A stretch of 64,000 bases of DNA from an uncultured Bacteroidota bacterium (GCA_937124965.1 CAKZLB010000036.1:1-64000), one strand, 5' to 3'; positions 1 through 64,000 are shown, counted from the stretch's first letter. The notes: a model not told the origin generated them from the sequence alone. Made by a program: numbers and translations.

Positions 1-797
1 CATTATGGTATCTCGCAATTGGAGTAGCTACCATGGCCCTAACTCACATGACCTTTAGTATTGAAGTCATGGCTTGGCTTTCAAGTGTTCCATTTTTAAT
101 TTATCTAAGCATCACAAAAGGCTGGAAATCGCGACTAACTTTTTTTCTCGCATTGGTTTTAGCTTGGTTTTTTGTTGAAACGAGGATTATTAGCAATTCA
201 ATTCCACTGATGCTGATTATTCTGTATTCGATTCCAATTAGTTTATTTATGTTGTATGGAGCAACTGGTCAGCACGACAAGCTATTTGAATGGGTGAAAA
301 AAGCCATTAAGCAAGCTTCCCCACTCCCACTACTTCGATACTCCGACCCAGCAGTTACGAACGATCCAGGGTCTGAACAGTATCATCAACAGCTGTTTAC
401 CGAGGATGTGTTCACAACCAAAACGAAAGACAAACCGAAAAAAGCCTTGCTAGATACTGATGCTGCTGACCATTACAAAGAAAAGTTGTTGAATCATCTT
501 AAAACGGACAAACCACATTTAAACCCAGGACTTACGTTACGTTCACTAGCGGATCAACTGGGCATGAACGCCAACCAACTTTCGTGGTTGTTAAATGATG
601 GTTTTGGCAAAAACTTCAATGAATTCATCAATTATTATCGAGTGGAAGCGTTTAAAAAATTAGCTGTTCAGCCTGATAACTCCAATCTTACCCTTTTGGC
701 AATTGCTTACGATTCTGGTTTTAACTCTAAAACGGTATTCAACACCTATTTCAAAAAGGAAACAGGTAAAACCCCAAAGGAGTTTCTAAGAGGCTGA
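1..797 (+). CDS. AraC-family regulator with membrane N-terminus (5' end outside window)
   Basis: The reading frame is open to the left edge (it already reads LWYLAIGVAT before the first ATG at 33), so the gene is cut by the window. Counting from ATG 33, residues 13-28, 35-53 and 57-76 are hydrophobic and look like the last membrane spans of a sensor domain. A charged linker follows (about 80-150). Residues 165-254 form an AraC-type DNA-binding domain with two helix-turn-helix units, the first around LTLRSLADQLGMNANQLSW and the second around LLAIAYDSGFNSKTVFNTYF, ending in the usual KKETGKTPKEFL. The family is known in Bacteroidota as membrane-anchored one-component regulators; ligand and targets cannot be told. 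No target promoter is visible. Confidence 0.85.
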   Translation, partial: LWYLAIGVATMALTHMTFSIEVMAWLSSVPFLIYLSITKGWKSRLTFFLALVLAWFFVETRIISNSIPLMLIILYSIPISLFMLYGATGQHDKLFEWVKKAIKQASPLPLLRYSDPAVTNDPGSEQYHQQLFTEDVFTTKTKDKPKKALLDTDAADHYKEKLLNHLKTDKPHLNPGLTLRSLADQLGMNANQLSWLLNDGFGKNFNEFINYYRVEAFKKLAVQPDNSNLTLLAIAYDSGFNSKTVFNTYFKKETGKTPKEFLRG

Positions 798-1166
798 CAG
801 CGGCATTGACTGGATCTTCCGATAGCGTAGATTGCCTATAACACCAAATAACGCAGGCGATGTATATTTTTGAGTGACTTTGAGGTCTCTAACCCAAATT
901 ATGCATCACTAAATTTATTTTAGAAATATTTGTTTTCGGGTTTATATATAGCCAAACAAATCCACAATTTATCATTTCACTAGTTGTAGTGATTTCCCCC
1001 ATCGTTGTTTTTTGTACCTTGCACCAATAAGCTAACTGCCTGTTCGGATTAAACCAAGGTTTCGTTTGACTATTGAATGATTGGGTAATGATGGTAGGAT
1101 TTGGCGGATAACAAATAGTTGTGTTTAATTAAAAAAAACAGCATTTAATTATTAATAGAAAATATT
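798..1166. other. Intergenic gap before the TIR gene
   Basis: No convincing ORF or RNA gene is seen in these 369 bases. The last 60 bases are very AT-rich. A GTTGTGTTTAAT stretch near 1124 resembles the GTCTTGTCATTAAT that follows the attC-like palindrome at 1897-2027, so it could be the left boundary of the same cassette. That is inference from a short match. Confidence 0.4.
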
Positions 1167-1883
1167 ATGGCAAGATGTACAGCACCATATAAAGGACATA
1201 GGACAGCCAGCGGAAGGGCAAATTGTCCTGCTTGCGGAGGACGTGGCGGTTATAGCTCCTATTCATATACCTCGCCTTACTCGTCCTACGGAAGTAATTA
1301 TAGAAGTGGAAGTTCAAGTGGTAGAAGTTCAAGTGGTGGAAGCTCGAGAAGTAAAAAAGCAAGTTGGTCAAGCCCTACATCTAGTGTTTACTACACGCCA
1401 GCTGAAATTCGGACACTAACACCAATTCGAGAAAATGTTGAAAAACGTGCGGTCATTCCTGATCTTCGTGACGTTTTCCTATGTCACGCTTGGGACGACC
1501 GAAAACACTCAGCGAAGGAATTACATGATTTACTCGAAGCTAACGGAGTGTCAGTTTGGTTTAGTGAAAAAGATGTTTTGTTAGGCTCTTCCTTATTACG
1601 AGAAATTGATAAGGGGTTAGCTAACTCAAGAGTTGGAATTGTTTTAGTCACTCCAAATTTTATTGACCGAGTAAGAAACGAAGGGATCGCTGAAAAAGAA
1701 CTTTCGGCTCTGTTAGCACGCGATTTACTTGTTCCAATTGTGCACGACACCACTTTTGAAAGACTTCGTGAAGTAAGCCCTTTACTCGGCTCAAGAAGCG
1801 GGCTTGACACGAATGAAGAGTCAATGAATAAAGTGGTATTGAAATTAGCGGAGTTAGTTAAAGTGGAAGAAACAGCAGTTTAA
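1167..1883 (+). CDS. TIR-domain protein with N-terminal zinc-knuckle-like motif
   Basis: 238 residues in three parts. Residues 1-24 carry C4, H11, C20 and C23 in a CxAPxxGH...CPAC arrangement that looks like a small zinc site. Residues 25-75 are a Ser/Gly/Tyr-rich linker. Residues 101 to about 230 are a TIR domain starting RDVFLCHAWDD, with VWFSEKDV carrying the candidate catalytic glutamate E134 and the conserved GIVLVTPNF strand. Bacterial TIR domains commonly cleave NAD+ or make cyclic-ADP-ribose-type signals in anti-phage defence; whether this one does is inference. ATG 1167 is the only good start. There is no SIR2 or SLOG gene beside it, so it is not a standard Thoeris pair. The next gene encodes a nuclease-like protein, separated by an attC-like palindrome. 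Confidence 0.85.
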   Translation: MARCTAPYKGHRTASGRANCPACGGRGGYSSYSYTSPYSSYGSNYRSGSSSGRSSSGGSSRSKKASWSSPTSSVYYTPAEIRTLTPIRENVEKRAVIPDLRDVFLCHAWDDRKHSAKELHDLLEANGVSVWFSEKDVLLGSSLLREIDKGLANSRVGIVLVTPNFIDRVRNEGIAEKELSALLARDLLVPIVHDTTFERLREVSPLLGSRSGLDTNEESMNKVVLKLAELVKVEETAV

Positions 1884-1896
1884 AAATAGAAAACTA

Positions 1897-2027
1897 CACA
1901 TAACAACGCATATAGCATATGGCGGGTGAACGGTTGTCAGCAAGGTTTTCGCTCCGTAGCTAACTTTGGTTTCGGTGGACAGGTAAGTGGTTCGAAACCG
2001 CCTCAAGCCATATGCAAAACGTCTTGT
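1897..2027. repeat. attC-like imperfect palindrome
   Basis: The outer arms GCATATGGC (1915-1923) and GCCATATGC (2007-2015) are exact complements. Next to them GGCGG (1921-1925) pairs with CCGCC (1998-2002), with an unpaired spacer on the right arm. An inner pair, GGTTTCG (1968-1974) with CGAAACC (1993-1999), can form an alternative hairpin. The left end has TAACAAC and the right end AAAACGTC, recalling the outer core sites of integron attC elements. It sits between two possible defence genes. No integrase is in the window, so the assignment is tentative. Confidence 0.45.
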
Positions 2028-2046
2028 CATTAATAAAAAGAAACTT

Positions 2047-4266
2047 ATGATTATAGATGAAACTGCGCTCCGCGTTATAATGAACAGAATGCCAGATGGA
2101 TTTGTATTCGAACAATTCGCCCATAAAATACTTTCAATTGTCCTGGGAGATGAATTCATTCCAGTTGGTGGAAGTGGAGATCAAGGAATTGATGGGTTTC
2201 AATTTATTTATCAGCGAAAAAATCGCTCAAAACTCATTTATCAAATGTCCACTGAAGAAGTTCATTGGAAGCAAAAGAAAAGCAAGATAACTGACACTAT
2301 CACCAAATTAGACAACAACAAAATTGAATACAACAAGCTTTACTTTGTTACTAATCGAAAGGTTGAAAGAAAGGACTCTATTCAGGAAGATCTGTTTAAG
2401 CTACATAAGAAAGATGTACTCATTTATGACCAAGAATGGTTTGTAACTCAGGTACTATCTGATACATCTTGTGCGGATGTTTATAGGAGTTTTCTTGAAA
2501 CTTACGTACACGAATACAATAAACCAGGCAAACTGATTGAGGTTGCAGATTTCTCTGGTGACCCAAGACTATACACGTTTCTTCGTCACCAAGTAGATGA
2601 GGGAGGTAATGAAGCAATTGAGGAAAATATACTCGATGGTCTCATATTATATTCACTTGAGGGAACAGGGAGCGAAATAGGAATATTCAAGAATAAAGAG
2701 GAAGTCATTGAGTCCATTCAAAATTTCACAAAGTTTCAAGTTAAAGATTTCAATAATAAAGTTGAACTAAGACTGACTGCATTATCTTCTAAAACCACAA
2801 ACAAAATAAAGCACCATACAAAAGAAGACTACTATTGTTTACCATACGAGACAAGAATAGCTCTTGCGGAGAGAGATGTTAAAGACTTAGAACTTCAAGA
2901 GTCTTTTAAAGAAGAATCTTTGTCAATAATTAAGACGAATCTCACTATTGTTGATACAAGAGTGCAAAACGTCTATGAATTATTCGAAGAAATTCTGCAT
3001 AACATATATTATAGACAGGGGCTAGAGTTTTCTGAGTTTATTCTCAATCATAATGATAAAGATGTCGTTGACCAGTCTCTTCAAACAATTGTATTTAGTG
3101 TCGTTGATGATTCTAGTGTTGTTATAGAGAATCGTGGTGCGGTTAAAAAAGCATTACTCCTTTCATTAAGAGAGATTGCTTATAATGGTTCGGAAAATCA
3201 AAGAGAATACCTACGGAGAATGTCAAAAACGTACATGATGGTATTCTTGACTCAGAATGATCCAAAAATTTCAATGTTTTTCAAGTCTCTTGCTAACAAG
3301 CTTGAAGTTTATGTAGGAACGTCAATCATTGTTCCTGCTTTGTCAGAATTATTCTTAAATGGTGAAAATAAGCGCTATTGGAATTTACTACTCGGAGCAC
3401 GAGCTGCTGGAGTAAGTTTAAAAATTAATGAATACATAGTTGACGAGCTTGTAAGCCATATCCGAGGAATTGATAATACCTATAAAAGCCTATACCAACA
3501 TTGTGAGTCAGATTATCTGCAAGATGACATAACATTCCTTTATGTTGAAGAAATTCTTTTAAGATCATACTTCTATGCTAGACTTAGAGGTCGAATTACC
3601 GATTTTAATGGTTTTCTGATGAAGTTTGCAAATCCTAACCTGAGTACTTTGCGTAGCGATATAATTCAATTTCTAAAAGACGTTTTGGGTATTGAATATG
3701 TCACTCTAGCATCTCAAAATGTTTCTCTTGATGCTAAGGAAGTTCAGAAACTTGTTGAGCACCTTAAATCAAAAAAACAATCTGAAAAGCGAGCGGAAGT
3801 AGATGCTAAGTTAATTCTACACCTATACAAACTAAGAGAAATAAACAACGAAACAGCAAGTGCTGGAATCTTTGGCTACAAGACGTGGTGGCTTTCTCAA
3901 GACATAAATACTTTCAGATCTGTTAAGGAAGTATTTGGTGACAAATATGATGTAAGCTGCTACATGAGAGCTGATTTTATGTACAAATACATTTCTCTCT
4001 CTCCCAAAAAAGAGGATATTGACACGCTTTATAAGAAGTGCTTCCCTAACCTTCTTGGTGTGAATCTAAGTTATCACCTTCCTCAAGGTGTTAGTGAATT
4101 TGTAAGTCAAATGGTAACAGAGCACAAGGAAACAGATCCCACTGTAGTAAAGCGAACACTTAAGAATTTAACTGAAAAAATTATGTCCTCTTCTGAGCCA
4201 ATCGGTGCAAAAGAATTGAAGTCCTATTTTGAAGATGAACTTGATAAAATCAAAACGAACACATAA
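2047..4266 (+). CDS. Large protein with Mrr-like (PD-(D/E)XK) N-terminal domain
   Basis: 739 residues from ATG 2047. An upstream in-frame ATG at 1987 lies inside the palindrome and is not preferred. Residues 15-110 resemble Mrr-type restriction endonuclease domains: E22 in the first helix, then VGGSGDQGIDGF with D45 and D49. The usual QxK is here Q66-M67-S68 (IYQMST), so the catalytic lysine is either lost or replaced by one farther on (K75 is a candidate). Residues after about 150 are not recognised. A stretch near 420-560 (GTSIIVPALSELFL and, later, a TWWLSQD motif) faintly recalls PIN-like nucleases; this is a guess. It follows the TIR gene on the same strand and may be the second half of a defence pair. 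Substrate and activation are unknown. Confidence 0.6.
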   Translation: MIIDETALRVIMNRMPDGFVFEQFAHKILSIVLGDEFIPVGGSGDQGIDGFQFIYQRKNRSKLIYQMSTEEVHWKQKKSKITDTITKLDNNKIEYNKLYFVTNRKVERKDSIQEDLFKLHKKDVLIYDQEWFVTQVLSDTSCADVYRSFLETYVHEYNKPGKLIEVADFSGDPRLYTFLRHQVDEGGNEAIEENILDGLILYSLEGTGSEIGIFKNKEEVIESIQNFTKFQVKDFNNKVELRLTALSSKTTNKIKHHTKEDYYCLPYETRIALAERDVKDLELQESFKEESLSIIKTNLTIVDTRVQNVYELFEEILHNIYYRQGLEFSEFILNHNDKDVVDQSLQTIVFSVVDDSSVVIENRGAVKKALLLSLREIAYNGSENQREYLRRMSKTYMMVFLTQNDPKISMFFKSLANKLEVYVGTSIIVPALSELFLNGENKRYWNLLLGARAAGVSLKINEYIVDELVSHIRGIDNTYKSLYQHCESDYLQDDITFLYVEEILLRSYFYARLRGRITDFNGFLMKFANPNLSTLRSDIIQFLKDVLGIEYVTLASQNVSLDAKEVQKLVEHLKSKKQSEKRAEVDAKLILHLYKLREINNETASAGIFGYKTWWLSQDINTFRSVKEVFGDKYDVSCYMRADFMYKYISLSPKKEDIDTLYKKCFPNLLGVNLSYHLPQGVSEFVSQMVTEHKETDPTVVKRTLKNLTEKIMSSSEPIGAKELKSYFEDELDKIKTNT

Positions 4267-4288
4267 AAAACTAAAACAACAAACACCT

Positions 4289-5314
4289 ATGGCAAACCGT
4301 AAACAAATTACATTCGCAAATTGCAACCTGTTCAACCTGCAACTACCAAACAAACCAATGTACAATGGTAGCAAATGGACAAAAAAACAGTACGACAAGA
4401 AAATTGATTGGACTGTAAAAATTATCTCAGCGTTGAATGCCGACGTAATTGGATTTCAAGAGCTGTGGCATGCCGACGCATTAACAGAGGTGTTTACCAA
4501 AGCCGGTTTATTGGATGACTACGTTTTAATGACAGAACCCGCAAACGGCTCTAAAATCATCTGTGCAGCGGCAGTTAAAAAAACGTTGTCGCCAGGAACT
4601 CCCAGTTGGATGACGAAATTCCCGGACAAATTTAAATTAGAAAGTAAGGGTGGTGACAATCAAACTCCAAACATTCAAGTCAATATCGACAGTTATTCTC
4701 GTCCTGTTTTGCGGTTTACGGTTACACCTCGCAAGAACCAAACAATCAATGTTTGTGTATGTCACTTTAAATCGAAGGCACCAACCCAGCTCTGGAAAAA
4801 TAAGTGGTACAAAGAAGATAAAAAAACCTACGCTCCACATGCCGAGGGAATTGGCTCTGCACTTTCAACGATTCGACGTACAGCAGAAGCTGCTGCATTG
4901 AGAATGACATTGGTGGATGAACTTAAAGGTACCGATACCTCAATGGTGGTATTAGGAGATCTAAACGATGCACAGCTAAGTAACACGTTGAATGTTTTAA
5001 CAGGTCAACCCACTTATTTAACCGTTTTATCAAAAGGTGGAAGCGACACAGATTTGTACACGGTTGCAACGCTTCAAGAATATCGTAGTTTAAGAGATGT
5101 ATACTACACACACATTCACCAAAATATCAAAGAGTCTTTAGACCATATTTTAGTTTCACAAGAGTTTTACGACAATAGTAAAAAACGTATTTGGGCTTTC
5201 GCTGGAATGGATATTTTGAATGACCATCTTCACACGGATGACCACAAAGAAGATGGCTCATCAGATCACGGCATTGTGAAGGTGACATTTAAATACAAAC
5301 CAGAAAAGAAATAA
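4289..5314 (+). CDS. Endonuclease/exonuclease/phosphatase (EEP) family protein
   Basis: 341 residues from ATG 4289; the in-frame ATG at 4229 overlaps the previous gene and gives an unrelated basic tail. The EEP fold is indicated by the N-terminal strand with asparagines (FANCNLFNL, residues 9-15), DVIGFQELW with metal-binding E58, a central strand with cysteines and histidine (NVCVCHFKSKAP), VVLGDLNDAQLS (catalytic Asp and Asn) and the C-terminal SSDHGIVKV (SDH motif). The family includes nucleases and sugar or lipid phosphodiesterases. No signal peptide is seen, so a cytoplasmic enzyme is likely. It begins 22 bases after the nuclease-like gene and may share its transcript. The substrate cannot be predicted. 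Confidence 0.85.
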   Translation: MANRKQITFANCNLFNLQLPNKPMYNGSKWTKKQYDKKIDWTVKIISALNADVIGFQELWHADALTEVFTKAGLLDDYVLMTEPANGSKIICAAAVKKTLSPGTPSWMTKFPDKFKLESKGGDNQTPNIQVNIDSYSRPVLRFTVTPRKNQTINVCVCHFKSKAPTQLWKNKWYKEDKKTYAPHAEGIGSALSTIRRTAEAAALRMTLVDELKGTDTSMVVLGDLNDAQLSNTLNVLTGQPTYLTVLSKGGSDTDLYTVATLQEYRSLRDVYYTHIHQNIKESLDHILVSQEFYDNSKKRIWAFAGMDILNDHLHTDDHKEDGSSDHGIVKVTFKYKPEKK

Positions 5315-5422
5315 GAAGTAATACATACTCACACCTCAATGGCACTTATAAAAGTACAATAAACGTATAATCTAGGGCATACCTACTCAGATTGACTTTA
5401 AACTTCGCAGGATATTATTTCT

Positions 5423-5596
5423 ATGCAAAATCTCTCAATCAGAGCAATAGGCAGTCGGTTATTGGGGGCCCGCGCTTCGCATCGTTGCTTGATCTTTTGG
5501 TTCCCACCTTTAAGCGTTGGCAAGACTAGAATACAGGTGCTTAAGTCATTGCAAGTGCAATTAGTGGTTGTAATTAAGCGGATAAGTATATTTTGA
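5423..5596 (+). pseudogene. Truncated copy of the 5' end of the DMP19 gene at 7120
   Basis: Bases 5387-5457 align without gaps to 7084-7154, covering the upstream leader and the first codons of the DMP19-family gene. Both read AACTTCGCAGGATA, then the same ATGCAAAATCTCTC start. The products begin MQNLSIRAIGSRLLGARA here and MQNLSNRAIISRLYSAAN there. Similarity then stops and the frame runs through unrelated codons to TGA at 5596, 57 codons in all. This is a broken duplicate. The rest of the gap 5315-5658 shows no other gene; it includes a GC-richer patch near 5465-5485. Confidence 0.7.
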
Positions 5597-5658
5597 CTAA
5601 TTTCCCAACACTTGATATAGCAACTCCAACATAAATCCAAAGAAAAGAAACCAATCCA

Positions 5659-6174
5659 ATGTACTATAAAACACTCTTACTCCTCGTCCTCTTCACCCCA
5701 ACAACCAGCCTGTTCGGACAAACGTATAGCGATACGATTAATCTTGAAGCATATAACGCTAAGCTTTCTTATGTGGAATATGTTATGGACGATGCAACCA
5801 TCTTACTTAAGAAAGATAGCATTAACGTTTATTTAAAAGCGTTGGAATTTGACTCTAGTACCTATCCTCAAGCTGATTCCGTACAAAAAATATTGTTAAA
5901 GCAATTGGCAGGGAAAGAACACATTGTTATCAATCACGACTCAGACATTAGCTTTATGTTAGTCTGGCAATATGTTAAAGCAAAAATTTTAGTCGGTGAA
6001 TTTGCCCTACGACATAAAGGAAAATATCTAACCACGATTCAAAAGTCCGAAGAAATTGATTGGGCAGACTTTGGTGATGGGATGTCTGGCGGAGGTTCAA
6101 CCATTTATAACTATTGGATTCCAGTCGAAAATGATGAAAAAGTCTCACAAATACTTATCTTTTCATTCGAATAA
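5659..6174 (+). CDS. Hypothetical exported protein
   Basis: 171 residues. A signal peptide is visible (MYYKTLLLLVLFTPTTSLFGQ), so the protein is exported. The mature part is mixed charged and aromatic with no domain I recognise; a glycine-rich GDGMSGGGS turn lies near residues 145-153. It precedes another exported protein by 24 bases on the same strand, so the two probably share a transcript. Function unknown. Confidence 0.7.
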   Translation: MYYKTLLLLVLFTPTTSLFGQTYSDTINLEAYNAKLSYVEYVMDDATILLKKDSINVYLKALEFDSSTYPQADSVQKILLKQLAGKEHIVINHDSDISFMLVWQYVKAKILVGEFALRHKGKYLTTIQKSEEIDWADFGDGMSGGGSTIYNYWIPVENDEKVSQILIFSFE

Positions 6175-6198
6175 ATTAACACCTAAAAACATATCACT

Positions 6199-6927
6199 AT
6201 GAAATACCTCTTTTTTACCATTGGACTGCTTTGTTTCAATGTACTAAGCGCTCAAGACACATTAAAACTATCTGTAACCAATGCAGAACCAAGAATTGGT
6301 GAGAAAATTCAACTATCATTTTCGTTTGAGTTCTTTTCAGATGACCTTAAAAGTCAGCTAAATGATGGAATCGAAATGACATCGTCCATGCATGTCTACG
6401 GAATGCAAAATGATAAATTCACTCGTTCACTTGAGTTTACTAAAACAGGAAAACACACCATTGGTCCGTTTACTTTCGATTTTAATGGAAAGACAATTGT
6501 CACAGATTCCATTGTTGTCAACGTAGCAGAAAAGTTACCGTTCAAAGAAGGCGTTTGGATTAGACTAATTTCGGATCAAGAAGGTAATAAGTTTTTGATC
6601 GTTGAACAGCAAATTCAGAATAAATCTGACGTTTCAAAAAGCAAAAATGGATTTTCACAAACCGTAGGTGGAAAGCTTGATGACAAGGCTGAATTTGTTG
6701 AAATAATGGACGTATCAGAACCAACAATAAAAATCAGCTTTAGACTGGGGAATGTCAATACGCGAATGAATGACGAAGATATGCTTGCTCCTGGTTTCAC
6801 TTATTCTTTGAAGAAGTATGTCGTTACGTTGGATGAGGACTATGATGGAGACTTTACCCTAACAAAGAAGCATCTAAAAAACCTTCCGAAGAAAACTCCT
6901 TTTACTGAAATTGAGATAACGAATTAG
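6199..6927 (+). CDS. Exported BatD-like beta-sandwich protein
   Basis: 242 residues with a signal peptide (MKYLFFTIGLLCFNVLSAQ). Residues 20-120 show the pattern of an N-terminal BatD/oxygen-tolerance-type beta domain: LSVTNAEPRIGEKIQLSFSF, then FTKTGKHTIGPFTFDFNG and TDSIVVNV. Full BatD proteins are longer and carry membrane spans and repeats; this one has a single domain plus a short alpha/beta tail and no membrane anchor. It may bind a partner in the periplasm or on the outer membrane. The family assignment is by pattern only. It sits 24 bases after another exported protein. Confidence 0.6.
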   Translation: MKYLFFTIGLLCFNVLSAQDTLKLSVTNAEPRIGEKIQLSFSFEFFSDDLKSQLNDGIEMTSSMHVYGMQNDKFTRSLEFTKTGKHTIGPFTFDFNGKTIVTDSIVVNVAEKLPFKEGVWIRLISDQEGNKFLIVEQQIQNKSDVSKSKNGFSQTVGGKLDDKAEFVEIMDVSEPTIKISFRLGNVNTRMNDEDMLAPGFTYSLKKYVVTLDEDYDGDFTLTKKHLKNLPKKTPFTEIEITN

Positions 6928-7119
6928 CCACATTGTTAATACTCTTGTGAGACTTTGACGTTAAGTGATATTAGAAAATCATCGTATAGTATTAGAATTA
7001 AAAAAAACTACTACCTAATTGGAATAGTTTTATTTGACAAAGCCCAAAAGGTTAAATATATCCATAATCCATCGTATTTCGACTCAAATTGATTTATAAC
7101 TTCGCAGGATAATATTTCT

Positions 7120-7599
7120 ATGCAAAATCTCTCGAATAGAGCAATCATAAGCCGTTTATATAGTGCTGCTAATCAGCATTTAGAGGCAGCGAATATTAAC
7201 ATTGATCAATGGTCAAATTGGTATACCAGCGTACAAGATTTGATACTTCCAGAAAAAATGGTCTACGTCATCGTTCACTTAAATAAAGCGGTGACGGAAG
7301 GTGGGTTTGAAGCATTTTACACAAATAATCTTGGCATTTTTGCACCTGAAATTGTACACGCGCTGAACGAAATTCAAGCCACTGAAACTGCAGACATTGT
7401 TGAACGGACATTGCATATCGTAAATCCTGACGGATTGCTAGATGATGCGTTTAAAGAGTTTGTTTTCAACGTTACGTTATCTGAGTCGCAAGTCAAACAA
7501 CTGTATGCCCAAGATGTCCGTTATGACCAACTTCACGGCAATGAGAACTTAGAAGATTTGTTAGGAGACTACCTGAAATCTATGATTTCTTTGGGATAA
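7120..7599 (+). CDS. DMP19-family protein
   Basis: 159 residues, cytoplasmic. The core matches the DMP19 (DUF4375) pattern: a VIVHLNKAVTEGGFEAFYTNN helix with the GGF..F motif, followed by IFAPEIVHALNEIQATETADIVERTL, a helical repeat in which the family normally reads as aged Gly/Ala helices. DMP19 was described as a DNA-mimic regulator in Neisseria, but most members are uncharacterised, so no role is claimed. Its leader and first codons are duplicated at 5387-5457. Confidence 0.75.
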   Translation: MQNLSNRAIISRLYSAANQHLEAANINIDQWSNWYTSVQDLILPEKMVYVIVHLNKAVTEGGFEAFYTNNLGIFAPEIVHALNEIQATETADIVERTLHIVNPDGLLDDAFKEFVFNVTLSESQVKQLYAQDVRYDQLHGNENLEDLLGDYLKSMISLG

Positions 7600-7731
7600 A
7601 AACTCCATGAAATAGTGTACGTTGAAACGAACATTCGTTCAAAGATAAGAGGTTAGTTTTCTAGATGATTCGTGTCGTGAAAGCACTCCGACTATCTAAC
7701 CCAATCCATATTGTTGTAATTTAGCGAATTC

Positions 7732-8898
7732 ATGAAATACCTCATAGCCATTTTAAGCGTTTGCTTTTTTGAATCTACCTGGGCTCAAACCAGCGATACG
7801 GTAGATATGTACTACTATAAGAACTCACTGTACAACCATTTAGAAACGGGCAACAGTGATGCAAATTCAAGCACCAATGTGGGTAATTGGATTGCTCGTT
7901 TTACAGCAATATCAGATAATCCCAAAACAGCAACTCTAGGTTCTGTATTTGGTTTTTTTCCACAATGGTCAACCCCTCCCAAAGCACACAATTTTCATTC
8001 AGAAATATCTACTCCATACATAGAAAAATGGACAGCCGGATGGAGTGATGCTGTAGAAATTGATTTGCTAGGTTTTGTCCCTGACAATTTCGACGGACAA
8101 GCCTTCGACCCTTCAGACACCACAAACATGGGCGAAGCATATGTTACGAAGCTCGTGGAACTTATAGACGCATGGGAAACAAATGCTCCAAATGCCAATA
8201 GACGATATGTTGTTTATGCGGGTTGGCCAGCATTGAATAAATATGGCGGGAGCAATGACGACCCTAGTACGTTAACATCTGCTGAAATTGCGGCGTGGCA
8301 CAACTATGGTTTAGGTGACTATCAAACGTGGATGGAGTTATTGGTTTCACAACTTCAAACTGAAAGACCATCACTGGATATTAGGCTACATAACATAAGC
8401 AAAGCTGTATTGATGTGTCTTAAAAACACAGTGGTAAAAGATATTCCGAACATCGATTTATTCGAAGATCTCGCCCCACATGGAAGATCTACTTGGTATT
8501 TTCTGGCCGCCATAGCTGAGTACATAGAAGTTTTTGGTGAGAAACCTCCTGCAAATTTTGAATTCAAATCGGAATGGGTTGTTGACTCTGTAGTTACATC
8601 AAATTATCAAACCATTGTAGATTATATATGGATCGTACTTAAAGGAACATCTAATGTTACCGATTATTCTCAAAATAAAGAAGTGTTTACTCTTTATCCA
8701 AATCCTGCTTTACATAGTGTAACAATAAACACATCTCTACAGAACTATGAGGTTAATGTATTTGATGCGTTGGGTCAAACAGTAATACATCAAGAGAATC
8801 AACGCGTTATTGACATAAAGAACCTATCTGTAGGAACCTATGTTCTTGAGCTAAAAAGTGCCGAGATTCAGCAACACACGAGGCTTATGGTCAAATAG
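7732..8898 (+). CDS. T9SS-secreted protein with C-terminal sorting domain
   Basis: 388 residues. Residues 1-18 are a signal peptide (MKYLIAILSVCFFESTWAQ). The last 70 residues are a type A T9SS sorting domain: VFTLYPNPALHSVTINTS, the VNVFDALGQTV strand and NLSVGTYVLELKS. The protein should therefore cross the outer membrane by the type IX system. The middle region, rich in Trp, Asn and Asp (WSTPPKAHNFHSE, YVVYAGWPALNKYGG, an ELLVSQLQTERPSLDIRLHNISKA helix), is not recognised; the layout suggests a catalytic or binding domain of the SGNH or alpha/beta type, but no motif proves it. The gene stands alone with a gap on both sides. Confidence 0.85.
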   Translation: MKYLIAILSVCFFESTWAQTSDTVDMYYYKNSLYNHLETGNSDANSSTNVGNWIARFTAISDNPKTATLGSVFGFFPQWSTPPKAHNFHSEISTPYIEKWTAGWSDAVEIDLLGFVPDNFDGQAFDPSDTTNMGEAYVTKLVELIDAWETNAPNANRRYVVYAGWPALNKYGGSNDDPSTLTSAEIAAWHNYGLGDYQTWMELLVSQLQTERPSLDIRLHNISKAVLMCLKNTVVKDIPNIDLFEDLAPHGRSTWYFLAAIAEYIEVFGEKPPANFEFKSEWVVDSVVTSNYQTIVDYIWIVLKGTSNVTDYSQNKEVFTLYPNPALHSVTINTSLQNYEVNVFDALGQTVIHQENQRVIDIKNLSVGTYVLELKSAEIQQHTRLMVK

Positions 8899-9105
8899 TT
8901 TCATTGATATCACTTAGTGTTCCTAATGAACAGCGCACCGTTGTTTTGTCGTTTACTTCTTTACCTATTTCAATTTGGGTTGCTTTTATAGCTACGATTG
9001 AAATCTAGGGAATCATTCACTCAATTTAACCTGAAAAAAGGCTGCAGAATTTCATTGAAAAAATCTAATTCATGTATCTTGCCGCCCTTGAAAAAAACCA
9101 GGAGA

Positions 9106-10974
9106 ATGGAAGAAAATAAAATGTTAGAGTACACAAAAGAAGTAATTAAAAACATGCCAACCGATTGGTTTGATTTAACTACTCACCGACTCGATATTTA
9201 CGATGAACAACAAGCTAAAACTCAGTTTATCGAAGAGTTTGAAAAGTTGTATCAGGAAAACAACGCGTCGACTGAGGCACTCAGTGCATTGCCTACAGCG
9301 TACGACTATATTCGGTTAGGTCATCCGTTGTCGTGCATTCTCGAATGGGTTGTTGGTCACCTAAACCATCTAGACTTTAAAAATGTGATTAGTTTTTCTT
9401 CCAAAACAATTCCTGTTATGGCCATTCTTAGAAAGAATCTGTTGGATAACAAAAAAACTCAAATTTTATTCAATGGAGAGTTGCCAGAATGTTTTGATGA
9501 AGAGTCATTACGAACTGTTTATGGATACAATTTTGAACTTAAAAAGGTATCAAGTATTGCAGATGTGACTGACTTTGATGGTAGTACGGTGTTTGTTTCA
9601 CACCAGGACGAAATGGACTCGCTTGGACTTACCCAGGCTGTTGACTTTTATGTCGGGCTGCATTCGCACCTCGGAAGTATATTAATCGTAAACGCTAATG
9701 CTAAAAATTTATCAGAAAAACAAACCAATAGTTATGTATCTGAAATACAGCATGTAAGACGAAGAGAGACCATTGCAATGACTCCTGCAAACTCACTTGA
9801 TGCATTGAAATTGTTGGTCGACAAGTCATTGGTTCATACGATAAAAAGTAATGTTGAAGAAGATCGCATAAGTGTTTTAAACTCAATTAAATCAATTACT
9901 GGAACTGAGTTAAAACCATTAGTTGCATCCAGTGGATTGTCTATGCAATATGCCATTATGATGGGATTGGTTAATGATGCATTGGAAAATCACAGCAAAA
10001 AAGCTATCAAATTTGTGGTACCACCTAACTGTTACGGTGGAACCAACGATCAGGCTCGAAGAGTCGCAGCGTGTATAGAAAATGTTGAAGTAGTTGACCT
10101 TCCGGTAGACGGAGATCACAACATGGTAGAAAGCGTTGATTTGGTTTTAGATCAAATTGCAGCTCAAGATGCAATTCCGTATATCATTGCTGAAATTCCA
10201 ACAAATCCAAGAGTTGAAGTTCCTGATCTTCAAAAACTTAAAGAAGTTTTAAGCAAAAAACGTAAAACTCCAAATGGCGATTTGGCCGTTGACCCGGTAT
10301 TTATATTGGATCAAACGTTTTGTCCCAATGTACTATTTTTAGGAGAAGGAGAAATACTATCAACAGTTAGAACCATTTCATATGTAAGTGGATCTAAGTT
10401 TCCAAGTGGTGGAAAATGCACAGCAGGATATTGTGTTGGTAATGCCAAAACAGAAGCTTTAATGAACTACATCGAAAAGCATCTTGTGTTGTGCGACAAC
10501 AGGGCTAGAAACTTACAAATGGCTATACTAGCTAAGCAGTTACCTTCTATGAATCAGCGGATTGCGGATGCTTACAAGAATACACGTGAATTCGTGACGT
10601 ATATAAATGAAGTGCTTCCATCTGCAAAAATCAATTTCGTTTCAGAAGAATTAGCACAACAAGACTTCACTCCTTCTGTTTTTTCATTGGACCTACCGAC
10701 TAAAGGCAACACCGATGAAGAAAGGGAGGCTCATAAAAGAGCGTTGAATCACAAGCTTATTACTCGCATGATTACCGAAATTCCTAATGAAAGCAAGTAT
10801 TGCGTTAGCTATGGCCAGTTAAAAGGATGTTATTGGACGATCCCTGCAACATCCACACAAGGCACAACCAAGGAAGGGGACAAAGACTACATCGCTCGTG
10901 TTTCGCTGTCTCCTAACATGGATTTAGAGTTACATAAGAAGGTGTTCTTGGAATTTGTGGAAGAGAGTTATTAG
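9106..10974 (+). CDS. PLP-dependent Cys/Met-metabolism-type enzyme, long form
   Basis: 622 residues from ATG 9106, chosen because AGGAGA lies directly in front and the upstream in-frame codons are basic and unlike protein. Residues 1-250 are an N-terminal extension (YDYIRLGHPLSCILEWVVGH). The rest is a fold-type I PLP domain of the cystathionine gamma-synthase type: EIPTNPRVEVPDL, FILDQTF and SYVSGSKFPSGGKCTAGY, where K431 is the likely PLP lysine. Ordinary members are about 400 residues, so this is the long variety. The substrate is not clear; sulfur amino-acid metabolism is the family expectation. The stop codon TAG is itself the first part of a heptad repeat array. Confidence 0.8.
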   Translation: MEENKMLEYTKEVIKNMPTDWFDLTTHRLDIYDEQQAKTQFIEEFEKLYQENNASTEALSALPTAYDYIRLGHPLSCILEWVVGHLNHLDFKNVISFSSKTIPVMAILRKNLLDNKKTQILFNGELPECFDEESLRTVYGYNFELKKVSSIADVTDFDGSTVFVSHQDEMDSLGLTQAVDFYVGLHSHLGSILIVNANAKNLSEKQTNSYVSEIQHVRRRETIAMTPANSLDALKLLVDKSLVHTIKSNVEEDRISVLNSIKSITGTELKPLVASSGLSMQYAIMMGLVNDALENHSKKAIKFVVPPNCYGGTNDQARRVAACIENVEVVDLPVDGDHNMVESVDLVLDQIAAQDAIPYIIAEIPTNPRVEVPDLQKLKEVLSKKRKTPNGDLAVDPVFILDQTFCPNVLFLGEGEILSTVRTISYVSGSKFPSGGKCTAGYCVGNAKTEALMNYIEKHLVLCDNRARNLQMAILAKQLPSMNQRIADAYKNTREFVTYINEVLPSAKINFVSEELAQQDFTPSVFSLDLPTKGNTDEEREAHKRALNHKLITRMITEIPNESKYCVSYGQLKGCYWTIPATSTQGTTKEGDKDYIARVSLSPNMDLELHKKVFLEFVEESY

Positions 10975-11036
10975 TGAATAGTGAATAGTGGATAGTGGAT
11001 AGTGGATAGTGGATAGTGGATAGTGGATAGTGGAAA
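10974..11036. repeat. Tandem heptad array (GTGAATA/GTGGATA)
   Basis: Two GTGAATA units, six perfect GTGGATA units and one GTGGAAA unit, beginning inside the stop codon of the PLP gene. The complementary word (CTATTCA on the plus strand) forms the array at 12876-12938, so the two arrays are inverted relative to each other around the inserted genes. Confidence 0.95.
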
Positions 11037-11166
11037 ATAACATTTCATAATTAAACCTAACCGTAACTTTTACGAATAGTGAATATTTTATGTCTTACAA
11101 TGGATTAGTGATTTTTTAGATTTGATTTCGCCCTTTGTCTTCATAGCATTGAAGTAATTAAAACCA

Positions 11167-11517
11167 TTGATGAGGAATTCAATTCTAAAAGATAAAAGTT
11201 ACGTATTTGCAATATCAATTGTCAGGACAGTCCAGTTTTTACAGCTATCGACGAAGGAGTTTGTTTTGAGTAAACAGATTCTAAGAAGTGGAACTGCAAT
11301 TGGTGCGTTAATTGCTGAAGCGCAATTTGGGGAAAGCAAAAAAGACTTTGTTCATAAAATGCACATTGCATTAAAAGAAGCCAACGAAACGATTTACTGG
11401 TTAAACTTACTGATGGACACTGACTATATCGAAGTTGCTAAATTCAATCAGCTTTCTGTGGAATGCACCGAACTAATAAAAATGCTGGTATCAAGTATCA
11501 AAACAGCAAAACAGTAA
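11167..11517 (+). CDS. Four-helix-bundle protein (23S rRNA intervening-sequence type)
   Basis: 116 residues, matching the TIGR02436 family: MRNSILKDKSYVFAISIVRTVQFL, LSKQILRSGTAIGALIAEAQFGESKKDFVHKMHIALKEANETIYWL and a final helix. The GTAIGA..EA....S..DF..K..IALKEA.ET.YWL pattern is characteristic. The family occurs inside spirochaete 23S rRNA intervening sequences and, as free genes, widely in Bacteroidota; its activity is unknown, although its fold relates it to the Avd accessory protein of diversity-generating retroelements. It is flanked on both sides by heptad arrays in the same orientation (10974-11036 and 11518-11560). No reverse transcriptase or variable repeat is nearby. Confidence 0.9.
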   Translation: MMRNSILKDKSYVFAISIVRTVQFLQLSTKEFVLSKQILRSGTAIGALIAEAQFGESKKDFVHKMHIALKEANETIYWLNLLMDTDYIEVAKFNQLSVECTELIKMLVSSIKTAKQ

Positions 11518-11560
11518 ATAGTGAATAGTATAGAGTTTATAGTGTTTATAGTGTTTAGTG
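11518..11560. repeat. Degenerate heptad array after the four-helix-bundle gene
   Basis: Units such as GTGAATA, GTATAGA, GTTTATA and GTGTTTA follow directly after the stop codon. They are in the same orientation as the array at 10974-11036 and run up to the left end of the IS element. Confidence 0.75.
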
Positions 11561-11610
11561 TATTTTGTACGTCCCTGATATAAGTTGACCACAATTTAAA
11601 AAAAGTCAAC

Positions 11611-12003
11611 ATGTCATTACAAGTAAGAAAAATTCGCAAGAATCGAAGGTTTGAAGAGAGCTTCAAACGCCAAATGGTCAAGGATTTCGAAGGAGGCAAA
11701 CACAGTGTTCTTGAGCTGAGCAGTCTTTATGATGTACACCCACAGCTGATTTACAATTGGATTTACCGATATTCACGGTTCAACAAAAAAGGACACCTTG
11801 TTGTGGAAAGTAACAAAAGCACATCATCAAAAGTAAAAGATTTGCAAAAGCGTATCAAAGAGCTGGAGCGTATCGTGGGACAAAAACAGATTATGGTAGA
11901 CTATTATGAGACTATGATTGATTTGGCTAGGGAGCAATATGATATCGACATCAAAAAAAACTCAAACACCCCACAATCTGGAGACTCAAAGAAAAAGAAT
12001 TGA
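11611..12003 (+). CDS. IS3-family transposase OrfA
   Basis: 130 residues. Residues 12-55 form the helix-turn-helix that recognises the IS ends (FEESFKRQMVKDFEGGKHSV, then SSLYDVHPQLIYNWIYRYSR). Residues 75-110 are a leucine-zipper-like coiled coil (VKDLQKRIKELERIVGQKQI). OrfB starts in the -1 frame at the very end of OrfA. The AAAAAG near 11993-11998 may allow -1 slippage to make the OrfAB fusion, and the TTGA overlap would also allow translational coupling. Frames are intact. Confidence 0.92.
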   Translation: MSLQVRKIRKNRRFEESFKRQMVKDFEGGKHSVLELSSLYDVHPQLIYNWIYRYSRFNKKGHLVVESNKSTSSKVKDLQKRIKELERIVGQKQIMVDYYETMIDLAREQYDIDIKKNSNTPQSGDSKKKN

Positions 12004-12833
12004 GTTATAGTATGAATGCTGTTTACTGCCAATTAGGTATAAGTAAACAAGCAGTACATCAGCGCAAAAGGCGTCAAGAACAGCTAGATATGCAGTGGTA
12101 TGACTTGATGGATAAAGCTGACGCCCTTCGCAAAGCACATCCAGGTTGTGGGGTTGAGAAAATGTATTACAAATTAAACCCAGATTTTATTGGTCGAGAC
12201 CGTTTTGTTGAGGCATGTATGGCCTGTGGTTATGGCCTTAAACGAAAACGCAATTATCGCAAGACTACCTATCCAGGTAAGAAGTATTTCCCTAATTTGA
12301 TTGGAGGCCTAAAGGTCAACGGCCCATGTCAGGTGTGGCAGTCAGATATAACCTACTTCGGCATAGGAGGTAAGCATTATTACGGCGTTTTTATCATTGA
12401 CGTGTACACCAAGAAGATTGTAGGTCATAGTGTGTCAGAACATATGTTAGCACTTGCCAATGTCGCGGCATTGAGAAAGGCTCTCAAGCATAATACACCT
12501 CCTTCTTATCATCACTCAGATCGAGGAAGTCAATACGGAAGTAAGCACTACACAAGTATCCTAGAAAAGAACAATGTAGCTATAAGCATGGGCAAGTTGC
12601 CGCAAGAAAACGCCTTTGCAGAACGTATCCATAGGACTATAAAAGAAGAATACATTGAATTTTGGGAACCTTCTACCTTTGGTGAATTAAAACGTTCTGT
12701 TAATAAAGCTGTAAAGCACTATAACACCGAAAGAATACACAACAACTTACAACGAACAACTCCTACACGTTTTGAGGAACTATGGAGTTCTAATCCAAAT
12801 AAACCTGTATTAACTATATTTGAATATCAATAA
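12000..12833 (+). CDS. IS3-family transposase OrfB (DDE integrase)
   Basis: 277 residues if read from TTG 12000, which overlaps the OrfA stop (TTGA); ATG 12012 is an alternative. The N-terminal part is an HTH_21-like region (AHPGCGVEKMYYKL). The catalytic core has the DDE triad: first Asp in WQSDITYFGI, second in HHSDRGSQYGS, Glu in ENAFAERIHRTIKEEY. The C-terminal HYNTERIHNNLQRTTP is typical of IS3. The product cuts and joins DNA strands at the IS ends, together with OrfA or as an OrfAB fusion. Confidence 0.93.
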   Translation: MSYSMNAVYCQLGISKQAVHQRKRRQEQLDMQWYDLMDKADALRKAHPGCGVEKMYYKLNPDFIGRDRFVEACMACGYGLKRKRNYRKTTYPGKKYFPNLIGGLKVNGPCQVWQSDITYFGIGGKHYYGVFIIDVYTKKIVGHSVSEHMLALANVAALRKALKHNTPPSYHHSDRGSQYGSKHYTSILEKNNVAISMGKLPQENAFAERIHRTIKEEYIEFWEPSTFGELKRSVNKAVKHYNTERIHNNLQRTTPTRFEELWSSNPNKPVLTIFEYQ

Positions 12834-12875
12834 GTATAAACCGGTCAACTCTATTCAGGGATATACATTTATTCG

Positions 12876-12938
12876 CTACTCACTACTCACTACTCACTTT
12901 TCACTATTCACTTTTCACTTTTCACTATTCACTATCAA
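12876..12938. repeat. Heptad array, inverted relative to 10974-11036
   Basis: Nine consecutive heptads: CTACTCA three times, then CTTTTCA, CTATTCA, CTTTTCA twice, CTATTCA and CTATCAA. It lies 6 bases past the end of prfC and reads as the reverse complement of the array following the PLP gene. Before the IS and the four-helix gene arrived, the two arrays could have paired as a bidirectional terminator between the convergent genes. Confidence 0.9.
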
Positions 12939-12944
12939 CTAAAC

Positions 12945-14528
12945 TCACACCTTAAACTCCGAAGTCTCATGAAACGTAACGTCCGGATTGTTTGATCGTG
13001 CCATTTGTAAGACGTATGGCGAAGAAGCTAAATAAACACGCTTTCCATCCTTATCGATAACAATTTCTTTCGGACGATATTGACAGAACTCGTCAATTTT
13101 ATCCTCAGGCCCTGTCATCCAGCATGCCTTATGAAACTGCAGCGCTTCAAAACGACATTTCGCAGAATACTCATGCTCTAATCGATACTGAATTACTTCA
13201 AATTGAAGCTCTCCAACCACACCAATGTACTTTCTGTTTCCTGGATTTTGGCGGAACAACTGAGCAACACCCTCGTCCGTTAGTTGGTCAATACCTTTTT
13301 CCAGCTGCTTACTTTTCATTGGATCAAGGTTGATTACTTCCTTAAAAATCTCTGGCGAAAAGCTTGGAATACCTTTATACATAATCTCCTCACCTTCAGT
13401 AAGTGTATCACCTATTTTGAAGTTACCTGTATCGTACAAGCCAATTACATCACCAGGATATGCATTATCAATAACATTCTTACTTTGAGCTAAGAAATTA
13501 TACGGATTGCTAAAACGCATGTCTTTATCTAAGCGCACTTGGTGGTAAAACTTGTTTCGCTCGAATTGTCCAGAACACACACGTAAAAAGGCAATTCTGT
13601 CTCTATGTTTCGGGTCTAAGTTCGCATGAATTTTAAAAATAAAACCTGTGAATTTTTTTTCTGTTGGTTCTACCTTTCGTTTATCCGTTTCGCGAGGTAA
13701 TGGAGATGGTGCTATTTCAATAAATGTATCTAGCAATTCTTGAACACCAAAGTTGTTTACCGCAGATCCAAAAAATACTGGAGCAATTAGTCCTTCTTTA
13801 TACAAATTTTGATCAAAGGGTTCGTAAACTCCTTCAATGAGTTCAACGTCTTCTCTAAGTTGATTGGCGTCCTTCTCTCCTACTAATTCATCTAGTTTAG
13901 GGTCGCTTAAGTCTTCAATTTTAGTATAATCTTTCGCCTTTTTAGTTTTTGTGGCTTCGAAAATATTTAATGACTTATTGTGCAGTAGGTATACTCCTTT
14001 GAATTTTCGACCCATATTAATTGGCCAACTCAATGGTCGAACTGATATGCTTAGTTCTTCTTCCAGTTCATCAAGCAAGTCAAACGGATCGCGACCTTCT
14101 CGGTCAAGTTTATTAATAAAAACAATTACTGGAGTATTTCGCATACGACAAACCTCCATAAGTCTCCGTGTTTGTGCCTCTACCCCTTTTACGCAATCTA
14201 TTACCAAAATTACACTATCTACTGCTGTGAGTGTTCTAAATGTATCTTCAGCAAAGTCACGGTGACCAGGTGTATCTAGAATATTAACCAGCTTATCTTT
14301 ATAGTCGAATGCCATTACAGATGTTGCCACCGAGATTCCCCGTTGTTTCTCTATTTCCATGAAATCGGAAGTAGCTGTTTTGGTAATTTTATTGTTTTTT
14401 ACCGCACCAGCAACGTTGATTGCACCACCAAACAAAAGAAGCTTTTCTGTTAAGGTTGTTTTCCCAGCATCCGGGTGACTAATAATCCCAAATGTCTTCC
14501 GTTTTTGGATCTCTTGCTCTAAACTCAT
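12945..14528 (-). CDS. prfC: Peptide chain release factor 3
   Basis: 527 residues, normal for RF3. It is a GTPase that recycles RF1 and RF2 from the ribosome after peptide release. The G domain has the P-loop SHPDAGKTT (residues 17-25), switch region [27 protein letters not shown] and NKLD; domain II starts near residue 290 and domain III near 390. ATG 14528 is followed directly by the conserved [18 protein letters not shown]. It is transcribed alone, convergent with the PLP gene across the repeat and IS region. Confidence 0.96.
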
Positions 14529-14684
14529 AAACTCTACTGCAAGAATAGTTGTCTGAGGTCAATTTTCAATTTAAACGGATTAGAAAGTTTGAACTTCTTC
14601 GTAAACACAAATATTACAATGCGTAATTGCAGTAATGCCGCAATGTTGTGTAAGCGACGTCTCTCTCAAATAAGAAATGTCTAA

Positions 14685-14959
14685 TGTACCTTCACACCTC
14701 TTACTTCTCCGTTCCCACTTCAAACTTCTCACTTCTGCCTTCAAACTTCTTACTTCAACCTCGGGTTTCTTTAGTCGCTCCTGTGGTCGCTTCCCTCTGA
14801 AAGACGTCGTTGAGGGTATTTGGATAAGTGCGACAATGAGTAAATGCGGTAACGTTGCGTCAGCGTCGCCTCTCTCAAATATAAAACCTCTATTGTACCT
14901 TCACACCTATTACTTCTCCGTTCCCACTTCAAACTTCTCACTTCTGCCTTCAAACTTCT
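14685..14959. repeat. Direct repeat, 209-bp spacing, upstream of the cyclophilin gene
   Basis: Bases 14685-14750 and 14894-14959 are the same except for one base. Both consist of short pyrimidine-rich words such as ACTTCTCACTTCTGCCTTC. The similarity extends left in weaker form (for example CTCTCTCAAA at 14661 and 14870). The whole gap 14529-15023 between the divergent prfC and cyclophilin genes contains this duplication and no convincing ORF; any promoter for 15024 lies in the last 40 bases. Confidence 0.9.
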
Positions 14960-15023
14960 GATTTCTTCCTTCAGACTTCTTACTTCTCACTTCGATTCCA
15001 TATTTTTGCCGAAATTTTAAGAG

Positions 15024-15629
15024 ATGAAAAAGCTCATTATTGCAACATTAATTTTATCCGCGATTTCATGCGGTAACCCATATAAAAAAATAATTAAAAC
15101 ATTGGATTTACAAGACGGACTTTACGCAGAAATGATTACTTCTAAAGGTAACATTTACATTAAACTAGAACCAACGTTAGCACCAAATACAACGGCAAAT
15201 TTTGTTGGATTAGCAGAAGGATCTATTGAAAATAATATTAAAAAAATCGGAGAACCATTTTTTGATGGATTAACTTTTCACCGTGTTGTTCCAAACTTTG
15301 TAATTCAAGGTGGAGATCCTATGGGCAATGGAATGGGTGGACCAGGATATCGTTTTGATACAGAGGTACATGCAGACTTGAAACACGACAAACCAGGTAC
15401 TGTTGCAATGGCTAATTCAGGTCCAAACACCAACGGTAGCCAGTTTTACATCACGCACACACCAACTCCACATTTAGATGGTGGTTACAATGTATTTGGT
15501 TATGTAATTGAAGGAATGTCAGTTGTTAACGATATCGTTCAGGGAGATATCATTACTAAAGTGAACATTATTCGAGTAGGTAAAGAAGCCAAAGACTTCG
15601 ACGCTGCTGCGACTTTCAAAAAGCAATAA
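15024..15629 (+). CDS. Cyclophilin-type peptidyl-prolyl isomerase lipoprotein
   Basis: 201 residues. The lipobox ILSAISC puts a lipid-anchored cysteine at residue 16, so the enzyme is exported and held in a membrane. The cyclophilin domain (about 35-190) shows FFDGLTFHRVVPNFVIQGGDPMGNGMGGPGY with the catalytic Arg in FHR, then GTVAMANSGPNTNGSQFYIT and HLDGGYNVFGYV. It isomerises X-Pro bonds and helps exported proteins fold. The next gene starts 6 bases after the stop, indicating an operon. Confidence 0.93.
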   Translation: MKKLIIATLILSAISCGNPYKKIIKTLDLQDGLYAEMITSKGNIYIKLEPTLAPNTTANFVGLAEGSIENNIKKIGEPFFDGLTFHRVVPNFVIQGGDPMGNGMGGPGYRFDTEVHADLKHDKPGTVAMANSGPNTNGSQFYITHTPTPHLDGGYNVFGYVIEGMSVVNDIVQGDIITKVNIIRVGKEAKDFDAAATFKKQ

Positions 15630-15635
15630 ATTAAC

Positions 15636-16481
15636 TTGTTTACTTTTACGGAAGAGCGTCTTATTCCAGGCGCAAAAGAACTGCCGATTAGTTTCGACAT
15701 GACTTACAATCCCGATGGTAGGTCGCTGCCTGTTGTTATTTTTTGTCATGGCTTTAAAGGGTTCAAAGATTGGGGACCATGGCACCTTGCTGCCAAGGCG
15801 ATGGCTGAAGCTGGCTTCTTTGTGGTTAAAATGAATTTTTCCCATAATGGTGTTGATTCAGAAAACCTATCCGACATCACTGATATTAAAGCATTTGGCG
15901 ATAATAATTTTAGCCTAGAATTAGATGACTTAGGACTGTTAATCGACTGGCTGACTGATGATAACGAGGAATATCGACATTATATGGATACAGATTCTAT
16001 ATCGCTAATAGGTCACAGTCGTGGAGCAATAACGGTGTTGTTAAAAACGCTTGAAGACAACAGAATCCTAAAAGTTGCAACTTGGGCTGGAGCATTCAAT
16101 ATCAAAAAGTACGTTGAATTGGAAGAAGATTCACTTTGGCGTGAAAAAGGATTTGTTCCTGTGTCGAATGGTCGTACTGGAGATATTTACCCAATAGGAT
16201 ATCAGTTGAAACAGGATTATTTGGACAATGAAGAACGATTGAACCTTCAAGCACAAATAAAAAATCTTGATCAACCAATTTTATTAGTTCACGGAGATGA
16301 CGACGCGGTTGCTCCAATTTCTAATAGTATAAAAATCAACCAGGCAATAAAACATTCGCTGTTTATTAAACTTGAAGGAAATCATACGTTTGGGGGCTCT
16401 CACCCCTGGGATTCTGAATTTATGCCTGAAGACTTGGAAGATGTTGTTAATGAGACAATTGAGTTTTTGAAACTGATTTAA
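15636..16481 (+). CDS. Alpha/beta-hydrolase family protein
   Basis: 281 residues from TTG 15636; no ATG is suitably placed, and TTG lies 6 bases behind the cyclophilin stop. Motifs: VVIFCHGFKGFKDWGPW (oxyanion HG region), nucleophile elbow SLIGHSRGAITVLL (Ser in GHSRG), VHGDDDAVAP (acid) and GNHTFGGSHPW (catalytic His). No signal peptide. It resembles dienelactone-hydrolase-like or acyl-esterase-like cytoplasmic hydrolases; the substrate is unknown. It is co-oriented with the isomerase and convergent with the HTH gene 6 bases later. Confidence 0.88.
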   Translation: MFTFTEERLIPGAKELPISFDMTYNPDGRSLPVVIFCHGFKGFKDWGPWHLAAKAMAEAGFFVVKMNFSHNGVDSENLSDITDIKAFGDNNFSLELDDLGLLIDWLTDDNEEYRHYMDTDSISLIGHSRGAITVLLKTLEDNRILKVATWAGAFNIKKYVELEEDSLWREKGFVPVSNGRTGDIYPIGYQLKQDYLDNEERLNLQAQIKNLDQPILLVHGDDDAVAPISNSIKINQAIKHSLFIKLEGNHTFGGSHPWDSEFMPEDLEDVVNETIEFLKLI

Positions 16482-16487
16482 ACGTCA

Positions 16488-17495
16488 TTATCGAGCACTT
16501 AAACTGAGATTGTCTGAAATAAAAGCTTTACTTCTTTCTAACGACGCCTGAACCATTTTACTCTGTGCTAGAAAAAACTGATTTCGACGTTTTTCTGCCT
16601 GACCTGAAATTTGAACTGAGCGTGCTTTTAAATTCTTAATCCACATGGTAACTTCCTGATTAAAAATTTCATCACCTATTGATAGGTTGTTAAAATTGTT
16701 GAAATTTAAAAAGCAATTTGTAACCAATTCAGATTCTGCGTAAACACAGTTGTTCTCGAGCTGAATTTCGCAATCGTAAAGCGCAAAGTTTCCCTCCAGT
16801 TTGTTCCGTTCCGATTGTGCCTGATGGTTTACCGAAAGCAACAACGCTTCTAATTCCGAATAAAGGTCATTGATAATATCTTGAGAACTGATGAACCCAG
16901 ACTCCACCGCATATTCAATTTGAAAAAGCAGTTTTTGAATCGTCTCTTTAGTCCATATTTCAACTAAATCTACAGATTGATATTGTTTAACCAAGTCTTC
17001 AACAATGATCAAATATTCTTGCGGAATGAAATAATCTTCATCAAATTTTATAAACTGATGCGATGGATAGTTTAATATCACCTTCTTCCAGTAGTAAACT
17101 GCAAAATCTCTAAGTTTTTCAGTTTCGAGTAATCGAAAAATGGGAAAGGCCTCCGCGACATAACACAGATTGCCTTGTTGTTTTTGAAAGTACGATAATA
17201 GCTTTGTTACAGCACGAACGTTTTCGGAAAACTTAGTCTCAGCCTCATAAAGAGGCCTAAATCGGTACGTTCCAAACGTATTGTTTTCTGAACTCATCAA
17301 TAAATCAAGTGAGATTTTGTATTCCTTTCCAATAATAACAGCCTCATCGATTGTAAAGCTCGCTTCGCCCCGCAATCTGCGGTAAACACTATCTCTACTT
17401 AAATTCAAAAGATCTGACAAGTCTTTGGCTAATCCCGTGCTAGAATTATTCTGGTTTAATAAAAAGTCTTTAAGCTTAACTGAAAACTCTCTCAT
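16488..17495 (-). CDS. HTH regulator (BetR/XRE-like N-terminus)
   Basis: 335 residues. Residues 15-65 form a helix-turn-helix: SDLLNLSRDSVYRRLRGEAS, then FTIDEAVIIGKEYKISLDLL, as in Bacteroidota regulators with a BetR-like or XRE-like DNA-binding domain. The remainder (70-335) is helical with no recognised ligand domain. The divergent gap 17496-17714 separates it from the tandem beta-rich pair at 17715, which it could control; this is inference from position. The stop is 6 bases from the alpha/beta hydrolase stop. Confidence 0.72.
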   Translation of the reverse strand: MREFSVKLKDFLLNQNNSSTGLAKDLSDLLNLSRDSVYRRLRGEASFTIDEAVIIGKEYKISLDLLMSSENNTFGTYRFRPLYEAETKFSENVRAVTKLLSYFQKQQGNLCYVAEAFPIFRLLETEKLRDFAVYYWKKVILNYPSHQFIKFDEDYFIPQEYLIIVEDLVKQYQSVDLVEIWTKETIQKLLFQIEYAVESGFISSQDIINDLYSELEALLLSVNHQAQSERNKLEGNFALYDCEIQLENNCVYAESELVTNCFLNFNNFNNLSIGDEIFNQEVTMWIKNLKARSVQISGQAEKRRNQFFLAQSKMVQASLERSKAFISDNLSLSAR

Positions 17496-17714
17496 TTTTC
17501 GTATTTAAATTTAAGATTATACAATAATATCGTATGCAATCGAATTCATTTTACTAAAAATAATAATTCAAAAACAACATTAACTAAAAACCATACATAT
17601 TTTTAATTACGAACATCTAGTCAGATATGTCATAAAAAAAGTCTAACACGTACGCATTCTCGTTTCAAGACTTCTCAAATTCTATAGTTCTTTGAAGTAA
17701 CAAAAAGAAATACT

Positions 17715-18539
17715 ATGAAAAAGTTACTATCCTCGATATTCTTAATGGCTCTTTCAATTGCAGGTAATGGTCAGTCGTTAAGCACGTTTAACGCTCTGGA
17801 GTTAGGTCTATTAAAACCAAAAGAATCTATCCAACTTGGACTAGGAACTATGAATGGGCGAATGCAATTTGGTGTCGGACTTCAAGTAAGTGATAAAAAC
17901 AGTGTTCACTACTCGCTCACACATAGAAATTCACTACAGGGATACGATTTTTTTATTGTCTCTGGGAATTCAAAGGTAAACTCTACTACACACCAACTTT
18001 CTTTCGCTCACACGGATATTAAAAACGACGGAAAAAATGGATTAGAATGGCAAGCAGCCGTTAGTCACGCTGCGTTTAACTATGAGGAAAGAATCACGTC
18101 AATTTTAGGAATAGCGTCTGAAGAACCGTTGGGCGTAATCACTGAAACAGTCGAATACGAACAGATAACTTTTTCAGCAGCTGTACTATGGCACAGATAT
18201 AAAAACAAGCGAGATGCGTACGTTGGCTTACGAACCAATCACTCATATTATCCAACGATGAAAATAAATATATTTTCTGATGAGATTAGATATAAATCAT
18301 CGGGATACAAGCTCCCAACTATCGGATCTGTAGCAGGAATTAACTGGCAGAAAGGTCTTTTTAAAGTTGGATGTCAAGTAGGTGTTCAGTTTGGAGAATC
18401 ACTTCAACTCGATGTAGATGAATCTTACGAATTCCATGGAGAAATAGTATCAGAAACATCGCATGTATATTACACGTCAAGTCACGCCTACGTTGCATTG
18501 CAATTGGGATATTTATTAAATTCAAGATTAAACAAATAA
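17715..18539 (+). CDS. Exported beta-rich protein, first of a tandem pair
   Basis: 274 residues with a signal peptide (MKKLLSSIFLMALSIAGNGQ). The rest alternates hydrophobic and polar residues with aromatic ends, as in small outer-membrane barrels (LGLGTMNGRMQFGVGLQV, AYVGLRTNHSYYPTMKI, HAYVALQLGYLL). The next gene, 10 bases on, has the same size and a similar order of strands (FYLGIRSIHSRYDHLDI matches AYVGLRTNHSYYPTMKI), so they look like diverged paralogues in one operon. A barrel is inference; function unknown. The divergent HTH gene may regulate it. Confidence 0.7.
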   Translation: MKKLLSSIFLMALSIAGNGQSLSTFNALELGLLKPKESIQLGLGTMNGRMQFGVGLQVSDKNSVHYSLTHRNSLQGYDFFIVSGNSKVNSTTHQLSFAHTDIKNDGKNGLEWQAAVSHAAFNYEERITSILGIASEEPLGVITETVEYEQITFSAAVLWHRYKNKRDAYVGLRTNHSYYPTMKINIFSDEIRYKSSGYKLPTIGSVAGINWQKGLFKVGCQVGVQFGESLQLDVDESYEFHGEIVSETSHVYYTSSHAYVALQLGYLLNSRLNK

Positions 18540-18549
18540 ACAACCTGTT

Positions 18550-19365
18550 ATGAAAAAGTTGACGATTCTATTAGTATGTGTTTTGTTTTGCTTTACTACA
18601 ACGAACGCTCAGAACATTCATTATTACAACCCTGCTCATACTCTTAGTATGTTTGACGTTAGTAAGCATGAAGTTAGTCTTGGTTACAACGCTGGTTTTG
18701 GTTTGTTGCAAACGGTTCATTCACTTCGTGAAAAGTTTTATGTAAGCTCTTCACTTGGTATTAGAAATAGAACTGCTGAATCAAATTGGAACCCAACAAA
18801 CGAAGTATCAAAAAACACTCTTGTTGGTCAACTAATGTTTCATGGTTTACAGAGGTTTAACGAAGGTAAGACTGGTATCGAAGGACAAATAGGATTTGGC
18901 GCGACTGAGTCATCGTATAGCGATCAACCCGTAAATGGAGAAATACTTGAAGGCTCTTATGCTGAAAATATAGAGTTCTCTGAAAAAAATGCTCAATTTG
19001 CTCTAATACTCCATTTTTATAAAGAAACGAGCAATTTCTATCTAGGCATTCGATCTATTCATTCAAGGTACGACCACCTTGATATACGGAACAGCGTCTT
19101 TAAAGAAATAATCACAGAAACCAATGTAAAGGCTGTAAACAATGGTTTTTTTATTGGTTACAATAAACAGATAAATGAGAGATTCTCAGTGGGAACACAG
19201 GTAGGATTTACTGTTTCAGAATCTCGAGAACTTCATCAAAAAACAGAGATATATTCGGTTCTTTTTGGGACCATGGAATTTACCGACCATGCGATTTACT
19301 CAGGTTTGACTGGGACTGCAATGCTTAAACTTAATTATACAATCAGTCCCAAGTCAGCTGAATGA
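18550..19365 (+). CDS. Exported beta-rich protein, second of a tandem pair
   Basis: 271 residues. Signal peptide MKKLTILLVCVLFCFTTTNAQ. Like its neighbour at 17715 it has the pattern of a small outer-membrane barrel with a closing strand ending TAMLKLNYTI. Shared features are the position and spacing of the strand FYLGIRSIHSRYD and of the loop before GFFIGY. The stop lies 2 bases from the convergent HMA gene, so the transcripts overlap at their ends. Confidence 0.7.
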   Translation: MKKLTILLVCVLFCFTTTNAQNIHYYNPAHTLSMFDVSKHEVSLGYNAGFGLLQTVHSLREKFYVSSSLGIRNRTAESNWNPTNEVSKNTLVGQLMFHGLQRFNEGKTGIEGQIGFGATESSYSDQPVNGEILEGSYAENIEFSEKNAQFALILHFYKETSNFYLGIRSIHSRYDHLDIRNSVFKEIITETNVKAVNNGFFIGYNKQINERFSVGTQVGFTVSESRELHQKTEIYSVLFGTMEFTDHAIYSGLTGTAMLKLNYTISPKSAE

Positions 19366-19367
19366 TT

Positions 19368-19733
19368 TTACTGCTTCTTTTTGCAGCAGCCTTTTTTCTC
19401 ACAACCAGCTTTCACTGGCTCTTTTGGCTGGCAACATCCTGGCAACTTACTCTGAGAATCAGTGTTTGCAGCTAGTTTATCAGTTGAGTACCCTAACTCA
19501 CTAATCATTTTGTGAATTTCATCTTCTGAGTATTTCTTGTCGTTATAGCGAATGGTTAACATTTTCGTTTCGACGTCCCAAGTAGCGAAGCTTATACCTT
19601 GAACATCTAAAGCTTTTTCAATTCGTTCTTTACAGTCGCCACATTGTCCCTCGACTTTGATTTCTGTGACTACGCTCTTTGCCATTACTAACTGACTAAA
19701 TGCGATTAATGCTATTGTTATTATTTGTTTCAT
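19368..19733 (-). CDS. Secreted HMA-domain protein with Cys-rich tail
   Basis: 121 residues. Signal peptide MKQIITIALIAFSQLVMA. Residues 22-88 are a heavy-metal-associated (MerP/CopZ-like) fold with the metal-binding GQCGDC (C31 and C34) in the first loop and YNDKKYSEDEIHKMISELGY. Residues 98-121 form a cysteine-rich, lysine-rich tail (GCCQ, KAGCEKKGCCKKKQ). It probably binds a soft metal such as Cu(I) in the periplasm or at the surface. It follows the TonB receptor with 74 bases between; a small inverted repeat (19782-19795) lies in that gap. Confidence 0.88.
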   Translation of the reverse strand: MKQIITIALIAFSQLVMAKSVVTEIKVEGQCGDCKERIEKALDVQGISFATWDVETKMLTIRYNDKKYSEDEIHKMISELGYSTDKLAANTDSQSKLPGCCQPKEPVKAGCEKKGCCKKKQ

Positions 19734-19807
19734 AATATTCTTTTTATACTTTTATTAATGTATTTGCTTATAATATATATGACGCTTACTAGCGTGATTT
19801 TGTTGCA

Positions 19808-22045
19808 TTAGTGATCATCTTTAATTTGTAATCTATACCTTAAACCACCATAAATCATTCTACCAAAAACAGGTCCCCAAATGTTCGATGCATCAAAGGC
19901 ATTACCAAACGGATTTACTGCTCCGTCAATTGGATTGTCTTGTCTATAGTTCAGAATATTCTCTAAACCAACGTAATACTCAAATGGTTTCTTCTTTGCT
20001 TTTTTGCTAACCTGCGCCGACCATAACATAAACACTGGACTATACTGTTTGTTTAAATCTTCTTGATTAAATGTCAAACCAGGAATACGCTGTTGGCCAT
20101 ACATTTGAACTGTAGTAGAAAATTGCCATTTCGACCGAGTGGATTGCGTAAAATTTAAGAACCCTCTATGCTTTGCGATCAAAGGCTTTTGAACACGTTG
20201 ACCTTCATATAACGTTGTTACGTCAAACATTCTATACGCTAGCCTAATTTCTGTTCGTCTAGCCGGTTGCAAGTCTAGCTGAGTTTGAAAACTGTTGGCA
20301 ATCGTTCCATTTTGTAATGCTTCAAAAACCAACCGATCTGAATACTCTCTGTTTGTCATTAACTCATTTTGGAATGTCGTTCTAAAAAAGTCAACCTGTA
20401 GTTCAGAAGGCATGTAGCTTATCTTGAACTTGTGATCAACGCTAACACCCATGTTTATTGACGATTCTTGAATAATTCCAAGGGTTTCTCCAGGTAATGA
20501 ATTGACTACCATTTGTTTAGAAGAAATCAAAACGTTTTGATTTTGTGCAAAAAAGTTTGGCGTTCTTCGACCATTACCAGCCGACAACCTTAGTGTAGTC
20601 TTATCGTTTTTCAACGCTCGTTTAGCATGAATTCGAAATGTTGGAAACAACCCAAAAAGTGTGCTGTAATCAACTCTAGCTCCAGAGACTATAATTGTTG
20701 CTGAATCAGGTTTTAACGTGTATTCGAGGTATGCTCCGGGAATGATCTCCTCTCTATCAACAATTATCCCATCAAAAGATTCTTCTACAAAATCAGCAAG
20801 GAAAGAGATTCCTGTTTTGTAACCATGATTCGTATTACCAAAAATCGACTGGTACATCAAGTTTACATATGCCGTTTGCCCCTTTGTGCTTAGCACTCGT
20901 TGATTTGTGTCGTTACCATATACGGTTTGGCTATTAATGGTATTGAAAGCGTATTGCGACCCAAAACTTTTATACGGTTTGTCTTTGTACGCCTTACCTA
21001 ATTTTGCCCATACATCGAGTTGTTCGTTTTGTATGTTGACCTCATAAGGGTTGGTACCAGCAAACTGGCCTGCTCGTTTATCATCGTTATTATAGGATAT
21101 ATTAAACTGTCCTTCTACCCCATTATCACGATGAAATTGCCATCGATTCATAAGTTGCACTTGCTGGCTAATTGGGTTGTCTAAAAAACCATCATTGTTC
21201 CTATCCATTTCTACTGGTCGAATGCCAAAGCGACCGAAGAACGATGTTGCGAGATATTTACTCAAATCCTTCCGAATCATAAAATCGGTTTCAGCTCTGC
21301 CAGATTCTGAAACGAATTGATCTAATAATAATTGGTCTCTTCCGAAAGGCTTTTTCATCTCAATGTTGATTTGTCCAGACATACTTTCAAAACCGTTTAC
21401 AACACTTCCCGCACCTTTTGTAATTTGAATTCCTTCAACCCATGCTGCTGGAATAAAACTCAACCCATAAAAAGAGTTTAATCCGCGAACTGAAGGCATA
21501 AATTCTCGAGTAATGTTGGTATAGACTCCATCTAAACCCAACATCCTGATTTGCTTTGTTCCGGTTACTGCATCTGTAAACGATACATCAATCGCTGGAG
21601 CATTTTCGAAACTTTCAGATAGATTACAACAGGCTGCCTTTTGAAATTCTTGTTCTCGTAAGTGCAGCGTTGTTTTCGGATCTAATGATCGAAGCCCATA
21701 CGAACGACGCTTTTTATTCAACTCAACAACACCTAAGTCTCCTGAATTAGGAATTAAAACAGCAATTACTGCTTTTTTATCAGCAACATTCACTGTGTCT
21801 GTTTTGAATGAAACATAGGATACTTCTAGTTGAGTTGTAGCCGCGTTTATTTCAAAAGAAAAGAATCCATTAGCATCTGTTAGAACACCGTTTGGGAATC
21901 CCATTTCTTTAACCGCTGCGGCTTCCAGCGGGACTTTTTTGTTTTTGACTAATCCATATACATAACCACTTATTTCTTTAGCATTTGCCATAGAAAAGCT
22001 TGCAGTTACGCATACAATTAGAAATACTATTTTTGATAATTTCAC
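19808..22045 (-). CDS. TonB-dependent receptor with carboxypeptidase-like N-domain
   Basis: 745 residues. Signal peptide 1-22; residues 25-100 are a carboxypeptidase-D-type regulatory beta-sandwich (ISGYVYGLVKNKKVPLEAAAV... NGFFSFE). The plug starts near 125 and contains the unusual C139-C140 pair in QKAACCNLSESFENAPAIDVSFTD, then IRMLGLDGVYTNITREFMPSVRGL and GAGSVVNGFESMSGQINIE. The rest is a 22-strand-type barrel ending YGGLRYRLQIK. Such receptors import metals or other substrates driven by TonB. The neighbouring metal-binding genes suggest a metal substrate such as copper; this is inference. Confidence 0.9.
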   Translation of the reverse strand: MKLSKIVFLIVCVTASFSMANAKEISGYVYGLVKNKKVPLEAAAVKEMGFPNGVLTDANGFFSFEINAATTQLEVSYVSFKTDTVNVADKKAVIAVLIPNSGDLGVVELNKKRRSYGLRSLDPKTTLHLREQEFQKAACCNLSESFENAPAIDVSFTDAVTGTKQIRMLGLDGVYTNITREFMPSVRGLNSFYGLSFIPAAWVEGIQITKGAGSVVNGFESMSGQINIEMKKPFGRDQLLLDQFVSESGRAETDFMIRKDLSKYLATSFFGRFGIRPVEMDRNNDGFLDNPISQQVQLMNRWQFHRDNGVEGQFNISYNNDDKRAGQFAGTNPYEVNIQNEQLDVWAKLGKAYKDKPYKSFGSQYAFNTINSQTVYGNDTNQRVLSTKGQTAYVNLMYQSIFGNTNHGYKTGISFLADFVEESFDGIIVDREEIIPGAYLEYTLKPDSATIIVSGARVDYSTLFGLFPTFRIHAKRALKNDKTTLRLSAGNGRRTPNFFAQNQNVLISSKQMVVNSLPGETLGIIQESSINMGVSVDHKFKISYMPSELQVDFFRTTFQNELMTNREYSDRLVFEALQNGTIANSFQTQLDLQPARRTEIRLAYRMFDVTTLYEGQRVQKPLIAKHRGFLNFTQSTRSKWQFSTTVQMYGQQRIPGLTFNQEDLNKQYSPVFMLWSAQVSKKAKKKPFEYYVGLENILNYRQDNPIDGAVNPFGNAFDASNIWGPVFGRMIYGGLRYRLQIKDDH

Positions 22046-22081
22046 TGATTTTTTTGTTAAAACTTAAAAACTATTAAACTA

Positions 22082-22096
22082 CACGACATTGTCGTG
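22082..22096. promoter_or_regulatory. 15-bp perfect palindrome upstream of the TonB receptor
   Basis: CACGACA-T-TGTCGTG lies 36 bases before the receptor start and 25 bases after the upstream gene's stop on the minus strand. It fits an operator for a dimeric repressor or a small hairpin. No run of U follows it on the minus strand, so a terminator is less likely. Confidence 0.45.
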
Positions 22097-22121
22097 GTGC
22101 ACTTGTTAATAGGTTATAAGG

Positions 22122-22505
22122 CTAACAAAGAGTAACCTGAGTCAAACTCCTAATGGGACTTCGAAACAGACCTGAGAATTCATTGGAAACCGAAAATCCT
22201 AATTTGTCAACCTTTACCATTGGTTCAAAGACTCTATAAGTCGAGTTCTCAAATACAGGTAGTTTGACATTAAGGTTGGTTGTTAAGATGTAATCAAATT
22301 GTTGTGGTTCTATTTCGATTTGTTCAGAGTCACAACAATCAGACGCAGGTAATGAGCAACAATCGTCGATATGGCAAGAAGCTACTTCATCTTCTCCAAA
22401 GTGTATCGACTCAAGTTGGTTCTCACAAAAATCTAAGCACAACTCAAACCCAGTGTAATTGAACACCATGGTTAAGAGAGTTATGATTGCAATTATGCGT
22501 TTCAT
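22122..22505 (-). CDS. HYC_CC_PP-type exported cysteine-rich protein
   Basis: 127 residues from ATG 22505. An upstream in-frame ATG at 22550 lies inside a terminator hairpin and is not used. A hydrophobic N-terminus (MKRIIAIITLLTMVFNYTGF) acts as a signal peptide or anchor. Then come CLDFC, CHIDDCC and DCC cysteine clusters in residues 22-60. These resemble the small HYC_CC_PP proteins found beside metal-linked TonB receptors in Bacteroidota. It precedes the TonB receptor by 76 bases on the same strand, with the palindrome between. A role in metal handling is likely but unproven. Confidence 0.72.
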   Translation of the reverse strand: MKRIIAIITLLTMVFNYTGFELCLDFCENQLESIHFGEDEVASCHIDDCCSLPASDCCDSEQIEIEPQQFDYILTTNLNVKLPVFENSTYRVFEPMVKVDKLGFSVSNEFSGLFRSPIRSLTQVTLC

Positions 22506-22520
22506 TCTGTCTACAAAAAT

Positions 22521-22562
22521 AACGGGATTAAATTGAATTTCGTATTTCAATCTAATCCCGTT
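22521..22562 (-). terminator. Rho-independent terminator after the barrel gene
   Basis: AACGGGATTA (22521-22530) pairs with TAATCCCGTT (22553-22562), and six more pairs follow after one mismatch around an 8-base loop. Read on the minus strand, the stem is followed by ATTTTTGT, a U-rich tail. It separates the barrel gene from the metal-related set. Confidence 0.85.
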
Positions 22563-22591
22563 ACTAATTATGACTTAAAAAGTCCTATGGT

Positions 22592-24187
22592 TTACCAACG
22601 AACTGGTGGTTTTTTGGTACCTGGAAATGGACTTTTTCCAGTTCCTGAACCCGATCCTGGATTAAATATGCCGCCATTATTCGGTGAGTTGTCGCGTGGC
22701 CAGCTTGGCTCGTTAGACGATGAATTATTTCGCTGAGTTCTTTTCGTTTTCTTTGGCTTGTCGCATGGACAAGGCACAAATACTTTCGTTGAATCTGAAG
22801 GATCAACATATAACGTTTGCTCTTGTTCTTCCCAATGTCCAGGTTGATCAACTACTTTTTTACGCGTTCCTTCACTTACATCGAACACCACTCCAAATCT
22901 AAATTGATCAGCGCTCAAGTTCATTTTTCTTAAACCTAAATCATAGGATAATCCATTATAGACAGATGTTGAATAGTCAACCGTATTAATTTTATTGGTT
23001 TGAAAAAGTTCATATCGTGCGTCCAAATAAACTCTCGGCGATAATTTAAATTTCACTCCCAATCCAAACTTAGTTGCGAGAGCAGCTCTTGTGTGTACGC
23101 CATTATCTTGAGAACTTTCATATTCGGTGGATGATAGCAATGCACGTGTAGTTTGACCAGTAGTTAAAATTCGCGTTCCAAAGCCAGCAGAGAAATATGG
23201 TACAATTGGGAATTGAGTGTATTCGAAGTGACCTGTTACAAAAATATCATTCGTATGACTGCGTAAAAACGTTAAACCACGATCTTCATTAACTGAGTTC
23301 AGCAGTACTTCGTCGTTAGCTGATCTTCCTAAAAATTGCATACCCCAATCTAAGCCTCCATAAATCGCTACGTTTTCACCAGGTAATATATTTCCTGACA
23401 TCATTTGGATGTTAAAACCAGCATTCTCACGGTTTCTACCAATGCTGTCCCAATCATCCGTATCCGTAAACTGTTGATGCGTAAAGTACAATCCAAACCA
23501 TCCTTGCTCAATATCTCTTGATGGCTTTTCGTAGATATATCTATAGGTTGTGTCTACCCAATAACGCGAAACCACTTTTTTCAAAAACTTCGCTGTATCA
23601 ACAACAGAAACGAGCTTTTCCACAGTTTCTTGTACATCTTTAGTGTTTTCCAAAACCTCCTTTTTATCTGTAGTTTGTTGATTAGCTGGAGGTTCAACCG
23701 GAGTTGACGTAGTTTCAGAGATTTGCTGATTAGTTGATGTAGTTTCCAACGCTGGCTGGTTTGTTCGGCTTTTTGATTCTGATTCTTCCTTTCTGTCAGT
23801 TGCTTCCTCAGACCGTGTCAAAGCATTTTCAGTTGCTTCAGAGAACTTTGCAGCAAGAGGATTATCATTCGTTACTACCTTCTTACTGGAGGTTGATAAT
23901 TCAGTGTGAACTGGTTGATTTAAAGGTACTGTAGTTTTATGGCTAATTGGGTTACTTGCCCAAAATATTGCGGATGTTAATGTTGCGAGTAAAATCATAA
24001 TGAATAGGTTTTTTATATTGGTGAATGGATGTTTATTAATTGGTGAAACAGGTGGGATTACAATACCTGTGTCCTCTTCTAACAGATTGAGCATGTTGTC
24101 CCAATCAGATGTATTGAAGTCTGTTTCAAAATGTTCAAACGTATTCTTATACGTCTGATCGATGGATGTTTTGCTTGATTTATTCAT
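22592..24187 (-). CDS. Membrane-anchored beta-barrel protein coupled to an ECF sigma factor
   Basis: 531 residues. Residues 1-60 are polar with a DWDNMLNLLE segment of the kind seen in Bacteroidota anti-sigma-like proteins. A single membrane span follows at about 62-80 (LFIMILLATLTSAIFWAS). Residues 85-200 are Ser/Thr/Gln/Glu-rich. Residues about 225-450 alternate strands like an outer-membrane barrel (VAIYGGLDWGMQFLGRS, YFSAGFGTRILTTGQ, VYLDARYELFQT). A PCPCDKPKK motif and a Pro/Gly/Asn tail close it. The start overlaps the end of the sigma gene by 8 bases, which couples translation. A transmembrane sigma-regulator role is inference. Confidence 0.72.
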   Translation of the reverse strand: MNKSSKTSIDQTYKNTFEHFETDFNTSDWDNMLNLLEEDTGIVIPPVSPINKHPFTNIKNLFIMILLATLTSAIFWASNPISHKTTVPLNQPVHTELSTSSKKVVTNDNPLAAKFSEATENALTRSEEATDRKEESESKSRTNQPALETTSTNQQISETTSTPVEPPANQQTTDKKEVLENTKDVQETVEKLVSVVDTAKFLKKVVSRYWVDTTYRYIYEKPSRDIEQGWFGLYFTHQQFTDTDDWDSIGRNRENAGFNIQMMSGNILPGENVAIYGGLDWGMQFLGRSANDEVLLNSVNEDRGLTFLRSHTNDIFVTGHFEYTQFPIVPYFSAGFGTRILTTGQTTRALLSSTEYESSQDNGVHTRAALATKFGLGVKFKLSPRVYLDARYELFQTNKINTVDYSTSVYNGLSYDLGLRKMNLSADQFRFGVVFDVSEGTRKKVVDQPGHWEEQEQTLYVDPSDSTKVFVPCPCDKPKKTKRTQRNNSSSNEPSWPRDNSPNNGGIFNPGSGSGTGKSPFPGTKKPPVRW

Positions 24188-24767
24188 AAGTCGTGATCCA
24201 ATCTTTTAATTTTGTTCGAGCATTATTAACGTGCCACTTGCTCGTTCCAGTGGACATGTCAAGAGTTTCTGCAATTTCTTGGTGACTATACCCTTCAATT
24301 GCAAAAAGGTTGAACACTACTTTTGTTGTTAGAGGAAGCTGATGCATCAACTGTAATAAATCTTTAGCATATAGCTTATGAATTACACTTTCTGAAACTT
24401 CGAGATCCTCTACTAAATCGCTACTTGGCATTTGCTTATCCTTACGTATCTGTGTACGAACTTGGTCGATGGCTGTATTTTGAACAATACGGTATGCCCA
24501 TCCTTTAAAGTCGTTGGCAGAATTATATAACTGTAAGTTTTTAAATATTTTTAAGAACCCTTGGTTCAAAGCAGCCAATGCATCGTCGCGATTGGAGAAA
24601 TATCGCAGGCAAACTCCTAACATTTTACCGTGAAACTGTTTGTACAATTCAGCTTGCGCACTACGGTCGTTCTGCATACATCGCTGAATCAATTGGGTCA
24701 ACGCGTCCGTCGTATCCGATTGTTTCTTCTTTGTAATTGAAACTTCTATGGTGGGGTTAATTGTCAT
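24180..24767 (-). CDS. ECF-type RNA polymerase sigma factor
   Basis: 195 residues. Region 2 spans about 25-95 (AQAELYKQFHGKMLGVCLRYF, FKGWAYRIVQNTAIDQVR) and region 4 about 130-190 (LMHQLPLTTKVVFNLFAIEGYSHQEIAETLDMSTGTSKWHVNNARTKL). It would direct RNA polymerase to a small regulon in response to a signal. The 8-base overlap with the following membrane gene is the usual layout of a sigma factor and its membrane regulator. The likely start is ATG 24767. Confidence 0.93.
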   Translation of the reverse strand: MTINPTIEVSITKKKQSDTTDALTQLIQRCMQNDRSAQAELYKQFHGKMLGVCLRYFSNRDDALAALNQGFLKIFKNLQLYNSANDFKGWAYRIVQNTAIDQVRTQIRKDKQMPSSDLVEDLEVSESVIHKLYAKDLLQLMHQLPLTTKVVFNLFAIEGYSHQEIAETLDMSTGTSKWHVNNARTKLKDWITTYE

Positions 24768-24852
24768 TAATTGCCTTTGCTTTCATAGTACACTACGACA
24801 AGCTTTAGACCAAAGGTTGGGTCAGTTTGTGATTTTTTTTAAAAAAATAAAA

Positions 24853-25722
24853 TCAGACCACTTTATAGTTCTTATGCTCACCTATTCGGTAGCCTGTCAC
24901 CTTTTCAATCCAGTATAAAAACCCAGCTTTTAAACCAAACTTCTTATTACTTGGATCAAACGAAAAACTCCAATTCATTTTGTTTATGCGCTCTTGCATC
25001 ACCGCAGGGTGCGTTCCTTCGTACTTCTTCAAAGAATCTATTTGAGAATAATCAAAATCTTTCTCAGGATCAAAACGTTCTTCTACCCATTCATCCGAAT
25101 GCCATAGCTTGTTAGCCTCGTAAGCTTTAGCCATCATATATTTCGGGTGACGAACCCAGCCATAATGGTATATAGACGCATTGATTTTCTTTACAGTTAA
25201 TTTCTCACCGTTTTTACGGAACCCTTGTGCATCTTTCCAACTTGAAATTTCAGGAAGATTTTTTATCACTCGAATTTCATTTTTATACCAAGTTCGGCTG
25301 TCACCAACGAAATCATAGCTCCCATAAAAATGAACGTAGTCAAATAACAATCCTTCAACGGAAGCATCATCTTTAAACAACTTCATTTTTGTATTTATTT
25401 CATCATAGAACTTTTCGTGGATACATTCATCCGCCTGAATGTACACCAACCAATCAGCTTCGGGATTTACTTCATTCTTAGCTTTATCTGTTTCTACAGC
25501 TAGCACTTTTCCACCTTCTCGAAGCGAATCATCCCAAACGGTGTCAACAATTCTGATTTTTGTTTTATCAATCGAGTCGATTAAATCGCGCGTTGCATCC
25601 TCGGATTTCCCAACGCAAACAATCATTTCATCAACCAACGGCAAAACCGATTGTATTGCTTCAACTACTGGGTAGTCTAGTTTTATTGCATTTTTAACAA
25701 AGGTAAACCCCGATACAAACAT
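24853..25722 (-). CDS. Glycosyltransferase family 2 protein
   Basis: 289 residues, no membrane segment. The GT-A start is FVSGFTFVKNAIKLDYPVVEAIQSVLPLVDEMIVCVGKSED. The metal and nucleotide site appears as WLVYIQADECIH (QADE in place of the usual DxD). The C-terminal part holds SFSFDPSNKKFG and WIEKVTGYRIGE. It transfers a sugar in cell-surface glycan or glycoprotein synthesis; donor and acceptor cannot be told. It ends in a gap that contains an AT-rich hairpin (near 24831-24854) before the sigma gene. Confidence 0.85.
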   Translation of the reverse strand: MFVSGFTFVKNAIKLDYPVVEAIQSVLPLVDEMIVCVGKSEDATRDLIDSIDKTKIRIVDTVWDDSLREGGKVLAVETDKAKNEVNPEADWLVYIQADECIHEKFYDEINTKMKLFKDDASVEGLLFDYVHFYGSYDFVGDSRTWYKNEIRVIKNLPEISSWKDAQGFRKNGEKLTVKKINASIYHYGWVRHPKYMMAKAYEANKLWHSDEWVEERFDPEKDFDYSQIDSLKKYEGTHPAVMQERINKMNWSFSFDPSNKKFGLKAGFLYWIEKVTGYRIGEHKNYKVV

Positions 25723-25873
25723 GCTGCAAAGGTAAGAAATGCTTGAGCTCTGAAAAGTTATAAAATTTCAAACAGCATTCACAATGGAAAATTATTCTAA
25801 AACTAAAAAGCATTAAAATATAAGGTCTACGTAAAAAGTGAATTTCGTACCTTTTTAGGCCTCATTAATAAGG

Positions 25874-25900
25874 TTGTGGATTAAGATTGCAATACATTTG
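25874..25900 (+). promoter_or_regulatory. Bacteroidota-type promoter of the CBS operon
   Basis: TTG at 25874-25876 and a perfect TAnnTTTG box (TACATTTG, 25893-25900), 16 bases apart. The box ends 4 bases before ATG 25905, so transcription may begin at or next to the start codon. Confidence 0.75.
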
Positions 25901-25904
25901 CACC

Positions 25905-27272
25905 ATGTATTACAACAACATTCTTGAAACCATTGGGAATACACCATTAGTTCGACTTAACAGCGTAACTAAAGAAGTTTCAGCTACAATTCTAGCCAAA
26001 ATAGAAACCACCAACCCGGGTAACTCAGTAAAGGACCGAATGGCCTTGCAAATGATTTTAGATGCAGAAGCCGACGGAAGATTACAGCCTGGAGGAACTA
26101 TCGTTGAGGGAACTAGCGGCAATACTGGTATGGGGTTGGCCATTGCTGGCTTGATTAAAGGATACAAATGTGTTTTTGTTACCACCGATAAGCAGAGTAA
26201 AGAAAAAGTTGATATACTAAAAGCCGTAGGTGCAGAGGTAATCGTTTGTCCAACAGACGTTGATGCTGCAGATGCTCGGTCATATTATTCAGTTTCAAAG
26301 CGCTTAGGTTCTGAAATCCCAGGTGCTTGGTACGTAAACCAATACGATAACCCAAGTAATGTAAAAGCTCATTACGAACAAACTGGTCCTGAAATTTGGG
26401 AACAGACGGAAGGCAAACTAACACATTTTGTGGTCGGGGTTGGAACAGGTGGCACCATTAGCGGTGTTGGCAAATACCTAAAAGAACAGAATCCAGATAT
26501 TCAAATTTGGGGAATTGATACCTACGGATCCGTTTTCAAGAAATACCATGAAACAGGTGAATTTGATGAACGTGAAATCTATCCGTATATCACGGAAGGT
26601 ATTGGTGAAGACATTTTACCTAAATGCGTAAACTTTGACGTTATAGACCGATTTGAAAAAGTAACTGATAAGGACGGATTGATTTATCAGCGAAGATTAG
26701 CAAAAGAAGAAGGAATATTGGTTGGAAACTCCGCTGGTAGCGCGGTTAAAGGAATATTGCAACTTGAGCACTTATTAAAACCAACCGATGTTGTAGTAGT
26801 ATTGTTTCACGACCATGCGACACGATATATGGGTAAAGCGTTTAACGATGACTGGATGCGCGATAGAGGATTTTTAGACACGAAACCCAAAACTGCATTA
26901 GATTTAATTTCTAGTCACAAACACCTTCCATTAGTTACAGTAAACGAAACTGAACTTACCAAAGTAGCATTCGACAAAATGGAAAAATATGGAATTTCTC
27001 AAATGCCTGTGGTTAATGAAAATGGTGACTTTGTGGGATCTTTAAACGATCATCACATGTTCCGTTTATTATTAAACGACAACGGTATTGCTACAAAACC
27101 TGTGAAAGAAGTGATGCAAGATGCCTTTCCAATCGTAGGATACTATGAGGACATGGAAAAAGTGTCAAAGGCAATTAACAAAGAAAATCCTGCCGTATTG
27201 GTTAAAGATTTAGGAGGTGTTTATCATATTCTGACGAAATATGATTTAATCTCGGCATTGGCAAATTGCTAA
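25905..27272 (+). CDS. Cystathionine beta-synthase-type enzyme with CBS pair
   Basis: 455 residues from ATG 25905; the in-frame ATG at 25887 lies inside the promoter. Residues 1-330 are the PLP-fold II core: LETIGNTPLVRLN, NPGNSVKDRMAL with PLP lysine K43, phosphate loop GTSGNTG (69-75) and VGVGTGGTISG. Residues about 335-455 are two CBS domains (FDKMEKYGISQMPVVNENG and VKEVMQDAFPIV), which commonly sense adenosyl ligands. It joins serine and homocysteine, or sulfide and acetylserine, in sulfur metabolism; which one cannot be told. The next gene starts at its stop codon (TAATG). Confidence 0.9.
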   Translation: MYYNNILETIGNTPLVRLNSVTKEVSATILAKIETTNPGNSVKDRMALQMILDAEADGRLQPGGTIVEGTSGNTGMGLAIAGLIKGYKCVFVTTDKQSKEKVDILKAVGAEVIVCPTDVDAADARSYYSVSKRLGSEIPGAWYVNQYDNPSNVKAHYEQTGPEIWEQTEGKLTHFVVGVGTGGTISGVGKYLKEQNPDIQIWGIDTYGSVFKKYHETGEFDEREIYPYITEGIGEDILPKCVNFDVIDRFEKVTDKDGLIYQRRLAKEEGILVGNSAGSAVKGILQLEHLLKPTDVVVVLFHDHATRYMGKAFNDDWMRDRGFLDTKPKTALDLISSHKHLPLVTVNETELTKVAFDKMEKYGISQMPVVNENGDFVGSLNDHHMFRLLLNDNGIATKPVKEVMQDAFPIVGYYEDMEKVSKAINKENPAVLVKDLGGVYHILTKYDLISALANC

Positions 27273-28066
27273 TGAAGTTTATCGATCAGATGGGAAACTT
27301 GATTGTTTTGGATAAAACTCCAAAGCGCATTGTTTCCTTAGTTCCATCGCAAACAGAATTACTATATTACTTGCGTGTCCCTCCCATTGCACAAACTATT
27401 TTTTGCATTCACCCCGATCAAGATTACAAAAAGGCAAACAAAATTGGAGGTACGAAAAAGTTAAACATTCAAAAGATTATCGACCTAAAACCAGACTTAA
27501 TAATCGGTAATAAAGAAGAAAACGACGAGCATCAAATCCTTGAGTTACAAAAGCTATTTCCAGTTTGGATGAGCGATATCTATTCATTGAAAGATGCCTA
27601 CGAAATGATTGTCAGTCTTGGCAGAATTTTAGACGAAGACGAGGCCGCTATAAATCTCAAACTGCAAATTGAACGTAGCTTTAGCCGTTTAATAACTCCT
27701 AATTTCAACAAAACGGTTTTATACCTAATATGGAACAACCCGTATTTTGGTGTTGCAAAAAATACGTTTGTTGACGATTTAATCTCAACCTTAGGTTTTA
27801 CAAATGTCCTCAAAGAAGAAGATCGATATCCCGAATTATCTGATAAAAAAATACAAGAACTCAACCCGGATTTAGTCTTTTTATCCAGCGAACCATTTCC
27901 ATTTAAAAAGGAACATCAAAAAAAATTAGAGACCCTACTCCCATCTTCAAGTGTTCTGTTTGTAGATGGTGAATCCTTTAGCTGGTATGGCAACCGTTTG
28001 CTTGATACACCATTTTATTTTGAGAATTTAATTAGCGATATTCGGACGCATGAATCCGAAAGTTGA
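27272..28066 (+). CDS. Periplasmic-binding-protein-like protein (BtuF/FecB type) without signal peptide
   Basis: 264 residues from ATG 27272 (shares one base with the stop of the CBS gene). KRIVSLVPSQTELLYYL opens a BtuF/FecB-type helical-backbone fold; IIDLKPDLIIGNKEEN is the second strand-helix unit and LNPDLVFLSSEPFPF the matching unit of the C-terminal lobe. No signal peptide or lipobox is seen, so it seems to be cytoplasmic, odd for a metallophore-binding family. Its partner may be cobalamin or another cofactor used by the sulfur enzymes; this is inference from operon context. It overlaps the next gene by 17 bases. Confidence 0.8.
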   Translation: MKFIDQMGNLIVLDKTPKRIVSLVPSQTELLYYLRVPPIAQTIFCIHPDQDYKKANKIGGTKKLNIQKIIDLKPDLIIGNKEENDEHQILELQKLFPVWMSDIYSLKDAYEMIVSLGRILDEDEAAINLKLQIERSFSRLITPNFNKTVLYLIWNNPYFGVAKNTFVDDLISTLGFTNVLKEEDRYPELSDKKIQELNPDLVFLSSEPFPFKKEHQKKLETLLPSSSVLFVDGESFSWYGNRLLDTPFYFENLISDIRTHESES

Positions 28067-28637
28067 CGAGTTCATCGCAAAAAAATCTAGATGGACCAAA
28101 GAGCTAACAGAGCTCAGAGAAATTTTCTTATCTACCGATTTAGAAGAAACGATAAAGTGGGGAAGCCCTGTTTACACCATCAATGGAAAAAATGTAGCCG
28201 GATTATCTGCGTTCAAAAACCATTATGGGTTGTGGTTTTTTAACGGTGTTTTTTTAAAAGACAAACACAATTTGTTGGTGAATGCTCAGGAAAAAACAAA
28301 AGCAATGCGTCAGGTAAAGTTTGAAGAAGGTGACAAAATTCCTAAAAAAATCATCTTGGAATATATTTTAGAAGCAAGAGATAATGAGCTAGAAGGCAAG
28401 AAAGTAGCACTTGCAGCACCAGGAAAATATGAGCTATCTCCATTTCTTGAAGAAGCGTTTAAATCTGATCAAGTTCTGTTGGATGGTTTTTATGCTTTAT
28501 CACCTGGAAAACAAAAAGACTATTCAAATCATATATCAGACGCTAAACAAGAAAAAACAAAGTTGTCACGTTTAGAAAAAATCAAACCAATGATTTTGCA
28601 GGGAATCGGGCTGCACGACAAGTATAAAAATTGCTAA
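28050..28637 (+). CDS. DUF1801/YdeI-type protein
   Basis: 195 residues. Residues 1-125 follow DUF1801 (frataxin-like fold): EFIAKKSRWTKELTELREIFLS, WGSPVYTINGKNVAGLSAFKNHYGLWFFNG. The rest matches the YdeI/OmpD-associated C-terminal helix unit: FYALSPGKQKDYSNHISDAKQEKTKLSRLEKI. YdeI was named for bacteriocin protection, but the molecular role is unknown. It overlaps the BtuF-like gene by 17 bases at its start, so it is part of the CBS operon. Confidence 0.8.
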   Translation: MNPKVDEFIAKKSRWTKELTELREIFLSTDLEETIKWGSPVYTINGKNVAGLSAFKNHYGLWFFNGVFLKDKHNLLVNAQEKTKAMRQVKFEEGDKIPKKIILEYILEARDNELEGKKVALAAPGKYELSPFLEEAFKSDQVLLDGFYALSPGKQKDYSNHISDAKQEKTKLSRLEKIKPMILQGIGLHDKYKNC

Positions 28638-28651
28638 TTGGTTTAGCTAGT

Positions 28652-29182
28652 TTATTCTTTCGGATTAGAGTAAAACATATCATCCAGGTAGTCATTACTC
28701 TCACTTATTAAGGACTTCATGCCTTCCTTCTTTTTAAACAAATTCCCGTCAAAGACAAAGCCATTGTCAACCTTATACGCAGTAGTTTTAATCTTGATAG
28801 GTTCTTCTAATGTGTCAGATAAAAACACCGTTGGACAATAGTCACACCAATATGCTGACGTATTTAATTGAAGTACAGAGTCGTTATCTATAAATTCACC
28901 TCTCCTGTAATAAAATCCACCTTCACTTGCAGAATACAGAGTATCCGTTCCTTTAATTGCGACTGGCGACATATCCATATACACCGAATCGTTCGTTAAT
29001 TTTATTTCCGTAAGATGAAACCATTTGTATCCAGGAAAACTTTTGTCCCATTCACAGTCTTTATTGCCAGATGAATCTACAAAACAAAGCTCTTGCAAAC
29101 CAACGTAAACTCCTTCAACAGACTGACAGAAGCCGATTCTGGAAATCATTAGAATCAAAAGGAATATTGAAGCTCGTATCAT
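28652..29182 (-). CDS. Exported hypothetical protein
   Basis: 176 residues. Signal peptide MIRASIFLLILMISRIGFCQ. The mature part is strand-rich with cysteines (LCFVDSSGNKDCEW, YWCDYCPTVF). No family recognised; the layout suggests a small beta domain for the envelope. It begins 4 bases inside the end of miaA (ATGA overlap), so it is translationally coupled to the tRNA-processing operon, an odd pairing. Confidence 0.65.
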   Translation of the reverse strand: MIRASIFLLILMISRIGFCQSVEGVYVGLQELCFVDSSGNKDCEWDKSFPGYKWFHLTEIKLTNDSVYMDMSPVAIKGTDTLYSASEGGFYYRRGEFIDNDSVLQLNTSAYWCDYCPTVFLSDTLEEPIKIKTTAYKVDNGFVFDGNLFKKKEGMKSLISESNDYLDDMFYSNPKE

Positions 29183-30093
29183 TCTAATTTCTTTATAATG
29201 GTTGTTTCAATTTCAGACAATTTATCATAATCAATCCAAACCGTCTTACTCTTATTCCTAAACCATGTGACTTGTCTCTTTGCGTAACGGCGGGTGTTTT
29301 GTTTTATTTTGTCTATCGCTTCTTCAAGAATACTCTCTCCATTTAGATACGCAAATAGTTCTGTGTATCCAACGGTTTGAAGACTGTTTAATGCTTGAAA
29401 TTCACGCAAACTCTTCACCTCATCCAACAACCCCAAATCCATCATTTGGTCAACGCGTTGATTAATCCGAGAATATAATTGTTCACGTGGATGGGAAATA
29501 GCGATCTCAATTGTATTGAAGTTACGAGACTTTAATGCAGGCTTTGTTTGTTGATCGTGCGTTTTACCCGTCAGTCGAACACGTTCAATGGCACGCATTA
29601 ACCGTTGTGGGTTTTGCTGATCTATTCGTTGATTATACTCAGGATCCATCTTAAGATGCAGTTCTTGCAAGCCAACTAAGCCTTTCCTTTCATAGAGCTC
29701 ATCAATCTCCTTTCGAATTGTTCCATCATCCTTGGGAGCTTCATGAAAGCCATTTAAGACTGCATTGATAAACAACCCACTTCCACCAACCATAACAACA
29801 ACGTCTTTTGTTTTGTAAAGTTCGTCGAGAACAGAAATAGCTTCTCGTTCATATTCACCTGCAGAATAATATTCGTGAATAGATTTATTCGCAATAAAGT
29901 GATGTTTGACGGCATTTAATTCTTGATGACTTGGTCTTGCAACACCAATATTCAATTCTTTATAAAACTGTCTAGAATCTGCTGATAAAATTTCGGTATT
30001 AAACTGTTTCGCAAGCTGAATTGCCAAACTCGTTTTCCCAGAGGCTGTTGGGCCTCCAACAACAATTAATGTCTTATGAGTCGTGGCTTTCAA
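29179..30093 (-). CDS. miaA: tRNA dimethylallyltransferase
   Basis: 304 residues. P-loop VVGGPTASGKTSLAIQLA, SADSRQFYKELNIGVARPS, the YYSAGEYEREA segment, VMVGGSGLFINAVLNG and DQQNPQRLMRAIERVR are all as in MiaA. It adds the isopentenyl group to A37 of tRNAs reading U-starting codons. The pRiA4b-type gene lies 2 bases upstream and an exported protein overlaps its end. A gene for the later hydroxylation step (miaE) is elsewhere in the window. Confidence 0.95.
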   Translation of the reverse strand: MKATTHKTLIVVGGPTASGKTSLAIQLAKQFNTEILSADSRQFYKELNIGVARPSHQELNAVKHHFIANKSIHEYYSAGEYEREAISVLDELYKTKDVVVMVGGSGLFINAVLNGFHEAPKDDGTIRKEIDELYERKGLVGLQELHLKMDPEYNQRIDQQNPQRLMRAIERVRLTGKTHDQQTKPALKSRNFNTIEIAISHPREQLYSRINQRVDQMMDLGLLDEVKSLREFQALNSLQTVGYTELFAYLNGESILEEAIDKIKQNTRRYAKRQVTWFRNKSKTVWIDYDKLSEIETTIIKKLE

Positions 30094-30095
30094 GC

Positions 30096-30635
30096 CTACT
30101 CTTCTTCTTCCCCAAATGAGCCAGAAGCGTCCATATCTCCATCAATACCCATGTCTGAAACATCAGGTTCTTCCGCTTCACTGATGATATCATCAACCAA
30201 TTCTTCAAATTCATTTGTTGCTCCACCAACCACTGATATTTTCTTCTGTTTGGGAGCTTCACCAAGAGACTTGGCAATAAGTGGGTACGTTAACGCTGCG
30301 TTCGCTCGTTCAATTTTAAATAATTGTACTCTGAAGGCCCATTCCAGTTCGTCGTGCGTAAATAAAAGCATTCGTTGATGTGGGTCATTCATATGGGCGT
30401 TCAGTTTACTTTCCGCCATTTGAGCAACATCCTCTACTTCGGCATTCGTAATTTCCTTCCCTTTTCTCCAATTATCTCCCGACATAAAAAAAGATGCCGT
30501 AATCTTCGGATCGAACTTGATGCTTTCCACAATTGCATGATATAAATCACGAAATGTCTGGTTTGCACGTATATCAATCATTCTTTCTACGTCGTCAACG
30601 TCTTCGAATGTTACCTTAAATCTATATACAATCAT
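30096..30635 (-). CDS. Plasmid pRiA4b ORF-3-like protein
   Basis: 179 residues. YRFKVTFEDVDDVERMIDIRANQTFRDLYHAIVESIKFDP is the family N-terminal fold; FFMSGDNWRKGKEI and LFTHDELEWAFRVQLFKIE continue it. The C-terminus is strongly acidic (DDIISEAEEPDVSDMGIDGD... GEEEE). The family is widespread in Bacteroidota, is sometimes annotated as an IS passenger, and has no established role. It sits in an operon after cca (gap 15) and before miaA (gap 2). Start ATG 30635. Confidence 0.82.
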   Translation of the reverse strand: MIVYRFKVTFEDVDDVERMIDIRANQTFRDLYHAIVESIKFDPKITASFFMSGDNWRKGKEITNAEVEDVAQMAESKLNAHMNDPHQRMLLFTHDELEWAFRVQLFKIERANAALTYPLIAKSLGEAPKQKKISVVGGATNEFEELVDDIISEAEEPDVSDMGIDGDMDASGSFGEEEE

Positions 30636-30650
30636 TTATTATTCAATAGG

Positions 30651-32057
30651 TTATGGCTTGGTTAATCCAAGCTCGTTGCCTTTTTTCAAAACAAAATTAA
30701 TAGCCTCTTCCCGATTATTCTTTATTTCCCCGTCTAAAACTGCATCTTTTAGCGCATTTTTTATTATTCCAACCTCTTTTGACGGTTTGATTTTAAAGAT
30801 TTCCATGATTTCCTCACCAGTGACTGTCGGTTGAAAATTTCTAACACGGTCTCTATCTTCAACATCACGAATTTTTTGCTCAACGATTTTTAAGTTTTGC
30901 TTAAACCGTTGAACTTTACGCTCATTTTTTGAAGTTATATCAGACTTACACAATTTCATTAAATCGTCCATATCCTCACCGGCATCAAATATTAACCGTC
31001 TTATTGCGCTATCTGTAACAATGTCTTTGGTTAGAGCAATTGGTCTTAGATGCAGCAAAACAAGTTTTGAAACATACCGCATACGCTCGTTTAAGGGAAG
31101 TTTCAGTCGTCTGAATATATGCTTTACCATTTTCGAACCTACGAACTCGTGGCCATGAAAGGTCCAACCTTCTTTATCGTTAAAGTCTTTCGTATTCGGT
31201 TTAGCTATATCATGCATGATTGCCGCCCAACGTAGCCATAAATTATCACTAATTTCTGCAACATTGTCTAAAACCTGCAGTGTATGATAAAAATTGTCTT
31301 TGTGGCTTAAACCATTTCGCATTTCAACACCTTGTAGAGCGATCATCTCATCAAAGAACTCATGCAGTAACTTTGTATCAAACATGAGTTTAAAACCGAC
31401 TGACGGTCTTTTAGAAGCGATAATTTTATTCAGTTCATCGGTGATACGCTCTTGACTAATAATCGATAATCTTGAAGCCATCGTGCAAATTCCGTTGTAC
31501 GTTTTTTCTTCAATGGTAAAATCAAGTTGAGAAGCAAACCTTACAGCACGCATCATACGCAATGGATCATCAGAGAACGTAACATCTGGATCCAAAGGCG
31601 TACGAAGAATCCCGTTGTTAAGATCCTCTACCCCATTAAATGGATCGACTAAGCTTCCATAATCTGATTCATTTAAACTTATTGCCATCGCATTGATGGT
31701 AAAATCGCGTCGATTTTGATCATCAGAAAGACTTCCTGATTCCACCAATGGTTTTCGACTATCCTCTCGATACGACTCTTTACGAGCTCCAACGAATTCA
31801 AAATCCCAGTTTTGCTGACGAATATGTGCAGTTCCAAAATTCTTGAAATAATTTACCTCTGTAGCATCTTCCAATCGATTGGCGACTTCCTTAGCCAAAT
31901 CAATTCCACTTCCTAACGTCACAAAATCAATGTCTTTTGATTCTCGGCCGAGCATGCAATCTCTGACAAAACCACCAACCACATAGACCTCTTGATTCAA
32001 CGTAATTGCTGCTTCTTTGACAACTATAAATATGGGATGTGTCAGATATTGAATCAT
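30651..32057 (-). CDS. cca: CCA-adding tRNA nucleotidyltransferase with HD domain
   Basis: 468 residues from ATG 32057 (a TTG start at 32066 is also in frame). The nucleotidyltransferase head shows VYVVGGFVRDCMLGRESKDIDFV (GGxVRD and DxD), followed by RRDFTINAMAI and the RNA-binding SDDPLRMMRAVRFASQL. An HD domain is in the middle (HTLQVLDNVAEI... WAAIMHDIAKP). It builds or repairs the CCA end of tRNAs. First gene of an operon with the pRiA4b-type gene and miaA; the divergent gap 32058-32197 separates it from the PorP/SprF gene. Confidence 0.95.
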   Translation of the reverse strand: MIQYLTHPIFIVVKEAAITLNQEVYVVGGFVRDCMLGRESKDIDFVTLGSGIDLAKEVANRLEDATEVNYFKNFGTAHIRQQNWDFEFVGARKESYREDSRKPLVESGSLSDDQNRRDFTINAMAISLNESDYGSLVDPFNGVEDLNNGILRTPLDPDVTFSDDPLRMMRAVRFASQLDFTIEEKTYNGICTMASRLSIISQERITDELNKIIASKRPSVGFKLMFDTKLLHEFFDEMIALQGVEMRNGLSHKDNFYHTLQVLDNVAEISDNLWLRWAAIMHDIAKPNTKDFNDKEGWTFHGHEFVGSKMVKHIFRRLKLPLNERMRYVSKLVLLHLRPIALTKDIVTDSAIRRLIFDAGEDMDDLMKLCKSDITSKNERKVQRFKQNLKIVEQKIRDVEDRDRVRNFQPTVTGEEIMEIFKIKPSKEVGIIKNALKDAVLDGEIKNNREEAINFVLKKGNELGLTKP

Positions 32058-32197
32058 GGGCGGCAAATTTAATTGGATTTATTACATAGCAGAATGAGGT
32101 ATTTTAGATTCTTTCAACGGTTTGTGATTAATGTTGGGATAAATTATAGCTGCTTTGTGCAATTCTAATTCAATTCAACGTTTATTATTGAAATAAT

Positions 32198-33151
32198 ATG
32201 AAAACTCGAAACTTAATTATTCCGTTTATTCTTCTTCTATTTGGCTCAAGTTTTAGTGGCTTTGGGCAAAATTCAGATCTAGTATCTGATAAAGAATTAC
32301 AAGAATTAAATAAGTTAAACCCATCGTTAACAGGCGTTTTAAATAGATTTCGGGTCTTGGGAAACGCATCATCAAATGTTGATATTGGTTTAGAAACACG
32401 TTTTTTTAAAACCGCAAACCGTTTGGGATTTTATGCAACATTCGACAACATCGACAACCTTGAGCGCAAGTCTTACAATTTGAGTTATGCCAGAGATTTT
32501 GAACTAACAGAAAAAATTCAATGGAAACTTGGAGCAAATGTGGATTATCAAGTAAAGTTGTTCAATGGCGATAAAGAAGTTAAGGCAGATTTATCGTTTA
32601 AAGACTTTGACGGATTCGAGTATAAAATTGATTCCGCTGATATTCAAAATTTTAGCCTTGAAAGTAAAGTGTTTGATTTATCTGTTGGTACTTCAATTCT
32701 CTACAAAAATTTAGTTTTAGGAGTTACATTAGACCACATTAATACCCCTGATGTTTCGATTCAAAAAGGTGTGAAACAACTAGCCGACATGGCATATAAT
32801 GCTCAACTTATGGGTTTTTTTAAACTTGGAAGTAAGCTTACAATTATTCCAAGCGCCATTTATGCTTCCCAAGATGAAGATGTTTTTTCAAGTTTTGGTA
32901 TGAGTCTCAATTATAAAGGAGTTTCATTCAATGGTCAGTACGAGGATTTAAATGGTTTTCAAGGATACGACTTTGGGATAAGTGCACGCATTAAAGAAAA
33001 ACACTTGATAAATGTGTCGGTACGAAACGATTTAGTATCAGCCTCCGTGGGACAGAGCGCGACTATTGTAAGCGCGACTATTAACAGTTCATTATTTAAA
33101 AAGAAGAAGGAATTAGAGGGAGTGTTAGAGCAGATTCGTTTGGTTTATTAA
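32198..33151 (+). CDS. PorP/SprF-family type IX secretion membrane protein
   Basis: 317 residues. Signal peptide MKTRNLIIPFILLLFGSSFSGFGQ. LNPSLTGVLNRFRVLGN is the family's N-terminal motif, and repeated amphipathic strands (NVDIGLETRFFKTANRLGFYATF, FDLSVGTSILYKNLVLGVTLDHINTP, FSSFGMSLNYKGVSFNGQY) form a barrel. PorP/SprF proteins lie in the outer membrane and help anchor or secrete T9SS cargo, often encoded near a partner cargo. No cargo gene is adjacent here, though T9SS cargo is encoded at 7732 and 62568. Confidence 0.85.
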   Translation: MKTRNLIIPFILLLFGSSFSGFGQNSDLVSDKELQELNKLNPSLTGVLNRFRVLGNASSNVDIGLETRFFKTANRLGFYATFDNIDNLERKSYNLSYARDFELTEKIQWKLGANVDYQVKLFNGDKEVKADLSFKDFDGFEYKIDSADIQNFSLESKVFDLSVGTSILYKNLVLGVTLDHINTPDVSIQKGVKQLADMAYNAQLMGFFKLGSKLTIIPSAIYASQDEDVFSSFGMSLNYKGVSFNGQYEDLNGFQGYDFGISARIKEKHLINVSVRNDLVSASVGQSATIVSATINSSLFKKKKELEGVLEQIRLVY

Positions 33152-33456
33152 GATTAGGCAAAAAGTATTACTGCTTTTTTTAATTTTTTGGATAAAATCA
33201 GTACCTGTATTACTTATTATCTGACTCTCGATTATATGTGACTAAGGAAACAACTCTAGCCTCAGCCAAAAAAAGTCAAACAACAAATGCTAAACTTTTC
33301 AACCAGTGGTACTTTGTTCTAATTCAAACACAGACTTACTTTCTCAACGTCTATCACGATTCCTTAGCCATTTAAATTGTCTTGGCAATTTCATTTCTGT
33401 TTTCTTTAAAAGTCCGGTAACTGTGTCGTACTTTAAGTCATCTTGTTTAAAGTTAA
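33152..33456. other. Intergenic gap between convergent genes
   Basis: No full gene. A poly-T run follows the PorP gene near 33173-33190. On the minus strand, bases about 33353-33470 read about 38 codons ending in a basic tail (KLPRQFKWLRNRDRR and stop) without a start; this could be the relic of a C-terminus. Confidence 0.4.
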
Positions 33457-34575
33457 CTAATTCAATGACAATGTGAGTTCATCCTTGTCCTTTTTAGACG
33501 TTCCAAATCGAAAGGTGTGAAAATTAAATGAGATTCCACCATTGAAAGTATAACCGCTGGTACCTGGCGAAGGCAACTGCCCTGGACCAGGGTGTGTGAA
33601 TGAATAATATTGTGCAATTCCAAGCTTAAAAGCCATACTGTGCATGCCATTTTTGCGGTACCTGGTTACGTTGACCGTAAAACCATCGAATTCCATCCCG
33701 TAATCAGAGATTGCATTATAACCCAGACCTAAATATCCTTGATACTTTGGGCTTTTACCTATTTTTATGAGATCAACATTAATATCATATGCAATTGCAT
33801 ATGCAAGATTATAACCCCATTTACCACGAATCGGCCCAACTTTTAAACCTATGGAAGGTAAAATGAACAAACGATCTGCACCAACACCTAGAGATATGAA
33901 AGGATTGAAATACGTTGACAAAACGTTGCGTATTGATTCTCCACTTGTTTGCTTTATCGTATTGTATACATCTTTGGTGGTAAACTGTTTTTCTCCAAAA
34001 GGAAACGTATAAAGTCTGTATGAAATTTCGCCGTACGGAAACCATTTGGTTTCCTCATTAGTGTACCTATCTATTGTGGCATATTGATTAAAAGTGTAAG
34101 AGTATCTTGAGAGTGCTCCTACTTTTAACGACAGTCGCGAACGTATTGTCATTTGTTGATTTATCCCCAAAAGAATGACAAAATAATCTTTAGCCTTTTC
34201 ACCAATATTTGTTTCAATCCCATGTAAAAAAAGACCGACGGAAGGAACCAGACTAGCGGGTTTTCCTTTATACCCTGTTAGTTTGAGTGCTTCAACACCG
34301 AGTTGAGCTGAAGACACATATTCACGATCGGAAACATAGTAGAAACCGCTCATCTCAAACTCAATTCGCCCTATTTTTAATGTGGGTTGAGGAATAAATC
34401 CATAAGGTCTTGCACCACCAATACCTACAGAAATTCCGGGGTTTAAGTTTTTGCCAAAAAATGATTTCCAACTAAAGTTGTTTGACGAGTCGGTCTGGGC
34501 TAAAACATTCATCGGCAAAACGAATGTTAGTAAAAATTGTAACAGTTTCTTTATTGTGAAATGTTTGAGATTCAT
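33457..34575 (-). CDS. Exported outer-membrane-like hypothetical protein
   Basis: 372 residues from ATG 34575, where a signal peptide begins (MNLKHFTIKKLLQFLLTFVLPMNVLAQ); the upstream in-frame ATG at 34653 adds a non-signal tail and is not used. The rest is aromatic, strand-rich and full of glycine turns (ISVGIGGARPYGFIPQPTLKIG, FDGFTVNVTRYRKNG), fitting an outer-membrane barrel. No named family recognised. The start precedes a gap of more than 700 bases. Confidence 0.7.
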   Translation of the reverse strand: MNLKHFTIKKLLQFLLTFVLPMNVLAQTDSSNNFSWKSFFGKNLNPGISVGIGGARPYGFIPQPTLKIGRIEFEMSGFYYVSDREYVSSAQLGVEALKLTGYKGKPASLVPSVGLFLHGIETNIGEKAKDYFVILLGINQQMTIRSRLSLKVGALSRYSYTFNQYATIDRYTNEETKWFPYGEISYRLYTFPFGEKQFTTKDVYNTIKQTSGESIRNVLSTYFNPFISLGVGADRLFILPSIGLKVGPIRGKWGYNLAYAIAYDINVDLIKIGKSPKYQGYLGLGYNAISDYGMEFDGFTVNVTRYRKNGMHSMAFKLGIAQYYSFTHPGPGQLPSPGTSGYTFNGGISFNFHTFRFGTSKKDKDELTLSLN

Positions 34576-35304
34576 ATGTTTGGTTTTTTTAATTGTCTCA
34601 TGCAGACAATAACTTTCATACTTTTTTCTTGATGGTAACTGCAATATACCCATTACATTGAATAAAAGTCTCTAATTCAAACTGTAAGAGTGTTTTACGG
34701 AAGAAAGTTAATAAAACATCATCCGATGAAAATACTCCACTAAATCCTTACCAAGAACTGTTAATTTCGGTGCTAACACAATAAATCCTTCTTGTTTGTC
34801 AAACACAAGATTTTCATAAGTGCAAAGACAATCTAATTTCTTTTACCAGAATACGTCTTGGCTTCACCTTTTTCAAACCCAAAACTTATTCTACAAGTGA
34901 AAACGCGTCCTCTCGAACAATAACTATCTAACTCTAACGGTGGATTATATACAAAGAATTAACTACGTAGGGTAATGTGTAAACAAACTGTCGAATCATC
35001 GACCAAGATTTCACCAACTTTTCATAGGCCTTATACCGCGCTTTTTAAGAGCTTGCACGCTTCCTGTAAAATGAAAAATACCATCAAAAAGAAAATCAAA
35101 AATCAGAGGGTTTCCACTAAAATACTATTTGATGTGGTTCGCGAATAATGTCGATAAGAATAAAGTGATCTAAACTATTCAATGATTGTACGAGCGTGTT
35201 TTTGACGTTATTTTCGTCCACACATAACAAGACAATCATATTACATTTACAGCTTGATACGGTCATGCAAAATGCGTATCTTAAATAGCTAAAGAATTAA
35301 CTAC
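34576..35304. other. 729-base gap with no recognisable gene
   Basis: I see no ORF longer than short fragments and no RNA gene. Some minus-strand stretches near 34950-35150 read for 20-30 codons before stopping and could be remains of a decayed gene. Promoters for both flanking divergent genes must lie here. Confidence 0.4.
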
Positions 35305-37218
35305 TTGAAACAATTTTTTCGACTCGTTTTCAATTACTATTTAGTGCTCAAATCCTGTTGGTTTGTAGTACTGTTTCTTTTTCTCGGATTTTTCTCTTTA
35401 GTTGTTTTTGATCAAGGCCAGGATATTTTAAAAGCTTTAAGCTTTACGGGTGATTCAGAAATTGTGCGGCAAACATGGTTTGTCTACCTTTCGGTAGCAT
35501 GGTGGTCATGGCAGACGTTTCGTTCATCACGTTTGATTCTTCACTTCTCCTATTTCAATTTTTGGACATACTTACCAAGCTACTCCTTACGCGCTCAAGT
35601 ATTAATACCTAGAGTGCTCGCGACACTCCCGTTTTTTATTCTTGCTTTAGCGCTCTATCGCAGTTTACAGGCATTTACACCTTTTGTTATGCTATTAATA
35701 AGTACAGGAATATGGATGTTTGTTCTGCTACACTTTAGAAGAATGCTTATTGTAAAACTGAGAAGCTGGAAACCCTTCATTCCTGCTTTAGTACCTGATT
35801 ACATTCCGATAAAAAATGGTACGTATCCGGTAAGTTTTATCTGGGCGAAACAACAGCGCTGGTTTCTTTTTAGACTTGCAGTTCTTATTTGCCTATTTAC
35901 AACCGTTTATCTTTTTCCTGTTGACTTTCCTCAATATTTAGGTTCTGCAACTGTGGTGTTACTTGGGTTTGGTAGTTGGTTAATCATGGCGAGCATAATA
36001 AGCTTTATTGAAAAATACCTTCGCTTTCCGGTTACTTTTAGCATTTTATTAATGGTGGTAACCTTTAGTTTTTTTAATAATAACCACAACATAAATACTA
36101 TTGAAAACTCGACAGTTAATCGACCAGACCTGTCAGAGCACTTCACGCAGTGGATTGAAAACCAAAACCAACATACTAGTGATTCTATCAACGTATACTT
36201 AGTGATGGCAGAAGGTGGAGGCTTGCGATCGGCTTATTGGACCACAAGCATCTTAAACACCATTAATCAAAGCGACACGACATTTGCAAATAAGATTTAT
36301 GCGTATAGTTCAGTATCCGGTGGCTCATTGGGTACAATGATGTTTCATTCAACCAATAAAAACCCTGAATTAAACCCTGAAAACTTAGCCGCACCAAATT
36401 TAGATTCGGATTTGTTATCTCCCATTACCTCGGCACTCATCTTTACCGACTTACTTCAAAAATTTATTCCAATCCCTGTAAAATCATTAGATCGATCACG
36501 AGTTTTAGAAAAATCCTTTGAGAATAGTTTACCACAACCCGAAGAATGGCAGAAGGGTTTTGTGAACTACCTTAACACAAAAACAGACCCATTAGTGATG
36601 ATTAATACAACGCATGTTGAAAGTGGTCACAGAACTATTATTAGCAACGCCAATCTTGTTGAGCTTAAAGAGAATAATGTTCAAGACTTCTTTTCCATTG
36701 TACAAAAAGATGTATCGATTAGCACTTCTATAGGTATAGGATCTCGATTCCCATTTATTACACCACCAGCTCTGGTATTAGATTCTAACAATCGAAACTG
36801 GGGAAATCTTGTTGATGGTGGTTATTACGAAAATCTTGGAATGCAAACCATGTTAGATGTGTACAGTGTAATACGCCAAGTTGCCCAAGAACAAGGTTTT
36901 AAAGTGCGATTCAAGTTTATTGCAATACGTAACAACAAACTTCCTCAGGTAGACAAACCCGTTTTAGGTATGGTCGAGTCTCTTGCTCCTGCAGTTACCT
37001 TTTCGCACATTTGGGGCAACAACAGTAACGAAGCACTAACGAACGGTCAAAAACTTATTCATTCAAACGGCGACGAGCTTTATGTTTTGAGTCTCCAACG
37101 TGATGATAATGAAAACATTCCCCTCGGTTGGTACTTGAGTGAATCCGCACGAAACAACCTTAACAAACAGCTCTTTGAGATTTCGGACTCAACTATTCGA
37201 GCAATTCTCAAAAAATAA
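35305..37218 (+). CDS. Patatin-like phospholipase with multi-span membrane N-terminus
   Basis: 637 residues from TTG 35305 (no ATG is usefully placed). Residues 1-265 hold about six membrane spans (LVLKSCWFVVLFLFLGFFSLVVF, VLATLPFFILALALY, FVMLLISTGIWMFVLL, YLGSATVVLLGFGSWLIMASII). The patatin domain follows: VYLVMAEGGGLRSAYW (glycine-rich oxyanion loop near 301), nucleophile S338 in SSVSGGSLG and D504 in LVDGGYYENLG. The first glycine of the usual GxSxG is replaced by serine. It would hydrolyse acyl esters of membrane lipids. Standing alone, between a long gap and the MBL gene. Confidence 0.85.
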   Translation: MKQFFRLVFNYYLVLKSCWFVVLFLFLGFFSLVVFDQGQDILKALSFTGDSEIVRQTWFVYLSVAWWSWQTFRSSRLILHFSYFNFWTYLPSYSLRAQVLIPRVLATLPFFILALALYRSLQAFTPFVMLLISTGIWMFVLLHFRRMLIVKLRSWKPFIPALVPDYIPIKNGTYPVSFIWAKQQRWFLFRLAVLICLFTTVYLFPVDFPQYLGSATVVLLGFGSWLIMASIISFIEKYLRFPVTFSILLMVVTFSFFNNNHNINTIENSTVNRPDLSEHFTQWIENQNQHTSDSINVYLVMAEGGGLRSAYWTTSILNTINQSDTTFANKIYAYSSVSGGSLGTMMFHSTNKNPELNPENLAAPNLDSDLLSPITSALIFTDLLQKFIPIPVKSLDRSRVLEKSFENSLPQPEEWQKGFVNYLNTKTDPLVMINTTHVESGHRTIISNANLVELKENNVQDFFSIVQKDVSISTSIGIGSRFPFITPPALVLDSNNRNWGNLVDGGYYENLGMQTMLDVYSVIRQVAQEQGFKVRFKFIAIRNNKLPQVDKPVLGMVESLAPAVTFSHIWGNNSNEALTNGQKLIHSNGDELYVLSLQRDDNENIPLGWYLSESARNNLNKQLFEISDSTIRAILKK

Positions 37219-37259
37219 TCCGTTAACTTCATCAACTTTTCATTGATTTTGTCAACTTT

Positions 37260-38039
37260 GTGGCATTGAGCACTAGGCAAAAAATAACGTTTTTAGGAAC
37301 TGGGACTTCTCAAGGAGTACCAATCATAGCATGTGATTGCATCGTTTGTCAATCTAAGGATGCAAAAGATAAACGATTACGATCTTCCATTCACATTGAA
37401 CAAGACAATACAAGCATCGTTTTTGACTCAGGACCAGACTTCCGCCAACAGATGTTACGGGCAAGAATAAAACGTATGGATGCACTTATTTTTACGCATG
37501 GCCATAAAGACCATACTGCAGGTTTCGATGACATCCGAGGGTTTAATTTTATTCAGCAATCCGATATGGAAGTGTTTTGTGATAAACGAGTAGAGGAAAC
37601 GTTGCGTAAAGATTTTGACTATGTATTTGCCGATACAAAATACCCTGGAGTTCCAAAGGCGAACTTACATCGAATTGAAAATGAATTGTTTACGGTTAAT
37701 GGAATTCCTATTCAGCCAATTCACGTTTTACATTATAAACTACCTGTCTTTGGATTTAGAATAAATGATTTTACGTATATCACCGATGCTAATTACATCA
37801 GTGAAGAGGAAAAGGAAAAAATAAAAGGGAGTAAAGTATTTGTGATTAATGCATTACGTCGAGAAAAGCACATTTCGCACTTCACCTTGCAAGAAGCAAT
37901 TGAGCTTGCACAGGAGATTGGTGCAGAACGCACATATTTTACGCATATCAGTCACCAATTAGGACTTCACCAAGAAGTTCAACGAGAATTACCAGAAGGA
38001 ATCGAATTAGCATACGACGGTTTAGTTATTGAACTATAA
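37260..38039 (+). CDS. MBL-fold metallo-hydrolase (PhnP-like)
   Basis: 259 residues from GTG 37260; TTG 37266 is an alternative. ITFLGTGTSQGVPIIACDCIVC carries a cysteine cluster typical of the PhnP group, FTHGHKDHTAGFDD is the HxHxDH metal site, YITDANYI gives the bridging Asp, and THISHQLGLH supplies late histidines. PhnP-like enzymes act on cyclic phosphodiesters; the substrate here is unknown. The methionine sulfoxide reductase gene starts 18 bases after the stop. Confidence 0.9.
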   Translation: MALSTRQKITFLGTGTSQGVPIIACDCIVCQSKDAKDKRLRSSIHIEQDNTSIVFDSGPDFRQQMLRARIKRMDALIFTHGHKDHTAGFDDIRGFNFIQQSDMEVFCDKRVEETLRKDFDYVFADTKYPGVPKANLHRIENELFTVNGIPIQPIHVLHYKLPVFGFRINDFTYITDANYISEEEKEKIKGSKVFVINALRREKHISHFTLQEAIELAQEIGAERTYFTHISHQLGLHQEVQRELPEGIELAYDGLVIEL

Positions 38040-38057
38040 TCGTTTGATGAATCACAG

Positions 38058-38501
38058 ATGAATAAAATAGAAAAATATCAAGAACTTTATTCAAAAGCTG
38101 AAGCACTGTTAAGTGGTGAATCTAATGAACTCGCTAATCTTAGTAACTTTTGTGCACTTATTCATAATGAATTTGGGTTTTGGTGGACGGGTTTTTATCT
38201 AATAGAAAACGAAGAACTTGTTTTAGGACCCTTTCAGGGACCAGTTGCATGCACACGAATCGCGTTCGGTAAGGGAGTTTGTGGTACTGCATGGGAACAA
38301 GCTAAAAGTATTGTTGTTCCTGATGTACATGCGTTTGAAGGTCATATCGCGTGTAGCTCAGAATCGAATTCTGAGATTGTAGTACCTTACTTTAGGCATA
38401 ATAACATTCGGGGTGTTTTCGACATTGACAGTAAGGACTTTAACACTTTTGATGCTATTGATAAGCAATATCTAGAGAAACTCCTATCACTGCTAAATTG
38501 A
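38058..38501 (+). CDS. msrC: Free methionine-(R)-sulfoxide reductase (GAF type)
   Basis: 147 residues of a single GAF domain. Cysteines C65 (ACTRI), C75 (VCGTA) and C99 (IACSS) are spaced 10 and 24 residues, as in known fRMsr enzymes, and the motif SESNSEIVVP is conserved. It reduces free methionine-R-sulfoxide in the cytoplasm using a Cys relay and thioredoxin. It follows the MBL gene by 18 bases and overlaps the AtoE-type gene by 4. Confidence 0.92.
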   Translation: MNKIEKYQELYSKAEALLSGESNELANLSNFCALIHNEFGFWWTGFYLIENEELVLGPFQGPVACTRIAFGKGVCGTAWEQAKSIVVPDVHAFEGHIACSSESNSEIVVPYFRHNNIRGVFDIDSKDFNTFDAIDKQYLEKLLSLLN

Positions 38502-39835
38502 GTCTGTCGAACAATTATATGAAGTGGGTACGATTATTCCTACCTTCCCCCCTGTCGATTGCGGTGGTTCTGACGTTGATTACAGCAATTTTAGCTTTGA
38601 TATTCACCGATGCTCCACAAAACCAAATTCACATTATATCAATTGCAAAAAATTGGCACAGCGGTATTTGGGAATTATTAACCTTCACCATGCAAATGAT
38701 GCTGATGCTGGTATTAGGCCATACCATAGCGTTGAGCCCTATTGCATCATCGTTTTCAAATCGAGTAGCGTCTTTATGCAAGACAAACGCTCATGCTGCA
38801 ATCCTGGTTACATTTTTTTCGTTAGTTGCTGGATATTTTAACTGGGGACTCGGGTTAATCCTAGGCGCCGTTTTAGCAAGAAAAGTTGGCGAGTATGCTA
38901 AAACTCAAGGTATTGCTCTCAACTACCCATTGATTGCCGCTTGTGGGTACACTTCTTTAATGGTTTGGCATGGTGGATTATCAGGTTCAGCACCACTCAC
39001 AGTCAGTTCTCCTGATCACAGTTTAATCAAGGAAATTGGCTTAATTCCTTCTAGTGAAACCATCTTTGCTCTCCCAAATATTACTGCAGTTTTAGCCACA
39101 TTAATTCTTATTCCTCTTTTTGGAATGTATTTAGCAAAAAGACCTTTTTCAAAATCTTACCCTTCTTCTATAAAAAAGACATCACATAAAAAATCACAAT
39201 CAATCTCAGGTGCGGAAGTGCTGGATCATTCACCGATCTTAGGACTAAGTTTTGGCTGTTTGTTGTTGGCGTTATGGGTTTATTTATTGATTGACTCCAA
39301 ACTAGGATTAGGGTATATTAATCTGAATACAATTAATTTTTTGCTATTCGGATTAGCTATTAGCTGCCATAAGTCACTTTCAAAATTTATGTCTGCAACA
39401 GAATCAGCGATAAAAGGAAGCACGGGAATTCTTATTCAATTTCCGTTATACGCTGGTATTATGGGGATTATGAAGTACAGCGGATTACTTGAAGTTTTTG
39501 CTCATTTTTTTATTGACATTAGTAACCATGACACATTTCCATTCTTTGCTTATTTAAGTAGTGCAATTGTCAATGTACTAGTACCCAGCGGCGGTGGACA
39601 ATGGCAGGTTCAAGGACCAATTTTAGTTGAGGCAGCTCAAACGTTAGGCGTATCAATTCCCAAAACAGTTATGGCATTGTCGTATGGCGATCAATTGACT
39701 AATATGTTACAACCCTTTTGGGCGTTGCCACTATTAGGAATCACTGGTTTGAAAGCCAAAGACATTCTCCCTTATTCGATTTTGTTTATGTTAATAGGAG
39801 GAAGTATTTTTCTATGCATATTGTATCTATTTTGA
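38498..39835 (+). CDS. AtoE-type short-chain fatty acid transporter
   Basis: 445 residues from TTG 38498, or 438 from ATG 38519. About eleven hydrophobic spans; MKWVRLFLPSPLSIAVVLTLITAILALIF at the start, QMMLMLVLGHTIALSP, YFNWGLGLILGAVLARKVG, WHGGLSGSAPLTVSSPDH and VPSGGGQWQVQGPILVEAA are the family's conserved loops. The family is annotated as short-chain fatty acid (acetoacetate or butyrate) transport. Last part overlaps the next gene by 22 bases, which implies coupled expression. Confidence 0.85.
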   Translation: MSLSNNYMKWVRLFLPSPLSIAVVLTLITAILALIFTDAPQNQIHIISIAKNWHSGIWELLTFTMQMMLMLVLGHTIALSPIASSFSNRVASLCKTNAHAAILVTFFSLVAGYFNWGLGLILGAVLARKVGEYAKTQGIALNYPLIAACGYTSLMVWHGGLSGSAPLTVSSPDHSLIKEIGLIPSSETIFALPNITAVLATLILIPLFGMYLAKRPFSKSYPSSIKKTSHKKSQSISGAEVLDHSPILGLSFGCLLLALWVYLLIDSKLGLGYINLNTINFLLFGLAISCHKSLSKFMSATESAIKGSTGILIQFPLYAGIMGIMKYSGLLEVFAHFFIDISNHDTFPFFAYLSSAIVNVLVPSGGGQWQVQGPILVEAAQTLGVSIPKTVMALSYGDQLTNMLQPFWALPLLGITGLKAKDILPYSILFMLIGGSIFLCILYLF

Positions 39836-41364
39836 AAAAAGAATCGGTAAAACATGTGGGGTTAATATCGTGGTCAATACTTTTGATTTCGTTTGTGTTT
39901 CTGCAAATCCAGATCTACCTTAATTTTAATGGCGTTTATGTAGATGGAGACCAAACCATCAGCTGGTTGAGTGCGGTTGACAAGGCAAATGGAAATTGGT
40001 ATACTTCATATTTTTATGGTCAATTTTATAATATTTCTCTAGAAGCCATTTTTAGTGCTCCATTTATTGCAATGGGTTTTCCTGTGCATAAGGTTGTACC
40101 CATAACATCAAGCATTATAGGTGCTTTACCATTTCTTTTAGGAAGTTTTTATTTTTTGAAAAAACGACAATATGAATTGGCCAATTTGGTGCTATGTATT
40201 GGTCTCATTTTACCTGTGCAATATCACTTTATGACTGTTATGTCTAGAGGGTTTTCTGGTGGCCTAGCACTTTTGTCTATCGGTTTCTTTTTGCTATCCT
40301 TTAGAAAATATGCTTTACAATATTTAGGTTTTACACTGATGTTCTTTTCATATTTTGTAAATCCAAATGTATTAATAGTTCTCGTTCCATTAATAACCTT
40401 TAAGCTTCTGTCCAATATTTTTGAAAAGAAAACTTTTGATAAGCGTTTTTATGTTATTGCCATTCTTGGTATCCTATCAGCATTGGGTTTGTTGCAAATC
40501 GTTAATTTACAAAACCACCCAAATTATGTTGTTCACCACCTTTGGGATATTGTAATTCGATGGGAATATTTTGTAGAAAATGTCCAAACAATAGATAGTC
40601 GTTTTTCGAACCTATTTCCATTTTTCAAGAAACACGGTAGTCTGTATATAGCGGTTTTTGTTTTAACTACAGGATACTATGTGGTTAAAAAGAATCAAAA
40701 AGCATGGTTACTCTCGTTAAGTACACTCTGTTTTTTATTAGTAACCTTGGCGGTAAACAAAACAACTGATGGAACCCTATCAACCTTTTACCCGTATTCT
40801 CGCATGTACCTTGGATTGCCTTTTCTACTAATCTTGGTTTACCACGTTTTATTTGAGAAAAAGAGCGACAATACGAAACGATTACTTGTTATTGCTTTTG
40901 TTGGATTGATTGGAGGAACATTTTCCATTATAGGCGTTCCAGAACAATCTAAAGTAACAGTGCGAAAAAACTCTGGAGTTGTTCAGGTTATACCAATTGA
41001 CAGGCTGTGTAAGACGTGTGATGACATTGAAAAACTTCAGCAAAAAACGGATGCTGATCTCGTGGTTTTTTACTACAAAACCGATGAATTTATATATGGG
41101 TGCTCTGCGTTAAACAATGAGTTTAATGCCATTTATCCTGAATATGATCGGCGTTATTGGACCTTTAAGGAATTTGGTTTAACTCCATATAGAACTATTC
41201 TGTTTCTTGATTGGTCTGTAACGCTGGATAAGAAATTAATTCAGTACAACGGAGAGTTAACAAAATTAGAAGGTGTACACTTTCCGGCATATTTATTAAG
41301 GAATAATACTCAAAGTGTTGTTGATTTGTTTGAACAAAACAATCTCACAGTGAGACCGTATTAA
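39814..41364 (+). CDS. Multi-span membrane protein, GT-C-like
   Basis: 516 residues from ATG 39814 (inside the AtoE-type gene; upstream in-frame ATGs would read the other gene in a wrong frame). About ten spans, beginning VGLISWSILLISFVFLQIQIYL, with a periplasmic loop NGVYVDGDQTISWL holding acidic residues as in GT-C transferases. The C-terminal soluble part includes LCKTCDD and YGCSALNNEFNAIYPEYDRRYW. Glycosyltransferase activity is inference from layout; no donor motif is certain. It may belong with the GT39 gene at 42056, although that is on the other strand. Confidence 0.6.
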   Translation: MHIVSILKKESVKHVGLISWSILLISFVFLQIQIYLNFNGVYVDGDQTISWLSAVDKANGNWYTSYFYGQFYNISLEAIFSAPFIAMGFPVHKVVPITSSIIGALPFLLGSFYFLKKRQYELANLVLCIGLILPVQYHFMTVMSRGFSGGLALLSIGFFLLSFRKYALQYLGFTLMFFSYFVNPNVLIVLVPLITFKLLSNIFEKKTFDKRFYVIAILGILSALGLLQIVNLQNHPNYVVHHLWDIVIRWEYFVENVQTIDSRFSNLFPFFKKHGSLYIAVFVLTTGYYVVKKNQKAWLLSLSTLCFLLVTLAVNKTTDGTLSTFYPYSRMYLGLPFLLILVYHVLFEKKSDNTKRLLVIAFVGLIGGTFSIIGVPEQSKVTVRKNSGVVQVIPIDRLCKTCDDIEKLQQKTDADLVVFYYKTDEFIYGCSALNNEFNAIYPEYDRRYWTFKEFGLTPYRTILFLDWSVTLDKKLIQYNGELTKLEGVHFPAYLLRNNTQSVVDLFEQNNLTVRPY

Positions 41365-41379
41365 AACAATTCAGATACT

Positions 41380-41961
41380 ATGTTAGGATTAAAGCTAGCG
41401 ACGGACCCCAGATGGGTAAACATTGCAGAAAAAACCATTGAAGAAATTTTGGTGGATCATGCATTTTGTGAACAAAAAGCAGCCACATCTGGTATTTCTC
41501 TAATTGTTCGATTTTCAAATTATCCTAGCATCGTAGAAAAGGTTTCTCCTATTGTTGCAGAAGAATGGGGACATTTTAGAAAAGTCCTCAAAGAGCTTAA
41601 ATCGAGAGGTTTTGTACTAGGAAAAGCCCGAAAAGACACGTACGTCAGCGAGTTGCAAAAGTTTACAATGAAAGGCGGTAGTATCGAAACGCATATAGTT
41701 GAAGCGTTGCTTGTATGTGCTATGATTGAAGCCAGAAGTTGTGAGCGTTTTAGGTTGCTATCGTTACATATTCAAGATGAAAAATTAAAAGACTTTTATC
41801 ACGAGTTTATGGTTTCAGAAGCTGGCCACTATAGACTGTTTATTGAACTTGCAGAAGAATTCAAAACTAAAGAGTATGTGAAAGAGCGATGGACTGCTTT
41901 TTTAGAATACGAAGCAGAAATGATGTCTAAAATGGAATATCGTGGAGATAGAGTGCATTGA
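41380..41961 (+). CDS. miaE: tRNA 2-methylthio-N6-isopentenyl adenosine hydroxylase
   Basis: 193 residues in a ferritin-like helix bundle. Iron ligands are visible as E22 and H27 in the DHAFCEQKA region, EEWGHFRKVL (ExxH), EARSCERFRLL and ExxHYRLF in SEAGHYRLF. The product hydroxylates the side chain made by MiaA and MiaB on A37 of tRNA. It follows the GT-C-like gene by 15 bases and ends at a self-complementary terminator region. Confidence 0.92.
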   Translation: MLGLKLATDPRWVNIAEKTIEEILVDHAFCEQKAATSGISLIVRFSNYPSIVEKVSPIVAEEWGHFRKVLKELKSRGFVLGKARKDTYVSELQKFTMKGGSIETHIVEALLVCAMIEARSCERFRLLSLHIQDEKLKDFYHEFMVSEAGHYRLFIELAEEFKTKEYVKERWTAFLEYEAEMMSKMEYRGDRVH

Positions 41962-41963
41962 TA

Positions 41964-42070
41964 TTAATTGTTAATTGAGATTTTAGAATTGACAATTATA
42001 AGTTGAGAATTGGGAATTTGTCAAAAAGCAAATAGCCACTCTCAATTTTCAATTATCAATTTTCAATTAA
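41964..42070. terminator. Self-complementary AATTGA-type repeat between convergent genes
   Basis: Words such as TTAATTGTTAATTGAGA and GAATTGGGAATT (41964-42016) are complementary to CTCAATTTTCAATTATCAA (42041-42060) with a short loop. It separates miaE from the GT39 gene and even encodes the last five codons of the latter. It is expected to act as a terminator in both directions. Confidence 0.7.
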
Positions 42071-43780
42071 AAGTGGTTGTCGTTTAAAAACCCAATAACC
42101 ACCAGTGTTTTGAATTAATTCGAAATTCGGATTTTCTTGTAACTCATGCGCTTTTCTTGGTTGTGCAATTAAGTATACTGGTTTGTCGATATCTCCAGAG
42201 ATAAACCAGTCCATTTCATAATTCATGTACTCTTTTCGCTGAGCTTCATTCAACTCTAATCTGTTTGTTACGCCCATTGAATTGAGTTTATACGCCCGCT
42301 TTTGCACCAAAAGATCATCGTCATTTAGTGGTTGAACTTTTGAATAGAAATAATGTGCGTAGCTTTTGTATTTGTAAACATCCACATAAACGTCTTCACC
42401 TTCCAACGATTTGTAAAAATCTATGATAGACGCTTGTGTATATTGTTCGACTCGAGGTACCACTGTGGCTATAAAAATTGATAAATACACAACAAACCCA
42501 CCAAGCAAGTAACAAGTTATTAAACGATTATTTTTAACCAAAGAGCGCAGTAATACTCCGATCAATAGTGCTCCAATTATTCCAATTATTAAGTGAATAG
42601 TATTCCATCTAGCATCAACCGATAAGTTTTGAAGCGTAAAGGTATCTTTAATTGCTTCTGGGTACTTTGCAATCAAAGATGACATATTTAAACCAACAAT
42701 TGGAAGTGCTATAAACAGAATCATCCATAGACCACCAACTGCACCAAATGCTACTTTTTCAAACGTCGTAAGACTATCTCCATCTCGCCATGCAACCAGT
42801 CGTTGCGCAGCCAGAAATGTTAATGGGAAGTAACATAGTGAAGAGTAGTGTACAATTTTGGTAGTTACTATCGAAAACAAAATCAGAACCACCCAAAACA
42901 GCACTTTGGCCCATGACTCAAAGTCATTATTTGTATCATTAGTAAAACGTTTTAGGAACAAAATACTTGCTGGAAAACAACCCACCAACAAGACTAGCGG
43001 ATGATAAAACCACGGTTGACCATGCGAGGCAACGGGATTTTTCATTAAATCAATTTGATAGCTCAAAAAATTTGATAAAAAACCTGTGCCATTCTGTATT
43101 ACCTCAGGAAGAAACCAAATGCTTGTAATTCCTAGCGTTATGATGCTAAAAACTATAACATGGTGCCACTTAAACCAAAACCTAAACCCATTTCGTACCC
43201 AAATCACTCCAAGTAGCAGCAACACTATTAAACCCGCTGCTGGTCCTTTGGTTAACACGGCCAGTCCCAGAAACAAACCTGCAAGCATCCATGCGGCTGT
43301 GGTTGCCTTTTCTTTCGCTCTGTAAAGTTGTATGACAGACAGAAATATAAACAAATTGAAAAGTGGATCAATAATGCCGGAATGAAAATAAAAATGGGGA
43401 GAAATGGAGGCTGCATAAAGTAAAACCCAAGCAAAAGCAAGTTTATTTGAAACCAACTTATTTCCGAAATAGTAAAGAATATTTAAACTCGTTAAGCCAA
43501 CAAGCACATTAGGAAATCTAGCTGCAAATTCATTGACGCCAAAAACCTTCATGGACAACGCTTGCAACCAAAAAAACAACGGTGGTTTCTCCCAGAAAGG
43601 TTCATAATTTACCATTACCGACCTAAAGTTTCCAGTAACCAACATTTCACGAGCTGATTCTGCAAAGTTGATTTCGTCCCAGTCGAATAAATGAACAGCA
43701 CCCAGATACGGTACAAACAATAGAATTGAGAATAGCGAGATTAGTAAGTAAGGAAGTTTTGAATTATCCTTTAACATCAA
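42056..43780 (-). CDS. GT39-type membrane glycosyltransferase (ArnT/PMT-like)
   Basis: 574 residues with about eleven membrane spans. FDWDEINFAESAREMLVTGNF carries the DE pair and NF of GT-C family 39; EPFWEKPPLFFWLQALSMKVFG follows, then NEFAARFPNVLVGL. It would move a lipid-linked sugar to a protein or lipid A-type acceptor on the outer face of the inner membrane. The gene overlaps PAP2 at its start by 17 bases, a common pairing because PAP2 enzymes recycle the polyprenyl carrier. ATG 43777 is an alternative to 43780. Confidence 0.9.
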   Translation of the reverse strand: MMLKDNSKLPYLLISLFSILLFVPYLGAVHLFDWDEINFAESAREMLVTGNFRSVMVNYEPFWEKPPLFFWLQALSMKVFGVNEFAARFPNVLVGLTSLNILYYFGNKLVSNKLAFAWVLLYAASISPHFYFHSGIIDPLFNLFIFLSVIQLYRAKEKATTAAWMLAGLFLGLAVLTKGPAAGLIVLLLLGVIWVRNGFRFWFKWHHVIVFSIITLGITSIWFLPEVIQNGTGFLSNFLSYQIDLMKNPVASHGQPWFYHPLVLLVGCFPASILFLKRFTNDTNNDFESWAKVLFWVVLILFSIVTTKIVHYSSLCYFPLTFLAAQRLVAWRDGDSLTTFEKVAFGAVGGLWMILFIALPIVGLNMSSLIAKYPEAIKDTFTLQNLSVDARWNTIHLIIGIIGALLIGVLLRSLVKNNRLITCYLLGGFVVYLSIFIATVVPRVEQYTQASIIDFYKSLEGEDVYVDVYKYKSYAHYFYSKVQPLNDDDLLVQKRAYKLNSMGVTNRLELNEAQRKEYMNYEMDWFISGDIDKPVYLIAQPRKAHELQENPNFELIQNTGGYWVFKRQPLLIEN

Positions 43781-44429
43781 TTAGTCTTTTGTCGAGAGCC
43801 GAACTTTTAAAAACGTTTTTATGAATCACAAAATAAAACACCACTGAAGCGATAGCTACCCCAAGTGTACTTCCTGCTAATACGTCAATTAAAAAATGCT
43901 GTGCTAAAAAGATCCGAGACACTCCTATTAAAACGGCAGTTGAAAAGAACAACAGGGAAAAAACTCGCTTGTTTGCCGATAATGCAGCATAAAAAAAGTA
44001 TGCAAACCCAGCGGTGGTATGACCAGATGGAAAAGTATACTTTCTATTTAAAGGAATGTCTGAACGGTTTAACAGGTCTATGTTCAATTGTTCAAAGTAT
44101 ACAATAGGACGAATGGCATCTGGATAAACAATATGTTTAAAGAAGTAGACTAGAACTAGGGTTAAAACTCCGACCAATAAATGTCCAACCTGAAACTTAT
44201 ATGGCTTGAAAAATAGAAAATATAAGAACGGAATTATAAAGCCCATCCCCTCGCCCATTCGCGTCATTAGACTGAAAAATGGGACTGTGAATTTCCCATA
44301 ATGTTGATTTAAGAATAAAACCGCATCACCTTTACCGATGTTTGCGACAATAATATAACCGACGATTAAGCTGATAAGCCATATACCATATAACAATCGT
44401 CGTGAATAGAAAAAATTTGAGTCCGTCAT
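43764..44429 (-). CDS. PAP2-family phosphatase
   Basis: 221 residues, about six spans. The three PAP2 motifs are KHIVYPDAIRP, TFPSGHTTAG and SRIFLAQHFLIDVLAG. It removes phosphate from membrane lipid phosphates such as undecaprenyl diphosphate or phosphatidate. It overlaps the GT39 gene by 17 bases; recycling of the sugar carrier is a reasonable shared role. Confidence 0.92.
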   Translation of the reverse strand: MTDSNFFYSRRLLYGIWLISLIVGYIIVANIGKGDAVLFLNQHYGKFTVPFFSLMTRMGEGMGFIIPFLYFLFFKPYKFQVGHLLVGVLTLVLVYFFKHIVYPDAIRPIVYFEQLNIDLLNRSDIPLNRKYTFPSGHTTAGFAYFFYAALSANKRVFSLLFFSTAVLIGVSRIFLAQHFLIDVLAGSTLGVAIASVVFYFVIHKNVFKSSALDKRLIDVKG

Positions 44430-44510
44430 TTTGAGGTTGTAAAAATAAATCTCAAGAACCTTTTTTATTTGACAAATAGTATTTAATTTGAAAAATCTGA
44501 AAAACGAGGT

Positions 44511-44888
44511 ATGGAACGAGTAAAGTTGGAGTTGGAATTTGTTGTCAAATCGTCTCCGAATATCCTATTTAATTATATATCTACGCCTTCTGGCCTGGTT
44601 GAATGGTTTGCTGACGACGTAAATGTCAAAGGCAAAAAATATACGTTCTTTTGGGATGGCGATGAGAATGTTGCTGAATTGGTAAAAAAAGTGAATGGTA
44701 AATACATCCGATTTAAGTGGGATGATAACCCTGAGGATGAATATTTTGAAATGGAAATCCAAAAAGACGAGCTAACCAACGATATTGCGTTAATCGTAAC
44801 TGATTGGGCTGACGAAGATGAACAGGAAGAAATTTCTCTTCTTTGGGAAAGTCAGGTTCAAGATTTGCGAAATGCTCTTGGTGCGTAG
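44511..44888 (+). CDS. START-like domain protein
   Basis: 125 residues, one SRPBCC/START-like fold: VELEFVVKSSPNILFNYISTPSGLVEWFADDVNV, FFWDGDENVAELVKK and IRFKWDDNPEDEYFEMEI, closing with a long C-terminal helix (LWESQVQDLRNALG). The family is found across Bacteroidota beside or near housekeeping genes; ligand unknown. The stop lies next to a self-complementary repeat. Confidence 0.85.
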   Translation: MERVKLELEFVVKSSPNILFNYISTPSGLVEWFADDVNVKGKKYTFFWDGDENVAELVKKVNGKYIRFKWDDNPEDEYFEMEIQKDELTNDIALIVTDWADEDEQEEISLLWESQVQDLRNALGA

Positions 44889-44890
44889 GG

Positions 44891-44990
44891 TTAAGTTTAA
44901 GCTTAAGTTAAAGTCAAAGTTTAAAAAGCTCCTGTATGGTCGCGACCTGAATTCTAATTTAACTTAAACTTAGATTTAAACTTAAACTTC
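44891..44990. terminator. Self-complementary AAGTTTAA-type repeat between convergent genes
   Basis: TTAAGTTTAAGCTTAAGTTA (44891-44910) pairs with TAACTTAAACTTAGATTTAA (44960-44979). The loop contains a perfect GGTCGCGACC palindrome (44938-44947). It lies between the ends of the START and the coiled-coil membrane genes and probably ends both transcripts. Confidence 0.75.
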
Positions 44991-44996
44991 TCAAAT

Positions 44997-45539
44997 TTAA
45001 TCATACTTCTCATCAAGCACTTCTTTCTTTTTGGTTAATTCATCGACTTGATTTTTGGCAGAATCAGAGATATCATCTTTTAATTCGATGAGATTTTCCA
45101 AGATATCATTATCGATTGGAATAAGATCGTTTCGAAAATCCGATAATACCTTCTCAGCTTTGTCTGCTCCTATGCATTCAACAATATCAGGTTTCACCGT
45201 GTTAAAACTTTTTTGTACGACGTAAATTAATTGTGCCCTATCTGCTTCAATTTCAGTAAGTTCATTTTTGCTAAAGCGACTTTCAAGATCCTTTTTTACT
45301 AGCTGAACAATACAATCGCACTTAATTTGTTCTTCTGGAGCATCGCAATATTTTGCTTCTAAAGAGGCAATAGTAAATGGATTCTTATCAAATGGTCCAA
45401 TTCCGAAATGATACATCGCATAGGCACCAAGTGCAAGTAATAAAACCCAACCTAAAAGCTTTATTAGAAATTTAGTGGCAAACTTTATAAGTATACCTGC
45501 AAGGACAACAACCAATAAACCTCCTAATGTGATGTTCAT
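44997..45539 (-). CDS. Small membrane protein with helical tail
   Basis: 180 residues from ATG 45539; an earlier in-frame ATG at 45578 lies in promoter-like sequence. Residues 1-47 are two adjoining hydrophobic spans (MNITLGGLLVVVLAGILIKFATK, LLGWVLLLALGAYAMYHFGIG). Then come cysteines in a CDAPEEQIKCDCIVQLV region and helical, acidic residues (ESRFSKNELTEIEADRA, LENLIELKDDISDSAKNQV). No family recognised. A TATTTTCG box lies just before the start. Confidence 0.6.
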   Translation of the reverse strand: MNITLGGLLVVVLAGILIKFATKFLIKLLGWVLLLALGAYAMYHFGIGPFDKNPFTIASLEAKYCDAPEEQIKCDCIVQLVKKDLESRFSKNELTEIEADRAQLIYVVQKSFNTVKPDIVECIGADKAEKVLSDFRNDLIPIDNDILENLIELKDDISDSAKNQVDELTKKKEVLDEKYD

Positions 45540-45970
45540 GAATACGAAAATAGACTTTTGACCAAAATAAGCGATCAAGGCATTGTGTGGACAACCGCAT
45601 TAATAATTAACCAATCCTATCCTAAATATTTTTATGTATCGATTTACTTGGCCCTGTCTGCCTAATAGTCAGGGGGCTGGCAGGTTTTACTTTTTGGCTT
45701 GCTTTTAGTGAAATCCTGCGGGTGATTCTCGAACAAGTAAAAAGTCAGATTTCAGAAGTCTGGGTTTAGATTTCAGATTTCAGAACGGAGAAGTTTGAAG
45801 TCTGTCTGGTGGTCGTATCTATAGATAGCTAGGCAAACTAGGTCAGAAAATTTCTTCCCATGACGTCCTTCAAAGATTGCGACGATAGGAGCAAGCGAAG
45901 AAACTCAAAGCAGAAGTTTGAAGCAAGATTTCATTGTTCATTAATAAATGTTTTCCGTACTTTGAACGAA
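45540..45970. other. Gap of about 430 bases with a GC-richer, hairpin-forming stretch
   Basis: CCCTG (45652-45656) pairs with CAGGG (45670-45674), and GCAGG near 45680 pairs with CCTGC near 45715. Short AGATTTCAGA-type repeats follow at 45747-45800. No ORF or known RNA family could be recognised. A TACTTTG box at 45958-45964 is the likely promoter of the next gene. Confidence 0.4.
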
Positions 45971-46636
45971 ATGAATAAAGCCATACTTCTGTTAACCATG
46001 GTTTTTCTGTGCACGCATAGCTACGGACAGTCACGACTATTTGCTTCTTCTGGTTATGCTAGTTTTAATGAAACTGGATATGAGAACCAGCAATTAAATA
46101 CGATAGGGTTAACCACAGACTTCAATTCGTTTCGTTTTTTATTCCGAGCAAACACAATGAAATCAGAGCGTCTTTCAGGTCAAAAAAACTTCAACTTCTG
46201 TGATTCATTTGTTCAATCGGGTTGGCATGCAACCTGTGCACCAGGTTATGACTCAATCGTAAACAGTACATTTCATAACACCTATCGCAAAACTGAGGTT
46301 GGTGTCGATGCCCTGTGGCGAAAAGATAGTACTAGTAGAATGTGGAACGGTTTAAGTCTGGATTTTGTCTTTTTTAGTCGTGAACTAACCGTTGACGATG
46401 CCATTTTAGATTTAAATCGCATAGAAAATGGCAATGCTTTTCTCGTTTCATATGTCAACATGATCGACCTTTCCCCTTTTAAGAGTGATCAATGGCTTTT
46501 TCATGTAAGAACTCGATTGGGTGTATTGTACAGTCGGCAAGACCAGTGTACAGATATTAATTGCGACAATTTTTTCGAAAATGAAACACAACCTTATCTC
46601 AGTATTCAAGCGGGATTATCATTTGCTTTGAATTAA
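45971..46636 (+). CDS. Exported barrel-like hypothetical protein
   Basis: 221 residues from ATG 45971, where a signal peptide begins (MNKAILLLTMVFLCTHSYGQ); longer in-frame ATGs upstream add a basic tail. Strand-like alternating stretches (NTIGLTTDFNSFRFLFRAN, WNGLSLDFVFFSRELTV, YLSIQAGLSFAL) suit an outer-membrane barrel, and four cysteines are present in two pairs (FCDSF, TCAPG, QCTDINCDNF). No family named. It stands before the large membrane-protein array. Confidence 0.65.
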   Translation: MNKAILLLTMVFLCTHSYGQSRLFASSGYASFNETGYENQQLNTIGLTTDFNSFRFLFRANTMKSERLSGQKNFNFCDSFVQSGWHATCAPGYDSIVNSTFHNTYRKTEVGVDALWRKDSTSRMWNGLSLDFVFFSRELTVDDAILDLNRIENGNAFLVSYVNMIDLSPFKSDQWLFHVRTRLGVLYSRQDQCTDINCDNFFENETQPYLSIQAGLSFALN

Positions 46637-46701
46637 TTTTCGAAAAACTATTAGGAAAATAAAGAAATATTCCATTTACTTTGTATTTCAAAGTTATTTG
46701 A

Positions 46702-47355
46702 ATGAAAGACAAGAATCACTTAGATCAACTAGCCGAAATTCGATCGTTAATGGAACGATCCACGCGGTTTATTTCGTTAAGCGGTTGGAGTGGAATCATG
46801 GCTGGCATTTACGCCCTCATTGGTTCTTACATTGCACGAACACATATCCAAAACTCGGAAGAGTACTTAAGCTTTATAGATGGATATTCGTCATACTACG
46901 ATTCTGCTAATCACATCAATGAACTAGCGTTTTTCGTAGTTCTTGGTGGTGCTGTAGTTACCTTGTCAATTATAACTGGAGTGATTTTGACAGTAAATAG
47001 AGCCAAGAAAAACAATCAAACCATATGGGATAAATCGGCGATGAGGATGCTAATCAATATGGCAATTCCGTTAGTAGCTGGTGGTGTTTTTTGTGCGATA
47101 TTAATGTACCATGGATACATCGGAATGGTTGCTCCAGGCACCTTGTTGTTTTATGGACTGGCTTTACTGAATGGAAGTAAATACACGTTGGATGCTATTA
47201 GACATTTAGGTATTGCAGAAATAATTTTAGGATTAATCGCATCCTTTGACATTGGAAACGGACTGTTTTATTGGGCCGTGGGTTTTGGAGTACTTCACAT
47301 TTTATACGGTGCCTTTATGTGGTGGAAATATGAAAAAAGCTCTAGTAACGCTTAA
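46702..47355 (+). CDS. Membrane protein paired with a winged-helix regulator
   Basis: 217 residues with about six spans (SLSGWSGIMAGIYALIGSYIAR, AFFVVLGGAVVTLSIITGVILT, MAIPLVAGGVFCAILM, GTLLFYGLALLNG, HLGIAEIILGLIASFDIG, LFYWAVGFGVLHILYGAFMWW). The pairing with a small winged-helix gene 30 bases downstream is repeated in other Bacteroidota and suggests the membrane part senses or is controlled by it. Role unknown. First gene of a ten-gene same-strand array. Confidence 0.7.
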   Translation: MKDKNHLDQLAEIRSLMERSTRFISLSGWSGIMAGIYALIGSYIARTHIQNSEEYLSFIDGYSSYYDSANHINELAFFVVLGGAVVTLSIITGVILTVNRAKKNNQTIWDKSAMRMLINMAIPLVAGGVFCAILMYHGYIGMVAPGTLLFYGLALLNGSKYTLDAIRHLGIAEIILGLIASFDIGNGLFYWAVGFGVLHILYGAFMWWKYEKSSSNA

Positions 47356-47385
47356 TTTTTCTATATACTATTTTGAACGAGAGAC

Positions 47386-47676
47386 GTGATAGAAAAAATA
47401 AATAAAGCTTTTGAAAGTCGAGTACGATTAGGCGTAATGAGCGTCTTAATGGTCAACGACTGGATGGACTTCAATTCTTTTAAAGAACTGCTGGAGGTGA
47501 CGGATGGAAACTTATCAAGTCATATTAGCGCGTTGGAAAAACTAGAATATATAGAAATACGCAAAGAGTTTGTTGGTAAGCGGCCAAAGACATCCTATCG
47601 TGTCACGCTGCCAGGAAGAAAGGCTTTTCAAGAACACCTGAGTGCGCTTGAAAATTTAATGAATGGTTTGACGTAA
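47386..47676 (+). CDS. Winged-helix transcription regulator (HTH_34/PF13601 type)
   Basis: 96 residues from GTG 47386. INKAFESRVRLGVMSVLMVNDWMDFNSFKELLEVTDGNLSSHISALEKLEYIEIRKEFVGKRPKTSYRVTLPGRKAFQEHL is the full winged helix, close to one-domain MarR-like regulators. It lies 30 bases after a membrane protein and 44 bases before another, so it probably controls this array. No ligand domain. Confidence 0.88.
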   Translation: MIEKINKAFESRVRLGVMSVLMVNDWMDFNSFKELLEVTDGNLSSHISALEKLEYIEIRKEFVGKRPKTSYRVTLPGRKAFQEHLSALENLMNGLT

Positions 47677-47720
47677 TATTTTTTTGATTAATCACTTTGA
47701 AAAACAAAGTACTTTACAAT

Positions 47721-48179
47721 ATGAAACAAATTAGAATACTTGTCCTCTTATTACAGTTGGGACTGCTCATTGCCGGTTTAACTGCCTTTTGGATTCCACA
47801 AGGCGTTAGTTTCCTCACTCACGACACTCAGCTCGGTTCTTTAATTCATCAACAAGAATGGTTGGAAACTGTCGATACAGGCGTTCAAACAATCGATCGC
47901 TCCTACCCTTTCATATGGTATGGAACCGACTGGATGGTTTTTGCGCATATCCTATTCGCAATACTGTTTTATGGTTTGTATAAAGATCCTATTAAGAATC
48001 AATGGTTGGTTCATTTTGGCATTATTGCGTGCCTACTAATTGTTCCATTAGCCCTGATTATGGGGCCAATACGTGGCATCCCATTTATCTGGCAGCTTCT
48101 AGACTGTTCCTTCGGTTTGATAGCCGGAATAATTTTACTACTGCTGAATCAACGTATTAATAAACTAACAACAAACTAA
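47721..48179 (+). CDS. Four-span membrane protein
   Basis: 152 residues from ATG 47721; the in-frame TTG at 47697 is not preferred. Spans: RILVLLLQLGLLIAGLTAFWI, DWMVFAHILFAILFYGLY, WLVHFGIIACLLIVPLALIM and FGLIAGIILLLLNQ. A conserved periplasmic loop has YPFIWYGTDWM. Not recognised. It ends 4 bases before the DUF6688 gene. Confidence 0.65.
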   Translation: MKQIRILVLLLQLGLLIAGLTAFWIPQGVSFLTHDTQLGSLIHQQEWLETVDTGVQTIDRSYPFIWYGTDWMVFAHILFAILFYGLYKDPIKNQWLVHFGIIACLLIVPLALIMGPIRGIPFIWQLLDCSFGLIAGIILLLLNQRINKLTTN

Positions 48180-48183
48180 CCTT

Positions 48184-49338
48184 ATGGAAATCATTGTGAT
48201 ATTTTATGCTTTATTGATTCTGGGGCCACTTCTACTGTCAGTAATATTGGGTATATTTTCGTTGGTTAAACCTGATCATAATTCCTTCGACTTATTCAAA
48301 TATTTTTTAGGAACTATGTCCATAATACTTTATCCATGTTACTTCTTAACTGAAAGTCCTAAATACAATTATTGTTGCGCTGACACGGCACCATTTGCAT
48401 TTGAGCATACGACTGGACTTTACGCTCTAATAATCTTATGTATATCAAGCTACATAATTTCTTATTCCAAACTGCTGGTAAAGTTTTCAAGTTTTCCTCC
48501 AATCATAGAGGTTCTGATCAACTCATTTTTATTAATCGGTTTTATACTAAACGTAGTAATTAGCTTTCAACTTTCAGAAATTTATTCTTTAATAGCGATT
48601 GGTCTTGGGTTAATTTTTTTATTCGAGCTTGTAGAAAATCACAGGTATTTCATTTTAAATAAAAAAGAATCTGGTTCTCAATATCGCGGTGTAAACCAGG
48701 TTCTATGGCAGTTTCTTTGCCTTCCAATATTTACAAAGGTTCCGATTTTCCTTCTTTTTTTACTTCCTGTTGTCATAATTTTTACAACAATACTTGTACT
48801 GTTTGGTCAAGAACCCGATGCATTAATTAGAGTTTTCACAGACACCTATTATCATGGGTTTTCGCAGCTCAATCATGAGTGTGATGACGTGATTTGCCAG
48901 GACGGCGACTGCTACGTATGCACTGTTGCAGCAACTGGCAATACTGCAATTGTAAGATACGAGCGCATGGGTATCCGAAACGGCCGACCAATTAAATGTT
49001 CCAGACAACTCCTAGTGGCTAGTGCTTTCGAAAAACTATGGTCAGATAAGTTGCCAAGAACGCACAGATTATTTAGATCTGGATATGATGCTTTTGGAAG
49101 TTGGTTACAAAACAACCCGAGCATCACCCGAAACACGATTATTTCAACACTCGGATATCTATTTTTAAAACCTTTTGAGTGGCTATTTCTATTAGTACTC
49201 TACACCTTTTATCAAAAACCTGAAAACATCATTGCATCTAGATATCTATCTGTAGATCAAGCTTCTGTCATCGAAAAGACTCAAGGTACACGTTCATGTA
49301 TCAACCCAATCGAACAAATTAAAATCAATCTAAAATGA
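48184..49338 (+). CDS. DUF6688 membrane protein
   Basis: 384 residues. Five or six spans in the first 215, then a soluble part with the DUF6688 signature: CYVCTVAATGNTAIVRYERMGIRNGRPIKCSRQLLVASAFEKLW, followed by PRTHRLFRSGYDAFGSW and KPFEWLFLLVLYTFYQKPENIIASRYL. Function unknown in the family. Overlaps the next gene by 4 bases. Confidence 0.85.
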   Translation: MEIIVIFYALLILGPLLLSVILGIFSLVKPDHNSFDLFKYFLGTMSIILYPCYFLTESPKYNYCCADTAPFAFEHTTGLYALIILCISSYIISYSKLLVKFSSFPPIIEVLINSFLLIGFILNVVISFQLSEIYSLIAIGLGLIFLFELVENHRYFILNKKESGSQYRGVNQVLWQFLCLPIFTKVPIFLLFLLPVVIIFTTILVLFGQEPDALIRVFTDTYYHGFSQLNHECDDVICQDGDCYVCTVAATGNTAIVRYERMGIRNGRPIKCSRQLLVASAFEKLWSDKLPRTHRLFRSGYDAFGSWLQNNPSITRNTIISTLGYLFLKPFEWLFLLVLYTFYQKPENIIASRYLSVDQASVIEKTQGTRSCINPIEQIKINLK

Positions 49339-50009
49339 ATTTAGAATTCTTTTTCAACTACATGCTTCAAAACAAACTTGAAGTCATAAAAGAAGCCCTT
49401 AAAGCAGAGCTCCCTAAGTCAATTGTTTATGCTTTATTAATCACCTCATTTTTATCGTTCTCGGTTTTTGGCTTTCTCATCGGAAGCTCTCACGGAGTAA
49501 TTCAAGGCTTCGTTTCTTGTTTCAAACTACCACTATTGTTTTACATCACATGTATCATTTGTTTCCCAACACTTTACATATTTCTGGCGCTTTTAGGAAT
49601 CAAAACATCGTTAAAAGGAATTGCACAATTCAGCGTACTGGCGCTAAGTATTATGTCGATTATACTTATTGCGTTCGCTCCTGTTTCATTATTCTTTTTA
49701 GTAATAAAAACAGACTACGAAGTTTTCAAGCTCATCAATGTTGGAATGATGGCCATCGCTGGATTGAGCGGCGTTTACCTTTTTAAAAAATACATCTTAG
49801 TAAATGCTCCAAATGAGCTTTCAGATATAAGTCGTACACGAATTAATCGTTTCGTACTTCTTTGGTTGATGATGTTTGGATTAATCGGAACAAACTTAGG
49901 TTTTGTGATTAGTCCAATTTTCGGAGACCCTAGCGTTGAGTTTATGTGGTTTACCAATGCATCTCAAAATTTCTTTAGCCACATTCTTTCAATTTTTCAA
50001 ACGAATTAA
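49335..50009 (+). CDS. Multi-span membrane protein
   Basis: 224 residues, about six spans (VYALLITSFLSFSVFGFLIG, LPLLFYITCIICFPTLYIFLALLG, FSVLALSIMSIILIAFAPVSLFFL, KLINVGMMAIAGLSGVYLF). A C-terminal motif, GTNLGFVISPIFGDPSVEFMWF followed by NFF, recurs in a widespread uncharacterised membrane family, but I cannot name it. It starts 4 bases inside DUF6688 and ends 11 bases before the DUF4153 gene. Confidence 0.7.
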   Translation: MNLEFFFNYMLQNKLEVIKEALKAELPKSIVYALLITSFLSFSVFGFLIGSSHGVIQGFVSCFKLPLLFYITCIICFPTLYIFLALLGIKTSLKGIAQFSVLALSIMSIILIAFAPVSLFFLVIKTDYEVFKLINVGMMAIAGLSGVYLFKKYILVNAPNELSDISRTRINRFVLLWLMMFGLIGTNLGFVISPIFGDPSVEFMWFTNASQNFFSHILSIFQTN

Positions 50010-50020
50010 TACTAAAATAT

Positions 50021-51430
50021 ATGTCAACACCTTCATTTTCAAATCGTTTTATTGGCTTTATTGGACTCATCACCATTTTTGTCCTATTGTTTTTCAAGGC
50101 TGCAACCCCAGGTTTAAACTGGTTTATCTATTCCGCAACTGCTGCGATTACAGTCTTTTTATTAGTGCCTAAAACAGCAATAAAGGATTACATAATCCCT
50201 GCTGTTGGATTAGTCATTAGTGGTCTTTCTGTATTTATTCACTCAAATGCACTGGGTATTATCGCCACATTATTATCATTTGGTTACCTCGGTATCAGTC
50301 TAATAATTCCCAAAATTGACCCATTCATTGGTGCCATAACTGGAATTGCAAATTACTTAATGTCCCCTATTGGTGTGCTGATTCGCTTTTTTCAAAAAGT
50401 AGGACAAAAAAGTGGCAGATTTAGAGGCTTTTTTGGCAGTTTAATAATTCCAGGTATTCTGATTCTATTCTTTGGAATTCTGTATTATAAATCTTCACCA
50501 TCGTTTACCCAGTTGTTAGACAAAATAAGTTGGGACAACGTACCTCAATTCATATTCACCGTGATTCTTGGTGTCTTCAGTGCCTCCATATTGTTTTATG
50601 GTTTTGCTCCACAATCATTTAACGACATGTATCAGAACCTATCCAACAAGTCACCAAAAGTAAGCGCCTCACTTGGAGGTAACGATTTGTCTAGATCGTG
50701 GCAGCTAGGGGTTTGGACGCTAGTAGTTTTACTCAGTATAGTAGTTATCACAGACTTTCAACAACGCATTACAGGGCTAACAGCCGACGACTTCACTTTT
50801 GCTTCTCACTTACATCAAGGTGTTTACGCTTCAATTTTCAGTATCATTTGTGCAGGTGTACTGAGCGTAATAACGTCCAACTACTTAAATAGCAACCATA
50901 CTAAATCTATTCGTGTTGGTAACTATGTCTTTATAGTGCTTAATGTGATTTTCGTTCTACAAAATATGGTTCGAAACTATGATTACGTCATGCAGTATAG
51001 TCTTACCTCAAAACGATTAATCATCTTTATTTACTTGATAATGTGTTTAATCGGTTTGGCAATAACAGCCTACACGATTTATAAGAATAAATCGATTGGC
51101 TTCCTCTATAAAACCAATGCCTTTAATATCTATATCGTAGTAGTGATGTGTACATTGTTTAACTGGAGTAAAATCATCACTTCATACAATGTCAACAATC
51201 CATATGGTTCAAATAAAGAAGTTGATTTTGACTATTTATTCTCGCTTGACAGGTCAAATACTCCTATTCTCAATCGTCACATAGACAAAATGTCAAAAGA
51301 CGAACTGCAACGATTAGAGGACAGAAACAGATACAATTCAACCTACTACGAATCAGATTTTAGAGAGTACATTTTGGATAAAAAAAGGACAGCAGAGCAA
51401 ATATCAACCACTAACCCTTTTAATAATTGA
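50021..51430 (+). CDS. DUF4153/DUF4173 membrane protein
   Basis: 469 residues with at least ten spans. The recognisable core is RITGLTADDFTFASHLHQGVYASIFSIICAGVLSVITSNYL and the C-terminal VDFDYLFSLDRSNTPIL stretch, as in DUF4153/DUF4173. The charged linkers between spans are typical. Function unknown; often near regulators and sugar-export genes. Its stop codon begins a short heptad-like array. Confidence 0.82.
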   Translation: MSTPSFSNRFIGFIGLITIFVLLFFKAATPGLNWFIYSATAAITVFLLVPKTAIKDYIIPAVGLVISGLSVFIHSNALGIIATLLSFGYLGISLIIPKIDPFIGAITGIANYLMSPIGVLIRFFQKVGQKSGRFRGFFGSLIIPGILILFFGILYYKSSPSFTQLLDKISWDNVPQFIFTVILGVFSASILFYGFAPQSFNDMYQNLSNKSPKVSASLGGNDLSRSWQLGVWTLVVLLSIVVITDFQQRITGLTADDFTFASHLHQGVYASIFSIICAGVLSVITSNYLNSNHTKSIRVGNYVFIVLNVIFVLQNMVRNYDYVMQYSLTSKRLIIFIYLIMCLIGLAITAYTIYKNKSIGFLYKTNAFNIYIVVVMCTLFNWSKIITSYNVNNPYGSNKEVDFDYLFSLDRSNTPILNRHIDKMSKDELQRLEDRNRYNSTYYESDFREYILDKKRTAEQISTTNPFNN

Positions 51431-51483
51431 TAGTTAGTAGTTAAAAGTGAATAGTTAAGAGTGAAGAGTGAATAGTTTATAGC
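51430..51483. repeat. Degenerate heptad-like repeat between same-strand genes
   Basis: Words of the GTTAGTA, GTGAATA, GTTAAGA, GTGAAGA type follow the stop codon of the DUF4153 gene. Here the neighbouring genes point the same way, so pairing into a terminator is less complete, although ATTGACTATTC near 51497 is partly complementary. Confidence 0.75.
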
Positions 51484-51523
51484 TAATAATTCGCAATTGA
51501 CTATTCAATAATATCAAATCAAA

Positions 51524-51925
51524 ATGCTTTATATAATCGCAGTCTCAGTTATCGTTTACCTCGTTTTGTCATTGCCGCATCTTGCCGTTTGTTATTTCAT
51601 TTCAAATACAATAAAGGATACGCTATCAAAACGAAGGACAAAAAAAGATTCGGATTTAAAATACATAGCAACGATAGTTGTTACTCTTTCCTCATTGTTG
51701 CTTTTCATATACGTAATGATATCGAACATCTCAAGTGAAGAAGAAGTTAGACTTTATGCATTAGTGTTTGGAATTTGCATGATAACCGCAATAACTAAAG
51801 GCTTCATAAAAGGTGCTGTTGTGAATGACCGAATTCTCCAAAACATACTATCTGTCCAAATATTTCTTCTGCCTATCGCTTATTTCATTATAGCATTTAA
51901 ATCACCTTGGAACTTTAATTTTTAA
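51524..51925 (+). CDS. Small membrane protein
   Basis: 133 residues with about four spans: MLYIIAVSVIVYLVLSLPHLAVCYFIS, YIATIVVTLSSLLLFIYVMIS, VRLYALVFGICMITAITKG and VQIFLLPIAYFIIAF. The loop DTLSKRRTKKDSDLK is strongly positive and presumably cytoplasmic. Not recognised. Ends 4 bases before the next gene. Confidence 0.65.
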   Translation: MLYIIAVSVIVYLVLSLPHLAVCYFISNTIKDTLSKRRTKKDSDLKYIATIVVTLSSLLLFIYVMISNISSEEEVRLYALVFGICMITAITKGFIKGAVVNDRILQNILSVQIFLLPIAYFIIAFKSPWNFNF

Positions 51926-51929
51926 AAAT

Positions 51930-52667
51930 ATGAACTCAAAAATATTAACTCAAAAATACATATACGTCGGTCTCTTCGCAATTGCCATGGGACTTCTAGA
52001 ATGCGCTGTGGTAGTTTACTTACGTGCGCTTAGCTTTCCTGATGGATTCGACTTTCCGTTACGACCAATTGGTCACAATCTTGCTGCGGTTGAACTATGG
52101 CGAGAAGTGGCTACCATTCTCATGTTAGTTGCTGTTGGTTGGATGGCTGGTCATAATAAAAACACTCGTTTTGGATGGTTTATTTACTCGTTCGCACTTT
52201 GGGATATTTTTTACTACGTCTTCCTTAAAGTGTTTTTAGATTGGCCGGAATCTCTTATTACTTGGGACGTGCTGTTTTTACTTCCTGTCATTTGGGTCGG
52301 TCCTGTGTGGGCACCGGTATTGTTGTCACTTTTGATGATTGTATTTAACGTAATTATCAATCGTATCAACGCCATTACAAATCAACCAATAGGTAAAATA
52401 AACTGGGCGTTGCTTATAGGCGGATCGTTGGTCTGCATTGTTAGTTTTTGTATCGACTTTATTCAATTTTCAAAGCGACAAAGCACCAATTTTAAATGGG
52501 GCGACTTGCTCGATATTGAAAAAACGTTTAGTCACGTGTATGTGCCAGAAACCTTTCCAGTATGGATTTTCGGTATAGGGTTAGCCATGATTCTGACCGG
52601 TATGCTGCGTTATTATTTCAAACATCGAATTACTCCAAAACAAATCGGATTAGCACAATTATTTTAA
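51930..52667 (+). CDS. Conserved multi-span membrane protein
   Basis: 245 residues. About seven spans: YIYVGLFAIAMGLLECAVVVYLRAL opens, followed by ATILMLVAVGWMAG, GWFIYSFALWDIFYYVFLK, ITWDVLFLLPVIWVGPVWAPVLLSLLMIVFNVI, WALLIGGSLVCIVSFCIDFIQF and FPVWIFGIGLAMILTGMLRYYF. The LECAVVVYLRAL helix and the SFALWDIFYYVFL helix look conserved. Function unknown. It begins 4 bases after the previous gene. Confidence 0.65.
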   Translation: MNSKILTQKYIYVGLFAIAMGLLECAVVVYLRALSFPDGFDFPLRPIGHNLAAVELWREVATILMLVAVGWMAGHNKNTRFGWFIYSFALWDIFYYVFLKVFLDWPESLITWDVLFLLPVIWVGPVWAPVLLSLLMIVFNVIINRINAITNQPIGKINWALLIGGSLVCIVSFCIDFIQFSKRQSTNFKWGDLLDIEKTFSHVYVPETFPVWIFGIGLAMILTGMLRYYFKHRITPKQIGLAQLF

Positions 52668-52668
52668 T

Positions 52669-53310
52669 ATGAAGCTTTTTAAAATGCACCCAATCAAGAC
52701 TCTTATACTAAGCTGTCTTTGCTTATCACTCTATAGAGTTTTTAGTCAATGGGATATGGTCTACCTGTTTCTCGTTTTTAATTTATTCCTTGCATGGATA
52801 CCGTATCATTTATCTAAAAAAGTACATCAAACCAACAACATTTACATTCAATTGGGGCTTGTTGGTTTGGTAATCCTGTTTTTACCAAATGCATCCTACT
52901 TGCTTACTGATTTTGTTCACTTTCGAAAAGGGCTAAAAATTAATCTTTGGTATGACTTAGTGCTCTTTTTTACCTACGCATTAACAGGGCTAACCTTGAC
53001 ACTTTATACCATTGATGAAATTCTATGTTTTGTTTCGCATCGATTCAAGAAAAACTGGCTAACCCAAGCAACTTATTTACTGTTTCCTGCAATTGGTGTC
53101 GGAATATATTTGGGACGTGTGGAGCGTTTTAATAGCTGGGATGTATTTCTTCACCCTTTTCAATTCTCAAGAGATTTAATGCACTTGGTCACATCGAACA
53201 AGCTAATACATATGATTGAGTTTACACTATTATTCGGGTTATTCACAGGGATAATTTACGTATTATTTGGACAAATTCGAAATACAAAAGAAGTAAAAAG
53301 CCTGAGCTAA
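52669..53310 (+). CDS. DUF1361 membrane protein
   Basis: 213 residues with six or more spans. DMVYLFLVFNLFLAWIPYHLS, LFLPNASYLLTDFVHF and GVGIYLGRVERFNSWDVFLHP are the family's conserved blocks. Start one base after the previous stop; its stop shares a base with the kinase start (TAATG). Function unknown; acidic, aromatic periplasmic loops suggest envelope work. Confidence 0.85.
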   Translation: MKLFKMHPIKTLILSCLCLSLYRVFSQWDMVYLFLVFNLFLAWIPYHLSKKVHQTNNIYIQLGLVGLVILFLPNASYLLTDFVHFRKGLKINLWYDLVLFFTYALTGLTLTLYTIDEILCFVSHRFKKNWLTQATYLLFPAIGVGIYLGRVERFNSWDVFLHPFQFSRDLMHLVTSNKLIHMIEFTLLFGLFTGIIYVLFGQIRNTKEVKSLS

Positions 53311-53687
53311 TGAAGATAAAACACCTTTATTTGCTTGTTAGAATAGAGTTGATGAGACAAACATTTAAACACGCGATAAACGGGTTTTTTGCCGCTTTGA
53401 AATCGGAAAGGAATATGAAAATTCATGTAACCGCTGCGTTTATCGTTATTGTTCTTGGGTTTTATTTACACATATCAATTATTCATTGGGCGATACTGCT
53501 GGTTTGCATTGGAACCGTTTTGAGTGCTGAGTTACTAAACAGTTCTATTGAAAAGATAATGGACTTATTACACCCTGAAAATCACGAAAAAGTGAAAATA
53601 ATCAAGGACATGGCAGCGGGTGCTGTGCTCGTTTTAAGCGTGGTTTCGGCCATTGTCGGAGTGCTCATTTTTTGGACGTATGTATAA
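53310..53687 (+). CDS. Diacylglycerol/undecaprenol kinase family protein
   Basis: 125 residues. FKHAINGFFAALKSERNMKIH is the N-terminal amphipathic helix and LSAELLNSSIEKIMDLL the catalytic E..NS.IE helix; three membrane spans follow the DgkA pattern. It phosphorylates a membrane lipid alcohol such as undecaprenol or diacylglycerol. It closes the ten-gene array and is coupled by TAATG to DUF1361. Confidence 0.92.
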   Translation: MKIKHLYLLVRIELMRQTFKHAINGFFAALKSERNMKIHVTAAFIVIVLGFYLHISIIHWAILLVCIGTVLSAELLNSSIEKIMDLLHPENHEKVKIIKDMAAGAVLVLSVVSAIVGVLIFWTYV

Positions 53688-53702
53688 TTGTTTGTCTACA
53701 CC

Positions 53703-54338
53703 TTATTCAACACCAAACCTCAAAACAGTTTTTAGTTTTTCTGGAGCTACTTTTCTAAAATCAGACAGATAGATTTCACGGTGAATTTTCGATTTTCGAA
53801 TCAAGTTATTGTCATCTGCGAATTTTTCCATTTGCTGAAAAGATTCTGGCTCATCGTCATAACTACCAATATGCATCATTTGAACCGATTTGCCCTCGGT
53901 GATGCATGTAAACATTACCTGATCTAACAATGGGTTGTCATTTTTTGACTTAGCAAATGTTAACATATCATCAAAAAACTCGTCCGACACAAAATCCGGT
54001 TGACGAATCATTAAATCAAACACCAGATCATCCTTATTGAGCACGTCACTTTTTATTTTTTTGGCTTCCTCAGTAATATCCCAAACTCCTTCTAGTGGAT
54101 ATACGGTATAGTCTTGATAGCCTTCAGGTTGGTCATCAAGCTTTATGAGAGTCATTTTGATAGCATACGAAACTGCATATAACGCGCCTATGTACTCTCC
54201 AAAAAACGGACTATTGGGGTTTCCTTGTCCACTGATAACGGCAAACTTGAGTGTTGGAATATCTAAAATCTCTGGTTTCGTTTTAGGGATATAAAGTTGC
54301 TTTTCTGCTTTACGCCATTCGTGTTTTGTGGGTTTCAT
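53703..54338 (-). CDS. GyrI-like small-molecule-binding protein
   Basis: 211 residues. KHEWRKAEKQLYIPKTKPEILDIPTLKFAVISGQGNPN is the N-terminal GyrI-like strand-helix region; YPLEGVWDI and VQMMHIGSYDDEPESFQQM are typical of the duplicated SHS2 (effector-binding) fold. Related proteins bind drug-like or toxin ligands; the ligand here is not known. It is convergent with the kinase, 15 bases apart. Confidence 0.85.
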   Translation of the reverse strand: MKPTKHEWRKAEKQLYIPKTKPEILDIPTLKFAVISGQGNPNSPFFGEYIGALYAVSYAIKMTLIKLDDQPEGYQDYTVYPLEGVWDITEEAKKIKSDVLNKDDLVFDLMIRQPDFVSDEFFDDMLTFAKSKNDNPLLDQVMFTCITEGKSVQMMHIGSYDDEPESFQQMEKFADDNNLIRKSKIHREIYLSDFRKVAPEKLKTVLRFGVE

Positions 54339-54371
54339 TTTGATCGAATATTCTAATGTCTTGAATTTGGG

Positions 54372-55013
54372 TTAAGGTATTCGCTGATACGTTAGTACCG
54401 AATCTGTACCTGTATATAAATTGATATTGACTAAACCATATTGAAGGTTATAGTAAGCTGTTGAATTATAATCAGTAATATCACTTTTTATGTCTAACTC
54501 TCCATACTCAGATATTACCTTTTCGCTATAACCAGTACGATAATTATTGTTGATTATATTCCTTTGAAATAAGCAATCAGCGAAGTTTCCAGTTTCTAAA
54601 TCAATTTCCTCATCAAATCCCCCTGCAGAAGAATATAATACTTGCTTGTGAAAAAAAGTACAGAAGGCAGTAGTACCTGGGTATGTGAATATTTCCAAAA
54701 CTAATTTTTCGTCATCTTCACTAACTAGACGCAATGATACTCTATCATATATAACCTTTCTAAACGGGCAATCATCATAGATTAAAACATTTTCTACGAA
54801 ATCTTCTTTTGTAAAAAGAATGGTGTCACTATTTCCAAAATGATTGCGTTTAAAATAAATGGAATCCAAATTGCGAAGAGTTTGAATATTAGGTTTATTA
54901 AATGCAGCAATACCATAGTACTTTTCAGAACAAGAACCCCTATCGTCATTACAACTCATCAAAATGTTGCTTATTAAAAGCAGATATAAACAATAGCTGA
55001 TTTTATTCATCAA
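54372..55013 (-). CDS. Hypothetical lipoprotein
   Basis: 213 residues from ATG 55013 (ATG 55010 alternative). Lipobox LISNILMSC places the lipid cysteine near residue 21. The rest has several cysteines (CSEKY, DDCPF, TAFCTF, ADCLF) and beta-type strands. No family recognised. It lies 33 bases from the GyrI-like gene on the same strand. Confidence 0.65.
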   Translation of the reverse strand: MMNKISYCLYLLLISNILMSCNDDRGSCSEKYYGIAAFNKPNIQTLRNLDSIYFKRNHFGNSDTILFTKEDFVENVLIYDDCPFRKVIYDRVSLRLVSEDDEKLVLEIFTYPGTTAFCTFFHKQVLYSSAGGFDEEIDLETGNFADCLFQRNIINNNYRTGYSEKVISEYGELDIKSDITDYNSTAYYNLQYGLVNINLYTGTDSVLTYQRIP

Positions 55014-55067
55014 GAGAATTGGTTTATTTTTTTAGAATCCACTAAACAAAAGTACTGCCATCAAATT

Positions 55068-55667
55068 TCAATTAACGTTTATCTCTTTTATCTCAATTTG
55101 AAAACCCAATTCCATTTGAAGCACTAAAGGATCGTTTGGATTCTTTAAAATTCGATACATATTCCCTTTTTCGTTTTTCAAGACTAACGTTGATACGATA
55201 AGTGGTTTTCCATTTACAGATATCGTGTAATCTTCTTCCTTTGTAAGTGAATAGGTTTCTTTCTTCATACCAAAACCGGCTGGAAATTCAAATACGGTTT
55301 TTTTATCAGTGATAATTTCTTGGTAACATGCTTTGCTAATCCATACGGAAGTCATTCTTCGCAATGTATCCTTGCCTCCTCCAAAATAGTTAAATTGTCC
55401 ATGCGCGGTATCTAGGTCTCCCTGCGTAATAACCAGCTGTCCACGTGTGTTTGCAGCATTGGTCATGGAGTAATTAAATGTTAAATCGGGCTGACGATTG
55501 ACGACTTCAACAATAAAATTATACGGACTTCCTCCCGTCGTAATGTTGTAAACCAATTGGTTGTTGGTTTGAACGTTAAAAGCCTTCTTAGACGATTTAC
55601 ACCCCCCAATCGCGAATGCGATGTATACTAAAACTATGCTTTTACAGATTTTGTGTACGTTTACCAT
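55068..55667 (-). CDS. Hypothetical lipoprotein coupled to the WD40-caspase gene
   Basis: 199 residues. VYIAFAIGGCKSSKKAF is a lipobox with lipid cysteine near 23. The mature part, with LVYNITTGGSPYNFIVEVVNRQPDLTFNYSM and beta-strand repeats, resembles small beta-sandwich or PepSY-like exported proteins, but no family is certain. Its start overlaps the end of the 1143-residue WD40-caspase gene by 7 bases, so the two are probably made together. Confidence 0.68.
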   Translation of the reverse strand: MVNVHKICKSIVLVYIAFAIGGCKSSKKAFNVQTNNQLVYNITTGGSPYNFIVEVVNRQPDLTFNYSMTNAANTRGQLVITQGDLDTAHGQFNYFGGGKDTLRRMTSVWISKACYQEIITDKKTVFEFPAGFGMKKETYSLTKEEDYTISVNGKPLIVSTLVLKNEKGNMYRILKNPNDPLVLQMELGFQIEIKEINVN

Positions 55668-58600
55668 AATCTAAAATTATTATATAAGTTTTCTTGTCGT
55701 TCATTAGGCTTCTGCCCTCCTCGAGTTAGCTTATCAACCTCCAGCGAAACGTATCGACTCAATTCATTAATCGTAATTTCACCATTTTTATCCGTGTCTG
55801 CCATTCTATTCTTAAGTCCATTAATCAAGCAATAAGTAAACACTCCGTTTTCCCATTCATCACTTTCAAATGCATAGCTGTTTCCTGCAGATGCAGATAT
55901 CACGACGGTTCCAGAACCTCTGTTTAAGTTGTTAAACAAATCCTGCATGGTCTGATATGCTAGGTTGGAGGTAATGCCATTAATACGTGTTTTACCACCC
56001 CTAGACCCATAACTTGTTACGTTGCTCGATTCGTCAACATATTTCACTTTTTCGGTTTTCCCGCGTGTGTCAGACAGCCCGCTATGGCAAGCATCTAGGA
56101 ACATAGCTTTGTTCTGAACCGGAATGTCATCAAGGAGTTTCTCCAATTGTTCAAAGGACACTCCACGCTTTTCTGGTTGACTAAAATTGATGTCATACGT
56201 TGCATACCAAAAGTTTTTGTCTTCATCCAATAAACCGTGTCCAGATACATAAAACAGCACAACATCATTGCTTGTCAGTTGAGTAATCTGGGATCGAAGT
56301 GCTAAAATATTCTCTCGTGTTGCTTGTTCATTAAAGAGTTGAATTACTTCTACTTCGTCAAAATGCCCAGGATATCCAAGAGTCTTTCTCCCATCATTGA
56401 CATAAATCTCACTAAATTCTTTTCCGTCTTTTACGGAATACTTCAGGTTATAGTTTGTGTCTAAATAATCTGAAATAGAGACGGCCACAATCAACATCTT
56501 TCTATTCTCGCTTTGAACGTCGCATTTTACTTTTATTGTTTCTTTTAATGACCAAACTCCATTCACATTTTGCGACGCTACCTCTATAACATTTTCTCCA
56601 TATTTCAACGGTACCGTTACTTTTTTACCAATCTGTTGAACGGGAGTTTTAATTTCATACCCACCTGATCCATAAATTGTAGGCGCGCCATTTACCCATA
56701 CTTGTAAAGCTCTAATCTTTTTATTCGAAAATGCCTCGAGCTTCAGCTTAATACTAGGCTTTTGGACTACATAGTCTATTTTGCTCTTGTTTAAAATACC
56801 TATCGTTGGTAAGTCAACATCCATGGATTTTTCGGAGTATAATAACTGCTTTTGATATGCGCTTTTATAAAGTGTTACGAGCTTAGACTTCGAAAGTCCT
56901 ATTTCACTTAACACTAAATCCGGGCGATTAAGGTGTACATCAAACTGCTCTGCTTTGAATATTTGTTCATCCTTCTTTATAGCCATCCCATTATACCCAT
57001 TTTTACTTCTTAGGTAATATCCGTTTGAGCTAATAACTGAGTAACCGCCGGATTGCATCGCTAATAACGTTGCAAAAATTTTGTTTTCCGTTGGGTCATA
57101 TAGATAAACCCCAGCTCGATCGGTCACAATTAGCGCCTTTGAATTTTCGTTCAAAGGGCGAATGTCTAAAATCTCCCAACTTCCAATTTGCTTCTCCTGA
57201 AAATCGCCAGTAGCTAAATCAACCGAAAGCAACCTTCCATCTGTTAAGCCTAACTGAATGATGCTGCTATTTTTTGCAATAAAACCTGCGGAAACATCTG
57301 CATACATGCCACTTTCGTTTCGCTTCAATGAAAGAGATTTTAAAAACTTGGTTTCTTCGCAATTAAAAAAACTAATCTTCCCTGGTCTGGCTGCGAGATA
57401 CGTTGTGTCTTCTCTAATCATTCCAGCTGGTATTACCGTGACATCATAATCGCTAGAATTCTCTGGTAACTCATAATACTCATCGAGACTATGTTCCGCA
57501 ACCATAAGAAAATTACTTCCAGAGGAAAATGCAGCGGTTAACAAGCTATGATTGCCCTTGCGGTCAATATCAAATTTCCAGCTTTCTTCAAAATCAGTTA
57601 AATTAATGACCAAAAGATAGTCTGATAAAACGACGAGTTGCTTCTCATCTGGAGAAAAAACAAGTTTGTAATCATTGGGGCTAGGAATTCTACTTTCCGA
57701 AACTTTATGACTAAAGATTACTTTAAGCGAACCTAGTTGATATATGTACAGGTTTCTTTCTACGTCAATTACTGCTAAAAATTCATTGTTGGGTGAGAAT
57801 TTTACAGTCACAACCTTTGGCCCATTTCCCAGCACAACTCCCATATTGGACCTCTGGTGCGTTTTGGCTAATTCCGAAAAACCATACCGCTGATCTTCGA
57901 TAATTTCAAAACGTTGATCATCCGAAACTATAACGTGTTTAGACGTGTGGTTATTCGTATAATTTGCATTATTAAGTGCCTTTAATCTTCCAGTTGTTAG
58001 ATCCCATTGACTAACCCCGTTATCATATTGAATGGTGAGTTTGGAGTCTGAGTAGTTTAGCACATCAATGACTCCTGTACAGGTCCCATTGAACTCGTAC
58101 GTTATTCTTGGATTTGATAAATCAACCACCGTAAATTCATTTTTTACAGGGACAACAAAATAGTTGACATCATCAGAGATTTCTAAATAATTAAACTTCT
58201 GTGGAGTATTTGGCAGAACAATGGCCTCACTTTTTTCTTTAATAGCTGAAACGCGGAACAACAATTCTTCTTGGTTAACATAAACAAACTCTCCGCTACC
58301 GACGCTTTTAAGCATATAGTTGTTGCACCCTTGAGCGCCTTCAGCCCGATATTTCGGTTTTTTAATTTTGTTATTGGTTAAATCCCAAAATTCCAATGTA
58401 CCATCATAGTTTTCCGAATTATTCACGTCGAATCTGCGTGTTGAAGAAATAGCCAACGTGTTGCTCTTACTATCAAAAGCCAAAGCATTAACGTATGACT
58501 CTGCATCATATAGTTTTATCAGTTCATGACTGTTCGTTGTTCCAAACTTCATTTTGTAGACATTTCCCTTATAATCTCCTACATAAATTTCAGAACCTTC

Positions 58601-59092
58601 ATCATTAATAGCCATTGATGTTAAGTCTGTGTGATGTTTTACTATCTTCTTTGAACTATCATTAACGTTGTAAATAGTTAGAGTAAAATCAGCTGAAGTA
58701 CTAAAGATATACTCCCCGGAAGGGTGAAAAACGACATCGTTAACGTAATATAGATTTGTAGTTATAATACGTGACAAACCAGTCTCTATATTCCACAATA
58801 GCGTTAATTTATCATACCCTCCGCTTACTAAGTATTTACCATTGGGAGAAAAACTCAACTTATGTATTCCGTTCGAGTGTCTGCTAAACTTCTTGATTTG
58901 TTGCCTAGACGTAAAATCCCAAAGAATAATGTTTCCATCGTTATCGCCGGTTGCAATAACACTGTTATCAGAATTAAAGGCAAATGCTGTAACGTCAGAT
59001 AAATGACCAGTTTGCGGAATGATTTTAATATCCTGCGAAATGGCAGTCACATAGTAACACAAAAGAAAACACCACGCTACACACTTTTTCAT
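55661..59092 (-). CDS. Exported WD40-repeat and caspase-domain (orthocaspase) protein
   Basis: 1143 residues. Signal peptide MKKCVAWCFLLCYYVTAISQ. Residues 30 to about 330 and 400-640 are WD40-type blades (VTAFAFNSDNSVIATGDNDGNIILWDF; LSFSPNGKYLVSGGYDKLTLLWN), probably one or two propellers. Residues about 760-860 look like Ig-like or linker strands. The caspase-type domain (about 880-1100) has H952 in VLFYVSGHGLLD and C1002 in MFLDACHSG. A calcium-like loop DTDKNGEITINEL lies near the C-terminus. Orthocaspases cut after Arg or Lys; this one is exported, so it should act in the envelope. The propeller may recruit substrates; this is inference. Confidence 0.88.
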   Translation of the reverse strand: MKKCVAWCFLLCYYVTAISQDIKIIPQTGHLSDVTAFAFNSDNSVIATGDNDGNIILWDFTSRQQIKKFSRHSNGIHKLSFSPNGKYLVSGGYDKLTLLWNIETGLSRIITTNLYYVNDVVFHPSGEYIFSTSADFTLTIYNVNDSSKKIVKHHTDLTSMAINDEGSEIYVGDYKGNVYKMKFGTTNSHELIKLYDAESYVNALAFDSKSNTLAISSTRRFDVNNSENYDGTLEFWDLTNNKIKKPKYRAEGAQGCNNYMLKSVGSGEFVYVNQEELLFRVSAIKEKSEAIVLPNTPQKFNYLEISDDVNYFVVPVKNEFTVVDLSNPRITYEFNGTCTGVIDVLNYSDSKLTIQYDNGVSQWDLTTGRLKALNNANYTNNHTSKHVIVSDDQRFEIIEDQRYGFSELAKTHQRSNMGVVLGNGPKVVTVKFSPNNEFLAVIDVERNLYIYQLGSLKVIFSHKVSESRIPSPNDYKLVFSPDEKQLVVLSDYLLVINLTDFEESWKFDIDRKGNHSLLTAAFSSGSNFLMVAEHSLDEYYELPENSSDYDVTVIPAGMIREDTTYLAARPGKISFFNCEETKFLKSLSLKRNESGMYADVSAGFIAKNSSIIQLGLTDGRLLSVDLATGDFQEKQIGSWEILDIRPLNENSKALIVTDRAGVYLYDPTENKIFATLLAMQSGGYSVISSNGYYLRSKNGYNGMAIKKDEQIFKAEQFDVHLNRPDLVLSEIGLSKSKLVTLYKSAYQKQLLYSEKSMDVDLPTIGILNKSKIDYVVQKPSIKLKLEAFSNKKIRALQVWVNGAPTIYGSGGYEIKTPVQQIGKKVTVPLKYGENVIEVASQNVNGVWSLKETIKVKCDVQSENRKMLIVAVSISDYLDTNYNLKYSVKDGKEFSEIYVNDGRKTLGYPGHFDEVEVIQLFNEQATRENILALRSQITQLTSNDVVLFYVSGHGLLDEDKNFWYATYDINFSQPEKRGVSFEQLEKLLDDIPVQNKAMFLDACHSGLSDTRGKTEKVKYVDESSNVTSYGSRGGKTRINGITSNLAYQTMQDLFNNLNRGSGTVVISASAGNSYAFESDEWENGVFTYCLINGLKNRMADTDKNGEITINELSRYVSLEVDKLTRGGQKPNERQENLYNNFRLW

Positions 59093-59239
59093 ACTTAAAC
59101 CAAATATACCAGAGAATATGGTAAAAGTAAATGAGACGATTCAATTAGAACTATATCGATAAGTACATTTAACGTGAAATGGATTTTTTTCCGTTGAAGG
59201 TTATGGGGAATCATAACATCTAGAAATTGAGTAAATACG

Positions 59240-59740
59240 TTATTCTTGAGGTTTCAATTCATAAACTCGGTTGTTATACACCAAGAACCGGATATTGTGT
59301 AATGGAATATCAAACTGGTAAGTGAACTCGATGTGGCACCAGCACATTGCAAATAACACCTCTTCGGTAATTATTTCATCGAAAGTCTCTTTGCCCAGAG
59401 AATCTATTGATTTAGAATAAGTTGTATCACTATGGACATTTGTACGTGAAATATGCAAGCTGTCGTTATTTACCTTAGCAACTCCAACATTTTGGTCAAA
59501 ACAATTCGCTTTAATAATGAATTTAAAAACCGTTGTATCTGCGACAATTTGGTAATTCAATAGTTCAAAATCTGGTGCAGGAATTTCTCCATCGTCAAAC
59601 TCTCCAACTTGCCCTTTACAATCACTCGAAAACTTTGCTACGTTTTTGCTTATTGAGGTTTGACTGTAAACGTCAAAATTGACGATACAACCACACGCCA
59701 AAAGAAGTACAACGTATATAGACTGAATTCCAATTTTCAA
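59240..59740 (-). CDS. Hypothetical exported protein
   Basis: 166 residues from TTG 59740; a stop lies just upstream, so no earlier start exists. Signal peptide KIGIQSIYVVLLLACGCIVNFDVYSQ. Mature part acidic and cysteine-bearing (SSDCKGQVGEF, KANCFDQNVG, FAMCWCHIEFTYQF). No family recognised; the ending YNNRVYELKP suggests strands. It starts next to a heptad array. Confidence 0.65.
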   Translation of the reverse strand: MKIGIQSIYVVLLLACGCIVNFDVYSQTSISKNVAKFSSDCKGQVGEFDDGEIPAPDFELLNYQIVADTTVFKFIIKANCFDQNVGVAKVNNDSLHISRTNVHSDTTYSKSIDSLGKETFDEIITEEVLFAMCWCHIEFTYQFDIPLHNIRFLVYNNRVYELKPQE

Positions 59741-59754
59741 TTTTCAACTATAAT

Positions 59755-59852
59755 CTATCCACTATTAACTATCCACTATTCACTATTAACTTTCCACTAT
59801 TCACTATTCACTATTAACTATTAACTATTAACTATCCAATATCCACTATTAA
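59755..59852. repeat. Tandem heptad array (CTATTAA/CTATCCA/CTATTCA)
   Basis: Fourteen consecutive heptads without a break between two same-strand (minus) genes. The word family is the same as at 12876-12938, but no inverted partner lies nearby. Any promoter for the gene ending at 59240 must lie in or beside it. Confidence 0.95.
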
Positions 59853-59884
59853 CTTTTATATATCCACTATTAATTTAAATCAAA

Positions 59885-60358
59885 TTACTTCACCACCTTA
59901 TTTGCGCAATATGTGCTTGCAAAAGCGTCGGGTTTCGCACGGAATGTATAACCCATTCCTAAAATATACCCCATAGCTTCTCGAAACGCCACATTGGACT
60001 TAAACTGTGGATCGGAATTAATATCAGCATGAACTTCTAGCTCGACATGGTATTTATCGAACAGTGGACAAAGTTCATAGGCAACTTCAATTGAATCTGC
60101 CACCTCCTTTATCATACGCTCTTTTATGCTGAATTGCTGTTCTGTTTTATAGGTGCTTAGATAAATAAATCCACCTTTACCTTCTCGCAAAAAAACGATT
60201 GCCGTAGCAAACTCCACAATTTCACCTTTCACCTGAGAATCTGTTCCAATGCAAACTTTTATTCGATTTTGTTCTACCTCACGCATTAAGGTTTCCTCTA
60301 CCGCTTCAAAAATTGGCAGTACTAAATATTCTCCAGAAAGTTTTCTCCACGCTTTCAT
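59885..60358 (-). CDS. YkuK-type RNase H-like protein
   Basis: 157 residues. The RNase H-fold signatures are KVCIGTDSQVKGEIVEFATAIVFL (first strand with Asp), HADINSDPQFKSN (second acid region) and FRAKPDAFAST. This is DUF458/YkuK, a family of predicted nucleases with no proven substrate. ATG 60358 is divergent from the LuxC-like gene. Confidence 0.85.
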   Translation of the reverse strand: MKAWRKLSGEYLVLPIFEAVEETLMREVEQNRIKVCIGTDSQVKGEIVEFATAIVFLREGKGGFIYLSTYKTEQQFSIKERMIKEVADSIEVAYELCPLFDKYHVELEVHADINSDPQFKSNVAFREAMGYILGMGYTFRAKPDAFASTYCANKVVK

Positions 60359-60510
60359 TTGCTGCTGTTAATGTACAATTATAAATAGTTATTAAACGCT
60401 AAATGTTAAGCAAAGCTTACCAAGCTATGAATTGTGACAAGCACAAGACGGTAAAAAAACTTGTCAGAACTGAATTCAATATCTTCCTTTGCCACTTAAT
60501 CAAAACCGTA

Positions 60511-61512
60511 TTGGACAAAGAAAAAATCATACATGCACTTGCCAAACTTGGTAAAAACCTTGGGTCTCAAACCGCTGATCTAAATGCTGCTATTGAATTA
60601 TCTTATGCAAAAAACAGCTGGTTTACCGGAGAAAATGTTCGGTTTTGTTTGAACAATTGGTCCAAGACATTGACATTGGCACAATTGACGGATTGGACGA
60701 ATGAACTGCCACAGCGTAATGAATCTCCTAAATCGGTAGGAATTATTATGGCAGGGAATATACCGCTTGTCGGGTTGCACGATTTGCTTTGTGTTCTTGT
60801 GGCTGGTCATAAGACCGTTGTCAAGCTAGCTCAAAATGATGAGGTGTTAATGAAATACTGCATCAATCAGTTAATCACTATTGAACCAGCGCTTAAAGAT
60901 TCTATTGAGATAACAGAGCGTGTGGTTAAACCTGACGCAATAATTGCTACTGGCAGCAACAATTCAGCACGTTATTTCGACTATTACTTCCGTGATATAC
61001 CTAACATTATTCGAAAGAATAGAACTTCTGTAGCTGTAATAACTGGAGAAGAGACAAAAAAAGAATTGGAACTTCTGTCTAATGATATTTTCCAATACTT
61101 TGGTTTAGGATGTAGAAATGTGACCAAGCTTTTAGTTCCAAAAGACTATGATTTGGTTCCGTTGCTCGATGCAACTGCAAAATGGTCTGACGTCCAATAC
61201 CACAACAAATACGCAAATAATACCACCTATCATCGAGCCATATTTTTGATGAACCTTACACCCCATCTAGATACAGGTTATTTATTGGTGAAGGAAGACG
61301 AGAAACTCCATTCACCTTTGTCATGTGTTTTTTATCAACGATTTGAAAATGAAAATGACATTTTAACCTATCTAAAAGTACACAAAGACGAAATACAAGT
61401 AATCGTTTCTTCAAGCCCGAAATTTGGTCAGGCCTTTGGTACCACTCAAGCAACGACACTTACCGACTATGCTGATGGTGTTGACACATTGGCCTTTCTT
61501 TCAACTTTGTAA
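60511..61512 (+). CDS. Acyl-CoA reductase (LuxC-like)
   Basis: 333 residues from TTG 60511, chosen because homology-like sequence begins there (DKEKIIHALAKLGKNLGS) and a TATCTTCCTTTG promoter-like box lies in front; an in-frame ATG at 60403 would add 36 basic residues. NAD(P)-binding and catalytic parts: VGIIMAGNIPLVGLHDLL, VAGHKTVVKLAQND, ATGSNNSARYFDYYFRDIPNIIRKNRTSVAVI and GLGCRNVTKLLV, with the active cysteine. It reduces long-chain acyl-CoA or acyl-protein to aldehyde. It ends shortly before the purC promoter. Confidence 0.8.
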   Translation: MDKEKIIHALAKLGKNLGSQTADLNAAIELSYAKNSWFTGENVRFCLNNWSKTLTLAQLTDWTNELPQRNESPKSVGIIMAGNIPLVGLHDLLCVLVAGHKTVVKLAQNDEVLMKYCINQLITIEPALKDSIEITERVVKPDAIIATGSNNSARYFDYYFRDIPNIIRKNRTSVAVITGEETKKELELLSNDIFQYFGLGCRNVTKLLVPKDYDLVPLLDATAKWSDVQYHNKYANNTTYHRAIFLMNLTPHLDTGYLLVKEDEKLHSPLSCVFYQRFENENDILTYLKVHKDEIQVIVSSSPKFGQAFGTTQATTLTDYADGVDTLAFLSTL

Positions 61513-61528
61513 AGATTTAACACATTTA

Positions 61529-61561
61529 TTTGCGTTCATTTACTTCGTTATTATACTTTTG
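61529..61561 (+). promoter_or_regulatory. Bacteroidota-type promoter of purC
   Basis: TTTG at 61529-61532 and TACTTTTG at 61554-61561 match the -33 and -7 elements exactly, with 21 bases between. The -7 box ends 3 bases before ATG 61565, so the mRNA is probably leaderless or nearly so. Confidence 0.85.
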
Positions 61562-61564
61562 AAT

Positions 61565-62521
61565 ATGCAGTCATTAGTTTCAACAAACTATTTTTTTACA
61601 GGACAAAAAGATTTTTATCGTGGTAAAGTACGTGATGTTTACAACATCAATGATCAGTATTTAGTAATGATCGCATCGGATAGAATATCCGCTTTCGACC
61701 ATGTTTTACCAGAGTCAATTCCATACAAAGGTCAGGTGTTAAACCAAATAGCTTCCACGTTTTTGGATGATACAAGTGAGTTGGTTCCGAACTGGAAGAT
61801 AGCTGAGCCAGACCCTCATGTTACCGTTGGTTTGAGATGTAATCCATTACCAGTTGAAGTAGTCGTTCGTGGTTATTTAGCTGGTCATGCATGGCGTTTA
61901 TATAGAGACGGCGGAAGAGAAATCTGCGGAGTTAAACTTCCTGAAGGTCTTAAAGAAAATGATCGATTGCCAGAACCTATCATCACTCCTACCACCAAGG
62001 CGAAAACGGGTCATGACGAAGATATTTCCTTTGAAGAGTTAAGAAGTCAAAAGATTTTAAAAAAGAAACAGATTGAAACCTTAGAATCGTACGCACACAA
62101 ATTGTTTCAAGCTGGATCAGAAAAAGCTTCATCACAAGACCTAATATTGGTAGATACGAAATACGAGTTTGGGACGTGTGATGACAAAATCATTTTGATT
62201 GATGAAATCCACACACCTGACAGTAGCCGGTACTTTTATAAAGATACGTACGAAGCAATTCAATCAAAGGATCAAAAGCAACGACAACTATCAAAAGAAT
62301 TTGTTCGTCAGTGGCTCATTGAGCATGGTTTTCAGGGACTTGAAGGCCAACTAGTTCCTGAGATGACACCTGATTTTGTGGATAACGTCTCGAATAGATA
62401 TATTGAGTTGTTTGAGCAAATTACTGGAAACACCTTTGTTAAAAGAGATTACACGGATATCAACGAAACTATTATAACTTCTGTTGAGTCTTTTATTACA
62501 AACAATATGCAAGGAATTTAA
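61565..62521 (+). CDS. purC: SAICAR synthase
   Basis: 318 residues from ATG 61565; the longer frame from 61424 reads the end of the previous gene. FYRGKVRDVYNINDQYLVMIASDRISAFDHVLPESIPYKGQVLNQI, EVVVRGYLAGHAWRLY and LVDTKYEFG are all SAICAR synthase blocks. It makes SAICAR from CAIR, aspartate and ATP in purine synthesis. Single gene with its own strong promoter. Confidence 0.96.
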   Translation: MQSLVSTNYFFTGQKDFYRGKVRDVYNINDQYLVMIASDRISAFDHVLPESIPYKGQVLNQIASTFLDDTSELVPNWKIAEPDPHVTVGLRCNPLPVEVVVRGYLAGHAWRLYRDGGREICGVKLPEGLKENDRLPEPIITPTTKAKTGHDEDISFEELRSQKILKKKQIETLESYAHKLFQAGSEKASSQDLILVDTKYEFGTCDDKIILIDEIHTPDSSRYFYKDTYEAIQSKDQKQRQLSKEFVRQWLIEHGFQGLEGQLVPEMTPDFVDNVSNRYIELFEQITGNTFVKRDYTDINETIITSVESFITNNMQGI

Positions 62522-62567
62522 GATTACTTGGTATTTTCGAAGCTGTAATCAAGTTTTGAAAATATTT

Positions 62568-64000
62568 ATGAAACGTAATCTACTTGTTGCGGCAAGCTTT
62601 GCATTTTTAAGCAGTATCGCATTTTCTCAAACGGTAACTTCCTTTGCAGGGAAAGTAAATCCGGATCCATTAAACAATTATTCGAATACCACAGCCAACC
62701 TGGCCGATGCGTATTTCAATTTGCCCGAAGGTATTACTTGGGACAAATCTGGCAATATGTATGTGACTGGTAATAATAAAATTCGGCTAATTACAAATGG
62801 TAAAGTATATAACAGAAGCGGAAAAACTGGCGACCCAACATTTACGTTAGGATATGCAAACGGAACCGGTAATGCTGCGGCGTATTATCAGCCAACATCA
62901 ATTGTATGTGCATCAAATGGAGACGCATACATTGTTGACGCAGGAAACCACGCAATACGTAAACTAACCGCGTACGTAAATGCTGGTAATGGTCAAATAG
63001 CAAGCACTTTTGCAGGTGGCAATCCTTCAGGTGGGTTTGGTCAAGCAGGATATAAAGATGGACCAGCAACATCTGCTAGGTTTAACGAACCAAAAGGAAT
63101 TACAATGGACGGAAGTGGTAATATGTATGTTACTGACTTTGGCAACCATTGTATCCGTAAAGTTTCTCCAACTGGACAAGTACTAACATTAGCAGGCAAA
63201 GGAGAAGATTACGGAAACGTTGACGGAACTACTGCTGCTCGATTTGATTCACCATATGGTATCGCAATGTTGGACGGTTCACACGTTGTGGTAACAGATT
63301 TTAGAAATACTTCAATTCGAAAAATAAACATTAATTCTGGAGAAGTAACTACCATCTGCGGTGGCTTAGGATATAAGGACGGTAGTTTGTCCGAAGCTCG
63401 ATTTAGATCGCCACGAGGTATTGCAGTAGTTAACGGATTAATCTACGTTGCAGATGGTACTTGCATTCGCGTTATTGACGAAAAGAATAAAACAGTATCG
63501 ACGTTTGCCGGCAGTGGCAGTGCTTCTGGGAATACAAATGGGACTGGTACTGACGCTCGCTTCGGTGCAGTCTTCGGTTTAAGCTATGACGGTGGTAGTA
63601 ACTTGTATGTTACTGACGTAGTTTCGCATATAGTTAAAAAAGTATCTATTGACGATTTAGCACCAAAAGCTGATTTTTCTATTACAAAAGAGAACATTGC
63701 GATTAACGAAGAAACAACTCTGACAGATATAAGCTCAGGAAAGGAAGCAACAATAAGAAAATGGACCGTTGAGAATACTTCTGGTAGTTCGAGTAATGTA
63801 GTGCTCGTTCAAGGAGATTATAATTCTTCAAAGTCGATTACGATTAAATTCAACGCAACAGGTTCCTACAGGGTTACTCTAGAAGTGACTAACGAGTTTG
63901 GAAATGACCAAGTAACCAAGACAAATATTACAGTAAGTACAGTTGGTGTAGCAGATATTCAGAAGTCAAATGCAATTAGTATTTATCCTAATCCGTCAAA
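62568..64000 (+). CDS. Secreted NHL-repeat protein with PKD-like domain and T9SS tail (3' end cut)
   Basis: The frame starts at ATG 62568 and stays open to the right edge (477 codons and part of the next). Signal peptide MKRNLLVAASFAFLSSIAFSQ. Residues about 23-360 repeat an NHL-type blade: FAG followed by NMYVTGNNKIRLI, AYIVDAGNHAIRKL, MYVTDFGNHCIRKV and LYVTDVVSHIVKKV, with GARFN/ARFDSP connectors. Residues 370-455 resemble a PKD domain (DFSITKENIAINEETTLTD). The last codons read ISIYPNPS, the start of a type A sorting domain. It is thus a surface protein of the T9SS, with the end beyond the window. Confidence 0.9.
   Translation, partial: MKRNLLVAASFAFLSSIAFSQTVTSFAGKVNPDPLNNYSNTTANLADAYFNLPEGITWDKSGNMYVTGNNKIRLITNGKVYNRSGKTGDPTFTLGYANGTGNAAAYYQPTSIVCASNGDAYIVDAGNHAIRKLTAYVNAGNGQIASTFAGGNPSGGFGQAGYKDGPATSARFNEPKGITMDGSGNMYVTDFGNHCIRKVSPTGQVLTLAGKGEDYGNVDGTTAARFDSPYGIAMLDGSHVVVTDFRNTSIRKININSGEVTTICGGLGYKDGSLSEARFRSPRGIAVVNGLIYVADGTCIRVIDEKNKTVSTFAGSGSASGNTNGTGTDARFGAVFGLSYDGGSNLYVTDVVSHIVKKVSIDDLAPKADFSITKENIAINEETTLTDISSGKEATIRKWTVENTSGSSSNVVLVQGDYNSSKSITIKFNATGSYRVTLEVTNEFGNDQVTKTNITVSTVGVADIQKSNAISIYPNPS

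What the first reader, a model, noticed from the sequence alone, without database searches (positions are those of the whole stretch)
1124..4266. TIR protein and Mrr-like nuclease protein split by an attC-like palindrome
The TIR gene (1167) and the large nuclease-like gene (2047) are on the same strand, with a 130-base imperfect palindrome between them whose arms (GCATATGGC/GCCATATGC and GGCGG/CCGCC) and TAACAAC/AAAACGTC ends resemble integron attC sites. A similar GTTGTGT/TTAAT word before the TIR gene could be the other boundary. The TIR gene could then be a gene cassette captured next to a nuclease, or the two could form a novel TIR-nuclease defence pair without a SIR2 or SLOG partner. Bacterial TIR proteins in defence commonly make a nucleotide signal that activates an effector; here the effector would be the nuclease protein. 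This is inference.
Basis: partly seen in the sequence, partly recalled or inferred. Interest (0 to 1): 0.65.

Follow-up and report, generated by a model that had tools for sequence, protein, structure and literature searches.

The report
TIR cassette of unusual Bacteroidota integron
The palindrome behind the TIR defence-like gene is a real recombination site of a gene-cassette system that looks like an integron but is widespread in Bacteroidota with an integrase lacking the domain that defines integron integrases; the TIR gene and the nuclease gene beside it are independent mobile genes rather than a fixed pair.

Summary
The 130-bp palindrome at 1898-2027 is one of about 76 related sites in this Bacteroidota genome. 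They share R and L boxes with covariation, mostly fold better on the bottom strand (15/19) and punctuate head-to-tail gene arrays. In 66 array cassettes the first ~10 nt pair with the same cassette's last ~10 nt (6.5 of 8 scored positions; shuffled 3.3±0.2). The TIR gene is such a cassette, 1119-2021.

No IntI with the integron-specific domain was found. Instead a 405-aa XerA-like tyrosine recombinase without that domain heads one array. In relatives, all 13 site hits within 20 kb downstream are on its strand, and an attI-like motif TATAAACAAG^TTA follows its stop codon in 25/41 loci. About 21% of sampled Bacteroidota genomes carry such sites. Activity is inferred, not shown.

The TIR-nuclease pair is not supported: none of 16 relatives of the nuclease gene has TIR nearby, TIR stands alone elsewhere, and the nuclease gene is its own cassette in Aquimarina latercula. 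The 739-aa protein, in neither Pfam nor PADLOC, models as PD-(D/E)XK plus PIN folds.

The parts
1118..1128 (+). left cassette boundary G^TTGTGTTTAA (G at 1118; cassette begins at 1119)
   Evidence: pairs 6/8 with the cassette end CTACACATAAC; best of 10 GTT sites in 797-1166; 0.8% of window GTT sites score so
1119..2021 (+). proposed TIR gene cassette (gene plus attC-like site)
   Evidence: matched ends and attC-like site as in 66 other cassettes of the genome
1167..1883 (+). TIR protein, 238 aa: conserved N-terminal C4-H11-C20-C23 (zinc-ribbon-like), Ser/Gly-rich linker, TIR domain about 101-231 with invariant E134
   Evidence: PADLOC ThsB PDLC00424 370 bits; Pfam TIR_2; alignment A6; nearest solved folds include bacterial TIR NADases
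1898..2027 (+). attC-like site: R' 1898-1904, L' 1908-1913, L'' 2010-2015, R'' 2021-2027
   Evidence: covariance model R1 69.8 bits, E 4.9e-18 (the site is one of the model's 19 seeds); covariation
2047..4266 (+). 739-aa protein: PD-(D/E)XK-like domain (about 3-151), winged-helix-like part (about 190-277), PIN-like domain (about 415-655)
   Evidence: model md9f52e5cbd06, pLDDT 73; VIA-align Z 9.8 Avs4, 9.4 LlaBIII, 9.2 AspBHI, 10.7 VapC15; undescribed in Pfam/PADLOC; single-gene cassette in relatives

Best explanation
The palindrome is an attC-like site of an integron-like system of Bacteroidota. Gene cassettes (one gene or none, followed by one attC-like site) are cut and joined at G^TT by a tyrosine recombinase related to XerA, encoded next to an attI-like site (TATAAACAAG^TTA, mostly 80-100 bp after its stop codon), with the array usually on the recombinase's own strand. 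The recombinase lacks the IntI-specific insertion and has an N-terminal extension of about 110-125 residues. By analogy with integrons the folded bottom strand of the attC-like site would be the substrate (inferred). The TIR gene is one such cassette (1119-2021), now outside the big arrays, directly upstream of the 739-aa nuclease gene, which belongs to a family also found as a single-gene cassette. The TIR protein is probably a stand-alone NAD-consuming or signal-making defence protein and the 739-aa protein an independent two-nuclease-domain defence protein; both functions are inferred.
For: About 76 attC-like sites on contigs C8, C9, C13, C15, C44, C49, C64, C72 and the window, nearly all in one direction per contig. 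Covariation 0.271 vs 0.123 shuffled and at most 0.064 when slid. Own-cassette end pairing 6.52/8 vs 3.28 shuffled, n=66, including a 7.5-kb unit. Top-strand A.C mismatches become T.G on the bottom strand (50/57 sites); bottom strand more stable in 15/19. Recombinase at C13:654292-655503 directly before an array. Linkage: 24 of 39 site-bearing genomes have the recombinase vs 57 of 147 overall (Fisher p 7e-4); 13 of 13 downstream sites on its strand, 10 loci. attI-like motif 25/41 downstream, 1/41 upstream, 8% shuffled. Contigs break soon after the recombinase in 15/30 loci against 2/30 before it. IntI-specific insertion absent. 739-aa homologue as a perfect cassette in Aquimarina latercula (10/10 end match) and in MAG SKW94 (9 nt).
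Against: No recombination was observed; everything is comparative. The genome is in 79 contigs and a canonical intI could lie in an assembly gap, although relatives show the same recombinase-array linkage. One search counts only the top site hits per genome, so linkage and its absence are both under-sampled; two upstream hits are on the opposite strand. Recombinase homologues without a nearby array or attI-like motif exist (16/41 without motif). Several statistics rest on sites from one genome. The TIR cassette ends match imperfectly (6/8, including a G.T), its right R'' is degenerate (GTCTTGT), and its own site does not fold better on the bottom strand. No site follows the 739-aa gene in the window, so here it is not a complete cassette. 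No empty site was found in relatives.
Confidence: 0.85

Rival explanations
1. TIR protein and 739-aa nuclease form a two-gene defence system in which a TIR-made nucleotide signal activates the nuclease.
For: Same strand, 163 bp apart, both defence-like; catalytic-type residues conserved.
Against: 0 of 16 loci of the 739-aa family have a TIR gene in up to 6 kb of flank; neither gene occurs in 146 relatives; 3 chromosomal TIR homologues and 5 inspected plasmid loci lack the nuclease; the 739-aa gene is a single-gene cassette elsewhere; no known ligand-binding domain was recognised in the nuclease.
Confidence: 0.07
2. The repeats are a conventional integron array (CALIN or superintegron) whose canonical IntI is missing from the assembly or was lost; the XerA-like recombinase is a bystander.
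For: Sites resemble attC (NNNNAAC/GTTNNNN ends, L boxes, single-ORF cassettes); canonical integrons occur rarely in Bacteroidota (PMC9024848); a TIR homologue lies beside a real but apparently disrupted intI in another genome of the phylum (L101).
Against: No IntI over cut-off in a genome rated 100% complete; recombinase-array linkage with consistent strand in 10 loci and an attI-like motif in 25/41; R'' fits GTTRRRY in only 6 of 57 sites.
Confidence: 0.1
3. The palindromes are dispersed repeats (REP/MITE-like) or Xer-type modules (like pdif) that happen to sit between genes.
For: They are repeats, contig breakers, and partly share sequence.
Against: Orientation fixed relative to the gene in front; outer nucleotides differ from copy to copy yet match the same cassette's other end; attI-like site beside a recombinase.
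Confidence: 0.04

Closest known systems
Integrons (IntI/attI/attC), sedentary chromosomal integrons
   Same: Tyrosine recombinase gene, adjacent attI-like site, long unidirectional arrays of mostly single-gene cassettes, attC-like sites with R and L boxes conserved in structure, G^TT joint, matched ends within a cassette, bottom strand mostly folding better.
   Different: Integrase lacks the IntI-specific domain and is XerA-like with an N-terminal extension; array usually on the same strand as the integrase gene; R'' fits GTTRRRY in 6/57; spacers 3 and 5-6 nt; conserved T.G pairs on the bottom strand; own-end match extends to about 10 nt.
XerA / archaeal-type Xer recombinases (NF040815)
   Same: The recombinase scores above the curated cut-off (235.6 vs 220 bits).
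   Different: Extra N-terminal region; linked to cassette arrays and an attI-like motif rather than standing as a lone dimer-resolution gene.
Thoeris ThsB (TIR)
   Same: Full-length match to PADLOC model PDLC00424.
   Different: No ThsA next to it here or in five inspected plasmid loci.
Avs/Cap4, LlaBIII and MspJI-type PD-(D/E)XK nucleases; VapC/HARP PIN nucleases
   Same: Fold of residues 3-151 and 415-655 of the 739-aa protein.
   Different: Combination on one chain with a winged-helix-like middle is not in Pfam or PADLOC; QxK lysine replaced by invariant Ser68; first PIN Asp not conserved.

Membership tests
Integron (IntI-based) | Integrase with the IntI-specific additional domain | tested here: not met
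   TIGR02249 matched in two pieces with profile 180-239 skipped, below cut-off; IntI4 has 72 residues where the recombinase has 30; homologues alike
Integron (IntI-based) | attI site beside the integrase gene | tested here: met
   Conserved TATAAACAAG^TTA motif after the stop in 25/41 loci, mostly at 80-100 nt; sequence evidence only
Integron (IntI-based) | attC sites: imperfect palindromes with R and L boxes conserved in structure | tested here: met
Integron (IntI-based) | R'' consensus GTTRRRY | tested here: not met
   6 of 57 sites; position 4 is a purine in 55 of 57
Integron (IntI-based) | Array of unidirectional cassettes, mostly one gene each | tested here: met
Integron (IntI-based) | Bottom-strand attC recombination by the integrase | not testable with these tools
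   only bottom-strand stability computed
Thoeris | ThsB-type TIR protein | tested here: met
   PDLC00424, 370 bits
Thoeris | ThsA effector encoded next to ThsB | tested here: not met
   neighbours are an AraC-type regulator gene and the 739-aa gene; no STALD hit in the genome, but that search had no positive control; the only SIR2_2 protein is on contig C74 and over 870 aa long
Lamassu (LmuA) | LmuA plus LmuB | tested here: not met
   LmuA weak over residues 21-108 only, 1 of 15 family members; no partner gene conserved in 16 loci
PD-(D/E)XK (Mrr/Cap4-like) nuclease | Fold and D-(E/Q)xK catalytic motif | tested here: inconclusive
   fold Z 9.2-9.8; invariant E22, D45, D49, Q66, K80, but Ser at the usual Lys position

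The most novel reading that the evidence does not exclude
Bacteroidota have their own widespread class of integron whose integrase reached folded-site recombination from a XerA-like ancestor without the IntI-specific domain; published surveys that require that domain do not count it, and it carries many uncharacterised, partly defence-related cassettes.
Probability: 0.65. Interest if true: 0.88.

Novelty: new variant of a known kind. Interest (0 to 1): 0.77.

Why it matters
Integrons are identified by an IntI-specific domain said to be needed for activity (PMC9668308; PMC8138268; IntegronFinder, PMC9024848). A system with attI-like and attC-like sites and arrays but without that domain would show a second route from Xer-type recombinases to single-strand cassette capture and would add a large, uncatalogued cassette pool: model hits in 83 of 395 sampled Bacteroidota genomes. 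The question can be tested directly with one recombinase and two short sites. It also shows two defence-like genes, a mobile solitary ThsB-family TIR and a new double-nuclease family, travelling as cassettes.

Tried and rejected
Folding the single site (z -0.8) is uninformative. Rfam has no match. IntI search: only XerA/Xer-like proteins. STALD search for ThsA rang in no control, so absence is not shown. The only SIR2_2 protein is over 870 aa, on another contig, and was not examined further. No empty insertion site: neither the TIR, the 739-aa nor the next gene (EEP family) occurs in relatives. No own-end partner found for the 739-aa gene in the window. An attI-like motif was not found for the recombinases of Zobellia, Aquimarina or G016 with the pattern used. 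Structure prediction of the recombinase was not attempted because its loci came from a tool outside that predictor's stated rule. The idea that the recombinase is a bystander was set aside on linkage and attI evidence. Literature searches found no description of such a system; most subscription papers and all preprints are not held.

Full report
WHAT IS THERE. The window is the first 64 kb of contig C36 of a 4.09-Mb genome in 79 contigs. On the + strand lie an AraC-type regulator gene (33-797), a TIR gene (1167-1883), an imperfect palindrome (1898-2027), a 739-codon gene (2047-4266) and an endonuclease/exonuclease/phosphatase-family gene (4289-5314).

THE PALINDROME IS ONE OF MANY. A DNA search of the whole genome found copies on contigs C49 and C44, each between the stop codon of one gene and the start of the next on the same strand. 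Reading those contigs and the end of contig C13 showed arrays of such sites with varied sequence. An alignment of 19 sites (A3) gives one structure: R box of 7 bp (NNNNAAC/GTTNNNN), spacers of 3 and 5-6 nt, L box of 6 bp, an A.C mismatch, 4 bp, another A.C mismatch, further pairs. Pair counts show strong covariation. A covariance model (R1) finds about 76 sites over nine contigs, nearly all in one direction within a contig, the window's own among them with 69.8 bits (it is one of the model's 19 seeds).

STRAND ASYMMETRY. At 50 of 57 sites the base pair next to the L box is A.C on the top strand, hence T.G on the bottom strand. With DNA parameters the bottom strand folds better in 15 of 19 sites (mean -21.0 vs -17.1 kcal/mol; random window pieces differ by 0.15 with sd 1.8). 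In integrons the bottom strand of attC is the substrate (PMC2727003, abstract); that this holds here is inference. The window's own site is one of the four exceptions (-17.2 top, -16.1 bottom).

CASSETTES HAVE MATCHED ENDS. If cassettes are cut at G^TT and circularise, the bases after GTT at a cassette's start should pair with those before AAC at its own end. For 66 cassettes the pairing is 6.52 of 8 variable positions, 47 of them 7 or more; dealing the ends among cassettes gives 3.28 (sd 0.18, maximum 3.82 in 1000); pairing inside each array site gives 3.59. This holds for short units of about 260-290 bp between sites and for one of 7.5 kb. The TIR unit follows the rule with 6 of 8 between GTTGTGTTTAA (1118) and CTACACATAAC (ends 1904); only 0.8% of GTT sites in the window do so well. 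The right neighbour starts G^TCTTGT, a degenerate R''.

THE RECOMBINASE. The best integron-integrase match in the genome is a 405-aa protein at C13:654292-655503, followed at 211 bp by the first site of an array that runs to the contig end. It passes the cut-off of the XerA family (NF040815, 235.6 bits) and fails that of integron integrase. IntI4 has 72 residues where this protein has 30; 39 homologues, aligned with a canonical IntI from another Bacteroidota genome, lack the insertion too. It has an N-terminal extension of about 110-125 residues before the core-binding domain.

LINKAGE IN OTHER GENOMES. Homologues (E<1e-40) occur in 57 of 147 genomes searched and R1 sites in 39; 24 genomes have both (Fisher p 7e-4). 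Within 20 kb, 13 of 13 sites downstream of a recombinase are on its strand (10 loci in this and eight other genomes); the two upstream sites point the other way, as in classical integrons. Genomes share ancestry, so the p value is only a guide. In 30 loci the contig ends within 1.4 kb downstream of the recombinase 15 times and upstream (within about 1.1 kb) twice. Downstream of the stop codon, mostly at 80-100 nt, a motif TATAAACAAG^TTA appears in 25 of 41 loci, upstream in 1 of 41, in shuffled sequence 8%; at least two contigs end at it, and cassette-start words of the GTTN5CAA kind often follow. This is a candidate attI. Across the phylum 83 of 395 genomes have R1 sites at E<=0.001.

THE TIR GENE. 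It matches the PADLOC ThsB model along its whole length. Homologues at 60-73% identity occur on plasmids of Acinetobacter, Alphaproteobacteria, Enterococcus and Planctomycetes (195 plasmid records at E<=1e-20), with a conserved CHCC motif at the N-terminus and invariant E134. In five inspected plasmid loci no SIR2/ThsA-like gene is annotated nearby. One chromosomal homologue lies between nrdB- and nrdA-like genes (L099); another lies next to and divergent from a canonical but apparently disrupted intI gene (L101), the place of a first cassette, though no site was identified after it. The likeliest function is single-protein defence by NAD cleavage or by making a signal for an effector encoded elsewhere; nearest solved folds include bacterial TIR NADases. 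This is inference.

THE 739-AA GENE. Sixteen relatives at 40-61% identity were found, mostly in Bacteroidota. None has a TIR gene nearby. Four loci have R1 sites near. In Aquimarina latercula DSM 2041 the gene starts after GTTAGCCACA and is followed by TGTGGCTAAC plus a site, a 10/10 match; in MAG SKW94 9 nt match. So the family travels as a single-gene cassette. In the window no site follows it, so here it is either a cassette that lost its site or not a cassette. The model (pLDDT 73, pTM 0.44) resembles PD-(D/E)XK nucleases over residues 3-151 (Avs4 Z 9.8, LlaBIII 9.4, AspBHI 9.2) and PIN nucleases over 415-655 (VapC15 Z 10.7); plain Foldseek E-values were weak (0.07 at best). Catalysis is uncertain: Ser68 stands where QxK has Lys, and the first PIN Asp is not conserved.

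CONCLUSION. Shown by sequence: the site family, its structure, matched cassette ends, recombinase-array linkage, attI-like motif, absence of the IntI domain, independence of the two genes. Inferred: that the recombinase acts on these sites, that it uses the folded bottom strand, and the defence roles. By the rule that a failed defining feature bars membership, I do not file it as an IntI integron; it works like one.

Noticed in passing
G000 contigs C8, C9, C15, C44, C64 (L115, L116, L112, L007, L113): A small ORF-less cassette (start GTTGTAGCCCA, 127 bp between sites) recurs eleven times in the listed arrays, and about 280-bp units recur as well; purpose unknown.
   Followed up: no
L116 (G000:C9), reverse-complement 5100-12580: A 7.5-kb unit between two sites has perfectly matched ends (GTTGTATGCC), so very large cassettes may move too, or intervening sites are unrecognised.
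   Followed up: no
L101 (G321:C1) 1-2199: ThsB-family TIR homologue beside and divergent from a canonical IntI gene that looks frameshifted near its end.
   Followed up: partly
L099 (G449:C1) 1489-2211: A TIR homologue (68%) is inserted alone between ribonucleotide reductase genes (nrdB-like and nrdA-like).
   Followed up: partly
L120 (NZ_CP098793.1) 4301-5011: The same TIR family sits on a 9.9-kb mobilizable Acinetobacter baumannii plasmid that also carries tet(39).
   Followed up: no
L125 3941-6148 and hits H21-H28: Remote relatives (about 22% identity over 94% of the length) of the 739-aa protein are hypothetical proteins on Klebsiella, E. coli and Citrobacter plasmids.
   Followed up: no
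G000:C74:137266 (L132, L133): A SIR2_2-domain protein of over 870 aa, possible separate defence gene.
   Followed up: no
G030:C24 and G085:C15: Two recombinase homologues have the nearest site upstream on the opposite strand, the classical integron layout.
   Followed up: no
G016:C1 (L118): Two recombinase homologues in a 2.4-Mb contig, each with sites on the same strand downstream; no attI-like motif by the pattern used.
   Followed up: partly
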